Position numbers and translations under genes: made by a program. From positions 1 through 53,094 of the forward strand of contig CANQVC010000006.1 of NCBI GenBank assembly GCA_947627195.1: a stretch of 53,094 bases of DNA, written 5' to 3'. Positions 1-53,094 of the stretch are shown piece by piece (within the stretch, counting starts at the first letter, position 1; every line of letters starts with the position of its first letter). Source of the stretch: an uncultured Bacilli bacterium. Lineage in GTDB: Bacteria > Bacillota_I > Bacilli_A > ML615J-28 > CAG-698. Below the pieces are notes generated by a model. It was not told the origin of the DNA and made no database searches. It saw only the letters and a list, made by a program, of their open reading frames with translations.

Positions 1-57
1 TTTTGTGCCTATCGTCCAAAAATTTTGTGCCTCATTCTAGTTTTTGGGCACAAAACC
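1..57. repeat. Direct and inverted repeats at window edge
   Basis: TTTTGTGCC occurs twice as a direct repeat (1-9 and 23-31) and its exact reverse complement GGCACAAAA occurs at 47-55, so the second copy and the last one can form a 9-bp stem with a 15-nt loop. The same nonamer GGCACAAAA appears near the other end of the window at 52085-52093. No transposase is adjacent. The repeats lie just downstream of serA and could be a terminator-like hairpin or the edge of a dispersed repeat; which one cannot be decided from this window. Confidence 0.5.
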
Positions 58-99
58 ACAAAATTTTTTGAAGAGCCTTTATTGTTAGGGTTTCAATTT

Positions 100-1266
100 T
101 TATTTATATAGCAAACGAACACGAAGAACACCATCTATTTGTTCTAGTTTCTTTTTAATATCTTCTTCAACTGTTGTGTCTAAATCAAAAATTGTATATG
201 CTAAATCATCACGACTATTATTGAAAAGTTTAATAATATTAGCTCCTAAATTACCGAAGATACCTGTAAATTGAGCTAACATATTGGGAATGTTGCGATG
301 ATTAATAGCTAATCTTACTTTACCACTAATTGCTCCTGCAAAACAATCTGGATAATTAACGGAATTACGAATGTTACCACGTTCTAAATAATCTTTTACT
401 TCTTTCACTGCCATGATGGCACAAGTTTCTTCTGATTCTAAGGTAGAACCTCCTAAATGAGGAGTAACAATTGTATTAGGCATGTTAACTACTTTAGGAT
501 TAGGGAAGTCTGTTAAGTATTTAGCCACAATTCCTTCATTAATTGCTTTTTCTAATGCATCATCATCAACAATAGCATCACGAGCATAATTGATTAAAAT
601 CACGCCTTTTTTCATTTTATGAAAAGTTTCATCATTTAATAGGCTTTTAGTATCTTCAGTTAAAGGAACATGGATAGTAATATAATCACATACTTCTAAC
701 ATTGAATCTAAATTATTAACATTTTTAACTGTTTTATTTAATCCCCAAGCATGCTCAACAGAAATAAATGGGTCATATCCATATACATCCATTCCTAAAT
801 TAACAGCTTCAGTTGCTACTAATCCGCCAATTGAACCTAGACCAATTACACCTAATTTTTTTCCTTGTAATTCATATCCAGCATATTGTGCTTTCTTTTT
901 TTCCACCATTTCCACAATATCGGGTTCATCTTTTAATGATTTAACCCATTGGATACTACCTAATAAATCACGTTTAGCAAGAATTAATCCAACAATTGTC
1001 ATTTCTTTTACAGCATTTGCATTAGCTCCAGGTGTATTAAATACTACTACTCCTTCATGAGCAAATCTTTCAAAAGGAATTGTATTTACACCAACACCTG
1101 CACGACCAATGGCAACAACACTTTTAGGAAGTTGCATATCATGAATTTTTGTACTACGAATTAATATGGCATCAGCTTTATCAACACTTGTTGTTTGGTA
1201 TTTGTCTTTAGTAAATAAATTAGTTGCGACTGTTGTTAATGGATTGATATAAGCTATATTATACAT
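100..1266 (-). CDS. serA: D-3-phosphoglycerate dehydrogenase
   Basis: Cytosolic NAD-dependent enzyme oxidising 3-phosphoglycerate to 3-phosphohydroxypyruvate, the first step of serine synthesis. The 388-residue protein has the D-2-hydroxyacid dehydrogenase fold: a Rossmann motif GVIGLGSIGG near residues 139-148, the INYARDAIVDDDAL segment carrying the substrate-binding Arg, and TPHLGGST with the catalytic His. A short ACT domain occupies about the last 60 residues, so this is the short ACT-bearing form without the intervening domain of the long type. It ends a Sel1-serC-serA operon, starting 23 nt after serC with AAAGGAG as its ribosome binding site. No phosphoserine phosphatase gene is present in the window. 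The ACT domain suggests serine feedback control (family knowledge, not seen directly). Confidence 0.95.
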   Translation of the reverse strand: MYNIAYINPLTTVATNLFTKDKYQTTSVDKADAILIRSTKIHDMQLPKSVVAIGRAGVGVNTIPFERFAHEGVVVFNTPGANANAVKEMTIVGLILAKRDLLGSIQWVKSLKDEPDIVEMVEKKKAQYAGYELQGKKLGVIGLGSIGGLVATEAVNLGMDVYGYDPFISVEHAWGLNKTVKNVNNLDSMLEVCDYITIHVPLTEDTKSLLNDETFHKMKKGVILINYARDAIVDDDALEKAINEGIVAKYLTDFPNPKVVNMPNTIVTPHLGGSTLESEETCAIMAVKEVKDYLERGNIRNSVNYPDCFAGAISGKVRLAINHRNIPNMLAQFTGIFGNLGANIIKLFNNSRDDLAYTIFDLDTTVEEDIKKKLEQIDGVLRVRLLYK

Positions 1267-1289
1267 TTATTTTCTCCTTTATAACTATT

Positions 1290-2375
1290 TTATTTTTGCA
1301 AATGATTTTTTGAAAAAAGATCCATAAATTTAATCAATGCTTGAACACCTTCAATTGTCATAGCATTATAAATGCTTGCTCTTAAACCACCTGTTAAACG
1401 ATGTCCTTTTAAATTAACTAAGCCATTTTTAGTTGCTTCTTCCGCAAATATAACATCTAAATCTTCATTACCTGTTGTAAATAAAACATTCATTATTGAT
1501 CTAGATTCTTTTTCCACATGAGTAATATAATATGGTGATGAATCTAAATAATTATATAAAATATTAGCTTTTTCAATATTGTATTGGTGACGATATTTTA
1601 AACCACCTGTTTTAAGTAACCATTTAAATACTTTCCCACAAATATATATTCCATAAGCAGGAGGGGTATTAAATAAAGAATTGTTTTTGGCATGTACTTG
1701 ATATTGTAACATTGTTGGGGTTAAAAGTGATGGTTCAGTAATTAAATCTTCACGAATTATAACAATTGTTACCCCAGCTGGTCCAACATTTTTTTGCGCC
1801 CCAGCAAATATTATACCAAATTTTGATACATCAATTTCTTCTGATAAAAAACTAGATGACATATCACAAACTAAAGGAATGTTACCACTGTTGGGATATG
1901 TATAAAATTTAGTACCATATAATGTATTGTTATCACAATAATAAAGATAATCACTATCTGAATTTATTTTTAAAGAAGAAACATCAGGAACTTTTAAAAA
2001 TTTATCTTCTTCACTTGAAGCAATTATACGACAATCACCATATAATTTTCCTTCATTATAAGCTTTTTTTGACCAATGTCCGCTTATAATGTAATCAGCT
2101 TTTTTGTTTTTCATTAGGTTTAAAGGAACCATGGCAAATTGTAAATGTCCTCCACCTTGTAAAAACAAAACTTTATATTGATTAGGAATTGATAATAATG
2201 TTCTTAAATCTTGTTCTGCTTCAAATAAGATGGATTGATAAATCTTTGAACGATGACTCATTTCCATAACTGACATACCACTTTCGTGGTAATCTAATAA
2301 TTCTTTTTGAGCTTCTTCTAACACTTCAATGGGTAACGTTGCTGGTCCAGCAGCAAAATTAAAGACTCTTGCCAT
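1290..2375 (-). CDS. serC: Phosphoserine aminotransferase
   Basis: PLP-dependent class V aminotransferase that converts 3-phosphohydroxypyruvate plus glutamate to phosphoserine plus 2-oxoglutarate. The full-length 361-residue protein begins with FNFAAGPATLP, typical of SerC, carries HRSK and LQGGG substrate/cofactor motifs, and has the PLP-binding Lys195 in GAQKNVGPAG. It ends with the conserved GGLRASIYNA segment. It starts after GAGGAGATAAAA and lies 24 nt downstream of the Sel1-repeat gene and 23 nt upstream of serA, so all three are probably one transcript. The position directly before serA fixes the pathway role. Confidence 0.95.
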   Translation of the reverse strand: MARVFNFAAGPATLPIEVLEEAQKELLDYHESGMSVMEMSHRSKIYQSILFEAEQDLRTLLSIPNQYKVLFLQGGGHLQFAMVPLNLMKNKKADYIISGHWSKKAYNEGKLYGDCRIIASSEEDKFLKVPDVSSLKINSDSDYLYYCDNNTLYGTKFYTYPNSGNIPLVCDMSSSFLSEEIDVSKFGIIFAGAQKNVGPAGVTIVIIREDLITEPSLLTPTMLQYQVHAKNNSLFNTPPAYGIYICGKVFKWLLKTGGLKYRHQYNIEKANILYNYLDSSPYYITHVEKESRSIMNVLFTTGNEDLDVIFAEEATKNGLVNLKGHRLTGGLRASIYNAMTIEGVQALIKFMDLFSKNHLQK

Positions 2376-2399
2376 TTTTATCTCCTCATTTAATATATA

Positions 2400-3311
2400 T
2401 TATTTACTTAATTTCGATTTTTCTATCCAGTACTTGGCTAATTCTTGATTAACTTCTGTACCAATGCCATTGGCATAACAACAACTAAGATATAACATTG
2501 CTCTATCTTCACCATTATTTGCTGCTTCACTAAATAATTTAAAAGCTAATTCTTTATTAGTTCTTATACCAATACGTTCCATATAACATCTAGCTAAATG
2601 AAAAGTAGCAGGATTATAATTATAATTATGAGCTTTTTGATAACATTCAAAAGCTTTTTTACGATTGACTTTTGTACCAATACCATCTTCATAATATAAT
2701 CCTAATAAACAAATAGCTTCAGGTATATTATATGAACTAGCTATTTTTAAATTAGTGAATGCTAAATAATATTCTTTTTTTTCATAATAACAAAATACTA
2801 AATTATAAAAACTATATGGATGATTTTGCCTAGAAGCTTTTTTTAACCAATACATTGCTTCGTCAATATTAACATCTACACCTATACCATATTGAAAACA
2901 ACGTGCAACATTATATTGTCCATCAGCATTACCTTCTTCTGCGGCTTGTTGATAATAATATAAAGCTTGTTTTATATCTTCATCTACACCTATACCATAT
3001 TGATAACAATTACCAAGATTGTTTTTAGCTCCAGGGATTGTTTTTGCTGCTTCATTATACCATTGAAATGCTAATGAGGGATTTCTTTTTGTTCCTCTAC
3101 CACTTTCATAACATACACCTAAAGAAAGCATAGCAAAATCAAATCCTTGATTAGCTGATTTCATATACCATTTAAAAGCTTCTTCATCATTTTTTTCAGT
3201 ACCAAAGCCTTCTTCATAACATTTACCTAATTGGTATTGAAATTTAGGGATATTATCTAAAGCTAGCTTTTCAGTTTCGAAAAAAAATTGTTTTTTAAAA
3301 TTTTCGTCCAT
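2400..3311 (-). CDS. Sel1-repeat (TPR-like) protein
   Basis: A 303-residue cytosolic protein made almost entirely of eight Sel1-like repeats of about 36 residues, each with the pattern A..LG.CY..G.GT..N...A..WY..AA. Examples are LGKCYEEGFGTEKN near residue 28 and LSCCYANGIGTEVN near 276. The fifth repeat (LVFCYYEKKEYYLAFTNL) is shortened and lacks the G-x-G-T turn. There is no signal peptide or membrane segment. Sel1 repeats form protein-binding solenoids, so an adaptor role is likely but its partner is unknown. It is the first gene of the serine operon. Its ATG lies six bases after a -10 box with no ribosome binding site between, so the mRNA seems leaderless. Any link to serine metabolism is by position only. 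Confidence 0.85.
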   Translation of the reverse strand: MDENFKKQFFFETEKLALDNIPKFQYQLGKCYEEGFGTEKNDEEAFKWYMKSANQGFDFAMLSLGVCYESGRGTKRNPSLAFQWYNEAAKTIPGAKNNLGNCYQYGIGVDEDIKQALYYYQQAAEEGNADGQYNVARCFQYGIGVDVNIDEAMYWLKKASRQNHPYSFYNLVFCYYEKKEYYLAFTNLKIASSYNIPEAICLLGLYYEDGIGTKVNRKKAFECYQKAHNYNYNPATFHLARCYMERIGIRTNKELAFKLFSEAANNGEDRAMLYLSCCYANGIGTEVNQELAKYWIEKSKLSK

Positions 3312-3317
3312 ATGTGA

Positions 3318-3346
3318 ATTTTACTACTTTCCTATAAATTTTGCAA
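3318..3346 (-). promoter_or_regulatory. Promoter of Sel1-serC-serA operon
   Basis: On the minus strand, -35 TTGCAA (3341-3346) and -10 TAAAAT (3318-3323) are separated by 17 bases. Only six bases (3312-3317) lie between the -10 and the ATG at 3311, so the expected start of transcription falls on or next to the start codon. Confidence 0.6.
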
Positions 3347-3364
3347 TAAGGAAAAAGTGAAAAC

Positions 3365-3397
3365 GATTTAAAAAACGTACCTCTTTTGAGATACGTT
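3365..3397 (-). terminator. Terminator of pot operon
   Basis: Minus-strand hairpin with arms 3392-3397/3374-3379 (AACGTA/TACGTT) plus an inner CTC/GAG step and an AAAA loop, followed by TTTTT. It begins 6 nt after the potD stop codon. Confidence 0.8.
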
Positions 3398-3402
3398 ATT
3401 AT

Positions 3403-4551
3403 TTATGATGTTTTCACATTATTAATCATGTTTGTCATATCTGTCATATATTTTTTCGAAAAGAATGATAATGGTGTTCCTTTATATAAAGATTCATCTT
3501 CATAATAAGGATAATATTTACTTACAGCATATTTCCAATCATTATCCCATTGTTCTTCTCCTTCATATCCAACAATGGCATTATAACTTGATACATATGG
3601 TGTACAATATCCAACAACACTAGCATTTTCTTTCGCATTTTCTGTTTCTAACATAAAATTTATAAATTGATAAGCCAAATCTTTATGACGAGCATTTTTA
3701 GTCATAACAAGGTTATCCATAAAAGCAATTGTTTTTTCAGGAATGTATATATCAAAAGATACTTCATCAATTGGTGTTCCATCATCTAAAGTACTATATA
3801 ACATATCTAAACAATCCCCAGTCCATACGAATGCTAAATCGAGATTACCCGCAGCAATTGATTTTTTCATAGTATCTGTTCCCCATTCATCAAAATGCAT
3901 AGCCTTAAATTTATCATAACATAAAGAAATATATTCATCTTTTTCTTCATTTAATGGTAAATTTTCACTACACATTACAGCTGCATATGAATGCATAATG
4001 GAATTATACATTCCAACAGTTGTACCACTTGGTAAAAGAGAACGATCAAAATATGCTTGCCATCCATATTGATTTAAACTATCTTCTAATCCTTGCTTAT
4101 TTTTATTATACATTAATCCCCATGTACCCCAAAAATAAGGAACAAAATATTGGGTATAATCTATTTCATTACGACTACTTTCATTCATTAATTTAGATAT
4201 TCTTTTAACACCTGGTAATAAATTATCTTGACTATAGTTAGGTAATTTAGAAAAATCTAATTTTTCTAACAAATTATTTTCCACCATTTTTTGCACCATA
4301 TAATCAGAGGGAACAACTAAATCATAAACAGTTGTACCACTTTTTATTTTGGAATAAAATAATTCATTTGAGTCAGCAATACTAATATTAACAACACAAT
4401 TGTATTTATCTTCAAATTTTTCCACAACTTCATCATTAATATATTCACCCCAATTTAAAAGCAATAAAGTATTACTACTATTACAACCACTAATTAAAGT
4501 AATTGTGATAATTAATGTGAATAATAAAACAATGATTTTACTTTTTGCCAT
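3403..4551 (-). CDS. potD: Spermidine/putrescine-binding lipoprotein
   Basis: Extracellular substrate-binding component of the polyamine ABC importer. The 382-residue protein has a lipoprotein signal peptide with lipobox LISGC, so Cys23 should be lipidated and tether it to the membrane. The mature part starts LLLLNWGEYINDEVVEKF, the typical PotD/PotF opening, and includes the LVVPSDYMVQKM and GDCLDM regions of the family. Length matches the family. It is the last gene of potABCD and overlaps the end of potC by 14 nt, implying translational coupling; a terminator follows at once. Polyamine specificity is inferred from the family and the complete operon; the exact polyamine is not decidable. 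Confidence 0.92.
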   Translation of the reverse strand: MAKSKIIVLLFTLIITITLISGCNSSNTLLLLNWGEYINDEVVEKFEDKYNCVVNISIADSNELFYSKIKSGTTVYDLVVPSDYMVQKMVENNLLEKLDFSKLPNYSQDNLLPGVKRISKLMNESSRNEIDYTQYFVPYFWGTWGLMYNKNKQGLEDSLNQYGWQAYFDRSLLPSGTTVGMYNSIMHSYAAVMCSENLPLNEEKDEYISLCYDKFKAMHFDEWGTDTMKKSIAAGNLDLAFVWTGDCLDMLYSTLDDGTPIDEVSFDIYIPEKTIAFMDNLVMTKNARHKDLAYQFINFMLETENAKENASVVGYCTPYVSSYNAIVGYEGEEQWDNDWKYAVSKYYPYYEDESLYKGTPLSFFSKKYMTDMTNMINNVKTS

Positions 4552-5410
4552 TTTTCTTCACCATCTTTGATTGAAATAAATGAACAATAACTAAAAATAA
4601 AAATGTTATTAATGTTATCATTGTACTAAAACTATAAACAGCAGGAGTTAAACTATTTCGTCCAATACTACCATATATCCAAATTGATAAATTATCAAAA
4701 CCATTTCCTGTTGTATAATAACTAACAACAAAATCATCAAAACTCATTGTAAATGCGAGTAATGCTCCAGAAAATATCCCAGCTTTTACAGCAGGCACAA
4801 TTACTTTCCATAAAGCTCTTCTTGGTTTAACCCCTAAATCTAAAGCAGCATCTAATAAATTAGGGTCTATTTCTCTTAATTTAGGTAAAACACTTAAAAT
4901 GACATAAGGTAAGGTGAAAAACATATGGGCAATTAATAATGTTTTCCAACCAAATAAATAAGGAAATATTGGTAATAAACAAGAGAAAACAAGCATTAAG
5001 CTAATTCCTGTTACTATATCAGCATTTAATAATGGAATGTTATTTAATAATAATATTCTTTGTTTTTTCTTTTTTTCTAAGGAATTAATACCAACAGCTA
5101 TTATTGTACCAAGAACTGTTGATAAAAGGGTGGCACTAATACTAATAATTAAAGTATGTTGAATGGCAAGACGCATTTGACGATTACTAAACATTTCTAA
5201 ATACCATTTAAATGTTACATGACCAAAACTAGTGACAGATTTACTAGAATTAATTGATTGTAAGAAAATGATAAATATTGAAAAATAAAGCATAAAAACA
5301 ATTAAAGCAACAAGAATACGTCCAAAAATTTTAAATATTGTTTGCATAACATGATAATCTTTATAACCATATTCTTGTAAAGTTGCTACTTCATATTTTT
5401 TTTCTTCCAT
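4538..5410 (-). CDS. potC: Polyamine ABC transporter permease PotC
   Basis: Second membrane permease of the importer. The 290 residues hold about six transmembrane helices and the EAA-type cytoplasmic loop (LLDAALDLGVKPRRALWKVI), which docks on the ATPase PotA. The N-terminus has some 25 extra polar residues (MEEKKYEVATLQEYGYKDYH) before the first helix. The family motif SFDDFVVSYYTTG, typical of PotC, is present near residue 215. It shares one base with the potB stop codon and overlaps potD by 14 nt. Confidence 0.92.
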   Translation of the reverse strand: MEEKKYEVATLQEYGYKDYHVMQTIFKIFGRILVALIVFMLYFSIFIIFLQSINSSKSVTSFGHVTFKWYLEMFSNRQMRLAIQHTLIISISATLLSTVLGTIIAVGINSLEKKKKQRILLLNNIPLLNADIVTGISLMLVFSCLLPIFPYLFGWKTLLIAHMFFTLPYVILSVLPKLREIDPNLLDAALDLGVKPRRALWKVIVPAVKAGIFSGALLAFTMSFDDFVVSYYTTGNGFDNLSIWIYGSIGRNSLTPAVYSFSTMITLITFLFLVIVHLFQSKMVKKNGKK

Positions 5411-6249
5411 TATAACAATGTTTCTCCTTCTTTATCTACTTTTTGGACAAGGAAAATTGCTCCTAATATTAATATTAAAATAAGCAATGCTAATAAAGCA
5501 CCAATATTATAATTCATATTTCTAAAGAATTGATCAATGACATTACCAATTAAAACAATATTACCACTGCCAAGTATTTCAGGAATAGCAAATCCACTTA
5601 AGCATGGAAGAAATACCATTATTGATCCTGTTACAATTCCTTTGATAGATAAAGGAAAAATTACTTTCCAAAATGTTTTTAAATGAGTAACCCCTAAATC
5701 TAAAGATGCTTCTTCTAAAGATGGATCTATTTTTTCTAAAGCAGTATAAATTGGTAAAATCATAAATGGTAAATATGTAAATACTAAACCAATTAAAACA
5801 GCAACTGATGTTCCTTTAATATCAATTCCAATATGAATACCTATTTTAGATAAAATGTCAGTAATAATATTATTAGGTTGCATAACATTTCCTAAAGCTT
5901 CAATTCTTAATAAAATATTACTCCACATTGGTAATATTAAAATTGTAAGTATTAAAAATTTATTTTTAAATTTCGAACGGAATAAACGATAAGCAACAAA
6001 ATAACCTAAAATAGCACAAATAAGAGTTGATAAAAAAGCAAATTTTAAACTATTTACAAAAGCGATGATTGTGGAAGATTCTGTAAGTTGACTAAAATTG
6101 CCAAATGTTAGAGAAGCTTCTGATAAATTAATACCTTCAGTATCTAAAAATATTAAAGCAAACATAACCAAAGCAGGAAATAAAGCAAATATATATAACC
6201 ATATTTCATAAGGCTTGGCTAGTTTTTTATAAGAATCATTCATTTTCAT
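5410..6249 (-). CDS. potB: Polyamine ABC transporter permease PotB
   Basis: First membrane permease of the importer, 279 residues with about six transmembrane segments and an EAA loop (LEEASLDLGVTHLKTFWKVI) that contacts PotA. LPCLSGFAIPEILG, characteristic of PotB, lies near residue 215. The gene overlaps the 3' end of potA by 14 nt and its stop overlaps the potC start by one base. Two in-frame ATGs lie two codons apart (6249 and 6243); the AAGG upstream fits either, so the start is uncertain by 6 nt. Confidence 0.92.
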   Translation of the reverse strand: MKMNDSYKKLAKPYEIWLYIFALFPALVMFALIFLDTEGINLSEASLTFGNFSQLTESSTIIAFVNSLKFAFLSTLICAILGYFVAYRLFRSKFKNKFLILTILILPMWSNILLRIEALGNVMQPNNIITDILSKIGIHIGIDIKGTSVAVLIGLVFTYLPFMILPIYTALEKIDPSLEEASLDLGVTHLKTFWKVIFPLSIKGIVTGSIMVFLPCLSGFAIPEILGSGNIVLIGNVIDQFFRNMNYNIGALLALLILILILGAIFLVQKVDKEGETLL

Positions 6250-7396
6250 TTACCTTCATTAAAGAAATTTCATAAGGATCAACATTTAATCCAATAACTT
6301 TGCCAACTTCAATTTCTTCATATGCATGGATAACAAATTCCATTTCATGGACATCAGCACAAATTTCATAAAATACTCCTCTAAAAATACATGATGTAAC
6401 AGTACCTGTTAATTTTGCATTTTCTTTAGGAATAATATCAAAATCTTCGGGACGAATAACAACATCTACTGGTTCGTTGTCATTAAATGTATAACCCATA
6501 CAATCAAAAATAGCATCCATAAATGATATTTTATTTTTTTCTAAGTAAGTTCCGCGAATAATATTACTTTCACCAATAAATGTAGCAACAAATCGATTTT
6601 GTGGTTCATTATAGATATTTTTAGGTGTACCTAATTGTTGAATAGTGCCATCTTTCATAACGACAATTCGATCACTCATTGTCATTGCTTCTTGTTGATC
6701 ATGAGTGACAAAGATAAAAGTAATTCCTAATTTTCTTTGAATCTCTTTTAATTCATATTGCATATTTTCACGTAATTTTAAATCTAAGGCAGATAAAGGT
6801 TCATCTAATAAAAGAATTTGGGGACGATTAACAATTGCTCTTGCTAAAGCAATTCTTTGTTGTTGACCACCACTCATTTGGTCAATTTTTCTATTTTCAA
6901 AACCTGACAATTTAACTAATTCAATTGATTTTTTTGCTTCCTCAATTATTTTTTCATTTATTTTTTTATGTAAATCTAATTTAGTTATTTTTTTATTATT
7001 TTGACCTTTTTGTTCTTTTTCTTGAATAATTTCTTTTTTTAATTCTTCTTCATTAAAAAATGATAATAAAAATTTAAAGCTACGATTTCTTAAGCCAAAT
7101 GCAACATTATCTAATACGTTCAAATGAGGAAAAAGAGCATATTTTTGAAAAACTGTATTAATAGGGCGAGCATATGCAGGAAGGTTATTAAATATTTTAC
7201 CATTTATAATAACATTCCCTTCATCAGGCTTTTCAAATCCAGCAATCATTCTAAGCGTAGTTGTTTTCCCACATCCACTTGGTCCAAGAAGTGTTAAAAA
7301 CTCATTTTCATAAATTGTTAAATTAAGATGATCGACAATAACTTGCCCATCAAATTTCTTCACAATGTCTTGTAATTCAATAATTACTTTTCCCAT
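6236..7396 (-). CDS. potA: Polyamine ABC transporter ATPase PotA
   Basis: ATP-hydrolysing subunit energising polyamine uptake. The 386-residue protein has Walker A GPSGCGKTT (38-46), Q-loop Gln84, signature MSGGQQQR (174-181), Walker B LLLDEP (195-200) and switch His232, then a C-terminal TOBE-type regulatory domain with VVIRPEDFDI. Between the Q-loop region (NVAFGLR, 97-103) and the signature there is a Lys/Glu-rich insertion of about 40 residues (roughly 104-147) absent from the E. coli-type protein. The ribosome binding site GGGGGTC precedes the ATG. It heads potABCD and has its own promoter. Confidence 0.94.
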   Translation of the reverse strand: MGKVIIELQDIVKKFDGQVIVDHLNLTIYENEFLTLLGPSGCGKTTTLRMIAGFEKPDEGNVIINGKIFNNLPAYARPINTVFQKYALFPHLNVLDNVAFGLRNRSFKFLLSFFNEEELKKEIIQEKEQKGQNNKKITKLDLHKKINEKIIEEAKKSIELVKLSGFENRKIDQMSGGQQQRIALARAIVNRPQILLLDEPLSALDLKLRENMQYELKEIQRKLGITFIFVTHDQQEAMTMSDRIVVMKDGTIQQLGTPKNIYNEPQNRFVATFIGESNIIRGTYLEKNKISFMDAIFDCMGYTFNDNEPVDVVIRPEDFDIIPKENAKLTGTVTSCIFRGVFYEICADVHEMEFVIHAYEEIEVGKVIGLNVDPYEISLMKVNENE

Positions 7397-7429
7397 GGTT
7401 TGACCCCCTATTAAAATAAAACCATATGC

Positions 7430-7457
7430 ATTATATATTTTTTTTTCAAAAATTCAA
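7430..7457 (-). promoter_or_regulatory. Promoter of potABCD
   Basis: Minus-strand -35 TTGAAT (7452-7457), 16-base spacer and -10 TATAAT (7430-7435), 33 nt before the potA start codon. Confidence 0.6.
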
Positions 7458-7479
7458 TATTTTTACAAGAAAAAAATTA

Positions 7480-7493
7480 GTAAACGTTTGCAG
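7480..7493. promoter_or_regulatory. Candidate CcpA (cre-like) site near potA
   Basis: AGTAAACGTTTGCA matches the catabolite-response consensus TGNAANCGNTNNCA except at the first base. It lies about 60 bases upstream of the predicted potA transcription start. Single-site match; function unproven. Confidence 0.3.
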
Positions 7494-7625
7494 GTATGAC
7501 AAATTTTTTTGATTTTTTTAATGTTTTTTTATATATTAATTATCGATTTTTTCCGTATCTAAATATTTAATATTAATATATTTATAAAGAATTATTTTAG
7601 TTATTATTTTATAATTATATAAAAA

Positions 7626-7670
7626 ATAAAAAAGACTAATTCATACCAATATTATTGATATAATTAGTCC
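7626..7670 (-). terminator. Terminator hairpin after serine hydrolase gene
   Basis: Minus-strand hairpin with outer arms GACTAATT (7662-7669) and AATTAGTC (7634-7641), an inner CAATA/TATTG step, and a following TTTTTT. Its sequence and spacing closely match the hairpin at 29082-29119 behind an unrelated gene. Confidence 0.75.
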
Positions 7671-7687
7671 ATTAATTTTTTTTATAA

Positions 7688-8833
7688 TTATTTTGTTGAT
7701 CCTTCAATTTTCGCATATTCACACATAAAACGAATTACTTTTTCTTGTAATATTGTCATATGTTCTTCATCACTTAAAAAGTTAGCACCATTGCATAAAA
7801 ATATTAAACCTTTATTTCTCGTATATAACAAGAAACTTCTTAACCCATAAGCATTACCAAAATGTCCTTTTAATGGTTCTTTAGTAAATTGATCCATAAT
7901 AATCATTTGTAATCCTTTAGCTTTATATGTTGGATCTTTAGGATTTCCATGCCAATGAACTTCTTCCATATAATCAACAGTTTCTGATTCTAATATCTTA
8001 ATACCATGATATTTACCTTTATTCATAAACATTTGCATTATTTTTGTTAGATCATATCCTGATATATATAATCCCCCAGCAACTCCTCTAAAATTATTAC
8101 CAATGGTATATTTTGGACATTGAACTTTTTTAAATAAATCATAATCACGATATAATTTAAAATGTGATGGATAGGATTCATCATATAAATAATGTCCTGC
8201 TAAATGATCTTTATGTTTTAAATTTTCTAAACGAAAACCACTTTCAATTGATAATGGATTTAATACATTTTCCAAAACATAATCGGGGAAAAATTGTCCT
8301 GTAACTCTTTCAACTAAACAAGCTAATATGCCACAACCTAAATTAGAATATTCAAATGTACTACCAGGCATAACTTGTTGGAAAGTTTTTGATGTGTAAT
8401 AAGGTGAAGTTTGGTTAATTAGTAAATCTTCTAAAGATACTTCATCATCTATTTGGTTTACACCATCATATCCTCGATGTTCTTCTCCTTGATCAGATAT
8501 ACTAGAAGTTTGCGTTAAAATCATTTTTGTCGTTATCGGAATATTAGGATAATTAGGATTTCTGAATGAAAAACCTAAATAATTACTAATATCATTTTCA
8601 ATATTAATTAATTTCTTTTCATGTAATTGCATAACGCAAATAGCAACAACCATCTTAGAAATTGATGCAATGCGATAAATTGTATCTAATGTAGTTGAAG
8701 TGTTTTTCTCAATAGATTCTTTTCCGACACATGCATAATGTTCAATGTTTTGTGGATTGGCAATTATTGAAGTTGAACCTACCATTTCAAATGAACTAAC
8801 AAATTTTTCATATTCTTCTTGATATTGACTCAT
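7688..8833 (-). CDS. Serine hydrolase, beta-lactamase/esterase family
   Basis: A 381-residue member of the class C beta-lactamase/penicillin-binding-protein-like family (beta-lactamase superfamily). The nucleophile motif SxxK is S57-I-S-K60, the second motif YxN is YSN near residue 163, and HFG near residue 335 stands in for KTG. HxG rather than KTG is common in the EstB/DD-peptidase-like branch, so true beta-lactam hydrolysis is unlikely. No signal peptide is visible, suggesting a cytosolic esterase or peptidase. It begins with AAGGAGG 9 nt after the SNF2 helicase gene and should be co-transcribed with it. Substrate unknown. Confidence 0.85.
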   Translation of the reverse strand: MSQYQEEYEKFVSSFEMVGSTSIIANPQNIEHYACVGKESIEKNTSTTLDTIYRIASISKMVVAICVMQLHEKKLINIENDISNYLGFSFRNPNYPNIPITTKMILTQTSSISDQGEEHRGYDGVNQIDDEVSLEDLLINQTSPYYTSKTFQQVMPGSTFEYSNLGCGILACLVERVTGQFFPDYVLENVLNPLSIESGFRLENLKHKDHLAGHYLYDESYPSHFKLYRDYDLFKKVQCPKYTIGNNFRGVAGGLYISGYDLTKIMQMFMNKGKYHGIKILESETVDYMEEVHWHGNPKDPTYKAKGLQMIIMDQFTKEPLKGHFGNAYGLRSFLLYTRNKGLIFLCNGANFLSDEEHMTILQEKVIRFMCEYAKIEGSTK

Positions 8834-8842
8834 AAATCCTCC

Positions 8843-11800
8843 TTATGATAATATGTATTTAATATCATTTTCTGATAATTGTTGCAAATTATTATCTCCT
8901 TCATTAATAATTTGGTCAGCTAAATTTTTCTTTAGTTGTTGCAACTCTAATACTTTTTGTTCAATTGTTGATTGGGCAATTAATTTAATTACTTGAACAC
9001 TTCTCTTTTGTCCTATTCGATGAGCACGATCTGTAGCTTGATTTTCAGCACTTACATTCCACCAAGGATCAAGATGAATAACAATATCTGCTCCTATTAG
9101 ATTTAATCCTGTTCCACCTGCTTTTAATGAAACTAAGAAAACTTTCTTTTCATCATATGTATTAAATTCTTCAGCCATATTAACTCTATCTTCAGCAGTT
9201 GTTTGTCCTGTTAAAATAAAATATGGAATATTTTTATTTTTGAATACTTCTTCTAACGAATGTAAAGCTGTAGTAAATTGACTGAAAATTAATACTTTAT
9301 GATTAGTTTCTATTGCTTCCGAAACAATTTCTAAACAACGATTTGTTTTAATGTTACTTCCAGTATAACTATCTAAAAACATTGTAGGATTAACACATAT
9401 TTCACGCAAACGTGTTAAGTTTGCTAATATTTCTATTTTATTTTGATGATTTTCTAATTCTTTTCTAACTTTTAATAAATATGCATCGTATATTTTTCTT
9501 TGGTCTTGTTCCATATCAACATATGTAATAGTTTCTATTTTGGGTGGTAAGTCTTTTAAAACTTCTTGTTTACTTCTTCTTAATACAAATGGTGTTATTT
9601 TTTTTACTAATAAATCAATAACATCTTTATTATTATCTAATACTATTTTCTTTTCAAATTTATCTTGGAATATAGAATAATGATACAAATAATTTGGTAA
9701 CAAATAATCAAAAATACTCCATAAATCTAAAACAGTATTTTCAATTGGTGTACCAGTTAAAGCAAAACGAACTTCTGATTGAATCATTTTCACAGATTTT
9801 GCTTTTAATGTTTCATGATTTTTAATAAATTGAGCTTCATCTAGAATAGCAAAACGAAATTTCTTTAAACTATATTCATCAATATCATTTTTTAAACTAT
9901 CATATGATGTAATATATAATACTTTCTTGTCCAGTTCAATTGATTGAATAATGTTTTTTCTTTCACTTGGACTACCAATAATAATCTTTGTAGGGGTATT
10001 AAATGACCATTTTCTTATTTCTTCATTCCAATTATATACTAAACTTTTAGGAGAAATAATTAATGATGGTTGACTATTATCATCACTTTCTAATAGTGTT
10101 ATCATTTCAATTGTTTTACCAAGTCCCATATCATCAGCTAATATACCACTAAAATTAAATGAAGTCAGTGTTTTTAACCATTGATATGCTTCAATTTGAT
10201 ATTCTCTTAAATGTGGTTTTACATTTTCAGGTATAGGATAATTAGCTTCTTTATATTTCTTAATTTTAGAAATTAATTGATGAATTGTACTATCTAATTT
10301 ATATTCAATCGATTCATGATTAGCTTGTGTTGTTTGAAATGCAACATATAATGGTCTAATTTGTTCTTGATATAAATGTTTTTCATCAAGTCCTAAATTT
10401 CTAACAGCATCATCTAATTCTTGAACAGATGAAGTAGGAATTTCTAAAATAACATCATTTTTTAATTTAGTGAATTTTTTATGTTTTCTAAAATCAGATA
10501 ATATTTTATATAATTCTTCTTCAGAAAATTCAGATTGTTCAAAAGAAACACTTAACATATTTGTTTGAAAGCCAATTCTAAATTTACCTTTTTTGAATGT
10601 TTTAATTTTAGTATTTTTAATACTCTCTGATAAATAAACATCGGCTAATTGTTTTAATGATGATAAATCTGTTTTAAAGAATTTACCAATGTTTTCAAAA
10701 TTTTCAATTTTATCATTAACAAATCCTAATTCATTAATTAAATTAAGATATTGATTTACTTTAAATGATACTCTTATATCATTTGGTAAATTTTCTAATT
10801 CATACACTTTATCTAAATTATTTTCATCATTTAAAATGTATTTTGTTTTTAAAGTAACAATTCCTTTTTCATAATCAATATATGAATGAATGTTAAATGA
10901 TTGAATAGGATGTTTTTCTTTAAATGATAAAGGCATTTCAATACTTTGATATATTCTTGGATATACTTCTTCAAAGAAAATATCTTCAATACCTTCAATA
11001 GTAAATTCACTATTTTGTAATTTAGCCTGTATTAAATTACAAACAGTTGTATTTTTTTCATCTAATGGATAAATAAATGAACCAATTGTAATGTAATTAT
11101 GTTCCATACCTGAAATAAATAAACGACATTCTTCATTAGATACATGAATTTGTTTTTCTTCATCAATAGATACATCAATATGAATTGGTTGATCAGCAAT
11201 GTAATACATTTGTTCATCTCTATCAAAAAATGGATCACGATATATAATAGTTGTATTTGTATATATTTTAAATATTTCATCTAAACAATATCCATTAATA
11301 GGGAATGATTTTAAATCAAATGAATTTTTAAATTCAATGGCATTTTGTTTTTGTAATAATGATATTAATTTTTGCGCTCTTTCATCAAAATTATAAATTG
11401 AATGATTAAATTCTAAATTCTTCCCATATTTTTGTACTAAACATTGATTAACACAAATTAAAAAATAAAATATATTTTTAACAATATACATTCTACTATT
11501 TCCAACTTTGATAGATAGTTGATATTGTTGATTATAATTATTGTATTCGTGTTTTTTACATTTAATTATGGGTATAATTCTAATTTTTTCTTTTAGAATT
11601 GTGAAATACAAATTGGGATTATCATCAGCAATTTGATATATAATGTTTCGATTCTTTTCAACAATTACTTCTCTTTCTTTTAATCTTTTTTGTTCTTCTA
11701 ATTGAGCAAATCTTTCCATAACAATTTTATATGTTTCTGAATCTTTATTTTCGATAGAAAAGATTTCTTTATTTCTTTGCGCAATAATGTCTATTAAAGC

Positions 11801-12085
11801 AACTATATGAGGACAATATTGGATTAAATTTCTAAATGTTAAACAAAAATCACAATATGCTTCTATAATATGTCCTTCTTCAGTTACAGAAACAACAATT
11901 TGATGATCATAACCTTTATGATTAATACTAATTTGATAACGCAATACTTTAGTATTATCATTTAATAAACAGTGAACAGTTTCAGTGCAATTGGAAAAAA
12001 ATTTATCATCCAATAATTTTTGAACTGCATTTAAAAATCTTTCATTAAATTTTGCTTTAATTTCATCAATATTTGGGGTGAACAT
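8843..12085 (-). CDS. SNF2-family helicase with SWIM zinc finger
   Basis: A 1080-residue DNA/RNA-dependent ATPase of the SNF2/Rad54 type. Near the N-terminus C78-x2-C81-x9-C91-x-H93 forms a SWIM-like zinc site. A long middle region of about 500 residues leads to the ATPase: Walker A DDMGLGKT near residue 650, DEAQ box near 750, and a C-terminal helicase lobe with SLKAGGTGLNL and DRAHRIGQ motifs. An ATG 21 nt upstream (12106) opens the same frame, but its first codons contain AAAGGAGG, which is the ribosome binding site for the ATG at 12085; the latter is chosen. SWIM-SNF2 proteins are common in Firmicutes with roles in transcription or repair that are not well defined. Downstream lies a serine hydrolase gene. 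Confidence 0.9.
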   Translation of the reverse strand: MFTPNIDEIKAKFNERFLNAVQKLLDDKFFSNCTETVHCLLNDNTKVLRYQISINHKGYDHQIVVSVTEEGHIIEAYCDFCLTFRNLIQYCPHIVALIDIIAQRNKEIFSIENKDSETYKIVMERFAQLEEQKRLKEREVIVEKNRNIIYQIADDNPNLYFTILKEKIRIIPIIKCKKHEYNNYNQQYQLSIKVGNSRMYIVKNIFYFLICVNQCLVQKYGKNLEFNHSIYNFDERAQKLISLLQKQNAIEFKNSFDLKSFPINGYCLDEIFKIYTNTTIIYRDPFFDRDEQMYYIADQPIHIDVSIDEEKQIHVSNEECRLFISGMEHNYITIGSFIYPLDEKNTTVCNLIQAKLQNSEFTIEGIEDIFFEEVYPRIYQSIEMPLSFKEKHPIQSFNIHSYIDYEKGIVTLKTKYILNDENNLDKVYELENLPNDIRVSFKVNQYLNLINELGFVNDKIENFENIGKFFKTDLSSLKQLADVYLSESIKNTKIKTFKKGKFRIGFQTNMLSVSFEQSEFSEEELYKILSDFRKHKKFTKLKNDVILEIPTSSVQELDDAVRNLGLDEKHLYQEQIRPLYVAFQTTQANHESIEYKLDSTIHQLISKIKKYKEANYPIPENVKPHLREYQIEAYQWLKTLTSFNFSGILADDMGLGKTIEMITLLESDDNSQPSLIISPKSLVYNWNEEIRKWSFNTPTKIIIGSPSERKNIIQSIELDKKVLYITSYDSLKNDIDEYSLKKFRFAILDEAQFIKNHETLKAKSVKMIQSEVRFALTGTPIENTVLDLWSIFDYLLPNYLYHYSIFQDKFEKKIVLDNNKDVIDLLVKKITPFVLRRSKQEVLKDLPPKIETITYVDMEQDQRKIYDAYLLKVRKELENHQNKIEILANLTRLREICVNPTMFLDSYTGSNIKTNRCLEIVSEAIETNHKVLIFSQFTTALHSLEEVFKNKNIPYFILTGQTTAEDRVNMAEEFNTYDEKKVFLVSLKAGGTGLNLIGADIVIHLDPWWNVSAENQATDRAHRIGQKRSVQVIKLIAQSTIEQKVLELQQLKKNLADQIINEGDNNLQQLSENDIKYILS

Positions 12086-12122
12086 TTTTTTCCTCCTTTG
12101 CATCATTTTATTCTATTATTTG

Positions 12123-12151
12123 ATTATATCACACTTTTTTTACTTTGAAAA
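12123..12151 (-). promoter_or_regulatory. Promoter of SNF2-hydrolase operon
   Basis: Minus-strand -10 TATAAT (12123-12128) with a weak -35 TTTTCA (12146-12151) at 17-base spacing, 38 nt before the chosen start codon. Confidence 0.5.
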
Positions 12152-12441
12152 GATATAATAAAAAAATAATATGTGAAAAAGATAATCCTTAATGGGAATT
12201 GTGTTAATACTATTTTAAAAATAAAAATCAGGAATAAAATTTAACAATTTAAAAAAGACATCTATATTTCAAGATGTCTTATCATACATACTTATATTAA
12301 ATAATTTATTTGAAAAGGTCTGAATTTGATAATTTAATCAAAGTCAATGAAAATGTGAATAGGAAACAATCATTTATCGATATAACAATACTAACAACAT
12401 ATTATATACATGTATAAATAATTTTTACATAGCATAATATA
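12152..12441. other. Non-coding gap with two terminator-like hairpins
   Basis: Together with the SNF2 leader this makes a 356-base stretch without a gene. It holds the terminator at 12251-12280 and a weaker hairpin at 12181-12205 (ATAATCC/GG-AATTGT arms with TCTTTTT on the minus strand) that resembles the leuS terminator. The 160 bases between the exporter stop and the terminator are A+T-rich and contain no credible reading frame in either direction. Confidence 0.6.
12251..12280 (-). terminator. Terminator of ABC exporter operon
   Basis: Perfect 9-bp stem on the minus strand (AAGACATCT at 12272-12280 reading leftward against 12255-12263), an 8-base loop and a following TTTT run. It lies about 160 bases beyond the stop codon of the second exporter gene. 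Confidence 0.8.
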
Positions 12442-14196
12442 TTATATGGTTTCTTTATCATCAAAATCATAATACTTTGTATACATTAAATAAAATAAAG
12501 CTTTTAAATTTAATAACTCTTCTTTATTACCAAATTCGACATAACCATTTTTATCTAATGCTAATATTTTATCTGTATAATCACAAAATCCTAAACGATG
12601 TGAAACCATAATAATCATATTAGATTTTTTATTTTTTAATAAAGAATCATAAAAATGGTCTTCAACAGTTTGAGATAAATTTGAAGATGGTTCATCTAAA
12701 ACTATCATTTCACTATTTTTATATAATGTTCTTGTTAATAGTAATTGTTGAACCTCACCACCTGAAAAATTTACACCATTATTGTCAAGTTTAGTTGAAT
12801 AACTATTCATAAAATTAATATTATGCTTTTTCATTACGTCAATGAACAATGTTTCTTCAGATGAATTATTTGCCCTATTAATATCAAATTCAAATGGTGA
12901 AATATTTTCTTGTAATGAATAAGGAAACAATAAATCATTTTGAAAAAGACATGATAATTTTTCATAATAACTATTTAAATCTACATCATTTAAATCATGA
13001 TTATTTATATAAATATTACCATGATTAGGACGTAAAAATCTTAGTAATAATTTGACAATCGTACTTTTGCCAACACCATTTTTACCAACGATCGTCAATG
13101 CTTCTCCTTTTGAAATAGAGAATGATAAATTTTCTATTACATTTTCATTTGAATCATTATATTTAAACGAAACATTTTTAAACTCAATTTTATCTAATTC
13201 ATCAATTATGTATTTTTCATTATCTTCTTTTTTTCTATTCATAAATGAACTATAATCATTATAATACAATGAATTATTAAATAATTCACTAATAGACCAT
13301 AAAATTCCTTTAAGAGAGAAAATGAATGAAGTAATTGTTGATATATATAATGTAAAATTACCAACACTTATTTTATTATTAATGGCAAGAATAATTATTA
13401 AAATATAAATTAAAGCTAATTGAATAATATAAATGAAATTATTAATAAATTCTAAAATACTTTCCTTTTTAAATATATTTTTATATAATTTATTTGCATC
13501 ATTAATGATATGATTTGTTTCATCACCAAACCATGAATCAGCATCATACATTTTAATTTCTTTTGCAAACTGATTATCCCACATAACACCAAACATATAA
13601 AACAATTTTCTAGTTATTGGTGAGGCTTTATGATTTTCATTATATATTTTAACATTATATTTGTTTTTAATAAAAACATTAATTATAGTAAATATCAATA
13701 TAAAACAAATAATAATTAAAGAATACAAATCAAGTAAAAAAACCAAACCTATTATAGTAATTATATTTTGAAAAAAACTTATAAAATTATTATAACCATT
13801 GGAAATTCCATACTCATTTAAAAAAACTTTTGATTTGTTAAATTCATTTATGCATTGTTCATTAAGATCATCATTATCAATATTAAGATACTTCTCCATT
13901 AAATTAGACATCAACTTATTTTGTTTATTAATAATATATTTATTTTCAATAAATGATAATAATCTTATTACAATATAAACAATAAATTCAAGAGCAATCA
14001 AAATAATAATATATTTAATAACACCAGGTAAATTATTAATATAATTATCAATAATAATTTTATTCAAATAAGGGATTATTAATGCAGCAAATGAACCAAG
14101 AAGAATTTTTGCAATAGCTAAAAATAATAACTTTTTTTCATGAATAATTATTTTATTAATAAACTTTATATATTGCATATTAACTTTTTTATTCAT
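12442..14196 (-). CDS. ABC exporter half-transporter, second subunit
   Basis: A 584-residue half ABC transporter: about six transmembrane helices in residues 20-315, then a nucleotide-binding domain with Walker A GKNGVGKST, an intact signature FSGGEVQQ, Walker B MIVLDEP and switch His in SHRLG. The D-loop reads SSNL instead of SALD. It overlaps the end of the upstream exporter gene by 8 nt, so the two probably form a heterodimer in the membrane. The family exports peptides, lipids or drugs; no substrate gene is adjacent. Residue use is extreme in Asn, Ile, Lys and Tyr compared with neighbouring genes, consistent with recent acquisition or weak constraint. Confidence 0.88.
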   Translation of the reverse strand: MNKKVNMQYIKFINKIIIHEKKLLFLAIAKILLGSFAALIIPYLNKIIIDNYINNLPGVIKYIIILIALEFIVYIVIRLLSFIENKYIINKQNKLMSNLMEKYLNIDNDDLNEQCINEFNKSKVFLNEYGISNGYNNFISFFQNIITIIGLVFLLDLYSLIIICFILIFTIINVFIKNKYNVKIYNENHKASPITRKLFYMFGVMWDNQFAKEIKMYDADSWFGDETNHIINDANKLYKNIFKKESILEFINNFIYIIQLALIYILIIILAINNKISVGNFTLYISTITSFIFSLKGILWSISELFNNSLYYNDYSSFMNRKKEDNEKYIIDELDKIEFKNVSFKYNDSNENVIENLSFSISKGEALTIVGKNGVGKSTIVKLLLRFLRPNHGNIYINNHDLNDVDLNSYYEKLSCLFQNDLLFPYSLQENISPFEFDINRANNSSEETLFIDVMKKHNINFMNSYSTKLDNNGVNFSGGEVQQLLLTRTLYKNSEMIVLDEPSSNLSQTVEDHFYDSLLKNKKSNMIIMVSHRLGFCDYTDKILALDKNGYVEFGNKEELLNLKALFYLMYTKYYDFDDKETI

Positions 14197-15982
14197 TTTT
14201 TATCTCCTTATCTTGCATCATGTATAAATCATAAAAATATCCCTTACCATTAATTAATTCATTAAAGGATCCATTTTCAATGATTTTACCTTCATTAATT
14301 ACAATTATACGAGACATTTTATTAATGGCGTTAAATCTATGTGATATCATAATAATAATATCATAATTTATATTATTAATTATATTATTACATATATTTA
14401 TTTCATCAACAATTGAAATATTTGAATATGGTTCATCTAGTACAGCAATTTTATTTGATTTATAAGATGCTCTAGAAATAGCAACTTTTTGCGATTGTCC
14501 CGTTGATAATTCTACATTATTTTCATAATATCCTGTGCCAATTACCGTATGTATATTATCATTGAATGAATAAACTGCATCATATAAGTCAGTACTTTTC
14601 ATAAGAGAATTGATTTTTTTAACATCATTATTATTAATATTATCCACATTTTTCATCGCAATGTTTTCACAAATTTGGAAATTATATATATTATAATCTT
14701 GAAAAACAGGAGCAAATATTGAAACATAAGTATTATAATCAATATCTTTAATATTAATGCCATTTAATAATATTTCTCCTTCTGTTGGTTCATAAAGACG
14801 AAGTAACAATTTAATTAAAGTTGATTTACCAGAACCATTTAATCCTACCAAGCTTATTAAATCGCCACTTTTTATTTTAAGATTAATATTTTTTAATGCA
14901 TAATCATTTGAATTATTATATTTAAATGAAACATTAACAAATTCTAATTCATACTGTGAACTTAAATCTAAAATTTTAGTTCCATCTTTTTTAATTTTAT
15001 TGGGAATTTCAATAAAATCTATAAAATCATTTACGTATTTTGCATTGTCATTTAAACCTATTAAGAAATAAAAGAAAGATGAACAAGAAGATGAAAGTAA
15101 GATAGTAATAGAAATATAAAAGGCAAAATCACCTAATGATAAATTACTATTTTCATTAAATAATGTTAATACAACAATTAGATAGACTGACAACTTTTGA
15201 ATGAAATTAATAATTTCATCAAAAAGATTTTTATGAAAACTAATTTTATAATTCTTTAATGAATAATTTTTCTTCTTATCCAAATTGTCTTCATATTTTT
15301 CACATAAATACATATTGTATTTATTAATTTTAGATTTTTTCAAAATAGATACATTACTAATAATTTTATTTAATTCATTCTCTTCTTGATTAATATAAAC
15401 TGATTTTTCATATAAAATTCTTTGATTTTTTCTCGATAAGAATTCATTGATAATACGTAAAGCAACACATAATACAACTATAAATATGACATAAAAATTT
15501 AAAAATGATAGAAAAATACTACAATAAACAATTCTAATAATACCTTCTAATAATCCACCTAATGAATTTTTTATACCATCAACATTTCTTGAATTCCAAG
15601 TTATTACTCTTCTTGCTTTTTCTTTTTGCATAGATATATTATAATCATCAATATACTCTAAATCCATGCTCATTATTTTTTCCGCAAAAATCATATATTG
15701 CTTTTTTATTATATGTTCTTTTTTATTAGTAACTATGTAATCTAATACAATCGTAATACTAGATATAAGAAAATAAGCACTTAAAAAGATTGCAATGATT
15801 TGCCAAGCTGATTTTCCATTATTATTATATATATCATCAACAATTACTTTAGAAAATAATGTGATTATTAAAGGGGAAAAAGCACCTAAAGTAATAGATA
15901 GAAATACTATTGGTAGTAATAATTTTTCAGTTTGTTTGCAAATTTTAAATAAAAAATTAATGCTTCTTTTTATTTTGTGCAT
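14189..15982 (-). CDS. ABC exporter half-transporter, first subunit
   Basis: A 597-residue half ABC transporter with about six transmembrane helices (residues 20-315) and a C-terminal nucleotide-binding domain. Walker A is GLNGSGKST and Walker B IAVLDEP, with SHRF as the switch. The signature is LSTGQSQKV rather than LSGGQ, and the D-loop is SNIS, so one of the two ATP sites of the presumed heterodimer would be atypical. It starts after AAGGAGGG with good spacing and is preceded by a strong promoter. High Asn/Ile/Lys content matches its partner. The exported molecule is not identifiable; bacteriocin, lipid and drug exporters share this architecture. Confidence 0.88.
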   Translation of the reverse strand: MHKIKRSINFLFKICKQTEKLLLPIVFLSITLGAFSPLIITLFSKVIVDDIYNNNGKSAWQIIAIFLSAYFLISSITIVLDYIVTNKKEHIIKKQYMIFAEKIMSMDLEYIDDYNISMQKEKARRVITWNSRNVDGIKNSLGGLLEGIIRIVYCSIFLSFLNFYVIFIVVLCVALRIINEFLSRKNQRILYEKSVYINQEENELNKIISNVSILKKSKINKYNMYLCEKYEDNLDKKKNYSLKNYKISFHKNLFDEIINFIQKLSVYLIVVLTLFNENSNLSLGDFAFYISITILLSSSCSSFFYFLIGLNDNAKYVNDFIDFIEIPNKIKKDGTKILDLSSQYELEFVNVSFKYNNSNDYALKNINLKIKSGDLISLVGLNGSGKSTLIKLLLRLYEPTEGEILLNGINIKDIDYNTYVSIFAPVFQDYNIYNFQICENIAMKNVDNINNNDVKKINSLMKSTDLYDAVYSFNDNIHTVIGTGYYENNVELSTGQSQKVAISRASYKSNKIAVLDEPYSNISIVDEINICNNIINNINYDIIIMISHRFNAINKMSRIIVINEGKIIENGSFNELINGKGYFYDLYMMQDKEIKNE

Positions 15983-16101
15983 GTAAACCCTCCTTAAAAA
16001 ATTTAATCACATTTGCTTTGGTCTTTGTTATTGAATTCTCATTCGTTTTATAAAACATTTCTTTTAGATAGAAACATAAGTTAATATAATTATTTATCTT
16101 A

Positions 16102-16130
16102 ATTATAACATATATTCCTATAATTATCAA
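16102..16130 (-). promoter_or_regulatory. Promoter of ABC exporter operon
   Basis: Near-consensus minus-strand promoter: -35 TTGATA (16125-16130), 17-base spacer, -10 TATAAT (16102-16107). The leader before the first exporter ATG is about 110 bases. Confidence 0.7.
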
Positions 16131-16197
16131 ACAAATTAAACTCTGCCTTTTTTTATTTTTGTGTTATAGTATTATGATAAATTTATATGGTATTATT

Positions 16198-16231
16198 TAA
16201 AAAAGACAACCCTTAATATGGATTGTCTTTT
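16198..16231 (-). terminator. Terminator of leuS
   Basis: Minus-strand stem AAAAGACAA/TTGTCTTTT (16223-16231 with 16201-16209), extended by CC/GG steps, followed by T residues. It begins 8 nt after the leuS stop. The A-rich 5' side lets it work in both directions. Confidence 0.8.
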
Positions 16232-16238
16232 TTATTAG

Positions 16239-18656
16239 TTATTTGCAAACAATATTGACAAGTTTATTAGGAACTATAATAACTTTGATAATATTATTTG
16301 TAATATATATTTTAGCTTTAGAACTTGCAAAAGCGACTTTTTCTAATTCTTCTTTTGATGAATCTTTATTCATTTCTATTTTATCACGTATTTTACCATT
16401 TACTTGAACAATAATTGTTACTTTTGTTTCCTTAGCTTTTTCTTCATCAAATGTTGGCCATGGATCATATGCCATTGTATGTTGATTACCTAAAACTACT
16501 TGATTCAATTCTTCAGTAATATGTGGAGCAATAGGATTTAATAATCTTAAGAATCCTTCTAAATATTCTTTTGGTACTTGAGGATTTTTATAACATTCAT
16601 TAATAAATATCATCATTTGTGATATTGCTGTATTAAAATGTAATTGTTCATAATCTTCTGTTACTTTCTTAACAGTTTGATTATATACTTTTTCTAATGA
16701 TTTGTTTTCTTCAACTATTTCCACAACTTCTGTATAGAATCGATAAACTCTTTCTAAAAATCTTCTTGGTCCACCAACACCTTCTGTAGACCATGGTTTT
16801 GTTGCTTCTAATGGGCCCATAAACATTTCATACATACGAAGTGTATCTGCACCATATTCTTTCACAACATCATCAGGATTGATGACATTACCACGAGATT
16901 TACTCATTTTTTCGCCATCTTCACCTAAAATAATTCCTTGATTAAATAATTTATGGAATGGTTCTTTAGTATCTACAATTCCACAATCATATAATACTTT
17001 ATGCCAGAATCTAGCATATAATAGATGTAATACAGCATGTTCAGCTCCACCAATATATAAATCAACTGGTAGCCATTTATTAATTCTCTTTTGCACTTCA
17101 GGATCACTTAATTCTAAATATCCATCTTTATCTTTTAAAAGATAACCAATATAATACCAACAAGATCCAGCCCATTGCGGCATTGTGTTAGTTTCACGAT
17201 GACCTTTAACACCATCAGCTCGAGTAACTTCTAACCATTCTTTGGCATTGGCTAATGGACTTTCACCAGTAGAACTTAATGTTATTTTATCTAATTTAGG
17301 TAATTCTAATGGTAAATCTTTTTCATCTAATACTTCTATTTTTCCATCATCATATATTATTACAGGGAATGGTTCACCCCAATATCTTTGACGACTAAAT
17401 ATCCAATCACGTAATTTATAATTAACATCACGATGACCTATTTTCTTTTGTTCAAGGAAATCAAGCATTTTTTCAATAGCTTCTTCTTTATTCAAACCAT
17501 TTAAGAATGATGAATTAATATGTAATCCATCTCCTACCATAGCTTTATCTGTCATATCTCCTTCTAATACTTGAATAATTTCAATATTAAATTTTTTCGC
17601 AAAATCATAATCACGTTCATCATGAGCTGGTACTGCCATAATAGCCCCTGTACCATAACTTATTAACACATAATCAGCAATCCAAATGGGAATCTTTTTA
17701 TTATTAACAGGATTGATTGCATATGCTCCTGTAAATACACCTGTTTTATCTTTATTTAAATCTGTTCTATCTAAATCACTTTTGCTTTTAGCAAAGTCAA
17801 TATAACGTAAAACTTCTTCTTTTTTATCTAGTGTTGTTATTTGTAATACTAATGGATGTTCAGGAGATAATACACAATAAGTTGCCCCAAATAATGTATC
17901 ACAACGTGTTGTGAAAACTTCGAATGTATGGTTAGAATCAGCAACAGAAAAAGTAATTTTAGCACCAACACTTTTACCAATCCAATTACGTTGCATATCT
18001 TTAACTGATTCTGGCCAATCAAGTAAATCTAAATCTTCTAATAAACGTTCAGCATATTTAGTGATTTTTAAAACCCATTGTTTCATTGGTTTTTTAATAA
18101 CAGGATAATGACCACGTTCACTTACCATTTTGCCATCTTCATTTAAAACTTCTTCATTAGCTAGAACTGTGCCTAATTTTTCACACCAATTTACTTCAAT
18201 ATTTTTTATTTCAGCAAGTCCTTTTTCATAAAGTTTAGTGAAAATCCATTGTGTCCATTTAAAATATTTAGGATCACAAGTAGCAATTTCTCTATCCCAA
18301 TCATAAGATAATCCTAAAAAAGATAATTGATTTTTAAATACTTGAATATTTTTATTAGTAAATTCTCTTGGATCATTACCAGTTTGTATTGCATATTGTT
18401 CAGCTGGCAAGCCAAAAGCATCCCATCCCATTGGATGCATAACATTATATCCTTGCATTCTTTTCATTCTAGAAACAATATCAGTTGCGGTATATCCTTC
18501 AGGATGTCCAACATGTAATCCTGCACCAGATGGATATGGGAACATATCTAATGCATAATATTTAGGATTATTATCATCCAATTTAACATGAAAAGTATTA
18601 TGTTCTTTCCAATATTTTTGCCATTTTTGTTCAATTTCAATATGATTATAAGCCAT
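16239..18656 (-). CDS. leuS: Leucyl-tRNA synthetase
   Basis: Class I aminoacyl-tRNA synthetase charging tRNA-Leu in the cytosol. The 805-residue protein has the HIGH-type signature LHVGHPEGY near residue 47, the bacterial editing domain in the middle ([35 protein letters not shown]), KMSKS in [12 protein letters not shown] near 580, an anticodon-binding region and a C-terminal domain ending [12 protein letters not shown]. Length matches the bacterial family. It starts one base after the DUF1189 gene, with its ribosome binding site AGGAG inside the end of that gene. No T-box leader is present, which is notable because Firmicute leuS genes often have one. Confidence 0.97.
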
Positions 18657-18657
18657 T

Positions 18658-19464
18658 TTAATTTCTCCTATTTATAATTTCTTGAAGCAATAATTGCTTC
18701 GCTGAGGCGATATGATATACCGCCATAAGTAATCCTCCAATATATATAAAAAATCTTATATTAAATAAATTTGTAAATATTAAAGCTAAAGCAAATATAA
18801 AACTATTATATAAACTTACCCTCCATAAATATCTAAATGGAATATTTCTGCCATATCTAATAGCACTTAATCCTGCAAGAATTAAAGTAAGTATTAAAAA
18901 GACAAAACCCCAATAAAATAAATAACCAAATGTATCAACTACTAAGGTAATTGGTTTATATTCTTGAATTTTTTTATTAACAATAGAAAAAATAATATTC
19001 CAAAATTCAATATCATTAGGATTAGATGCTCTTGATAAATCAATATTCTTTATTGATTCATAATCATTATATTGTAATAATATTTCTTTTATTTGACTTA
19101 TTTGTAAATATACATCTTGCTTTGTTAATAAAATTATTAATTCTTTATCACTTTTTATTTCTTCTTTTTCACTAATGACAATGGCAATATTGTCTGATAA
19201 AGATATTTCATAAGTTTCATTTGTTTGGGAAACTAATTCACCATTTTCAATACTATATTGTACATTTTGATCATTAAAAGCTAAACGAATTGCTTTTTCT
19301 GTTTCATACGGTAAACCATTTTGAAAAAAAGATGGAAGTAAAAATGATAAAACAATAAGGACTAAAATAAACAAAAATATGAGTGCTGGTTTCCACCAAG
19401 AATCATGAGCATATTCTGCTGTTTCTTTAGGAGAAAACAAACTAGTAATTATTCTTTTAAACAT
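18658..19464 (-). CDS. DUF1189-family membrane protein
   Basis: A 268-residue integral membrane protein. It starts with [20 protein letters not shown], typical of DUF1189, followed by a first transmembrane helix (about 28-47), an external domain of about 125 residues, then four helices between about 175 and 258. It lies one base upstream of leuS and should be co-transcribed with it from the promoter at 19504-19532. The family is widespread in Firmicutes but its function is unknown; some have been suggested to affect maltodextrin or envelope processes, which cannot be checked here. Confidence 0.75.
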
Positions 19465-19503
19465 TTTATCCTCCTATTGTTTATTATGGTTTATATTGTA
19501 TAT

Positions 19504-19532
19504 AGTATATCATTTTTTGTGCTTTTTTTCAA
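19504..19532 (-). promoter_or_regulatory. Promoter of DUF1189-leuS operon
   Basis: Minus-strand -35 TTGAAA (19527-19532), 17-base spacer and -10 TATACT (19504-19509), 40 nt before the DUF1189 start codon. The leader is too short for a T-box. Confidence 0.7.
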
Positions 19533-19554
19533 TGTCCTTTTCATTAAATTTTAT

Positions 19555-20382
19555 TTATAATAAAGAAGCAATAAAACAAATGAAAAGAGATATTAGAAGT
19601 GATGATAAACCAGTACTAAAAGAAAGTAAGATCCTTTTTTTAATATTTTGTTGTTTTAATAATAAAAGAATAATTAATGAACGAATAATTAAAATTATAC
19701 AACCAATTAATATTATTGTAAATATGCAATATTTCATTCCATCTAAAAATAAAGCATTTAATGTTAACATTGAATATATTAAATCCATTATTGCTTCACT
19801 AACAAATAATATTTTACCTTCTTTAAAACGAACATGAAAAATAAAACTGAATAATAATGTTATTCCAAATAAACATAAAGTCATAAATATTATTAATACT
19901 GTAATATTTCGCCGAAAATCTTGAATTTTAAGATGATTATCATTTAAATAAAAATATATATTACTTTCCACAGCTTCTATTTTTAAAGTTTCACTTTTAT
20001 GAATTTGTTTATCTTTTGTTATAGCAATTATATATAAAATGTTACTAAAATCTTTACTTTCAAAATGAAATTTCATTTTATCGTTTAAAATTTTTCCTTT
20101 AGTATCACCTTTTATTAATTGATGAGTTGAAGCTAATATTTCATTTTCACCAAGTTCTTTTTCTAGTAAAGAAATATATTCATCATTATTAGAATCTACA
20201 TAATCATTTATATTAGTTATCTTTTCATTTTTAAAAACAATATCTAAATATATTACATCTATAGAATCAACTGTAATATTAATATTTCTATTAACATTAA
20301 ATGAAATTGATGAAAAAATGAGTGATAAAACAAATGACAAAAAAATGATAAATATATGATGATATGTGTGTGTTATATCCAT
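19555..20382 (-). CDS. Membrane protein of unknown function
   Basis: A 275-residue protein I do not recognise by sequence. One transmembrane helix at about 8-28 is followed by an external domain of some 135 polar residues and then four helices from about 160 to the C-terminus. This 1+4 layout is the same as that of the neighbouring DUF1189 protein, so it may be a distant relative (inference from topology only). The frame is open for 25 more codons upstream (to 20457), but GGAGGG just before the ATG at 20382 decides the start. It lies about 90 nt upstream of the DUF1189 gene, which has its own promoter. Confidence 0.7.
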   Translation of the reverse strand: MDITHTYHHIFIIFLSFVLSLIFSSISFNVNRNINITVDSIDVIYLDIVFKNEKITNINDYVDSNNDEYISLLEKELGENEILASTHQLIKGDTKGKILNDKMKFHFESKDFSNILYIIAITKDKQIHKSETLKIEAVESNIYFYLNDNHLKIQDFRRNITVLIIFMTLCLFGITLLFSFIFHVRFKEGKILFVSEAIMDLIYSMLTLNALFLDGMKYCIFTIILIGCIILIIRSLIILLLLKQQNIKKRILLSFSTGLSSLLISLFICFIASLL

Positions 20383-20439
20383 AAACCCTCCATTAAATGA
20401 TTGTTCATAAACAAATATAAATAATTTATATTTATAATC

Positions 20440-20477
20440 TAAAAAAGTTTGATACAATAATTTTGTGTACCAAACTT
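20440..20477 (-). terminator. Terminator after lipoprotein gene
   Basis: Minus-strand 12-bp stem with one G-T pair (20466-20477 with 20445-20456; arms AAGTTTGGTACA and TGTATCAAACTT), 9-base loop and a TTTTT tail. Confidence 0.85.
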
Positions 20478-20497
20478 ATATAGCTAATTTATTGTTA

Positions 20498-21208
20498 TTA
20501 TGCACTATATCCAGTTAAATCAGGATAATCAATTGTATTTGTTGATGTGCCTAATAATGTTAAAACTATTTTAGATGTTACATTTTCTTGATCTGTGATA
20601 TTTAAAGATAATTCTTTAACTGTATCACTTTCATAATGAACTTCTAATTGTACAGATGATTTGTTTGTTAATTTTTCGATTATTTCTAATAAAGATTCAT
20701 CTGTTTCATCAAATGAAAAATTATAAGTTGTTAGATCTAAATCAACTAAAGCAACACCACTTTTATCAGATATAACACTTGCACTTTCAAAGAAACTTGG
20801 TCCTAATACTTTAAATAAAGAATGTGTAAATGCTGCAAATCCATAATTATCAATAATATCTGTAACTTGATTATCATTTATTTGGCTTGTAAATTTTTGA
20901 CCAAAACGATCCATGTAAGCAACTCCTTCTTTTACATACATACTTTCAGTTGCTCCATCAGATGTAAGAACATATGCCATATCTTGTAATGCTGTTTTAC
21001 CACTATTATAATCATATTGTACTTCTAAATGAGTACTATCTGTACCATTATTGACATCTAGAGTATAATGAACACTTGTTGCATCTGTATATACTTTTTG
21101 TGCATCATTAACCATTTGACGAATTTCTTCAACGCTATGACTTTTACTGCATCCTGTTACAAAACATAATGCAAATAACATTATAAATAAACCTAATACT
21201 TTTTTCAT
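20498..21208 (-). CDS. Lipoprotein, DUF6612/LolA-like fold
   Basis: A 236-residue surface lipoprotein with a signal peptide and lipobox FVTGC, so Cys20 is the lipidated residue. The mature part contains alternating beta-strand segments with SVHYTLDVN, MYVKEGVAYMDRFGQKF and a C-terminal LSLNITDQENVTSKIVLTL stretch, resembling the LolA/LppX-type half-barrel lipoproteins (DUF6612) of Firmicutes. This assignment rests on pattern and length, not on a search. It is flanked by a terminator downstream and appears to be a single-gene unit; no clear -35 is visible upstream, though TATAAT lies about 25 nt before the ribosome binding site. Confidence 0.65.
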   Translation of the reverse strand: MKKVLGLFIMLFALCFVTGCSKSHSVEEIRQMVNDAQKVYTDATSVHYTLDVNNGTDSTHLEVQYDYNSGKTALQDMAYVLTSDGATESMYVKEGVAYMDRFGQKFTSQINDNQVTDIIDNYGFAAFTHSLFKVLGPSFFESASVISDKSGVALVDLDLTTYNFSFDETDESLLEIIEKLTNKSSVQLEVHYESDTVKELSLNITDQENVTSKIVLTLLGTSTNTIDYPDLTGYSA

Positions 21209-21322
21209 TTTTTAACTCCTTTTTATTTTAGTAACATTATAATGAAAATATATCGTTTTTATTAATTTAATCAATTTTTTTAAATTCCTAAATTTTTATT
21301 GATATACATTATAATTATACTA

Positions 21323-22324
21323 CTATTTTTCTTCATTTACAATAGTTTTAGAAGAATTTTCAAAAATATTCTTAAAATATTTCATTTCTAAATCATAAGA
21401 ACAAGGTAAATTAGTAATATATGAGACATCTTTAAAATAACGATCAAAATCCATGTTTTCATTATCGAATACATAATGATATAAAGATGTTATACACTGA
21501 ACACATTCTTCTTTTGCATTATCAAAAATATCAAAAAAAGCTGTATTATATGTTTTGGTATTATCTACAGGATGACACCATTCTTTATGTTTGAAATTAA
21601 AAATATCAACTTCATTTGTATCAATTTTTTTATCATAATATGATAACATCTTTAAATCAATTTTAGATTCACCATCATCTTTTTTGGTAAGAAATTTTTG
21701 TTTCCAACCAAAACGATCATATATTGCAAAATAAAATCTTTTTAACCATTTAATACTATTATTAACAAATTTATAACCATCATTCTTACCATATACTATA
21801 GAATATAATTGATCAAATGATTCTTTTGATGTTTTTTGGATCTTTTTGATTTTTATAATCTTTTTATGGATTTTAAAACGATTTGGTAAACTATCATAAT
21901 AATTTTCAATAACGTAACAATCCATTGCTCTTTCTAATTTGGTATGTAATCCACGATATTGAAAACTTGTTGGATCTTGAGGATCATAGACACCTGTGGA
22001 ATAAAAGATATAAGGATGAGTTCTTGTATCTAAATAATAATGAGTAACAAATCCACATAAATAATTAAACATGTTATAATCAACTTTAGATAATTCCGCA
22101 AGTTTAATTAAAAATTCTTTGGTACGATATGCATGCATGTAATTACCAAATTCTTGACATTCTTGTTGTTTACTTTTATTTAGAAAATTACATGTGAAAA
22201 AAGCATCGGGGCCAAGGGTTGCAAAATCATATAGTGGAACATTTGATATTTTTTCTTTTATTTCATCACTTAAACCACTATAAACTACTTTACCAAAGTG
22301 ATGATGCATTACGATGTCTGGCAT
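21323..22324 (-). CDS. Zinc-dependent phospholipase C-like protein
   Basis: A 333-residue protein resembling the zinc-dependent phospholipase C/hypothetical hydrolase family. MPDIVMHHHFG at the start, TLGPDAFF near residue 36, MHAYRT near 62 and FVTHYYLDTRTHPY near 92 supply the His and Asp residues expected to bind zinc. There is no signal peptide, unlike secreted phospholipases C, so the natural substrate is uncertain. The second half is lysine-rich and not recognised. Its ATG directly follows the stop codon of the RluA-type gene, indicating an operon. Function beyond metal-dependent hydrolysis is inference. Confidence 0.7.
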   Translation of the reverse strand: MPDIVMHHHFGKVVYSGLSDEIKEKISNVPLYDFATLGPDAFFTCNFLNKSKQQECQEFGNYMHAYRTKEFLIKLAELSKVDYNMFNYLCGFVTHYYLDTRTHPYIFYSTGVYDPQDPTSFQYRGLHTKLERAMDCYVIENYYDSLPNRFKIHKKIIKIKKIQKTSKESFDQLYSIVYGKNDGYKFVNNSIKWLKRFYFAIYDRFGWKQKFLTKKDDGESKIDLKMLSYYDKKIDTNEVDIFNFKHKEWCHPVDNTKTYNTAFFDIFDNAKEECVQCITSLYHYVFDNENMDFDRYFKDVSYITNLPCSYDLEMKYFKNIFENSSKTIVNEEK

Positions 22325-23164
22325 TCAATTTCCTCCTTCATACCAATTAGGATATTTTTGAATTTTAATTGTTTCTTTTGTTATTGGATGAATCCATTCC
22401 AACGAATAACAATGTAATCTTAATCCATCTTTTTCTTTCCCATATAAACTATCCCCAATTAGAGGATGACCAAGATATGAAAAATGAACACGGATTTGAT
22501 GAGTTCTTCCTGTAACTAATAATACTTCAAGAATTGATGAAGTTTTATTTTCTTTTAATACTTGATATTTTGTTATCGCCATTTTACCATTTTCTGATAC
22601 AAATCGTTTAATACTTGGAGCTGGATATCTATCAATTCCTAAACGAATAATTCCTACTTTATCATCCATCTTGCCTTCTATTTCACAAATATATTTCTTT
22701 GTTATTGATGTTTTTGTCATCTCATAATGCAGAATTCCACTCTTAGATATGATCATTAAACCTGTTGTGGAAAAGTCTAAACGATTAACTAAATGAATAT
22801 TTGCTTGAATATTATGTTCATGAAAATAAGAAGTAAGAAAACTAATTACATTATCAGTTGGATGTTTTCTTGATGGTTGAGAAGCAATATTAGTAGGTTT
22901 ATTTATGACAATCAACCATTGATCTTCGTATAATATTTCGATATTTAAAGAAGATGGAATAAAATTTTCATTAATATTTTCTTCAAAACGAAGTAATAAT
23001 TCATCACCACGATGAACTAAATAATAGTTTTTTGCTTTTTGATTATTAATATATATATTGTCTAAAACTCTCACTTTTCGTCTGATTCTTCTTGATATGC
23101 CAAGATACTCTAAATATTCTTTGACCATCATTTCATCGACATCAACAATATATTTATAATCCAT
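22325..23164 (-). CDS. RluA-family pseudouridine synthase
   Basis: RNA-modifying enzyme that isomerises uridine to pseudouridine in rRNA or tRNA. The 279-residue protein has a degenerate S4-like N-terminal region (residues 1-60), the INKPTNIASQPS motif near 88, and the catalytic Asp130 in HLVNRLDFSTTGLM. GRTHQIRVHFSYLGHPLIGD near 217 is typical of the RluA branch. Which uridine is modified (RluD-like, RluC-like or YtzG-like) cannot be decided. It is the first gene of a two-gene unit with the phospholipase-like gene. Confidence 0.9.
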   Translation of the reverse strand: MDYKYIVDVDEMMVKEYLEYLGISRRIRRKVRVLDNIYINNQKAKNYYLVHRGDELLLRFEENINENFIPSSLNIEILYEDQWLIVINKPTNIASQPSRKHPTDNVISFLTSYFHEHNIQANIHLVNRLDFSTTGLMIISKSGILHYEMTKTSITKKYICEIEGKMDDKVGIIRLGIDRYPAPSIKRFVSENGKMAITKYQVLKENKTSSILEVLLVTGRTHQIRVHFSYLGHPLIGDSLYGKEKDGLRLHCYSLEWIHPITKETIKIQKYPNWYEGGN

Positions 23165-23192
23165 AAATAATCCTTCTTTTTACTTCCTAAAT

Positions 23193-23221
23193 ATTGTATC
23201 ATAATTATTTAAAAAAGTCCA
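23193..23221 (-). promoter_or_regulatory. Possible promoter of RluA unit
   Basis: Minus-strand -10 TACAAT (23193-23198) and weak -35 TGGACT (23216-23221) with 17-base spacing. The -35 overlaps the tail of the lysC terminator. Confidence 0.35.
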
Positions 23222-23239
23222 TCTTGTTTCGATGAACTT
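23208..23239 (-). terminator. Terminator of threonine operon
   Basis: Minus-strand 9-bp stem AAGTTCATC/GATGGACTT (23231-23239 with 23215-23223, one G-T pair), 7-base loop and TTTTTT tail, 15 nt after the lysC stop. Confidence 0.85.
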
Positions 23240-23254
23240 TTCATTTTTTCAACA

Positions 23255-24562
23255 TTATACGACCATGTTTTGATATACAACACGTATGGCATCTTCCATT
23301 TGTTGATTAGATACACCGAAAATAATAGCAAGTTCTTGGGAGCCTTGAGCAATCATTTTAATACTAATACCTTCATTTCCAACAAGGGCAAATATCTTTC
23401 CTGATATACCTGCTTGATTAACCATATTTCTACCAACAACAGCTACAAGAGCTAAATCGTAATCAATATTAACATCTATTATTTCAGGAATTTTCTTTAA
23501 TTCAGCAATTATATCATATTGCATTTTTTGTACTTCATTCATACTAACAATAACACTAAAACTATCAATACTACTTGGTATATGTTCAACATGAACATTA
23601 TGACTTTCAAATATTTCTAATGTTTTTTTCATTATTGATGTTTTGTTTGCGGTATTTTCTTTAATAATTGTAAATGAAGCAAAATTCTTTTTACCAGAAA
23701 TACCTGTAATAATTTGCGATGTATCAGTACAATTTTTTGTTATAATTGTTCCTGGATTAGAAGCATCATTAGTATTTAAAATATTAATAGGTATATTCAT
23801 TTCTTGAACAGGGAAAACTGTTTCTTCATGCAAAACATTAGCACCCATATATGATAATTCACGTAATTCATCATATGTTATTTCATTAATTCTTTTAGGA
23901 TTAGAAATTATTTTAGGATCTGCCATTAAAATACCTGAAACATCTGTCCAGTTTTCATATAATTTCACATTCAATGCTTTAGCAACAATTGAACCTGTTA
24001 TATCTGATCCACCTCTCGCTAATAATTTAATTTCACCATTAGGATATGAACCATAAAATCCAGGGATAATTATTTTATCTCCTTGATGATATGCATCTTT
24101 TATTTTCATTTCTGTTGTTTCATTATCAATTGTACCATTATAATGAAAAGTTATTAAATCTTTAGCATCAATGAATTTAAATCCTAAATATTCTGCCATT
24201 AATTTTCCTGTATAATATTCTCCTCTACTTACTAAAAAATCAACTGGCATTGATTTATTGAATTGTTTTCTTAATTCTTCAAGTTCAGTTTCAATATCAT
24301 ATTTTAATCCTAATTCATTTTTAACTTCTAAAAAACGATTTTTAATCATTAAAAAAACTGAATCAAAAGGAATTGAATACATAATGTGAGCATGTAATAA
24401 AAATAATAAGTCTGTTAATTTATTATCATCTTTATTTCTTTTTCCCATTGCTGATACAACTACTACTTGACGATTGTTTTTTGATAAGACAATATCTTTA
24501 ACTTTTTTAAATTGTTTAGCATCAGCTAAGGAAGATCCACCAAATTTTGTAACAACTAACAT
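23255..24562 (-). CDS. lysC: Aspartate kinase
   Basis: Phosphorylates L-aspartate, the entry step to threonine, lysine and methionine synthesis. The 435-residue protein opens with VTKFGGSSLAD, has the FLVSRGEYYTGKLMA and LARGGSDITGS segments of the kinase domain and TDVSGILMADPK near residue 208, followed by two ACT domains (about 290-435) including ISGKIFALVGNEGISIKMI. It is the last gene of thrC-thrB-hom-asd-lysC. No lysine branch genes lie nearby, so here it mainly serves threonine. Lysine or threonine feedback is expected from the ACT domains but not visible. Confidence 0.93.
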   Translation of the reverse strand: MLVVTKFGGSSLADAKQFKKVKDIVLSKNNRQVVVVSAMGKRNKDDNKLTDLLFLLHAHIMYSIPFDSVFLMIKNRFLEVKNELGLKYDIETELEELRKQFNKSMPVDFLVSRGEYYTGKLMAEYLGFKFIDAKDLITFHYNGTIDNETTEMKIKDAYHQGDKIIIPGFYGSYPNGEIKLLARGGSDITGSIVAKALNVKLYENWTDVSGILMADPKIISNPKRINEITYDELRELSYMGANVLHEETVFPVQEMNIPINILNTNDASNPGTIITKNCTDTSQIITGISGKKNFASFTIIKENTANKTSIMKKTLEIFESHNVHVEHIPSSIDSFSVIVSMNEVQKMQYDIIAELKKIPEIIDVNIDYDLALVAVVGRNMVNQAGISGKIFALVGNEGISIKMIAQGSQELAIIFGVSNQQMEDAIRVVYQNMVV

Positions 24563-24570
24563 AAAAACAC

Positions 24571-25560
24571 CTACTTAATTAATCCATATTCATGCATTTT
24601 AAAGGCAATTTGTACAGCATTAGCCGCTGCCCCTTTGCGAATATTATCAGCTACTGTATATAGTAATAAACCATTATCACATGATAAATCACGACGAATT
24701 CTACCAACATATACTTTATCATTACCATTAGAAAGCAAAGATATTGGATATTTATGTTCTTTGATATTATCAACTAAAACAAGTCCAGGAAAGTTACTAA
24801 TGACATTTCTGACATCTTCAATATCAAAAGATTTTTCTAATTCAACCATTATAGAAACAGCATGAGAATTCATAACAGGTACTCTTACACATGTAGCACT
24901 TATTTTTAAATCTGGTTTATGTAACATTTTTCTCGTTTCATTAACCATCTTCATTTCTTCTTTTGTATAATCATTATCTAATGCTACATCAATTTCAGGA
25001 ATACATGTTTTTGAAATATCATATGGATAAAATTGAGGTTTTTCATTATTTAATGTATTTTTTAAATCATTTATACCTTTCATACCACTTCCTGACACAG
25101 CTTGATATGTTGTATAAACAACTCTTTTTAATCCATATTTATCATCTAATGCTTTTAGTGGAATAATTGATTGGATTGTTGAACAATTAGGATTAGCAAT
25201 AATTCTACTCATTTTAACGTCATCAAAATTTACTTCAGGAACTACTAAAGCTTTAGTAGGATCTTGTCGCCAACAACTTGAATTATCAATGACAAGTGCT
25301 CCTTCTTTACAAGCAATTGGGGCAAATTTTTTACTTACATCTGCTCCTGCACTAAATAATGCTAAATCAATATTAGTAAAACTATTTTCATTTAATTCTT
25401 CAACGATATATTCTTTATTTTTAAATATTATTTTTTTTCCAGCACTTTTACTAGAAGCTAACAATTTTAAATTTTTAATCGGAAATTGGTATTCTTCTAA
25501 TACTTTTAAAAAAGTACTACCTACTAAACCAGTTGCTCCGACAATTGCTACATTATACAT
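24571..25560 (-). CDS. asd: Aspartate-semialdehyde dehydrogenase
   Basis: NADPH-dependent reduction of aspartyl phosphate to aspartate semialdehyde. The 329-residue protein starts MYNVAIVGATGLVGS (NADP site); the catalytic Cys126 is in IIANPNCSTIQ and the conserved QAVSGSGMKGI follows. The frame is open for five more codons upstream, but the ribosome binding site GAGGAG sits inside them at the right distance for the ATG at 25560, so that is the chosen start. It begins 15 nt after the hom stop and ends 8 nt before lysC. Confidence 0.94.
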   Translation of the reverse strand: MYNVAIVGATGLVGSTFLKVLEEYQFPIKNLKLLASSKSAGKKIIFKNKEYIVEELNENSFTNIDLALFSAGADVSKKFAPIACKEGALVIDNSSCWRQDPTKALVVPEVNFDDVKMSRIIANPNCSTIQSIIPLKALDDKYGLKRVVYTTYQAVSGSGMKGINDLKNTLNNEKPQFYPYDISKTCIPEIDVALDNDYTKEEMKMVNETRKMLHKPDLKISATCVRVPVMNSHAVSIMVELEKSFDIEDVRNVISNFPGLVLVDNIKEHKYPISLLSNGNDKVYVGRIRRDLSCDNGLLLYTVADNIRKGAAANAVQIAFKMHEYGLIK

Positions 25561-25575
25561 ATTCATACTCCTCAT

Positions 25576-26694
25576 TTAATCTAATGTTTTTGCATAAAAC
25601 ATTACTTTTGAAAAATCTATTCTACTTCGCAAAATAGGTTTTGTAATAATTTGTTTTCCCTCTTTTTGTTCAATAATATCTTCATATTCTTTAAGATTAT
25701 CTTCATCTTTAAAACGAATATAAAAACAATATTTATTTTTATCTTCTTTAACAATGAATTTATTATTTAAATTTAATATATAATGATAATTATTATTTAA
25801 AATATCTAATAAATCATTAACAATTGCATTAGCTGTTGGATATCTACCAGCACCTTTACCATAAAACTTTAAATTACCATAATTAGTAGCATCTAAACTA
25901 ATCAAATTATATTCATCTTTAACAAAACCAAATAATTGATCTTCTTTTACTAACATTGGTTCAACACTTATAAAATCATTTTTATAAGAAGCAATATATT
26001 TTAATTGATAATTATATTTTGTAACAAAATTGATATCATCTAAAGTACAATTAGTTATACCATAATGATAAATATCATCTAATGATACAAATTTATTTGA
26101 AGAAATCATTGTTAATATTGCTATTTTTCTTACAACATCTAAGCCTTCTAAATCATATGTAGCATTTGCTTCTGCAAATCCTTTTTCTTTAGCTAATTGT
26201 AAAGCATCATCAAATGACATACCTTCACTGAGTCTTGTCAAGATGAAATTTGTTGTACCATTTAGTATTCCACAAATTGATGTAATTTCATTTGATGCTA
26301 CAACATCAAACATATTTTTAATAATTGGAACTCCCCCACCAACACTTGCTTCAAATAATAATGATACATTGTATTTATCTTTTAAATCCATTAAGACATC
26401 CATATATGTTGCTATTACTTCTTTATTAGCTGTTACAACATGTTTTCCAGCTTTAATAGCTTTCACAATGCATTGATAAGGGAAATCTAATCCTCCCATT
26501 GTTTCCACAACTACATCAATATTTTTATCATCAATTATTTCATCAATGGAAGAAACTAATATATTACCAACTAAGTCTTTTTTATTTTGATCTTTATCTA
26601 ATACTTTGGTAATTTCTATTTCGGGATGATATTTTTTTAAAATATCATATACTCCATATCCAATAGTTCCTAAACCTAAAATGGCAATTTTCAT
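25576..26694 (-). CDS. hom: Homoserine dehydrogenase
   Basis: Reduces aspartate semialdehyde to homoserine. The 372-residue protein begins with the NAD(P) motif ILGLGTIGYGV, contains VTANKEVIA and SVGGGVPIIKNM of the catalytic domain, NGTTNFILTRLSEG, and GKGAGRYPTANAIVNDL. The C-terminal ACT-like region (about 310-372) is shorter than in the ~430-residue Bacillus-type enzyme, so threonine feedback may be weak or altered (inference). It overlaps thrB by 4 nt (ATGA) and is followed by asd. Confidence 0.93.
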   Translation of the reverse strand: MKIAILGLGTIGYGVYDILKKYHPEIEITKVLDKDQNKKDLVGNILVSSIDEIIDDKNIDVVVETMGGLDFPYQCIVKAIKAGKHVVTANKEVIATYMDVLMDLKDKYNVSLLFEASVGGGVPIIKNMFDVVASNEITSICGILNGTTNFILTRLSEGMSFDDALQLAKEKGFAEANATYDLEGLDVVRKIAILTMISSNKFVSLDDIYHYGITNCTLDDINFVTKYNYQLKYIASYKNDFISVEPMLVKEDQLFGFVKDEYNLISLDATNYGNLKFYGKGAGRYPTANAIVNDLLDILNNNYHYILNLNNKFIVKEDKNKYCFYIRFKDEDNLKEYEDIIEQKEGKQIITKPILRSRIDFSKVMFYAKTLD

Positions 26695-27539
26695 AATATA
26701 ATTGCTCCTTTGTCATCTTTTTTCACAACAATTCTTTGCCAAGAAGTTTTATATTCTTTGGTGATATTTTCATTATCAGAAATAACTAGCATTGATGCAC
26801 CACTTCCTGATATAACACAAGGTAAATGATGAACTTTACACCATTCTTTTAAATCTATACCATTAGAAATGAGTTTAAGGCGATAAGGTTCATGAATGAC
26901 ATCTTGCATTAATTCATAAAGTAAATTTATATTACCATCTTCAAATGCTTTTGGTAAAGGAAGTAAATGACTTATAGTATAAACAACATTTTCTCTTGTG
27001 TATGAATTTGGTAATATTTTTCTTGCATCATTTGTATTAATAGAAAATGGGGGAATGAAGATTGTGAAAAACAATTTATCACTTACATTATAAGAAAAAT
27101 ATTCATATCCATTTTCTTTCTTTAATGAAGAAACAAGTCCTCCCAATAAACATGGTAAAACATTATCAGGATGTCCTTCTAATTCAACGCATAAATTTAA
27201 TATTTCTTCTTTTGATAAAACATCGCCTAAAATAGCATTAGCTCCTAATACTCCAGCAACAATACAATTAGCACTACTTCCTAATCCTCCACAATTGGGG
27301 ATATGTTGTTCAATTGTTATTTTAACTGGTTTAATTGTTTTCTTTAATTTTTTAAATACATATTGATAAGATTTTAAAACTAAATTATTATCATTATTAT
27401 AACAATCTAAAAAATCACATAATAAAAATTCAGTATTTTCTTCAAATGTATAAATATTATATAAAGAAAGTGCCATTCCTAATGTATCAAAACCAGGTCC
27501 TAAATTAGCTGATGTAGCGGGAACTTTAATTTTAATCAT
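26691..27539 (-). CDS. thrB: Homoserine kinase
   Basis: GHMP-superfamily kinase that phosphorylates homoserine. The 282-residue protein opens with VPATSANLGPGFDTLGMAL, has the ATP-binding glycine motif PNCGGLGSSANC at 81-92 and the C-terminal VISGSGASMLVIS motif. Length is slightly below the usual 300. It overlaps thrC by 8 nt and hom by 4 nt; its ribosome binding site AAGGAG spans the end of thrC. Confidence 0.94.
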   Translation of the reverse strand: MIKIKVPATSANLGPGFDTLGMALSLYNIYTFEENTEFLLCDFLDCYNNDNNLVLKSYQYVFKKLKKTIKPVKITIEQHIPNCGGLGSSANCIVAGVLGANAILGDVLSKEEILNLCVELEGHPDNVLPCLLGGLVSSLKKENGYEYFSYNVSDKLFFTIFIPPFSINTNDARKILPNSYTRENVVYTISHLLPLPKAFEDGNINLLYELMQDVIHEPYRLKLISNGIDLKEWCKVHHLPCVISGSGASMLVISDNENITKEYKTSWQRIVVKKDDKGAIIL

Positions 27540-28965
27540 TATTAAACTCCTTAATTAAAATATCTATTTGCGTTTTAGCTTCTTGTTTTGATAAAACTAG
27601 TTTTTTATTATTTTGATAAGATAATAATATATTAGGAATCAATACATTAGTTTTTTGATAAATTTTATATAAAGATTCATTAACATCATTTTTATAATCA
27701 ATTCCTAATGCATCACATATTGTTAAAGGAAATTTATATGGATTAGCTGTTGATACTAAAATTGTTGGTGTTAAATCTTTTGTTTTTAGACGATAATTTT
27801 GATAAACATGATATGCTACAGCTGTATGGGGATCAAGTAAATATTGTTCAGAATTAAAAACATTTTTAATTGTTTCAATTGTTTCATTAATTGAACAATA
27901 GCCACCATAAAATTCATTCAATTTTTCTTTTTCATTATTACTTAAAACAAATTTTTTGTTTTTATTTAATTGTTCCATCCAATTTTTTGTTGTTTTATCA
28001 TCAGATATTAAATACAATAATCTTTCTAAATTTGAAGATATTAATATATCCATAGATGGCGAATTGGTTTTATAAAATGGTCTATCACAATTGTAAATTC
28101 CTGTTTCAAAGAAATCAGTAAGAACATTGTTTTGATTAGATGCACAAATAAATTTGTTAATATGTACTCCCATTTTTTTCGCAATATAACCAGCTAAAAT
28201 ATTGCCAAAGTTTCCTGTTGGAACACAAACATTTATTTTATCACCCATTTTTATTTTATTAGTACGAACAAGTTCTAAATAACTATATACATAATAAATT
28301 ATTTGGGGAACTAAACGACCAATATTTATTGAATTAGATGAAGATAATTCAGGATGAAGTTTAAATGTTTCTTTCACAAATCGTTGAGCATCATCAAAAT
28401 TTCCTTCAAGAGCAATAACTTTAGCATTTTTAGATACAAATGATAACATTTGTTTTTCTTGAATTGGGCTTACACCATCATTAGGATAAAAAACAATGAC
28501 TTTCATCCCATCAACGTTTTGAAAGCCACTTAAAGTTGCTCCACCTGTATCACCAGATGTTGCAGTTAAAACAATTGTATTTTTTTGAATATTGTTCTTC
28601 TTTTTTGCAACTCTTAATAATTCAGGAAGTATCGTTAATGCCATATCCTTAAAAGCTAATGTAGGTCCATGAAATAATTCTAATATCGTAACATCTTTTA
28701 AAGATTTGTATTGAACTATATTATCGGTATCAAATTTATCATCATATGCATATTGAATTACTTCATCAACTTCATCTTGGGTATAATCATTTAATAATAA
28801 TTTTAATACATAACTTCCTAAACTTTTATATGATTTATGAAGAAGAGATGGTAAATCTAATTGAGGAAAATCTTCAAAAATATAAAGACCGCCATCTGAT
28901 GCCAAACCTTCAATAATTGCTTCACTTGCATTTTTTCTTATTTCACTTCTTGTACTTCTTACCAT
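27532..28965 (-). CDS. thrC: Threonine synthase
   Basis: PLP-dependent conversion of phosphohomoserine to threonine. At 477 residues it is the long form found in E. coli and fungi rather than the ~350-residue Bacillus form: STRSEIRKNASEAIIEGLAS at the N-terminus, PLP Lys106 in PTLAFKDMAL, and TATSGDTGGAT near 143. It is the first gene of the operon, 20-odd bases after the predicted transcription start, with ribosome binding site AAGGAG. Placing threonine synthase first and aspartate kinase last reverses the order of the pathway. Confidence 0.94.
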   Translation of the reverse strand: MVRSTRSEIRKNASEAIIEGLASDGGLYIFEDFPQLDLPSLLHKSYKSLGSYVLKLLLNDYTQDEVDEVIQYAYDDKFDTDNIVQYKSLKDVTILELFHGPTLAFKDMALTILPELLRVAKKKNNIQKNTIVLTATSGDTGGATLSGFQNVDGMKVIVFYPNDGVSPIQEKQMLSFVSKNAKVIALEGNFDDAQRFVKETFKLHPELSSSNSINIGRLVPQIIYYVYSYLELVRTNKIKMGDKINVCVPTGNFGNILAGYIAKKMGVHINKFICASNQNNVLTDFFETGIYNCDRPFYKTNSPSMDILISSNLERLLYLISDDKTTKNWMEQLNKNKKFVLSNNEKEKLNEFYGGYCSINETIETIKNVFNSEQYLLDPHTAVAYHVYQNYRLKTKDLTPTILVSTANPYKFPLTICDALGIDYKNDVNESLYKIYQKTNVLIPNILLSYQNNKKLVLSKQEAKTQIDILIKEFNND

Positions 28966-28986
28966 CTTTTACTCCTTTTTATATAA

Positions 28987-29015
28987 TTATACTATTTTTT
29001 TATATGTTTTTCAAA
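28987..29015 (-). promoter_or_regulatory. Promoter of threonine operon
   Basis: Minus-strand -35 TTGAAA (29010-29015), 17-base spacer and -10 TATAAT (28987-28992). The predicted leader is only about 15-20 bases, leaving no room for an attenuator or T-box. Confidence 0.7.
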
Positions 29016-29020
29016 ACATT
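29005..29020. promoter_or_regulatory. Candidate operator over thr operon -35
   Basis: Inverted repeat ATGTTTT-TC-AAAACAT (7-bp arms, 2-base centre) that covers the -35 hexamer of the threonine operon promoter. Its place fits a repressor site; the regulator is unknown. Confidence 0.4.
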
Positions 29021-29077
29021 TTTCTATTTCTATATAAGAAAATGTTATCATTGAATTAACAAGGTTTTATAAATAAA

Positions 29078-29119
29078 AAAGGACTATTTCATATTAACAC
29101 ATTTAATATGATTAGTCCA
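29078..29119 (-). terminator. Terminator after phosphodiester glycosidase gene
   Basis: Minus-strand hairpin: outer arms GGACTA/TAGTCC (29114-29119 with 29082-29087), inner perfect 8-bp arms CATATTAA/TTAATATG (29104-29111 with 29091-29098), then TTTTTT. Closely similar in sequence to the hairpin at 7634-7670. Confidence 0.8.
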
Positions 29120-29140
29120 TTTATTAAAATTATAATTATT

Positions 29141-31078
29141 TTAATAACAATTATTAATTTGTTTATTTATTTTTTGTTTTAATTCTTCTAATAATGTTGT
29201 AGATGATTTGACTTCTAAATTAAATGATGTGATATTTTCCACATGTGTCATTATTTCATCACCAATATTAAATCTAATACGAATAAACATACCATCTTTT
29301 TGTAATAATTCTGTTTCTTCATAAGGAATTAAAAATACATCATTATTTATTTGGTATATTTTTTTACCAACAACTATTGTTATTGATTCTAATGCTTGAT
29401 TTGGATCTTTAACAACACATTTAACTTCATATTGAGGAAGATTATTTTGATCATATATTGTGTTAACAATAACATTTTCAATTATTGGTATTTCTTTAGT
29501 AGTATTTATTACTCCACTATATATAATATTTGTATAATCTTTTCCGTCATATCCATAAAAATAATAACGATAAAATTCATATGTTTTAAGGGATGAGAAA
29601 ACTACTTCACCATTTACTATTTTTTTCTTTTCATCATTTATTTCAATAAATAAATCTTGATATTTTATTAGATTATCTAATATATTAACATGAAATGTAA
29701 TAGAATTAGAATCTCTTTCTATTGTGTATTCTAATGCTGGTACTCTTGCAACTACTAATAAACAATCACTATCAGAACGTTCCATACCATCACTTGGTGA
29801 ATTAACAACTGTTAATTCATCATCTTTACGAATAATCATTGTGGATGAACCTCCGCCATCAAATTGATATGCACTTACTAATCCATAATGTAAAGCAATA
29901 GCAGCTAGTTCTCCTTGATTAGCGCCAAAATATCCTTTAGCTGGTTGTCTACCATCAACAACTATCATAGCAATGTTACCATTAGCTTTTTTACCCATGA
30001 TTGTTCTTGGTAAACGATCCATTCCATAACCTTCTGTTGCATCAAAAAATGGTTCACCATCAATTAATACATCACTTTTATATCCGACAACTTCATCAAT
30101 ATCTTTTAAATTATTTTGATATTCATATTGAACACGAACCGTTGTTCCAACACTTAATAAATTAGAAATTACTGAATTATTTGATTTAATAGCAAATTGA
30201 CATTCTTTAAGTGTTTGTGTAGCCTTTTTAGTGATAATACCTTTACCATATAAACTTGTCAATGAAAATGATACAACATCATCTGCTTCTTCAATAATCC
30301 AAGCATCTGTTACATCTAATGGTATTACTCGTTGACTTTGCCACTCAGGAAAGAAAACAGATGTTTCGTTTTCTAATGGTTCTTCGTTGATTTTATTAAC
30401 TTCTATTTCTTGAATAATATTTTTATTATTATCATAAATTGCTAATATAGGTTTATTAGAAATTGTTGGAGAATGATCAGGAACAAGATTTTTTTCTGGA
30501 TTGGAATTATCAATACCTAAACCAAACCAATTTGTGGATACTTTATATGATTCGCCGTCAACAACAAATCCTCCACTTGGTGTATATGGCATTGGATTAG
30601 CACCATTAATATCAAAGAAGTCAGCATTAATTGCGCCAACAACTTTCCATCCAGGATGTTCATTTTCATATAATTCAGCCATTGTTCTTACTTTAGTTAA
30701 TGTCCATCTTCCATCTTTAACATCAGCCCATGGAACAATTTTAATATCTTCTGATGAAGGAATTTCTAAATAATTGACTTGTTGAGTATAATCTTGACCA
30801 ATTATTAATTTACCTCCTCCACCTAATCCAGCAGCTTGGGAATCTTTATTTATATATTTATCATTAGTTATTTGCGTAATACCACTGTCTGTTTGATGGA
30901 TAATGCCAAATGGTAATTCATTCGTTTCAATGTTTTGATTTACTTGGTAAAATGCTCCATCAACAATTGTTTTTTCATCTGTAGCATAAACACAAATAGG
31001 TATTATCATAACACATATCAATAAAAATATAATAATTATTTTCTTTCCTTTATTAACTAAATTATTTAATAATTTCAT
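29141..31078 (-). CDS. Secreted phosphodiester glycosidase family protein
   Basis: A 645-residue exported protein with a signal peptide (hydrophobic residues about 14-31, ending near VYA). Its central part matches the NAGPA-like phosphodiester glycosidase domain (family of GlcNAc-1-phosphodiester alpha-N-acetylglucosaminidase): VVGAINADFFDINGANPMPY, PSGGFVVDGE, VVDGRQPAKGYFGANQGELA and AYQFDGGGSSTMI. A C-terminal part of about 200 residues may be beta-sandwich. The likely action is on sugar phosphodiesters in the envelope or on host glycans. The frame opens with a TTG at 31090, but GGAGGAT there is the ribosome binding site; the second ATG (31078) has the best spacing. Single-gene unit with its own promoter and terminator. 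Confidence 0.85.
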   Translation of the reverse strand: MKLLNNLVNKGKKIIIIFLLICVMIIPICVYATDEKTIVDGAFYQVNQNIETNELPFGIIHQTDSGITQITNDKYINKDSQAAGLGGGGKLIIGQDYTQQVNYLEIPSSEDIKIVPWADVKDGRWTLTKVRTMAELYENEHPGWKVVGAINADFFDINGANPMPYTPSGGFVVDGESYKVSTNWFGLGIDNSNPEKNLVPDHSPTISNKPILAIYDNNKNIIQEIEVNKINEEPLENETSVFFPEWQSQRVIPLDVTDAWIIEEADDVVSFSLTSLYGKGIITKKATQTLKECQFAIKSNNSVISNLLSVGTTVRVQYEYQNNLKDIDEVVGYKSDVLIDGEPFFDATEGYGMDRLPRTIMGKKANGNIAMIVVDGRQPAKGYFGANQGELAAIALHYGLVSAYQFDGGGSSTMIIRKDDELTVVNSPSDGMERSDSDCLLVVARVPALEYTIERDSNSITFHVNILDNLIKYQDLFIEINDEKKKIVNGEVVFSSLKTYEFYRYYFYGYDGKDYTNIIYSGVINTTKEIPIIENVIVNTIYDQNNLPQYEVKCVVKDPNQALESITIVVGKKIYQINNDVFLIPYEETELLQKDGMFIRIRFNIGDEIMTHVENITSFNLEVKSSTTLLEELKQKINKQINNCY

Positions 31079-31117
31079 CATATCCTCCAAATATAATTAT
31101 CTAATAATATCAATAAT

Positions 31118-31146
31118 ATTTTACCTAATTTAAATATAAATGTCAA
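31118..31146 (-). promoter_or_regulatory. Promoter of phosphodiester glycosidase gene
   Basis: Minus-strand consensus -35 TTGACA (31141-31146), 17-base spacer and -10 TAAAAT (31118-31123). Confidence 0.75.
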
Positions 31147-31169
31147 TATAGTTAAATTGTTTTTTATTA

Positions 31170-31214
31170 TAAAAACCGATAAATATAAAAGTTTTATTTT
31201 CTTTTTTATCGGTT
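31170..31214 (-). terminator. Terminator of EF-G-like gene
   Basis: Minus-strand perfect 10-bp stem AACCGATAAA/TTTATCGGTT (31205-31214 with 31174-31183), a 21-base loop and TTT tail, 10 nt after the stop codon. Confidence 0.75.
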
Positions 31215-31223
31215 AAATTTTAA

Positions 31224-33293
31224 TTATTTTTTATATTCTTCAATTATTCTTTTAATTTTATCTTCTGGAGTTATATCATAACGAAGGAATTTACGAGTGA
31301 AACGACCACTTGCTTGAGTCATTGCTTTTAATTCAGTATTGTATTTAGTAATTTCACTTTCGGGAACTTCAATCGTAATAACAGTTTTTTCACCTTCGAT
31401 TTCTTTTTGTCCAAGAATTCTTCCTCTTCTCTTACTTATATCACCCATAACAGCACCAACGTATTCATTTTTAACTGTTACTTCTAATTCCATAATTGGT
31501 TCTAAGATAGTTGGTTTAACAACTTTACATGCTTCTTGCCATGCTAATCCAGCAGCTAAAACGAAAGAAATTTCATTAGAATCAACTTCATGATATGATC
31601 CATCAGTTAATGTTGCTTTAACACCGATAACAGGGAATCCTGCAAGTGGACCTTTTTCAAGAGCTTTTTGAACACCTTTTTCAACAGCTGGAAAATAATT
31701 TTTTGGTACGGCTCCACCAAATACTTCTTCATGAAATTCAAAATCATTTTGTGATGGTTCAAAACGAATCCAAACCTCACCAAATTGTCCTGCTCCACCT
31801 GATTGTTTTTTATGTCTTCCGTGGGCACCTTTTTCATCAGTACGTCCACGAATTGTTTCACGATAAACTATTCTTGGTTCTTCTGTATCAACATCAACTT
31901 TATAAGCATTTCTTAATTTGTCTAAAATATGCGTAATATGAGTAATTCCTTGACCACCAATAAGTAATTGGGCAGTTTCAGGATTTCTCTTTGTTTCAAA
32001 AGTTTTATCTTCTTGAGCAATCTTTTGTAAAGCAATGGAGATTTTTTCTTCATCTTGTTTTTGCTTTGGTTTGATTGCTAAAAAGAAAGTTGCTGTTGGA
32101 TAAACTGGTAACTCAAAAATAACAGGAGATTTTTTATCACAGAATGTGAAACCAGTTGCTAATTCAGTAATTTTAGAAATAGCAAGTATATCACCTGCAT
32201 AACCAACATCTACAGGAAGTTGAGTTTTACCTCTCATTGAAAACAATTGAGTAATTTTAACAGTTGTATCTAAATTTGGTATGTATACTTCTTGTCCTGC
32301 TCTAATTGTTCCAGAATAAATTTTAAATAAATTTATTGTTCCAACAAATGGGTCAACAATTGTTTTAAAAACATAACAAGAAAGAGGATCTGTATCAGTT
32401 GTTTGTTTATAAACAGCTTCATTTGTTGTAGGATTTTTACCAAGTTTAGGTTTTAAATCAGCTGGTGAAGGCATGTAATCAATAACCATATTTAATAATG
32501 ATTGCACACTAATATTTTTTAAACCTGATCCACAAAAGATAGGATAAATATCACCTGCAAGGACACCTACACGTAATCCACTTTTAACTTCTTCTTCAGC
32601 TAATGGTTCTCCTGAAATATACTTATCTAATAATTCTTCACTTGTTTCCGCAACTGCTTCACAAATTAATTCATATAATTCGTCAACCTTAGCCATTTTA
32701 TCTTGATAAATTTCCGCATCAACACAAATACCATCTTTATAGATTCTTGCTTTTCTTTCAACAACCAAAGCAACACCATCAAATGAATCTTGTTTGCCTA
32801 AAGGATAGCAAAATGGTGCTACACGTTTACCAAATTTTGTTTTTAAATCCTCAATTAAATCATCATATTTAATATTTTCTTTGTCCATTTTATTAATGAA
32901 GATAATTGTTGGAATATTTCTTTTTCTTAGTTCTTCCCAGCATCTTTCAGTTCCTACTTCAATTCCTTTAGAAGCATCAATAACTAAAATAGCTCCTTTA
33001 ACAGCAGAAAGAACACCTTCTACTTCACCAATAAATTCTTCATTTCCAGGAGTATCCAAAAAATTAATTTTATATCCATTCCATTCAATTGACATTAAAC
33101 TTGCCTTTAACGTAATTTGTTTGCTTTGTTCCTCAACCGTATAATCACCAACGGTATTCTTTTTTTCAACTTCACCCTTTTTTTCTATGGCTCCACCCAT
33201 ATATAAAAATGATTCAATTAATGAAGTTTTACCACTTCCCAAATGTCCTAAAACGGCAACGTTGCGAATTGCCTTTGCATGATATTCTCTCAT
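31224..33293 (-). CDS. Elongation factor G-like GTPase (FusA2 type)
   Basis: A 689-residue five-domain translational GTPase paralogous to EF-G. G1 is GHLGSGKT (16-23), G4 INKMDK; domain IV has GRHKKQSGGAGQFGEVW near residue 498, typical of the EF-G-like branch. In G3 the motif is DTPGNEEF, with Asn84 where EF-G and EF-Tu have the catalytic His. The switch I RGITI motif is replaced by EEQSKQITL. These changes agree with the FusA2/EF-G2 type, whose members are poor in ribosome-stimulated hydrolysis; the main fusA must lie elsewhere. It is a single-gene unit with ribosome binding site AAAGGAGG and a cre-like site at its transcription start, suggesting carbon-source control. Confidence 0.88.
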   Translation of the reverse strand: MREYHAKAIRNVAVLGHLGSGKTSLIESFLYMGGAIEKKGEVEKKNTVGDYTVEEQSKQITLKASLMSIEWNGYKINFLDTPGNEEFIGEVEGVLSAVKGAILVIDASKGIEVGTERCWEELRKRNIPTIIFINKMDKENIKYDDLIEDLKTKFGKRVAPFCYPLGKQDSFDGVALVVERKARIYKDGICVDAEIYQDKMAKVDELYELICEAVAETSEELLDKYISGEPLAEEEVKSGLRVGVLAGDIYPIFCGSGLKNISVQSLLNMVIDYMPSPADLKPKLGKNPTTNEAVYKQTTDTDPLSCYVFKTIVDPFVGTINLFKIYSGTIRAGQEVYIPNLDTTVKITQLFSMRGKTQLPVDVGYAGDILAISKITELATGFTFCDKKSPVIFELPVYPTATFFLAIKPKQKQDEEKISIALQKIAQEDKTFETKRNPETAQLLIGGQGITHITHILDKLRNAYKVDVDTEEPRIVYRETIRGRTDEKGAHGRHKKQSGGAGQFGEVWIRFEPSQNDFEFHEEVFGGAVPKNYFPAVEKGVQKALEKGPLAGFPVIGVKATLTDGSYHEVDSNEISFVLAAGLAWQEACKVVKPTILEPIMELEVTVKNEYVGAVMGDISKRRGRILGQKEIEGEKTVITIEVPESEITKYNTELKAMTQASGRFTRKFLRYDITPEDKIKRIIEEYKK

Positions 33294-33310
33294 TTATGTT
33301 CCTCCTTTGC

Positions 33311-33324
33311 TGTAAACGATTTCT
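33311..33324. promoter_or_regulatory. Candidate CcpA (cre-like) site at EF-G-like gene
   Basis: TGTAAACGATTTCT matches TGNAANCGNTNNCA at all fixed bases except the last. It covers roughly +1 to +14 of the predicted transcript, a position expected for repression. Confidence 0.35.
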
Positions 33325-33330
33325 AACTAT

Positions 33331-33359
33331 AGTATACACCAAAACGCAATAATTAGCAA
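33331..33359 (-). promoter_or_regulatory. Promoter of EF-G-like gene
   Basis: Minus-strand -35 TTGCTA (33354-33359), 17-base spacer and -10 TATACT (33331-33336). Confidence 0.65.
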
Positions 33360-33422
33360 GCGTTTTTAATTTACAAAGAAAAAATATATTCGACATTTTC
33401 TATATAAATAAAAAATATCAAA

Positions 33423-33459
33423 ATAAAAAGGGTCATTCAATATTGAATTTAACCCTTTT
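33423..33459 (-). terminator. Terminator of adhE
   Basis: Minus-strand arms AAAAGGGT/ACCCTTTT (33452-33459 with 33426-33433) enclosing the perfect palindrome ATTCAATATTGAAT (33435-33448), then a T-rich tail. It starts 12 nt after the adhE stop. Confidence 0.8.
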
Positions 33460-33471
33460 ATTAATAATTAT

Positions 33472-36090
33472 CTAATTACCTTTATATGATTTCTTTAATA
33501 TTTCTTTCATGTCTTCAACAAGTGGAACTCTTGGATTAGCAGGTGAACATTGATCTTCATAAGCAAGCATTGCTATTTCATCTAAATGACTATTCCATTC
33601 TTCTTCAGTAATTTTTTGATCTTGAAAATTCATAGAAATACCAACTTCTTTTCCTAAATTCATAACTGCTGTTGCTAAACTTTCAACACCTTCTTCAGGA
33701 GTAGATGCTTTTAAACCTAATAATTTAGCGATATCTTGATATTTTTCATTTGCTTTATAATAATCATATTTAGGCCATGTGGAAAGTTTTTGGGGAACAG
33801 TTCCATTATAACGAATGACATGTGGTAATAAAATAGCATTAGCACGACCATGAGGTGTATGGAAAATACCACCAATTTTATGAGCAAGTGAATGGTTCAT
33901 TCCCAAAAACGCATTTGCGAAAGCCATACCAGCAATAGTAGATGCATTATGCATTTTTTCACGAGATTCCAAATCATTCTTACCATTCTTTACAGCTCTT
34001 GGTAAATATTTGAATACTAATTGAATAGCTTGTAAAGCAAGTCCATCAGTAAAATCACTAGCTAATACTGAAACATATGCTTCAATAGCATGAGTTAAAA
34101 CATCCATTCCTGTATCAGCAGTAATACCACCTGGAAGTGAAGTTGTAAATTCAGGATCAATAATGGCAACAGTTGGTGTTAAAGAATAATCTGCAAGTGG
34201 ATATTTCTTATTTTCTTTTTTATTAGATATAACAGCAAATGGTGTTACTTCAGATCCAGTTCCTGATGTTGTTGGAATACATACTAATTTTGATTTCTTT
34301 CCTAATTCAGGATATTTGAAAGCACGTTTACGAATATCCATAAATTTTTGTTTTAAATCATCAAAATCAACTTCTGGATGTTCATAGAATAACCACATAC
34401 CTTTAGCAGCATCCATTGATGATCCACCACCTAAAGCAATAATTGTATCAGGGCGGAATGCTTCCATTAATACAACCCCTCTTCTAACTGTTTCAATATC
34501 TGGATCTGGTTCTACATCACAGAACAATTGAACTTGAACTTTATTTCTTCTTAAGTTTAATTGGTCTGTTACACGATTTACATAACCTAAATCAACCATT
34601 GAACGGTCAGTAACAATACATACTTTATTAACATCACGCATGTCTTTTAAATATTCAATTGAGTTTCTTTCAAAATATATTTTTGAAGGTACTTTAAACC
34701 ATTGCATATTATTTCTTCTCTTTCCAACTTTTTTAATATTAAGTAAATTTACAGCACTAACATTTCCACCAATTGAATTTCTTCCATAACTTCCACAGCC
34801 TAATGTTAAAGAAGGAAGGAAAGAATTATAAACATTACCAATACCACCAAATGTAGCAGGGCTGTTCCAAATAATTCTCATTGCTTTTACTTCTTTACCA
34901 AATTCATCAGCTAATTCTTTATTACTAGTGTGAATAGCAGCAGAATGTCCTAAACCATTAAATTCAACCATTTGTGATGATTTCTTAATTCCATCATTAG
35001 TATCTTCAGCTTTTAATATAGCAAGAACTGGTGAAAGTTTTTCTCTTGTTAATGGTTCATTTGGACCAACAAATTCACATTCAGCAGCTAAAATAACCGT
35101 ATTATCTTTTACTTTAAATCCTGCTTCTTTAGCAATCCATGTTGCTGGACGACCTACAATATCAGGATTTAATTTAGCTTGACTACATCCTTCACCATTT
35201 TTCACAACACCAAATGCATATTTCTCTAATAATTCTTTTTCTTTTGGTGTTACAAAATATACACCATATTTTTCAAATTCTTTTTTAGTTTCTTCATAAA
35301 TTTCTTTATCAATAATAGCAGCTTGTTCTGAAGCACAAATCATACCATTATCAAATGATTTACTCATAACAATATCATTTACAGCTTGTTTAATATTAGC
35401 TGTTTTTTCAATGTAAGCAGGAACATTACCTGCACCAACACCCATGGCTGGTTTACCACATGAATATGCAGCTTTAACCATAGCATTACCACCTGTTGCT
35501 AATATAGTAGCTACACCTTCATGATTCATTAAACATGTCGTTGCTTCCATGGAAGGTTCTTCAATCCATTGAATACAATTCTTTGGGGCTCCAGCAGCTA
35601 CTGCTACTTGATAAACAACTTCTGCAGCAAGTTTAGATGATTGTTGAGCAGATGGATGAAAAGCAAATATAATTGGATTTCTTGTTTTCAAACATATCAA
35701 TGATTTAAATATAACTGTTGATGTAGGGTTTGTTGTTGGCGTAATACCACAAATTACCCCAATAGGGTCAGCTATTTCCGTAATACCTGTTACAGGATTT
35801 TCGTTAATTACACCTACAGTTTTTAAATGACGCATATTGTTAACAACATATTCACAAGCAAATAAATTCTTTGTTGCTTTATCTTCAAATACTCCTCTAT
35901 TTGTTTCTTTGATAGCTGCCATAGCTAATTCTCCGTGTTTATCTAAAGCTGCAACACTACATTTTGCCACAATATAGTCTACTTGTTCTTGGGTGAAATC
36001 ACGATATTCTTGTAAAGCTTTTTGGGCATTTACTACTAATTCATTAATCATTTCTTGAACACTTTTTTCGTTTGTTTTGCTTTTATCCAT
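33472..36090 (-). CDS. adhE: Bifunctional acetaldehyde/alcohol dehydrogenase
   Basis: Converts acetyl-CoA to acetaldehyde and then ethanol, regenerating two NAD+ in fermentation. The 872-residue fusion has an N-terminal CoA-acylating aldehyde dehydrogenase with catalytic Cys252 in [10 protein letters not shown], a linker near 445, and a C-terminal iron alcohol dehydrogenase: [27 protein letters not shown], and the metal ligands in [21 protein letters not shown]. Length matches AdhE spirosome-forming enzymes. It is a single-gene unit with AAGGAG before the ATG, a terminator, and two direct repeats upstream that may bind a regulator. It implies an anaerobic ethanol-forming metabolism. Confidence 0.97.
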
Positions 36091-36169
36091 TTTCTTCTCC
36101 TTAAAATATCAACATATAAAATATATATTATATAATATATTATATATTGTATATCATTATATATTGATG

Positions 36170-36275
36170 ATTATATTTCTTGCTACCTAAGTTTAATGAC
36201 ATTAGTCTTTGGTCAATTTTGTATAGTAGCTGATATACACATTAAAAGTTTAGTGACTTTAAATGTATTGGTCAT
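36170..36275 (-). promoter_or_regulatory. adhE upstream region with two direct repeats
   Basis: A -10 TATAAT is at 36170-36175 (minus strand) without a good -35. Two similar sequences lie upstream: 36189-36216 and 36246-36275, 57 bases apart, both reading AAGTTTA-TGAC on the plus strand and ending in TTGGTCA or TTTGGTCA. Each contains inverted TGAC/GTCA half-sites (36197-36200/36212-36215 and 36254-36257/36271-36274). The first overlaps the -35 region, the second abuts the end of the U32 gene. A redox or carbon regulator is plausible, but neither copy is a clear Rex site. Confidence 0.45.
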
Positions 36276-36280
36276 ATATT

Positions 36281-38542
36281 TTATATAATTCCTTCTTTAA
36301 AATGTCCATAAGTGACATCATTAAGACTTAATGATATATTTTCACTGATATGATTAAACATATCATAATAAGCTTGCATTATTTGTAATGTTTCTTCTTT
36401 TGTTTCAATTGTGAAATCAAGATAAAATTGATTAATGCCAATTTCTTTTAATTCATTCATGTATTGTAATAAATGAACTCTTTTACAATTCATTAATTTA
36501 ATTTGGCATCCATCACTTCTTAGTAATGGAAAACGAAATCCTAAACGATCTACAAGATAATATTGTTTTAAATAACAAGCACCACATGGTTTTTGTTGTT
36601 TATTTAAAGCTTTTTGAATTGGACAATGTTTCATAATCATCAATTCATAATATCCATATAACATGACATAAACATTAGGATTATTATGATATAATTTTTG
36701 ATAATTTGTAACTAATTGTTTAATTTCATTTTTTGATAATTCAATTGATAAACCAACTATATTTATCCCTTTTTGATGTAACAAATATACACTATAAGCA
36801 TTTGTAACATTCATATAAGGGCTACTTATTAGATGATTATTTCCTATCAAATTATGATTTTGAATCATTCCATCTTTAATTTTTTTAGTTTCAATACGTG
36901 GATTGACATAATGAATTGGATGATTAACTGAAGAAAAATCATTAATTAAAGACTCATCTTCAGTATATATTTCAATATCATTAAAATCTAGTAATGCTTC
37001 AAGTTGGTCAGTTGTACGAACTTTAACATGAAGTTTTGGTTGTAATATTAAAGGTTTTATTTCTTGTTTATATTCTTTAACAACATAAGGAATTTGATCT
37101 TCTCGTTTATTAAATTCTTCATCTAATAAAGTAATTGCTTTTCTTCTTAAATTATTAATTACACTAATTGGTAAAAATACATTTTCATTAAAATCATTTA
37201 TATTTGTTATTTCATAATCTGTATTATTAGTTTTTTGTATTTGTTCAATGATTCTTTTTGAAAAATCTTTTTGTTTAGCAACTAAACATTTATATTCACT
37301 TATTGCTTTTACATGAATATTTTCATAAAACAATTCTAAAACTAAATATTCATTTTCTAAAGATAATTTTGCTTTTATTAAAATCTTTTTAGGTTTAATA
37401 TTATTAACTTTTTCAATCAATTTAGCATCGGTTGTTTTTAAAACAATAGAGCCAACTTCTACTTTTTCATGGGTACGAATAATAATTTTATTTTGTTTTA
37501 TTTCAGGAATTTCTTGAAATGTAATAGCATCATTAACTTTACCTACAATTCTAATACTGTCATTTCTAGATAAAGAACAATTATTTAATTCAATTGTACA
37601 CCAAGGAAAATTAGTTTTTATTACTTTTCCTATTTCAATACCAATATGATTAGGAGATTTAATATTAGTAAATAAATTATTTTCTTCATGATATAAATAA
37701 CCTTTTGTAAATTGACGATGAAACATTAATTTTAAATTTTTTATATCTTCTTCAATATTTGTTATATCATCATTTATTGCCTTTTTATAAACTTCAGTAA
37801 CTAAACCAACATATTCAGGTCTTTTCATTCTTCCTTCTATTTTAAAAGAATGAACACCTAATTTTTGCAAAGATTTTATTTTTTCTAATAACATTAAATC
37901 TTTTGAATTTAATAAATATCCTTGATAATTAGTACCTTCTAAACTATATTCAAGTCTACACGGTTGCGCACATCTTCCTCTATTGCCACTTCTTTTACCT
38001 ATAATTGAAGATAAATAACAATTACCAGAATATGCCATACATAATGCGCCATGAACGAATATTTCAATTTCAATATCAACTTTTTCAATAATTTCTTTCA
38101 CAATTTCAATTGGAGTTTCCCGAGCTAAAACAATTCTTTTAAAACCCATTTCTTGAAGAAACATAGCTTGTCCAACTGAATGAATATTCATTTGTGTTGA
38201 AGCATGTAATATTAATTTAGGAAACATTTCATGGACTAAGTGAGCAAATCCTAAATCTTGAATCAATATGGCATCAACATGAATTTGATGTAAAAAAGAA
38301 ACGAACGACAATGCATCTTCTATCTCATTATCTTTTAAAAGAGTATTAACTGTAACATATACTTTCACATTAAATTTATGAGCATATTTAATCATTTCTT
38401 TTAGATCATCATTAGAAAAATTATCAGCACTAGCACGTGCACCAAAGCGAAATCCACCAACATAAACTGCATCAGCACCATGATTAATTGCACTTAGAAA
38501 AGATTCTTTATTGCCTGCTGGTGCTAAAAGTTCAGTTGCCAT
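36281..38542 (-). CDS. U32-family protein (RlhA/TrhP type)
   Basis: A 753-residue protein of the peptidase U32 family. The N-terminal domain begins LLAPAGNKESFLSAI, has GADAVYVGGFRFGARA and the U32 signature region with cysteines in LCMAYSGNCYLSSIIG and GNRGRCAQPCRLEY (near residues 166-200). Those cysteines are now thought to hold an iron-sulfur cluster in relatives that hydroxylate tRNA or 23S rRNA, so an RNA-modifying role is more likely than proteolysis (family knowledge). The long C-terminal part has more cysteines (HCPIQKA, CGACYLKQYY) and resembles the DUF3656-bearing long members. It follows degV by 34 nt and likely shares its promoter. Confidence 0.85.
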   Translation of the reverse strand: MATELLAPAGNKESFLSAINHGADAVYVGGFRFGARASADNFSNDDLKEMIKYAHKFNVKVYVTVNTLLKDNEIEDALSFVSFLHQIHVDAILIQDLGFAHLVHEMFPKLILHASTQMNIHSVGQAMFLQEMGFKRIVLARETPIEIVKEIIEKVDIEIEIFVHGALCMAYSGNCYLSSIIGKRSGNRGRCAQPCRLEYSLEGTNYQGYLLNSKDLMLLEKIKSLQKLGVHSFKIEGRMKRPEYVGLVTEVYKKAINDDITNIEEDIKNLKLMFHRQFTKGYLYHEENNLFTNIKSPNHIGIEIGKVIKTNFPWCTIELNNCSLSRNDSIRIVGKVNDAITFQEIPEIKQNKIIIRTHEKVEVGSIVLKTTDAKLIEKVNNIKPKKILIKAKLSLENEYLVLELFYENIHVKAISEYKCLVAKQKDFSKRIIEQIQKTNNTDYEITNINDFNENVFLPISVINNLRRKAITLLDEEFNKREDQIPYVVKEYKQEIKPLILQPKLHVKVRTTDQLEALLDFNDIEIYTEDESLINDFSSVNHPIHYVNPRIETKKIKDGMIQNHNLIGNNHLISSPYMNVTNAYSVYLLHQKGINIVGLSIELSKNEIKQLVTNYQKLYHNNPNVYVMLYGYYELMIMKHCPIQKALNKQQKPCGACYLKQYYLVDRLGFRFPLLRSDGCQIKLMNCKRVHLLQYMNELKEIGINQFYLDFTIETKEETLQIMQAYYDMFNHISENISLSLNDVTYGHFKEGII

Positions 38543-38576
38543 ATTGTTTACCTCATTACCTTTTAGAAAATATTTG

Positions 38577-39422
38577 TTACTTCTTTAAAATATATAATAT
38601 ACCTATACATCTTGGACCACAATGGGTAGATATTACTCCACTAGCAAATGTTTCTAAGATATTGGTATTTTTAAATCTTTTTTCTAATTCTTGTCTTAAA
38701 TATTTAGCATCTTCATCAGCTAAACAATGAGTAATCATAATATTATCTAAATCAATATTATCAAAATCTTTATCAACATATTCAATTAAAGAGCTAAGGG
38801 CTCGATTATAACCAATTGGTTTTTTCGCTACAACCATTTTTCCATCAACTACTCTAATTATTGGTTTTAATCGTAACATCGTACCAAACAAACGCGATGT
38901 TCCACTACATCTTCCACCCATATGTAGATAATCTAATGTATTAATAGCAAACTGCGTACGAACTAAAGGAATTAATCTTTTAATTTCATCAACTATTTCC
39001 TTAACTGATTTTCCTTCTTCACGCATCTTACACATTTTTAAAATAAGTAACCCTGTTCCTGAACTTAAATTCAATGAATCAATAGCATAAACATTAGTAA
39101 ATGCTGTAGCTGCTGCTTGGGCTGATGAGTAACTTGCGGAAAAGCCTGAACCAAGTCCAATAAATATTATATCAGCATCATCAGCATATTTAGCAAATAC
39201 TTCATGATATTGACCTGGAGATATTGAAGCAGTCTTAGGTAATTCTTTATATTGATCTACTTTTTCTATCAATTCTTTAGATTTTATATCAATTCCATCA
39301 CGGTATGATTCGCCACCGATGGAAACAAAGAAAGGAACAATTTTAATATCATATTTTTGAATAATGTCTTGAGTTAAATCACAACTACTATCGCTTATAA
39401 TTACAATATTTTGGTTTTGCAT
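38577..39422 (-). CDS. DegV family fatty acid-binding protein (first copy)
   Basis: A 281-residue cytosolic DegV/FakB protein. Members hold a fatty acid for phosphorylation by FakA during uptake of external fatty acids. The N-terminal IISDSSCDLT, the TASISPGQY ligand motif near residue 80, GLGSGFSASYSSAQAAA, and YLHMGGRCSGTSR near 165 are all family features. No fakA lies in the window. It is the first gene of a likely operon with the U32 gene, expressed from the promoter at 39447-39475. It is only distantly similar to the second copy at 52095-52982, so the two may prefer different fatty acids (inference). Confidence 0.9.
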   Translation of the reverse strand: MQNQNIVIISDSSCDLTQDIIQKYDIKIVPFFVSIGGESYRDGIDIKSKELIEKVDQYKELPKTASISPGQYHEVFAKYADDADIIFIGLGSGFSASYSSAQAAATAFTNVYAIDSLNLSSGTGLLILKMCKMREEGKSVKEIVDEIKRLIPLVRTQFAINTLDYLHMGGRCSGTSRLFGTMLRLKPIIRVVDGKMVVAKKPIGYNRALSSLIEYVDKDFDNIDLDNIMITHCLADEDAKYLRQELEKRFKNTNILETFASGVISTHCGPRCIGILYILKK

Positions 39423-39446
39423 ATATACTCCTACAAATGATAACTT

Positions 39447-39475
39447 ATTATACTATACTTTCTTACTTTTTACAA
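39447..39475 (-). promoter_or_regulatory. Promoter of degV-U32 operon
   Basis: Minus-strand -35 TTGTAA (39470-39475), 17-base spacer and -10 TATAAT (39447-39452). Unlike the second degV, no palindrome flanks it. Confidence 0.65.
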
Positions 39476-39488
39476 CAATATGAAAACA

Positions 39489-40265
39489 CTATACATATTG
39501 TTTTAAATCGTTTTCATATTGAATTAGATTATCGACGGATTCATATAATATTTCCATGCAAAATAATTCATTATAATCATTTAATTTTTTAAACAATTTT
39601 TTAAAAGGAATATTGCCTGTTCCAAGAGGTTTATGTTGATCTCTTGTTCCATCATTATCATGGATATGTAAATGGAATAATTTATCTTTTAATAAATCAA
39701 TATAACTTTCAATAGGAAATTCACTTACATTAGCATGCCCAAAATCAAGAATGAATTTCACATTAGGTAAATTGACAGTATCAATTATATTTCTTATTTC
39801 TTCAGGGCTATATCCCATTTCGTGTATATCGGGCATATTTTCAATCATGATATTAGCAGGATAAGCATAATTAGCTAATATGCGTACTGTTTCAATAGAT
39901 TTCTGTTTTAAGAATTCACGGCTCTTTTTATTTTTAGTTACATACCCTAAATGTAATGTTAATTTATTTACATTAAACTTTTTAGAAAAATCTATTGCTT
40001 TTTTAAATCTATTTAAAACGACATCATAAGTTTCTTCATTACACAAATCATTTTTAACACCATGTGGTAAATGCAAAACAACTTCAATATTATATTTCAT
40101 TAAATCCAAAACATTTTTTTCATATGTTTCCATTTGTTCAATTGATTTATCATATGGATAAAATATTTCAATGGCTTGAAATAAATTTTTTTCAAATAAT
40201 TGATGATAACTTTGAAATTCTTCTGTTGTTCTATTTTGATTAATAGTAAAACATTTTTTTATCAT
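39489..40265 (-). CDS. Sugar phosphate isomerase/epimerase-like TIM barrel
   Basis: A 258-residue protein of the xylose isomerase-like/AP endonuclease 2 TIM-barrel family. Metal-ligand motifs visible are VVLHLPHG, LTLHLGY, IMIENMP (Glu), FILDFGHANVSEF and FHLHIHDNDGTRDQHKPLGTG. The last is typical of sugar phosphate isomerase/epimerase relatives. No partner sugar genes are adjacent, so the substrate is unknown. It stands between the 5'-nucleotidase operon and degV and may be read through into degV, because no terminator follows it. Confidence 0.8.
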   Translation of the reverse strand: MIKKCFTINQNRTTEEFQSYHQLFEKNLFQAIEIFYPYDKSIEQMETYEKNVLDLMKYNIEVVLHLPHGVKNDLCNEETYDVVLNRFKKAIDFSKKFNVNKLTLHLGYVTKNKKSREFLKQKSIETVRILANYAYPANIMIENMPDIHEMGYSPEEIRNIIDTVNLPNVKFILDFGHANVSEFPIESYIDLLKDKLFHLHIHDNDGTRDQHKPLGTGNIPFKKLFKKLNDYNELFCMEILYESVDNLIQYENDLKQYV

Positions 40266-40332
40266 AATGTTTAATCCTTTCTTATATTATTTATTATTTA
40301 TTTATTAATTATTATTATTTATTATTATAATA

Positions 40333-40384
40333 AATCATATCAACATGTTTATAAAATTATAAATATTAACACGTTGATATGATT
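40333..40384. repeat. Long inverted repeat upstream of isomerase gene
   Basis: Perfect 12-bp inverted repeat AATCATATCAAC (40333-40344) and GTTGATATGATT (40373-40384) with a 28-base A+T-rich centre. No T-run follows, so it is not an ordinary terminator. It lies 68-120 bases upstream of the isomerase-like gene and could be an operator pair or an mRNA hairpin. Confidence 0.45.
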
Positions 40385-40428
40385 ATAAATATTTCTAATA
40401 TAATTACATTTTAAATATGTTAAAAAAA

Positions 40429-41874
40429 TTAGGCATTCCAATAATTTCCATCTTTACAAGCATCTTTTACAGCTTGAATTAAATAATCTCTAAATAAGAC
40501 ACCTGTAATAACTTGATCTTTACTTTTTAAGAATGGATAATTTTTGTTATCAAATATATAATCAATAGCAGCAACAGAATATTCTGTTTTTGTAGCAATT
40601 TCGCCATTAATATAAAGATCATTACCAATCACTTCAACATTATCACTCATACATAAACTATTATTTTCATATAATTTTTTAATATTACTAACACTTAAAG
40701 TACATGTTTTAACTTCATTATCAAATGGCATTACTTCCCATATTTTACCAACAGTTACATTTTCATTTTTCATAATCGGAAAAGCATTAGCACGTATACC
40801 ACCAGTATTAATAACCCCAATTTCCATTTTTGCATAATCTCTAATAACATTAGCAGCCCAAATTGTTCCATCAGCTCTATCTATTTCTTTTCCAGCAACA
40901 CCAATTACTTCATCAGATATTTCTTGAACCACTTTATTATGTTTTTCAATTATATCATTTACTTCCGAATTAACTTTTGCTAATGTTTTATTAACTTTGA
41001 TATTTTCAGCACTACCATCTTTTACTTTATTAGCTTTACCATCTATTGTTAATTCAATTTTACCAATATATGATCCAGATGAACCAGATTGAATATATGG
41101 CATCATAATATTATCATCACCTCTAAGTTCACCTTGATAATAAGTATGAGTATGACCATTAAATATAGCATCAACTTGATATTCATCTGATAAATTAGCA
41201 ATTGAATAATTAATGTTTTCAGTATTATCATGAGCAGAAACTATAACAACATTACATCCTTTTTCTGTTCTTAATTCTTTTGTATATTGTTTAATAATTG
41301 GTAAAATAGATTTAAATTCATATGGCTCAATAATTGTTGGGGAAATAGAGTTTGTTAATGAACTTCCAATAACACCTATTATACCTATTTTAAGATCACC
41401 TTTAGTAATAATTGTATAAGGTTCACACCAATCAACTGGTTTATCAGTTGCTTTTTCATATATATTAGCACATATAATAGGAAAATTAGCTACTACTTCT
41501 GATGTTTTATTATTATATTGTCTAATAACATCAATTCCCCAATCAAATTCATGATTACCAACAGTCATAGAATCAAAACCAATTTTATTCATCACTTCAA
41601 CAACAACTCCACCTTTTGTCATATTAGATATTGCTGTTCCTTGAAACATATCTCCTGATGATAAAATAATTGTATGATCTGGATCTTCATTTTTTTTATC
41701 GATTAAATAACTAGCAATAGTATTAAGACCACCAGTTTTGTCATCAAATACAGCCCCATGAAAATCATTTAAAGAATATATTGTTAATGTAGTATCTTCT
41801 TTAATAGTTGTATTATTACATCCAACAACAAAAAAAGAAAATGTTATTAAAATTAAAAGTTTTATTTTGTTCAT
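40429..41874 (-). CDS. 5'-nucleotidase/UshA-like lipoprotein
   Basis: A 481-residue surface metallophosphoesterase. Lipobox FVVGC places the lipid on Cys19. The N-terminal catalytic domain carries LNDFHG (Asp37, His39), SGDMFQG (Asp75), GNHEFDWG (Asn107, His108) and NGHTHTY, the two-metal site of the family. The C-terminal 5'-nucleotidase domain includes NTGGIRANAFP and VMPFDNEV. It should release nucleosides from external nucleotides for uptake. It is the last gene of the ABC-F/typA/DUF3592 operon, starting 19 nt after the DUF3592 stop. Confidence 0.9.
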   Translation of the reverse strand: MNKIKLLILITFSFFVVGCNNTTIKEDTTLTIYSLNDFHGAVFDDKTGGLNTIASYLIDKKNEDPDHTIILSSGDMFQGTAISNMTKGGVVVEVMNKIGFDSMTVGNHEFDWGIDVIRQYNNKTSEVVANFPIICANIYEKATDKPVDWCEPYTIITKGDLKIGIIGVIGSSLTNSISPTIIEPYEFKSILPIIKQYTKELRTEKGCNVVIVSAHDNTENINYSIANLSDEYQVDAIFNGHTHTYYQGELRGDDNIMMPYIQSGSSGSYIGKIELTIDGKANKVKDGSAENIKVNKTLAKVNSEVNDIIEKHNKVVQEISDEVIGVAGKEIDRADGTIWAANVIRDYAKMEIGVINTGGIRANAFPIMKNENVTVGKIWEVMPFDNEVKTCTLSVSNIKKLYENNSLCMSDNVEVIGNDLYINGEIATKTEYSVAAIDYIFDNKNYPFLKSKDQVITGVLFRDYLIQAVKDACKDGNYWNA

Positions 41875-41892
41875 GTTTTACCTCTATTTTGA

Positions 41893-42672
41893 TTAATCTA
41901 AATTAATATAACCATTACATTGATTATTTATAATGTTTTTTGGAACATATGCTTCAACTATTTTATTGATAAATGTTATGGGATTTTCTTTTGAAGAAAC
42001 TACTTGACTATTTAATATCTTTTCTTCATTTGTTTCTAACATATAACTGCATACAGCAGTAAAGAAATATTTTCCTCTTTTATTTTCTTTTTCTTCCACA
42101 AACACAATCTTTGCTTTAACTTTGATTGATGAAGAAAACCATTTTAGTAATTTAATTAATTTAACAATTCTATATAATGCAATTAAGAAACTTATAATTA
42201 TTATTACAATACCAAAACCAAAAAAGAAATTTGCGGATGAAGCTTGAGAAAAATCATGTTTAAATTGATTAGGATCATTATTTAATATATAAATATCAAT
42301 TGTTTTACCTAAATCATATAAATCTTCATCTGAATAATAGTTTAAACTATTAATATATTGTTGATTATCAAAATTATATCTAATAATAATAGCTCTTATT
42401 TGATTTTTTTTAATTATTCCATCAAGACGATATTCTTCTAGTTTTGTTTGATAATCTAATAATTTATCATCATAATTTTCATCATTTTCTAAAGGGGGAT
42501 TAACAATATCAATAATTACAGCTGATATTTTAATTCCTTCTTCTTTATATTTTTTTAGTTTATTTTTAATTGAAATACTACTTATTAAAATACCACATCC
42601 AATAAGTAAGAAAATTATACTAATAATTATTATTTGAATATTTATTCTTTTTTCATGATTAATAGCTTTCAT
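41893..42672 (-). CDS. DUF3592-like membrane protein
   Basis: A 259-residue protein with two transmembrane helices (about 12-31 and 148-167) separated by an external domain. That domain has the DUF3592 look: KISAVIIDIV, then YNFDNQQYINSLNYYSDED, GKTIDIYILNNDPNQF. A second domain follows the second helix. Function unknown. It starts 5 nt after typA without a strong ribosome binding site, so translation may be coupled to typA, and it precedes the nucleotidase gene by 18 nt. Confidence 0.6.
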   Translation of the reverse strand: MKAINHEKRINIQIIIISIIFLLIGCGILISSISIKNKLKKYKEEGIKISAVIIDIVNPPLENDENYDDKLLDYQTKLEEYRLDGIIKKNQIRAIIIRYNFDNQQYINSLNYYSDEDLYDLGKTIDIYILNNDPNQFKHDFSQASSANFFFGFGIVIIIISFLIALYRIVKLIKLLKWFSSSIKVKAKIVFVEEKENKRGKYFFTAVCSYMLETNEEKILNSQVVSSKENPITFINKIVEAYVPKNIINNQCNGYINLD

Positions 42673-42677
42673 AATAT

Positions 42678-44507
42678 TTACGCATTCTTTTTAGCATCAT
42701 ATTTTTTTCTTGTTACGGTATCTAATATTCTTTTTCTTAAGCGAATATTCCTTGGTGTAACTTCAACAAGTTCATCTTCATTAATATATTCTAAACAAGC
42801 TTCTAATGGCATTTTTCTTGGTCTTTTTAAAACAATAGTTGTGTCTTTTGTTGAAGATCTTTGATTACTCATAGCTTTTGCTTTCACAACATTAACACTT
42901 AAATCTTCTTCTTTATTACATTCACCAACGATTTGTCCTTCATATACATTTTCATTTGGTTCAACAAACAATATTCCTCTATCTTCTATTTGTCCAATTC
43001 CATATGCAGTTGTTTTTCCTTCTTGAACTGCCACTAAAACTCCTAATTTTCTTTCACCAACAGAAATAGATTCAATTGGACGGTATTCTAAAAAATAATG
43101 ACTTAAACTGCCATATCCTTTTGTAGCAGTCATGAAATCAGTTGATAAACCAATTAAACCTCTTGATGGAATTGTATAAATAAGTTTAGTTTGCGTTTCG
43201 CCATTATCCATACTTTCAAGATTTCCCCCACGTTTACCTAATAATTCAATAACATTACCAATAGTATCATTAGGAGCATCTATTTGCGCAAATTCAAATG
43301 GTTCACATTTTTTACCATCTATTTCTTTAATAATTGGTTTAGGTTTTGCTACTTGAAATTCATATCCTTCACGACGCATATTTTCAATTAAAATTCCTAA
43401 ATGAAGTTCACCACGTCCTGAAACAATCCATTCTTCTCCTGAACCTATTCTTTTAACTCTTAAACTTACATCTTTTTGAACTTCACGATATAATCTTTCA
43501 TCTAATTTAGTTGATGTTACAAATTTACCTTCTTTTCCTGAAAAAGGAGAATCATTTGTGGAGAAATTCATTTCTACTGTAGGTTCACTAATATGAATAG
43601 GTTCTAATGGTTCTTCCATTCCTACTGTACAAATTGTTTCACCAACATTAATATCCATTAATCCTGCTACTGCTACTATATCTCCAGCATAAGCTTCTTC
43701 AACTTCGGTTTTATTTAAACCTAAAAAACTAAATAATTTTTGAACACGAAATTGTTTAATGGAATTATCTAAGCGAATGCAACTTACAACTTCTCCACTT
43801 CTAATTTTACCTCTTTTGATTCTACCAATTGCAACACGACCAACATAATCATTATAATCTAATAATGCTCCTTGAAATTGTAATCCACCATCTATATCAA
43901 CATTAGGAGCTGGTATTTCTTGGATAATTAAATCAAGTAAAGGATCCATTGTTGGTTTTTGGGTAGTTATATCACTAGATAAACTACAAGTTCCTCTTAT
44001 TGCACTGACATAAGCTACTTTAAAATCAATTTGATCATCTGTTGCGCCAAGTTCGATAAATAAATCTAAGACTTCATCAACTACTTCTTCACATCTTGCA
44101 CTATCTTTATCTACTTTATTTATAACAACAATAGGTTTTAAATTACATTCTAAAGACTTTTTTAGAACAAATCTTGTTTGTGGCATTGCTCCTTCATAAG
44201 CGTCAACAACTAATAATACTCCGTCAACCATAGTCATGATTCTTTCAACTTCACCACTGAAATCAGCATGTCCTGGGGTATCTAAAATGTTAATTTTATA
44301 ACCTTTATAATTTATAGCAGTATTTTTAGCTAATATCGTAATGCCTCTTTCTCTTTCTAAGGCATTTGAATCCATTGCTCTTTCTTCTATTTCTTCTCTT
44401 GCTTCAAGAGTTGAAGACTTTTTTAATAATTGATCTACTAATGTTGTTTTTCCATGGTCAACATGAGCAATTATAGCAATATTTCTTATATTTTGATGTT
44501 GATTCAT
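42678..44507 (-). CDS. typA: Translational GTPase TypA/BipA
   Basis: Ribosome-associated GTPase of the EF-G superfamily involved in stress and low-temperature ribosome assembly. The 609-residue protein has G1 AHVDHGKT (near 14-21), switch I RGITILAK, G3 DTPGHADF with the catalytic His, G4 NKVDKD, and the TypA-specific C-terminus (VQEGKTTAYGIGQIEDRGILFVEP without a domain IV, written here in parts: VQEGKTTAYG and EDRGILFVEP). It lies 13 nt after the ABC-F gene in the same operon, so two translation factors are co-expressed. Confidence 0.95.
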   Translation of the reverse strand: MNQHQNIRNIAIIAHVDHGKTTLVDQLLKKSSTLEAREEIEERAMDSNALERERGITILAKNTAINYKGYKINILDTPGHADFSGEVERIMTMVDGVLLVVDAYEGAMPQTRFVLKKSLECNLKPIVVINKVDKDSARCEEVVDEVLDLFIELGATDDQIDFKVAYVSAIRGTCSLSSDITTQKPTMDPLLDLIIQEIPAPNVDIDGGLQFQGALLDYNDYVGRVAIGRIKRGKIRSGEVVSCIRLDNSIKQFRVQKLFSFLGLNKTEVEEAYAGDIVAVAGLMDINVGETICTVGMEEPLEPIHISEPTVEMNFSTNDSPFSGKEGKFVTSTKLDERLYREVQKDVSLRVKRIGSGEEWIVSGRGELHLGILIENMRREGYEFQVAKPKPIIKEIDGKKCEPFEFAQIDAPNDTIGNVIELLGKRGGNLESMDNGETQTKLIYTIPSRGLIGLSTDFMTATKGYGSLSHYFLEYRPIESISVGERKLGVLVAVQEGKTTAYGIGQIEDRGILFVEPNENVYEGQIVGECNKEEDLSVNVVKAKAMSNQRSSTKDTTIVLKRPRKMPLEACLEYINEDELVEVTPRNIRLRKRILDTVTRKKYDAKKNA

Positions 44508-44520
44508 ATTTTACTCCAAA

Positions 44521-46047
44521 CTAAAATTTAATTTCTTTCATATTTAACTTTTGATAAAATTCTTTTTCATGGGAAACTAAAATAACAGTCCCAGGATAAT
44601 GACTAATTGCATTAAATAATGATTCTTTTGCTAATCGATCTAAATGATTAGTTGGTTCATCAAGGATTAATAAATTAGATCTTTTTAAGCTTAATAAAGC
44701 AAAACGAACTTTAGTCATTTCACCACCAGATAATTGTTTCATTGGTTTTATTGTTAATTCATTTGTAATGGCATATTGAGCTAATAATGTTCTAATTTTA
44801 GTATCATCTAATTTAGGATAAAAAGAACGAATGTATTCAATAGCTGTACATGATGGTATTTCTGTTTCTTGAGAGAAATAAACAATATCATTATATGGTG
44901 CCATTTTAATATTACCACTTAATGGAGGAATTTCATTTAATATTGTTTTTAAAAATGTTGTTTTACCAACTCCATTTTTTCCAACGATGACATATTTTTC
45001 CCCAAATTGAAATTTTAAATTAATATCTGATAATATTGGATATGTATAACCGATTGTTAAATGGGAGATTTCCATACACATCATATGAAATGATTTAGTA
45101 AAATCAAATTTAAAAAAGACTTTTTTATCTTGCTGTGGCTTTTCAAGAATAGTCATTTTCTCTAACATTTTTCTTCTACTTTGTGCTTGTTTTGTTGTTG
45201 AGGCTCTAACGATGTTTTTCGCAATGAAATCTTCGGCTTTTTTAATTTCTTTTTGTTGCTTTTCATATTCTTTTTGATATGTTTCTAAATTCATCGTTCT
45301 TAAACGTAAATAATCTTGATAATTACCTTTATATTTAGTCATTTTTTTGTTTTCAATTGCCACTATAACGTTGCAACAATTATTTAAAAATTCAAAATTA
45401 TGACTTATTACTAAAAAGGAATTTTTGTAATTTGTAAGAAATTTACTAAGCCATTCAACATGTTGTGCATCTAAAAAATTAGTTGGTTCATCAAGCAATA
45501 ATATATCTTTTTCTTCAAGTAACATTTTACCTAAAAAAACTTTAGCTCTTTGTCCACCTGATAGATTTTTTAAAATTTGTTTGCCTTCTATTTTAATACC
45601 TAATCCTTGTATTACATTTTGAATACGTGACTTAATTTGGTAAAATTTATTTTCTTCAAGATATTCTTGAATATTATAAGCCTTTTCTAATATTTTATCA
45701 TATTTACTTTCATCAACTGACTCTAATGACTTATATAGTTGATTCATTTCTTCTTCTTTTTTAAATAAATCATTATATACACTATATAAATATTCTTGAA
45801 TAGTTATTTCATCATTTACAATTAAATGTTGATCTAAATATGAAAAAGATTTTGTATTATCCCAAATAATTGTTCCTTCATCTGGGGTTAATTTTTCGGA
45901 AATTAAATTCATGAATGTTGTTTTTCCTACACCATTTGCCCCAACTATACCAACATGTTCACCATCAAATATGCGAACATCTAATCCAGAAAACAATTCT
46001 TTATCACCGTAATTAAATTTTAGGTTTTGTACTTCTAAAACACTCAT
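44521..46047 (-). CDS. ABC-F family ATPase
   Basis: A 508-residue soluble protein with two ABC domains and no membrane part: Walker A GANGVGKTT and GKNGVGKTT, signatures LSGGQRAKV and LSGGEMTKV, Walker B LLLDEPTNFLD and LILDEPTNHLD, joined by a charged linker of about 80 residues. ABC-F proteins act on the ribosome, some giving antibiotic resistance, others regulating translation. The sequence looks like the housekeeping YbiT/YkpA-like branch, but the linker type cannot be assigned surely. The frame extends 19 codons upstream to 46104, but that ATG lies within the promoter (-35 at 46099-46104), so the ATG at 46047 is chosen. First gene of a four-gene operon. Confidence 0.9.
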   Translation of the reverse strand: MSVLEVQNLKFNYGDKELFSGLDVRIFDGEHVGIVGANGVGKTTFMNLISEKLTPDEGTIIWDNTKSFSYLDQHLIVNDEITIQEYLYSVYNDLFKKEEEMNQLYKSLESVDESKYDKILEKAYNIQEYLEENKFYQIKSRIQNVIQGLGIKIEGKQILKNLSGGQRAKVFLGKMLLEEKDILLLDEPTNFLDAQHVEWLSKFLTNYKNSFLVISHNFEFLNNCCNVIVAIENKKMTKYKGNYQDYLRLRTMNLETYQKEYEKQQKEIKKAEDFIAKNIVRASTTKQAQSRRKMLEKMTILEKPQQDKKVFFKFDFTKSFHMMCMEISHLTIGYTYPILSDINLKFQFGEKYVIVGKNGVGKTTFLKTILNEIPPLSGNIKMAPYNDIVYFSQETEIPSCTAIEYIRSFYPKLDDTKIRTLLAQYAITNELTIKPMKQLSGGEMTKVRFALLSLKRSNLLILDEPTNHLDRLAKESLFNAISHYPGTVILVSHEKEFYQKLNMKEIKF

Positions 46048-46075
46048 TACAATAAATTTCCTTTCATTCTTAATA

Positions 46076-46104
46076 ATTCTATCATAAATTGTCTTTTTTT
46101 TCAA
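46076..46104 (-). promoter_or_regulatory. Promoter of ABC-F/typA operon
   Basis: Minus-strand -35 TTGAAA (46099-46104), 17-base spacer and -10 TAGAAT (46076-46081). It rules out the upstream in-frame ATG of the ABC-F gene. Confidence 0.65.
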
Positions 46105-46153
46105 TATTGATAAAACGCTATCAAAAATAATATAAAAAATAAAATCATTTTCT

Positions 46154-46182
46154 TTTACTTTATTATCGATTTATGATAAAAT
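46154..46182 (+). promoter_or_regulatory. Promoter of queT
   Basis: Plus-strand -35 TTTACT (46154-46159), 17-base spacer and -10 TAAAAT (46177-46182). Transcription would start near 46189, just before the riboswitch. Confidence 0.55.
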
Positions 46183-46203
46183 ATATTTGTTGTAATAGAC
46201 AAG

Positions 46204-46244
46204 TGGATGTTCCTTGCCAAACCATCCAAATAAAAAACAAGGAG
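46204..46244 (+). ncRNA. preQ1-I riboswitch upstream of queT
   Basis: Class I preQ1 aptamer. Stem P1 is TGGATG (46204-46209) with CATCCA (46223-46228). The loop TTCCTTGCC-AAAC contains CCTTG (46212-46216), which can pair with CAAGG (46238-46242) across the A-rich linker AATAAAAAA to give the H-type pseudoknot; C46217 is the likely base pairing with preQ1. The 3' strand is the AAGGAG ribosome binding site of queT, so ligand binding should block translation. Layout matches the known Bacillus example (family knowledge); no alignment was run. Confidence 0.85.
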
Positions 46245-46253
46245 ATGAGAAAA

Positions 46254-46760
46254 GTGAATAAAAAAATTCTGATAATGATTAGATTATCATTAGTAGCAGC
46301 AATGTATGTTGTATTAACAATCTTTAATCCATTTTCTTATGATGCTATTCAATTTAGAATTTCAGAGATTTTAGTTTTTTTGTGTTTCTATCGAAAAGAC
46401 TATAGTATTGGATTAATATTAGGGTGTTTTATATCTAATTTATTTAGTCCAATGATGTTATATGATATTACATTTGGAACTTTTGCAACAATTTTGGCAG
46501 TTGTTTGTATTATGTTTTCTAAAAATATTTATATAGCTAGTATATTCCCTGTTATATTTAATGGTATTATTGTTGCTTTTGAATTGTTTTTAGCATTTAA
46601 ACAACCTTTCTTAATTTCTATGGGAAGTGTAGCACTAGGAGAAGCTGTTGTTATGGTTGTTGGTGTGATTGTTTTTAAGCTTCTAGAAAAAAACAAAGGT
46701 TTCATGAAAATGATTGATGCAAATCAGAATTACAAACAATTAGTTAATGATGAACTATGA
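46254..46760 (+). CDS. queT: Queuosine precursor transporter QueT
   Basis: Membrane protein importing preQ1/preQ0 for queuosine in tRNA. The 168-residue protein has about five transmembrane helices and the QueT pattern LVAAMYVVLTIFNPFSYDAI, then QFRISEILVFLCFY and GLILGCFISNLFSP. The start is GTG at 46254, nine bases after AAGGAG. An in-frame ATG at 46173 lies upstream of the predicted transcription start, and the ATG at 46245 is directly against the ribosome binding site, so both are rejected. Queuosine synthesis genes are absent here, which suggests salvage (inference). It is a single-gene unit controlled by the preQ1-I riboswitch and ending in a strong terminator. Confidence 0.92.
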   Translation: MNKKILIMIRLSLVAAMYVVLTIFNPFSYDAIQFRISEILVFLCFYRKDYSIGLILGCFISNLFSPMMLYDITFGTFATILAVVCIMFSKNIYIASIFPVIFNGIIVAFELFLAFKQPFLISMGSVALGEAVVMVVGVIVFKLLEKNKGFMKMIDANQNYKQLVNDEL

Positions 46761-46767
46761 TGTATTA

Positions 46768-46810
46768 AAAAAGCTATTATAAAGGATATATATTCTTATA
46801 ATAGCTTTTT
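46768..46810 (+). terminator. Terminator of queT
   Basis: Perfect 15-bp stem AAAAAGCTATTATAA/TTATAATAGCTTTTT (46768-46782 with 46796-46810), 13-base loop. The A- and T-rich ends let it work on both strands. Confidence 0.9.
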
Positions 46811-46889
46811 ATATTATTTTGATATATCTAAAATTTATAATTAAATTAATTATATAATATCAATTTATTTTATATTTTTCCATAAACTA

Positions 46890-46923
46890 AATTAAAAGAG
46901 AGGATTTTCTTACCATCTCTTTT
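46890..46923 (-). terminator. Terminator of M60 peptidase gene
   Basis: Minus-strand stem AAAAGAGA/TCTCTTTT (46916-46923 with 46894-46901) with inner GG/CC pairs, 8 nt after the stop codon. Confidence 0.75.
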
Positions 46924-46930
46924 ATTATAT

Positions 46931-49915
46931 TTATTTTGTCTTCTTTTTAAATCCAACAAGGGATATAAAGAATAAAATGCCAAAGGCAAACAATAGATAA
47001 ATAAATATATCTTTAGAGTTTTTACATCCTTTATGTTTTGATGACGATAAGATATGTAAAGTCATTTCAACACTTGATTCATTACCATCACTATCTTTCA
47101 CAATTACATTTGTAACATAATCGCCTTTTGATTTACCATCATATGATGAAAAACTAATATTGTCATCGAATAAAGTAATATATCCATCTTCATTATCATA
47201 TACTTTTAAATAATCATTCCATTTTAAATCTTTTACAGTTGATACTGTTACTTCTTTTTGTAACAATTCAATTGATGGACTTCCTCCATTCATTATTTTT
47301 TGATATAAATTTTGATATAAAGATTTATCTTCTTGATTTAATTGACTATAATAATATATAAAATTTTCTTTTTCTTGTTTGGATAAATATTTAGTATTTA
47401 ATTCATTTTGATGAATATCAAAATAATTAACATAATTATTTAAATTATCAATTATAAAATCTTTATTTGCCTTATATAATACATCTTTTAAAGGAAAATC
47501 ATTTTTATATTTAGGAAGTAATCCATCTTTGGTTACTTCAAATATTAATGTGTTTATTGATGTTTCTTTATATTCTTCAATAATTGTATTTGATATTAAG
47601 GAAATTACATTAACGCAATTTGGCATCATTGTATATACTTCAATTGTATATCCATATTCCAAATCAATATCTTTATAATGAATATTTGTTAAAGAAAAAT
47701 ATCCATTACCTTTTACTTCTTGATAATCAATTACTTTACCTTTTTTATTTTTAATTGTAACTGAAACAAAAATATCATTTGGTCTATCTTTCCATTCATT
47801 GTTTTGATTTCCTAAATTAGTTGGACCTAAATCAATTGAACCTTTAGTATTATTATTACTTAAACGAATGATATAACCTGTTGTATCATAATATGCACCC
47901 CTTATCTTTAACATCGTTTGATGATCACCTAAACGATTTATTGAAGAATATAAAACATCTGTTGTATTATTTCCTGGTTTTAATGTGACATATTTCTTAT
48001 TATATGTATAATCAAATGATGTTGGGGTACGAAGTAAATAACTATCTGTTACTATATTGGTAAATGTGGCGACACCTTTTATAATTGGTGCTTGATAAAC
48101 TATTTTACCTTCTTTTTCTAATAAAACAATATGGTTATCAAATGTATCTTTTGTATCAGTTTTTATTTGTACTTCTAAAGTACTATTTAAATTATATTTA
48201 GATAATATATCATCAGAAACTAAGCCATATTTTAATGATATATTTTCTTTTTGCATTATTTCGAAACATTTATCTTGGGATACGTCATTCAAAATTGAAA
48301 TTGTTTTATTAGCTTTAGTTACTTTTTCAATAACTTCTTCACTTACAGGTAAACCCCATGAATTCCAATATGGTAAAATATTTACTTGATAAATATCATA
48401 AAAGAATAAAGCATAAATATCTTGATTAGGAGTTGATGATGTGAAAGTATTATCATTCATTTTTTCACGATAATAACTAAACATTTTTGCATAAGTGTTT
48501 TCTTTTTCAAAATAATCAAACAAATTAATAATAGCATATAATTTAACAGCAGGATCTTGACCAAAGTCATTAAATACTTTACCTTCTAAACGTCCTTTAT
48601 TATATTTATCTTCAGTATCTTTTAGTTTACCTAACCAATCTTTATTTGCTGAAAATATATCTTTATTCATTTGTACATAATGACCAATAATATTATTAGA
48701 TGTTTCTCCAAGCTCCATTGTTCCTTTACCTAAATATCCTTGATAGCCGTGAGCTATTTCATGTAATCCTCCCCAATTCATTTCAAAAAATGCATGAAGA
48801 CTATCACTATTAATACCTACATGTTTACCAGCATAATAAGCTGCTCCTGCACCATGTTTATTGGCCTTAACCAAATATTTGGCATGAATATTTTGGTCTG
48901 TTACTTTTGTTGGTTGATATGATAATCCAATAATTTCATCCATTTTATAAACAACTTGATGATAATAATTTAAAAATTCATCTAATGTTTTAAATTCATA
49001 ATCATCTGTTGTATCAATATCTTGAAATGGAACAAGTACTGTTAAAACATCATTTTCTATTACCGCAAGTTCATCTTTACTACTTCGCCACTTATCTTTA
49101 AATTCTTGTTCATCTTCTCCTTGATAATAATAATTTAAAGGTTTAACTACATTAGTATCATATTCAATTTCAACTTTACAAATGGTATTTATATTTTCAC
49201 CACGATTTAATTTTGGTGAAGATATAAAAGGAACATTAGCATAATTTCCTGGTACTTTTCCTTGTTCTTGATTTGATTCTAAATATTGATTAGTTATTTC
49301 TATACTTTCTTCATTTTTATAATCTATTGTTTTAGCTGTTTCTTTATAAGCATCATTATTTAACATTGCTACACTAATATTTCTATTTCCTTCTAATACT
49401 TTCATTTTAAATGAAGCATTACTAGGAAGATAAATACCTAAATGTTGTCTATCGCCTGAATTACATCTACTAAATCCAGCTAAAGTCATATTCCAATCAT
49501 TAGGAATTGTATATAATGTTCTTTCCATTTTTATATGATGGTTTTCATCATTTAATATTTTAACAGGGACTTCTAAAGTTACTAAATTATTATCAGAATC
49601 TTTTACTTGATATTTAATTTGATATTCTCCTACTTTATTTACTTCTACATTATTTTCAATACATTCAATATTTAGATCTCCATCTTCAAAGTCTTTAGCA
49701 AATACTCGAAAACGAATATCGTTGATATCAAATGATGAAATAGCATTTTTCGACATTTCAATTTTTGTTGCGCCATAAAAAATGGGTTCATTTTTATCAC
49801 TCCAATAAAAATCAGATTGTGTTTCTTGGGCTTGAATGATTAAAACATTTGATAAAAACAATGAACAAATAAATAACATAAATAACAAAACTTTTTTAAT
49901 AATTTTTCTTTTCAT
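46931..49915 (-). CDS. Surface M60-family (enhancin-like) metallopeptidase
   Basis: A 994-residue cell-surface protein. A signal peptide (hydrophobic residues 9-28) leads to an Ig-like domain (about 45-121, with VNKVGEYQIKYQVKDSDNN). The M60 catalytic domain follows: zinc motif HEIAH (385-389) and Glu404 in LGETSNN, fitting HExxH(8-28)E. Later come lectin- or Ig-like regions, a second Ig-like domain (about 885-960, with KGDYVTNVIVKDSDGNESS) and a C-terminal transmembrane helix with KKKTK tail. There is no LPxTG motif, so anchoring is by the helix. M60 peptidases cleave mucin-type glycoproteins, which suggests growth on host mucus. Single-gene unit with own promoter and terminator. Confidence 0.9.
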   Translation of the reverse strand: MKRKIIKKVLLFMLFICSLFLSNVLIIQAQETQSDFYWSDKNEPIFYGATKIEMSKNAISSFDINDIRFRVFAKDFEDGDLNIECIENNVEVNKVGEYQIKYQVKDSDNNLVTLEVPVKILNDENHHIKMERTLYTIPNDWNMTLAGFSRCNSGDRQHLGIYLPSNASFKMKVLEGNRNISVAMLNNDAYKETAKTIDYKNEESIEITNQYLESNQEQGKVPGNYANVPFISSPKLNRGENINTICKVEIEYDTNVVKPLNYYYQGEDEQEFKDKWRSSKDELAVIENDVLTVLVPFQDIDTTDDYEFKTLDEFLNYYHQVVYKMDEIIGLSYQPTKVTDQNIHAKYLVKANKHGAGAAYYAGKHVGINSDSLHAFFEMNWGGLHEIAHGYQGYLGKGTMELGETSNNIIGHYVQMNKDIFSANKDWLGKLKDTEDKYNKGRLEGKVFNDFGQDPAVKLYAIINLFDYFEKENTYAKMFSYYREKMNDNTFTSSTPNQDIYALFFYDIYQVNILPYWNSWGLPVSEEVIEKVTKANKTISILNDVSQDKCFEIMQKENISLKYGLVSDDILSKYNLNSTLEVQIKTDTKDTFDNHIVLLEKEGKIVYQAPIIKGVATFTNIVTDSYLLRTPTSFDYTYNKKYVTLKPGNNTTDVLYSSINRLGDHQTMLKIRGAYYDTTGYIIRLSNNNTKGSIDLGPTNLGNQNNEWKDRPNDIFVSVTIKNKKGKVIDYQEVKGNGYFSLTNIHYKDIDLEYGYTIEVYTMMPNCVNVISLISNTIIEEYKETSINTLIFEVTKDGLLPKYKNDFPLKDVLYKANKDFIIDNLNNYVNYFDIHQNELNTKYLSKQEKENFIYYYSQLNQEDKSLYQNLYQKIMNGGSPSIELLQKEVTVSTVKDLKWNDYLKVYDNEDGYITLFDDNISFSSYDGKSKGDYVTNVIVKDSDGNESSVEMTLHILSSSKHKGCKNSKDIFIYLLFAFGILFFISLVGFKKKTK

Positions 49916-49949
49916 ACATTTCCTTCCTAATCTTTTTTATTGTAGTGAA

Positions 49950-49978
49950 AGTATACCACACTTAAATACAAATTTCTA
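49950..49978 (-). promoter_or_regulatory. Extended -10 promoter of M60 peptidase gene
   Basis: Minus-strand TGGTATACT (extended -10; hexamer 49950-49955) with a poor -35 TAGAAA (49973-49978) at 17-base spacing. Confidence 0.5.
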
Positions 49979-50014
49979 TTAATTTGCATATTTAATTTTT
50001 TTGATAGATTCTAC

Positions 50015-50043
50015 TTTAAAAAATAAGCAAATTGTGCTATAAT
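50015..50043 (+). promoter_or_regulatory. Promoter of AEC transporter gene
   Basis: Plus-strand extended -10 TGCTATAAT (hexamer 50038-50043) and -35 TTTAAA (50015-50020) at 17-base spacing. Confidence 0.6.
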
Positions 50044-50073
50044 ATCGATATTAATGTAAAAAGTGGAGATTAT

Positions 50074-51132
50074 ATGTTAAAGATTATTGGTGATATTCTC
50101 ACAGATCCAAATTTTATAGGTGCAATATTAATATCACTTGTATTTATTAGTTTGGGATTTATTTTAAGACATAAAAATATTATTAATACTGATTCAAAAA
50201 ACTTTTTAACATTTCTTGTTTTAAAATTTGCTTTACCTGCAATGGCTTTTGCAGCATTTATGGCTGATTTTGATACAGAAAGTTTTAAAGAAAATATAAT
50301 GGTTTTTGTTATATCATTAGCCCTTCATATTATCTTTATATTAATTGGTCAATTAATATTAATTAAACTTCCTAAAGATAAAAGATCTATTTTTTCAATC
50401 TTTTTAGTTGTTGGACAATTGACGTTTTTTGCTATCCCCGTTTTAACAACAATATATAATGATAATTATTCAGAAGTAATGATTCCAGCAAATATGATGA
50501 CATTAGCTTTTCGTTTAATTTTATATATTTATTGTTACTTTACAATTTCTCGTTTAAAATTTACTAAAAAAGAATTTAAATCATCAATGAAAAATATATT
50601 CTTAAACCCTGTAATGATAGGTATGTTTCTAGGATTATTTATATGGTTAACCCAAGGATTTATGCCTAAAGTTATGATTGATGGAGAAAAATTTTCATTC
50701 TTAAGAATTGACAAAACATTACCAAGTATTTATATGGTTATAACTACTGCATCTAAATTAACTACTCCTCTAGCAATGATAATTATAGGTACTATTTTAG
50801 GTGAAGCTCATATTAAAGAAGCTTTGACTGATAAAGTATCATGGGTAATTGCGATTGCGAAAACATTGATTTTTCCTTTAGTTGCTTTATTAATTATAAT
50901 GTTATTACAAGCTATTCATTTTATTCATTTCAATAATTATGATGTAACAGTTATTGTCATTGGTTTTGGAGCTCCTCTTTCAGCTGTTGTAAGTACTTAT
51001 TGTTCTACATTTGACAATGAAATGGAAAGAGCAAGTCGCATTTGTTTTATTTCCACAATCCTTTGTATTGTTACTTATCCATTATTATTTGTATTTGTAC
51101 ATTTAGTATCACAATTATCTATATTTGTTTAA
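50074..51132 (+). CDS. AEC family (auxin efflux carrier-like) transporter
   Basis: A 352-residue membrane protein with about ten helices in two inverted halves of five, typical of the AEC family. Gly/Pro breaks as in LGFILRHKNIINTDSKNF, LKFALPAMAF and FGAPLSAVVSTY are characteristic. Bacterial members move malate, malonate or other small anions; the substrate is undecided. The frame is open to 50032, but this lies before the predicted transcription start, and GTGGAG precedes the ATG at 50074, so the latter is the start. One of only two plus-strand protein genes, with its own promoter and a terminator. Confidence 0.88.
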   Translation: MLKIIGDILTDPNFIGAILISLVFISLGFILRHKNIINTDSKNFLTFLVLKFALPAMAFAAFMADFDTESFKENIMVFVISLALHIIFILIGQLILIKLPKDKRSIFSIFLVVGQLTFFAIPVLTTIYNDNYSEVMIPANMMTLAFRLILYIYCYFTISRLKFTKKEFKSSMKNIFLNPVMIGMFLGLFIWLTQGFMPKVMIDGEKFSFLRIDKTLPSIYMVITTASKLTTPLAMIIIGTILGEAHIKEALTDKVSWVIAIAKTLIFPLVALLIIMLLQAIHFIHFNNYDVTVIVIGFGAPLSAVVSTYCSTFDNEMERASRICFISTILCIVTYPLLFVFVHLVSQLSIFV

Positions 51133-51164
51133 AAGTACCTCAAGGAAATCTTTGAGGTATTTTC
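51131..51164 (+). terminator. Bidirectional terminator between AEC and HD genes
   Basis: Perfect 8-bp stem TACCTCAA/TTGAGGTA (51136-51143 with 51152-51159), preceded by AAAA and followed by TTTT. It serves both convergent genes. Confidence 0.8.
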
Positions 51165-51180
51165 TAATTTTTCAAACATT

Positions 51181-51723
51181 TTAATAATTTTTTATGTATT
51201 CTAGTAATGCATTAGAAAATGTATTACTTGCGAATCCTAATTCACTAAGAATATATTCTGCTTCTTCTTTATATTCTTTATTTCTTTCATTACTCCATGT
51301 TGATACTTTTTTAGATAAATTAAATATTCTATCAGCCATTTTAACCATGGCAATTTCTTTGGGGCATTCTTTTATTCTTCTGATACAATCTTTCATTTGA
51401 TCTTTATAATCTATTTGGGGATTTTTTGATAATGCTAATACACCATTAGCAATATCTAAATTAAATAATGATTTGATTTCTTCATATGTTGTATTAGTAT
51501 CTTCGATAGTATCATGAAGAATGGCACAACAAACTAATAAATTCCAATCAATTTCATTTGTATCTAATAATGCATATTTAATGGCATTCATCGTTACACC
51601 AATGAAATGAGCTGTATAAGGCATAGATTTAGGATCTTTCATTGTTTGTCCTTCATGTTTTTTGATTGCGAAAAACATTGCATTTCTAACTAAAGTATCA
51701 TCCCATAATTTTAAAGTCTTCAT
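51181..51723 (-). CDS. HD-domain hydrolase, small alarmone hydrolase-like
   Basis: A 180-residue single-domain metal-dependent phosphohydrolase. The pattern AIKKHEGQT, PYTAHFIGV, CAILHDTIEDTNTTYEEI and VKMADRIFNL matches the hydrolase half of RelA/SpoT and the free-standing MESH1-type enzymes that degrade (p)ppGpp. No synthetase domain is present. The HD His/Asp pair is in ILHDTIEDT. The frame opens four codons earlier, but TGGAG at that spot is the ribosome binding site of the ATG at 51723, which is chosen. Alarmone hydrolysis is family inference; nucleotide substrates other than ppGpp are possible. It diverges from tRNA-Lys. Confidence 0.82.
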   Translation of the reverse strand: MKTLKLWDDTLVRNAMFFAIKKHEGQTMKDPKSMPYTAHFIGVTMNAIKYALLDTNEIDWNLLVCCAILHDTIEDTNTTYEEIKSLFNLDIANGVLALSKNPQIDYKDQMKDCIRRIKECPKEIAMVKMADRIFNLSKKVSTWSNERNKEYKEEAEYILSELGFASNTFSNALLEYIKNY

Positions 51724-51750
51724 ATATATCTCCATTTCTTTTCAACTAAT

Positions 51751-51780
51751 ATTATATAACATAAACGCATTAACAATCAA
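51751..51780 (-). promoter_or_regulatory. Promoter of HD-domain gene
   Basis: Minus-strand -35 TTGATT (51775-51780), 18-base spacer and -10 TATAAT (51751-51756). Confidence 0.55.
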
Positions 51781-51790
51781 TAAAAATTTC

Positions 51791-51819
51791 TTGCTTTTTC
51801 TATATGTCTATGATATAAT
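51791..51819 (+). promoter_or_regulatory. Promoter of tRNA-Lys
   Basis: Plus-strand -35 TTGCTT (51791-51796), 17-base spacer and -10 TATAAT (51814-51819), 16 bases before the tRNA. It diverges from the HD-gene promoter. Confidence 0.65.
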
Positions 51820-51835
51820 AATTATACTTGAATAT

Positions 51836-51911
51836 GCACCCTTAGCTCAGTTGGTAGAGCAATTGACTCTTAATCAATGGGTCCAGGGTTCGAGTCCCTG
51901 AGGGTGTACCA
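51836..51911 (+). tRNA. tRNA-Lys (anticodon CTT)
   Basis: A 76-base tRNA with acceptor arms GCACCCT/AGGGTGT (pair 1-72 is G-U), D-arm GCTCAGTTGGTAGAGC, anticodon stem ATTGA/TCAAT with loop CTCTTAA (anticodon CTT, reading AAG), a T-arm with GTTCGAGTC, discriminator A and encoded CCA. It closely follows the Firmicute tRNA-Lys pattern. It is a lone tRNA with its own promoter and terminator. Confidence 0.95.
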
Positions 51912-51922
51912 TTAAAAACAAT

Positions 51923-51956
51923 AGAAATGATATCAAAAATATCGTTTCTTTTTTTA
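51923..51956 (+). terminator. Terminator of tRNA-Lys
   Basis: 11-bp stem AGAAATGATAT/ATATCGTTTCT (51923-51933 with 51939-51949, one G-T pair), CAAAA loop and a run of Ts. Confidence 0.9.
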
Positions 51957-51986
51957 TTTTCAAATTTAAGCCAATATTTTTCCATT

Positions 51987-52019
51987 AAAAAACACCTATA
52001 TTTTTAATAGATGTTTTTT
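51987..52019 (-). terminator. Terminator of second degV
   Basis: 13-bp stem (52007-52019 with 51987-51999; arms AAAAAACATCTAT and ATAGGTGTTTTTT on the minus strand, one G-T pair) with a 7-base loop, 75 bases after the stop. A and T runs on both sides make it usable in both directions. The gap to the stop carries GGCACAAAA (52085-52093), matching the window start. Confidence 0.75.
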
Positions 52020-52094
52020 ATTATTTATAATCATTATTTATTTTTATTAAGTAATAAATAATTATAAAAGTTTTACAGTTGTGGGGCACAAAAT

Positions 52095-52982
52095 TTATTC
52101 TTTTTCTTTTGTACGATCATTTCCTAAAAAGAATACAGCTAATGTATCAGGACCTGAATGACTACCAATAACAGGACCTATATAATGAATAATAATTTCA
52201 TTATTAGGAAAATATTCGTGAATTTGTTCTTTCATATAATTAGCATCATCAATACAATCACCATGAGAAATATAAAATAATTGATTTTCAGGGTTTTCAA
52301 TTGTTTCAAGCATTTTTTGAACAATAGCATCAATTGAATGTCTTCTTCCTTTAGTTTTTCCTGTTTGCACTAATTTACCTTCTAAAGACACATGTAAAAG
52401 AGGTTTAACACGTAAAACTGTTCCTAAAATAGCCATCATAAAAGAAAGCCTTCCACCTCTTCTTAAGAAATTTAAATCACCAACAGTAAATAAATGATCA
52501 ACTTTTGTTTTATTTTCTTCAATCCATTGATAAATTTCATTTATGTTTTTACCATCTTTTTTCATCTTGGCACAATAAGTAACTAGTAATCCTTGACCCA
52601 TTGAAGCACATAATGAATCAGCACATAAAATAATTTGATTAGGATATTTTTCTTTAAGTTCATTTGCTGCTGTAACACTTGCATTATAACTTCCTGATAA
52701 TGCGGAAGAAAATGAAATAGATAAAATATCTTTACCTTCTTCTAAATATTTTTCAAAATATTCTTCATATCTTCCTTCAACAATCATTGTGGTAACAGCT
52801 TTTTTACCATCTCTCATCATTTGATAAAATTCATCATTTTTAATTTCTCTTTCATCAAGATAATTGTAATAATCTTTTCCTTCTATTGTTGCAATCATTG
52901 GGATTACTTCAATTTCTAATTCTTTTGCAATTTCATCAGATAAATCGCAACAAGAATCTGTTATAATAATAAATTCATTCAT
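52095..52982 (-). CDS. DegV family fatty acid-binding protein (second copy)
   Basis: A 295-residue DegV/FakB-type protein. IITDSCCDLSDE starts the first domain; the ligand motif is VTTMIVEGRY, with Thr-Thr where the first copy has TASIS; SISFSSALSGSYNAS and FLRRGGRLSF complete the pattern. It should bind a fatty acid for transfer to FakA. The gene has a strong promoter with two palindromes around it (see the entries at 53035 and 53078), unlike the first degV at 38577. A fakA gene is not seen. Start supported by AAAGGGG before the ATG. Confidence 0.9.
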   Translation of the reverse strand: MNEFIIITDSCCDLSDEIAKELEIEVIPMIATIEGKDYYNYLDEREIKNDEFYQMMRDGKKAVTTMIVEGRYEEYFEKYLEEGKDILSISFSSALSGSYNASVTAANELKEKYPNQIILCADSLCASMGQGLLVTYCAKMKKDGKNINEIYQWIEENKTKVDHLFTVGDLNFLRRGGRLSFMMAILGTVLRVKPLLHVSLEGKLVQTGKTKGRRHSIDAIVQKMLETIENPENQLFYISHGDCIDDANYMKEQIHEYFPNNEIIIHYIGPVIGSHSGPDTLAVFFLGNDRTKEKE

Positions 52983-53034
52983 TGTTTTTCCCCTTTCTTA
53001 ATTATATGTTTTAATTTTGAAAATATGAATATAT

Positions 53035-53051
53035 ATAGTTTACTAAACTAT
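53035..53051. promoter_or_regulatory. Palindromic operator candidate 1 (degV promoter)
   Basis: Perfect palindrome ATAGTTTACTAAACTAT with 8-bp arms around one base. It overlaps the last two bases of the -10 and covers the predicted transcription start of the second degV. Confidence 0.6.
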
Positions 53052-53078
53052 TATACATCGTTTTAAATATTTAGTCAA
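53050..53078 (-). promoter_or_regulatory. Promoter of second degV
   Basis: Minus-strand -35 TTGACT (53073-53078), 17-base spacer and -10 TATAAT (53050-53055). Confidence 0.75.
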
Positions 53079-53094
53079 TAGTTTTAAAAACTAT
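53078..53094. promoter_or_regulatory. Palindromic operator candidate 2 (degV promoter)
   Basis: Perfect palindrome ATAGTTTTAAAAACTAT with 8-bp arms, abutting the -35 and ending at the window edge. It shares ATAGTTT-nnn-AAACTAT with candidate 1; their centres are 43 bases apart, about four helical turns. Confidence 0.55.

Follow-up and report, generated by a model that had tools for sequence, protein, structure and literature searches.

Paired direct repeats in a conserved block upstream of adhE in a Bacilli genus, possibly part of a structured leader RNA

Upstream of adhE in an uncultured Bacilli bacterium lies a 95-nt block that contains two direct repeats and that is, judged by sequence comparison, a conserved cis element of this gene, found in this genus only as far as we searched. 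With a confidence that stays just short of even, we tentatively prefer to read the repeats as part of a structured adhE leader RNA element specific to this genus rather than as DNA operators. The leader RNA is our first choice because of the position of the block, the interleaved complementarity within it, its single occurrence and the unequal spacing inside the two repeats. In many anaerobes AdhE is a main enzyme for making ethanol and oxidising NADH, and Rex is the usual explanation for how it is controlled in Firmicutes. An adhE gene with a different conserved element in a genome where Rex was not detected would be an example of redox control that has been rewired. Acting as RNA, the element would be a leader RNA not described before, on a gene central to fermentation; acting as DNA, it would point to a new adhE regulator.

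The adhE locus and its conserved block

The window, which is the whole stretch of 53,094 nt that was analysed, comes from a genome that is 98% complete (the source genome), and the sole congener compared with it has a genome that is 84% complete. In the window adhE (33472 to 36090, minus strand) codes for an 872-aa bifunctional acetaldehyde-CoA/alcohol dehydrogenase that has the Pfam Aldedh and Fe-ADH domains and matches NCBIfam NF010378 at 1429.5 bits relative to a cut-off of 951. The AdhE of the congener is 97% identical to it. A Shine-Dalgarno sequence, AAGGAG, precedes the gene at 36097 to 36102, and the next gene upstream on the same strand is an open reading frame for a U32-family protein (36281 to 38542; Pfam PF01136). 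The gap of 190 nt between these two genes carries both repeats, which are given here, as are the other features of the leader, on the minus strand.

Repeat 1 (36246 to 36274) reads TGACC-N12-GTCACTAAACTT and repeat 2 (36189 to 36215) reads TGACC-N10-GTCATTAAACTT, both having the shared form TGACC...GTCA..AAACTT. The initial annotation had described paired repeats 57 bases apart with inverted TGAC/GTCA half-sites, and they are indeed present, with the repeat search aligning the AAGTTTA-TGAC half of the two copies at 14 of 16 nt (88%) and a spacing of 57. Between the TGACC ends the distance is 59 and between the GTCA ends 57, which leaves an internal difference of 2 nt between the copies, and the spacer between TGAC and GTCA is 13 nt in repeat 1 and 11 nt in repeat 2. 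Dinucleotide shuffling of the 190-nt gap matched the best ungapped repeat score in 21 of 1000 cases, and shuffling of the 95-nt block did so in 4 of 2000.

The block that contains both repeats (36182 to 36276) is 87% identical in the congener as compared with 69% for the gap overall, and the stretch from the block to adhE is mostly diverged between the two species. Within the block there is an exact run at 36218 to 36243 that is the sole one of at least 26 nt among nine compared intergenic gaps longer than 20 nt. A high level of conservation does not by itself set the adhE block apart, because a 66-nt gap at 39423 to 39488, located upstream of a DegV gene, is equally conserved overall (88% identical in the congener). 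This second gap also has a conserved 10/12 promoter-like site at 39475.

The distribution of the element was followed with two models. The repeat model (R1) scores 26.9 to 30 bits at four adhE sites, two in each of the two genomes, and has 18 weaker matches elsewhere in these genomes that are all at or below 16 bits. An absence of the repeats upstream of adhE in close relatives, which had been named beforehand as speaking against them, was not what we found, with both repeats being present in the one congener tested. At 90 loci around more distant adhE genes a scan with R1 under default filters gave no match. The block model (R2; 98 nt, sequence only) scores 105 to 108 bits in the two genomes. 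Among the matches listed for the other 393 of the 395 class genomes, a scan that used the stricter filters applied above 40 genomes, R2 reaches at most 20.5 bits; matches at E <= 1 occur in 276 of the 395 genomes, and those below 21 bits outside the block of the two genomes are taken as noise. The block has no match in the plasmid collection, nor has its central run in the viral collection. A pattern match in the viral collection looks like chance, the rest of the block not being seen there by eye.

The gene itself was also followed. Any match to an AdhE query was obtained in 14 of the 28 family genomes, and these are mostly partial or distant. Of 541 confirmed AdhE candidates from beyond the genus, the best 80, which come from Erysipelotrichaceae and various other bacteria, show no more than 77% identity in the best segment. 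A genome from another genus of the same family has an N-terminal AdhE fragment (L013:1123-1958) that is 74% identical and truncated by the contig end, and the repeat model has no match at this locus. No more than 5 nt ahead of the fragment there is a small open reading frame with a sub-threshold helix-turn-helix match (HTH_19, 26.5 vs 30.2 bits), the product of which is a possible local regulator of adhE in that genome.

Predicted promoter and folding of the adhE leader

The best conserved candidate promoter, present in both species, is located upstream of the block and would place its +1 at repeat 1, and the block is therefore probably transcribed. This predicted promoter, P1, consists of the -35 sequence TGGACA (36303 to 36308) and the -10 sequence TATAAA (36280 to 36285) separated by 17 nt, which gives 10/12 in both species over 36308 to 36280. 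Its predicted +1, taken as 7 nt after the -10, is the G of repeat 1 at 36273, where the conserved block begins, and the adhE leader would open with the 92 nt from 36273 to 36182. Between 36308 and adhE, P1 is the sole conserved site of at least 9/12 in both species (spacers of 16 to 18 nt, ungapped alignment). Over a 19-kb aligned stretch it is one of four conserved sites of at least 10/12 on the minus strand, with four more on the plus strand. The -35 of P1 sits inside the 3' end of the U32 gene, and as its TGGACA is coding sequence its conservation is not independent. The source genome alone has three other pairs at 10/12, one of which shares TGGACA; two of the three, with 15 and 19 nt between their elements, are located downstream of the block, and none is listed at 10/12 in the congener. 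A stock promoter scan did not list P1 because that scan requires a -10 ending in T. The initial annotation had one of the repeats overlapping the -35 of the adhE promoter, a proposal that found no support, given that TTGACC at repeat 2 needs a 15-nt spacer to reach TAAACT (9/12 in the source genome and 8/12 in the congener) and that the best conserved promoter is elsewhere.

The conserved 26-nt run forms a predicted hairpin, UGUAUA-[UCAGCUAC]-UAUACA, the loop of which contains a GCUAC that is complementary to a GUAGC located just after repeat 2. Stem S1 would thus pair UGUAUA (36234 to 36239) with UAUACA (36220 to 36225), and stem S2 would pair GCUAC in the S1 loop (36226 to 36230) with GUAGC (36182 to 36186). 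Together they make a predicted H-type pseudoknot that has a first loop of 3 nt, 0 nt between the stems and a 33-nt loop that contains repeat 2. In each of the two genomes this pseudoknot ranks first in its class, the pairs being the same in both, and its score was equalled by 31 of 3000 dinucleotide shuffles and by 1 of 3000 column shuffles, the pairing having been noticed before this statistical test was set up. A smaller first run of the test gave 1 of 300 and 0 of 300, respectively. When no conservation is demanded, 16 of 1082 minus-strand windows taken across the whole window contain an equally good pseudoknot. An equally good one that both species keep is found in none of 547 ungapped aligned windows on the minus strand and in none of 543 on the plus strand, in a grid that did not include the block itself whole and in which most control windows are less conserved than the block, a bias in the block's favour. 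The congener keeps every one of the 15 pairs that make up S1, S2 and a short 5' hairpin, and as none of them varies the two species yield no covariation.

Nested folding, which cannot represent a pseudoknot, gives a different picture for each species. The block of the source genome folds better than its shuffles (z -2.74, with 2 of 200 as good; z -3.14 in a second run) while that of the congener folds no better (z -0.45, with 56 of 200 as good), and a two-sequence consensus fold of the block was equalled by 4 of 200 column shuffles. In the nested fold of the source genome S2 has a pairing probability of 0.97 to 1 and S1 of 0, and in that of the isolated congener block S1 has 0.91 to 0.98 and S2 has 0.01. 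A single nested RNA fold for the block was rejected, since the fold of the source genome is not kept in the congener, where 4 of its 25 pairs are broken without compensation.

A rival long-range helix, helix B, would pair AUAUCAGC (36229 to 36236) with GUUGAUAU (GCUGAUAU in the congener; 36106 to 36113), which ends 3 nt upstream of the Shine-Dalgarno sequence. Helix B and the pseudoknot are mutually exclusive. Its complementarity was equalled by 2 of 1000 and 5 of 1000 column shuffles, and its pairing probability is 0.96 to 0.99 in the full leader of the congener and 0 in that of the source genome. We do not accept helix B as a proven switch, as forcing it costs the source leader about 9 kcal/mol (-26.2 vs -35.0). 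The adhE Shine-Dalgarno sequence is predicted to be mostly unpaired (0.73 to 1.0). The part of the leader at 36091 to 36180 is very AT-rich, with a predicted long AU hairpin in the source genome that is absent from the predicted fold of the congener.

In the leader RNA reading that we favour, transcription would start near 36273 from P1, a promoter of the sigma-A type where the U32 gene ends, and the adhE mRNA would begin with the conserved block as roughly its first 92 nt. An H-type pseudoknot would then form with repeat 2 in its long loop and with repeat 1 as its 5' flank, and a ligand, a protein or another RNA would be recognised through the repeats. Between 35900 and 36500 no terminator-like site turned up, a weak result as only 0.1 was expected, and control would therefore act on translation or mRNA stability, where it would replace the Rex control that is common elsewhere. 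What we observed are the repeats, their conservation in one congener, the match of P1 to a promoter, the complementarity and the failure to find a Rex domain or a Rex-like site; the use of P1, the formation of the pseudoknot and regulation by it we infer. Position and complementarity somewhat favour RNA over DNA operators. The unequal spacing of TGAC and GTCA is easier to reconcile with RNA modules than with a rigid dimer site, and the lack of any further R1 site above 16 bits in either genome is unlike a regulon and counts for RNA.

A bolder version, which we regard as improbable, is that of a new class of riboswitch-like RNA, where two near-identical modules on either side of the pseudoknot would sense the redox or acetyl-CoA state directly and would have taken over the Rex-type control of ethanol fermentation in a genus where Rex was not detected. 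The pseudoknot would in this case compete with the helix to the stretch before the Shine-Dalgarno sequence.

DNA operators and other alternatives to a leader RNA

The strongest competitor to the leader RNA is that the repeats are tandem DNA operators for a dimeric regulator of adhE and of few or no other genes, which would either repress from a position just downstream of P1 or activate an in-block promoter. We consider this a real possibility but would put less trust in it. Both copies have the inverted TGAC/GTCA half-sites together with what we read as an odd 15-bp dyad that resembles TTTAATGWCATTAAA (2 mismatches in each copy in the source genome), and the sequence is better conserved than any one fold. 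There are also promoter-like pairs within the block, specifically the TTGACC-15-TAAACT at repeat 2 described above and, at repeat 1, ATGACC-17-TAAACT in the source genome (8/12) and TTGACC-16-TAAAAC in the congener (9/12). On the other hand the half-site spacing is unequal between the copies, the distances of 57 or 59 bp correspond to non-integral helical turns, and none of the five neighbouring proteins searched by profile is a regulator.

Searches for further sites also speak against operators that serve a regulon. Of the 18 weak R1 matches 17 were placed, and 15 of these are in open reading frames (defined in all of these placements as an open frame of at least 90 aa, not as a predicted gene), with the two intergenic ones scoring only 10.2 and 8.7 bits. 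The 18th match (L173) lies 50 nt from another (L169) and by coordinates in the same frame. Two weak matches in the congener have E < 0.05 (16.0 and 15.6 bits), and both are in open reading frames. The initial annotation had suggested a search with TGACCAA-N(5-9)-GTCA, but this motif does not reveal further sites; it gives three matches in the source genome vs five for the reversed control, one of the three being the adhE copy and the other two being in open reading frames. A degenerate form of the repeat gives two matches vs six for its control, and when these matches are pooled with the two from the suggested motif and the 17 from R1, 19 of 21 are in open reading frames. The long repeat, allowing up to 3 mismatches, has a single occurrence in the source genome and in the window. 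Only the bare core palindrome is in excess, with 135 matches vs 55 for the reversed control in the source genome and 80 vs 42 in the congener. It was nevertheless rejected as a regulon because 14 of 16 inspected loci are in open reading frames, with one of the remaining two being the adhE site of the congener.

It is unlikely that the block is a plain 5' stabiliser of the mRNA, with pairing at the 5' end shielding an abundant message from decay without any sensed signal. The block would occupy the 5' end of the transcript, and its better-than-shuffled folding in the source genome is what such a stabiliser would lead one to expect, but the congener block does not share this property and conservation is strongest in sequence, including segments of the repeats that are outside the proposed stems.

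Control by the standard regulators Rex, CcpA and CRP/FNR is unlikely here, and the reading that the repeats are divergent sites for one of them is very improbable given that the best matches in the source genome and the congener have 5 and 4 mismatches, respectively, to the Rex consensus TTGTGA-N6-TCACAA, 4 and 2 to the cre consensus TGNAANCGNTTNCA, 4 and 3 to CRP (TGTGA-N6-TCACA) and 3 in each to FNR (TTGAT-N4-ATCAA). The gaps scored for these sites are 191 nt in the source genome and 195 nt in the congener; the two have no Rex-like or cre-like site in common, and the 2-mismatch cre of the congener lies outside the block and is without a counterpart in the source genome. The Rex N-terminal domain PF06971 was not found at E <= 0.001 in the source genome, which is 98% complete, by a search that was positive in 7 of 14 control genomes. 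The initial annotation was thus right that the repeats are unlike the usual Rex consensus. What favours a standard regulator is that the adhE upstream regions of relatives are rich in Rex-like sites (at most 2 mismatches; 37 of 90 vs 2.4 expected) and in cre-like sites (48 of 90 vs 12.6 expected), where expectations are from mononucleotide shuffles and the windows extend up to 350 nt from the start of the protein match rather than from the start codon.

The source genome has one CRP/FNR-type gene above the Pfam cut-off (L199:1474-2121, contig C26), with one open reading frame separating it from the end of an iron-only hydrogenase gene. Its divergent promoter has a perfect palindrome, TTGTAACATATGTTACAA (L199:2193-2210), that is perhaps an autoregulatory site. 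In the window this candidate CRP/FNR site, taken as TTGTAAC-N4-GTTACAA with up to 3 mismatches, occurs 6 times vs 6.7 expected, the occurrence nearest to adhE being at 40743. The earlier proposal that another regulator or a variant site is involved therefore survives in part, in that there is a conserved element upstream of adhE that does not resemble a Rex site, and the suggested link to CRP/FNR found no support as no site of this genome's own CRP/FNR type is near adhE.

Relation to known adhE elements and leader RNAs

We saw no description of an adhE element of the present kind in the open-access papers searched. A study of Streptococcus mutans reports two Rex-binding sites in its adhE promoter (PMC3441419), and such Firmicutes operators are like the present block in being a conserved adhE element with inverted half-sites. 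They differ in that the present block does not fit TTGTGA-N6-TCACAA, occurs in a genome where no Rex domain was found and lies downstream of the predicted promoter.

Leaders provide a closer comparison for the RNA reading. In Escherichia coli cleavage of the adhE leader by RNase III frees an occluded ribosome-binding site, according to a paper that cites the primary work (PMC5371410), and for Shewanella an adhE leader RNA motif has been predicted in a paper that refers to the stem-loop of E. coli (PMC2659441). Both resemble in mechanism what we propose here, control of adhE through folding of its 5' leader. In E. coli the ribosome-binding site is occluded whereas in the present leader the Shine-Dalgarno sequence is predicted to be mostly unpaired.

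A further comparison is the NAD+-II (pnuC) riboswitch (PMC7749635, PMC10085692), a leader RNA that was first found in one genus and had a proposed pseudoknot initially without covariation. The RNAs printed in PMC10085692 show no resemblance to the adhE block by eye and no such repeats, and the riboswitch pseudoknot described there overlaps the ribosome-binding site, unlike that proposed for the adhE block. Rfam 15 gave no credible match on the block, its two hits having E-values of 0.97 and 2.2 and being far below their gathering scores. On the whole window Rfam returned only a tRNA at gathering score, and thus no preQ1 riboswitch, although the window has a gene for a QueT-type transporter (Pfam PF06177) at 46173 to 46760. 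Directly downstream of adhE, at 31224 to 33293, is a gene for an EF-G-like protein that matches an NCBIfam elongation factor G subfamily model.
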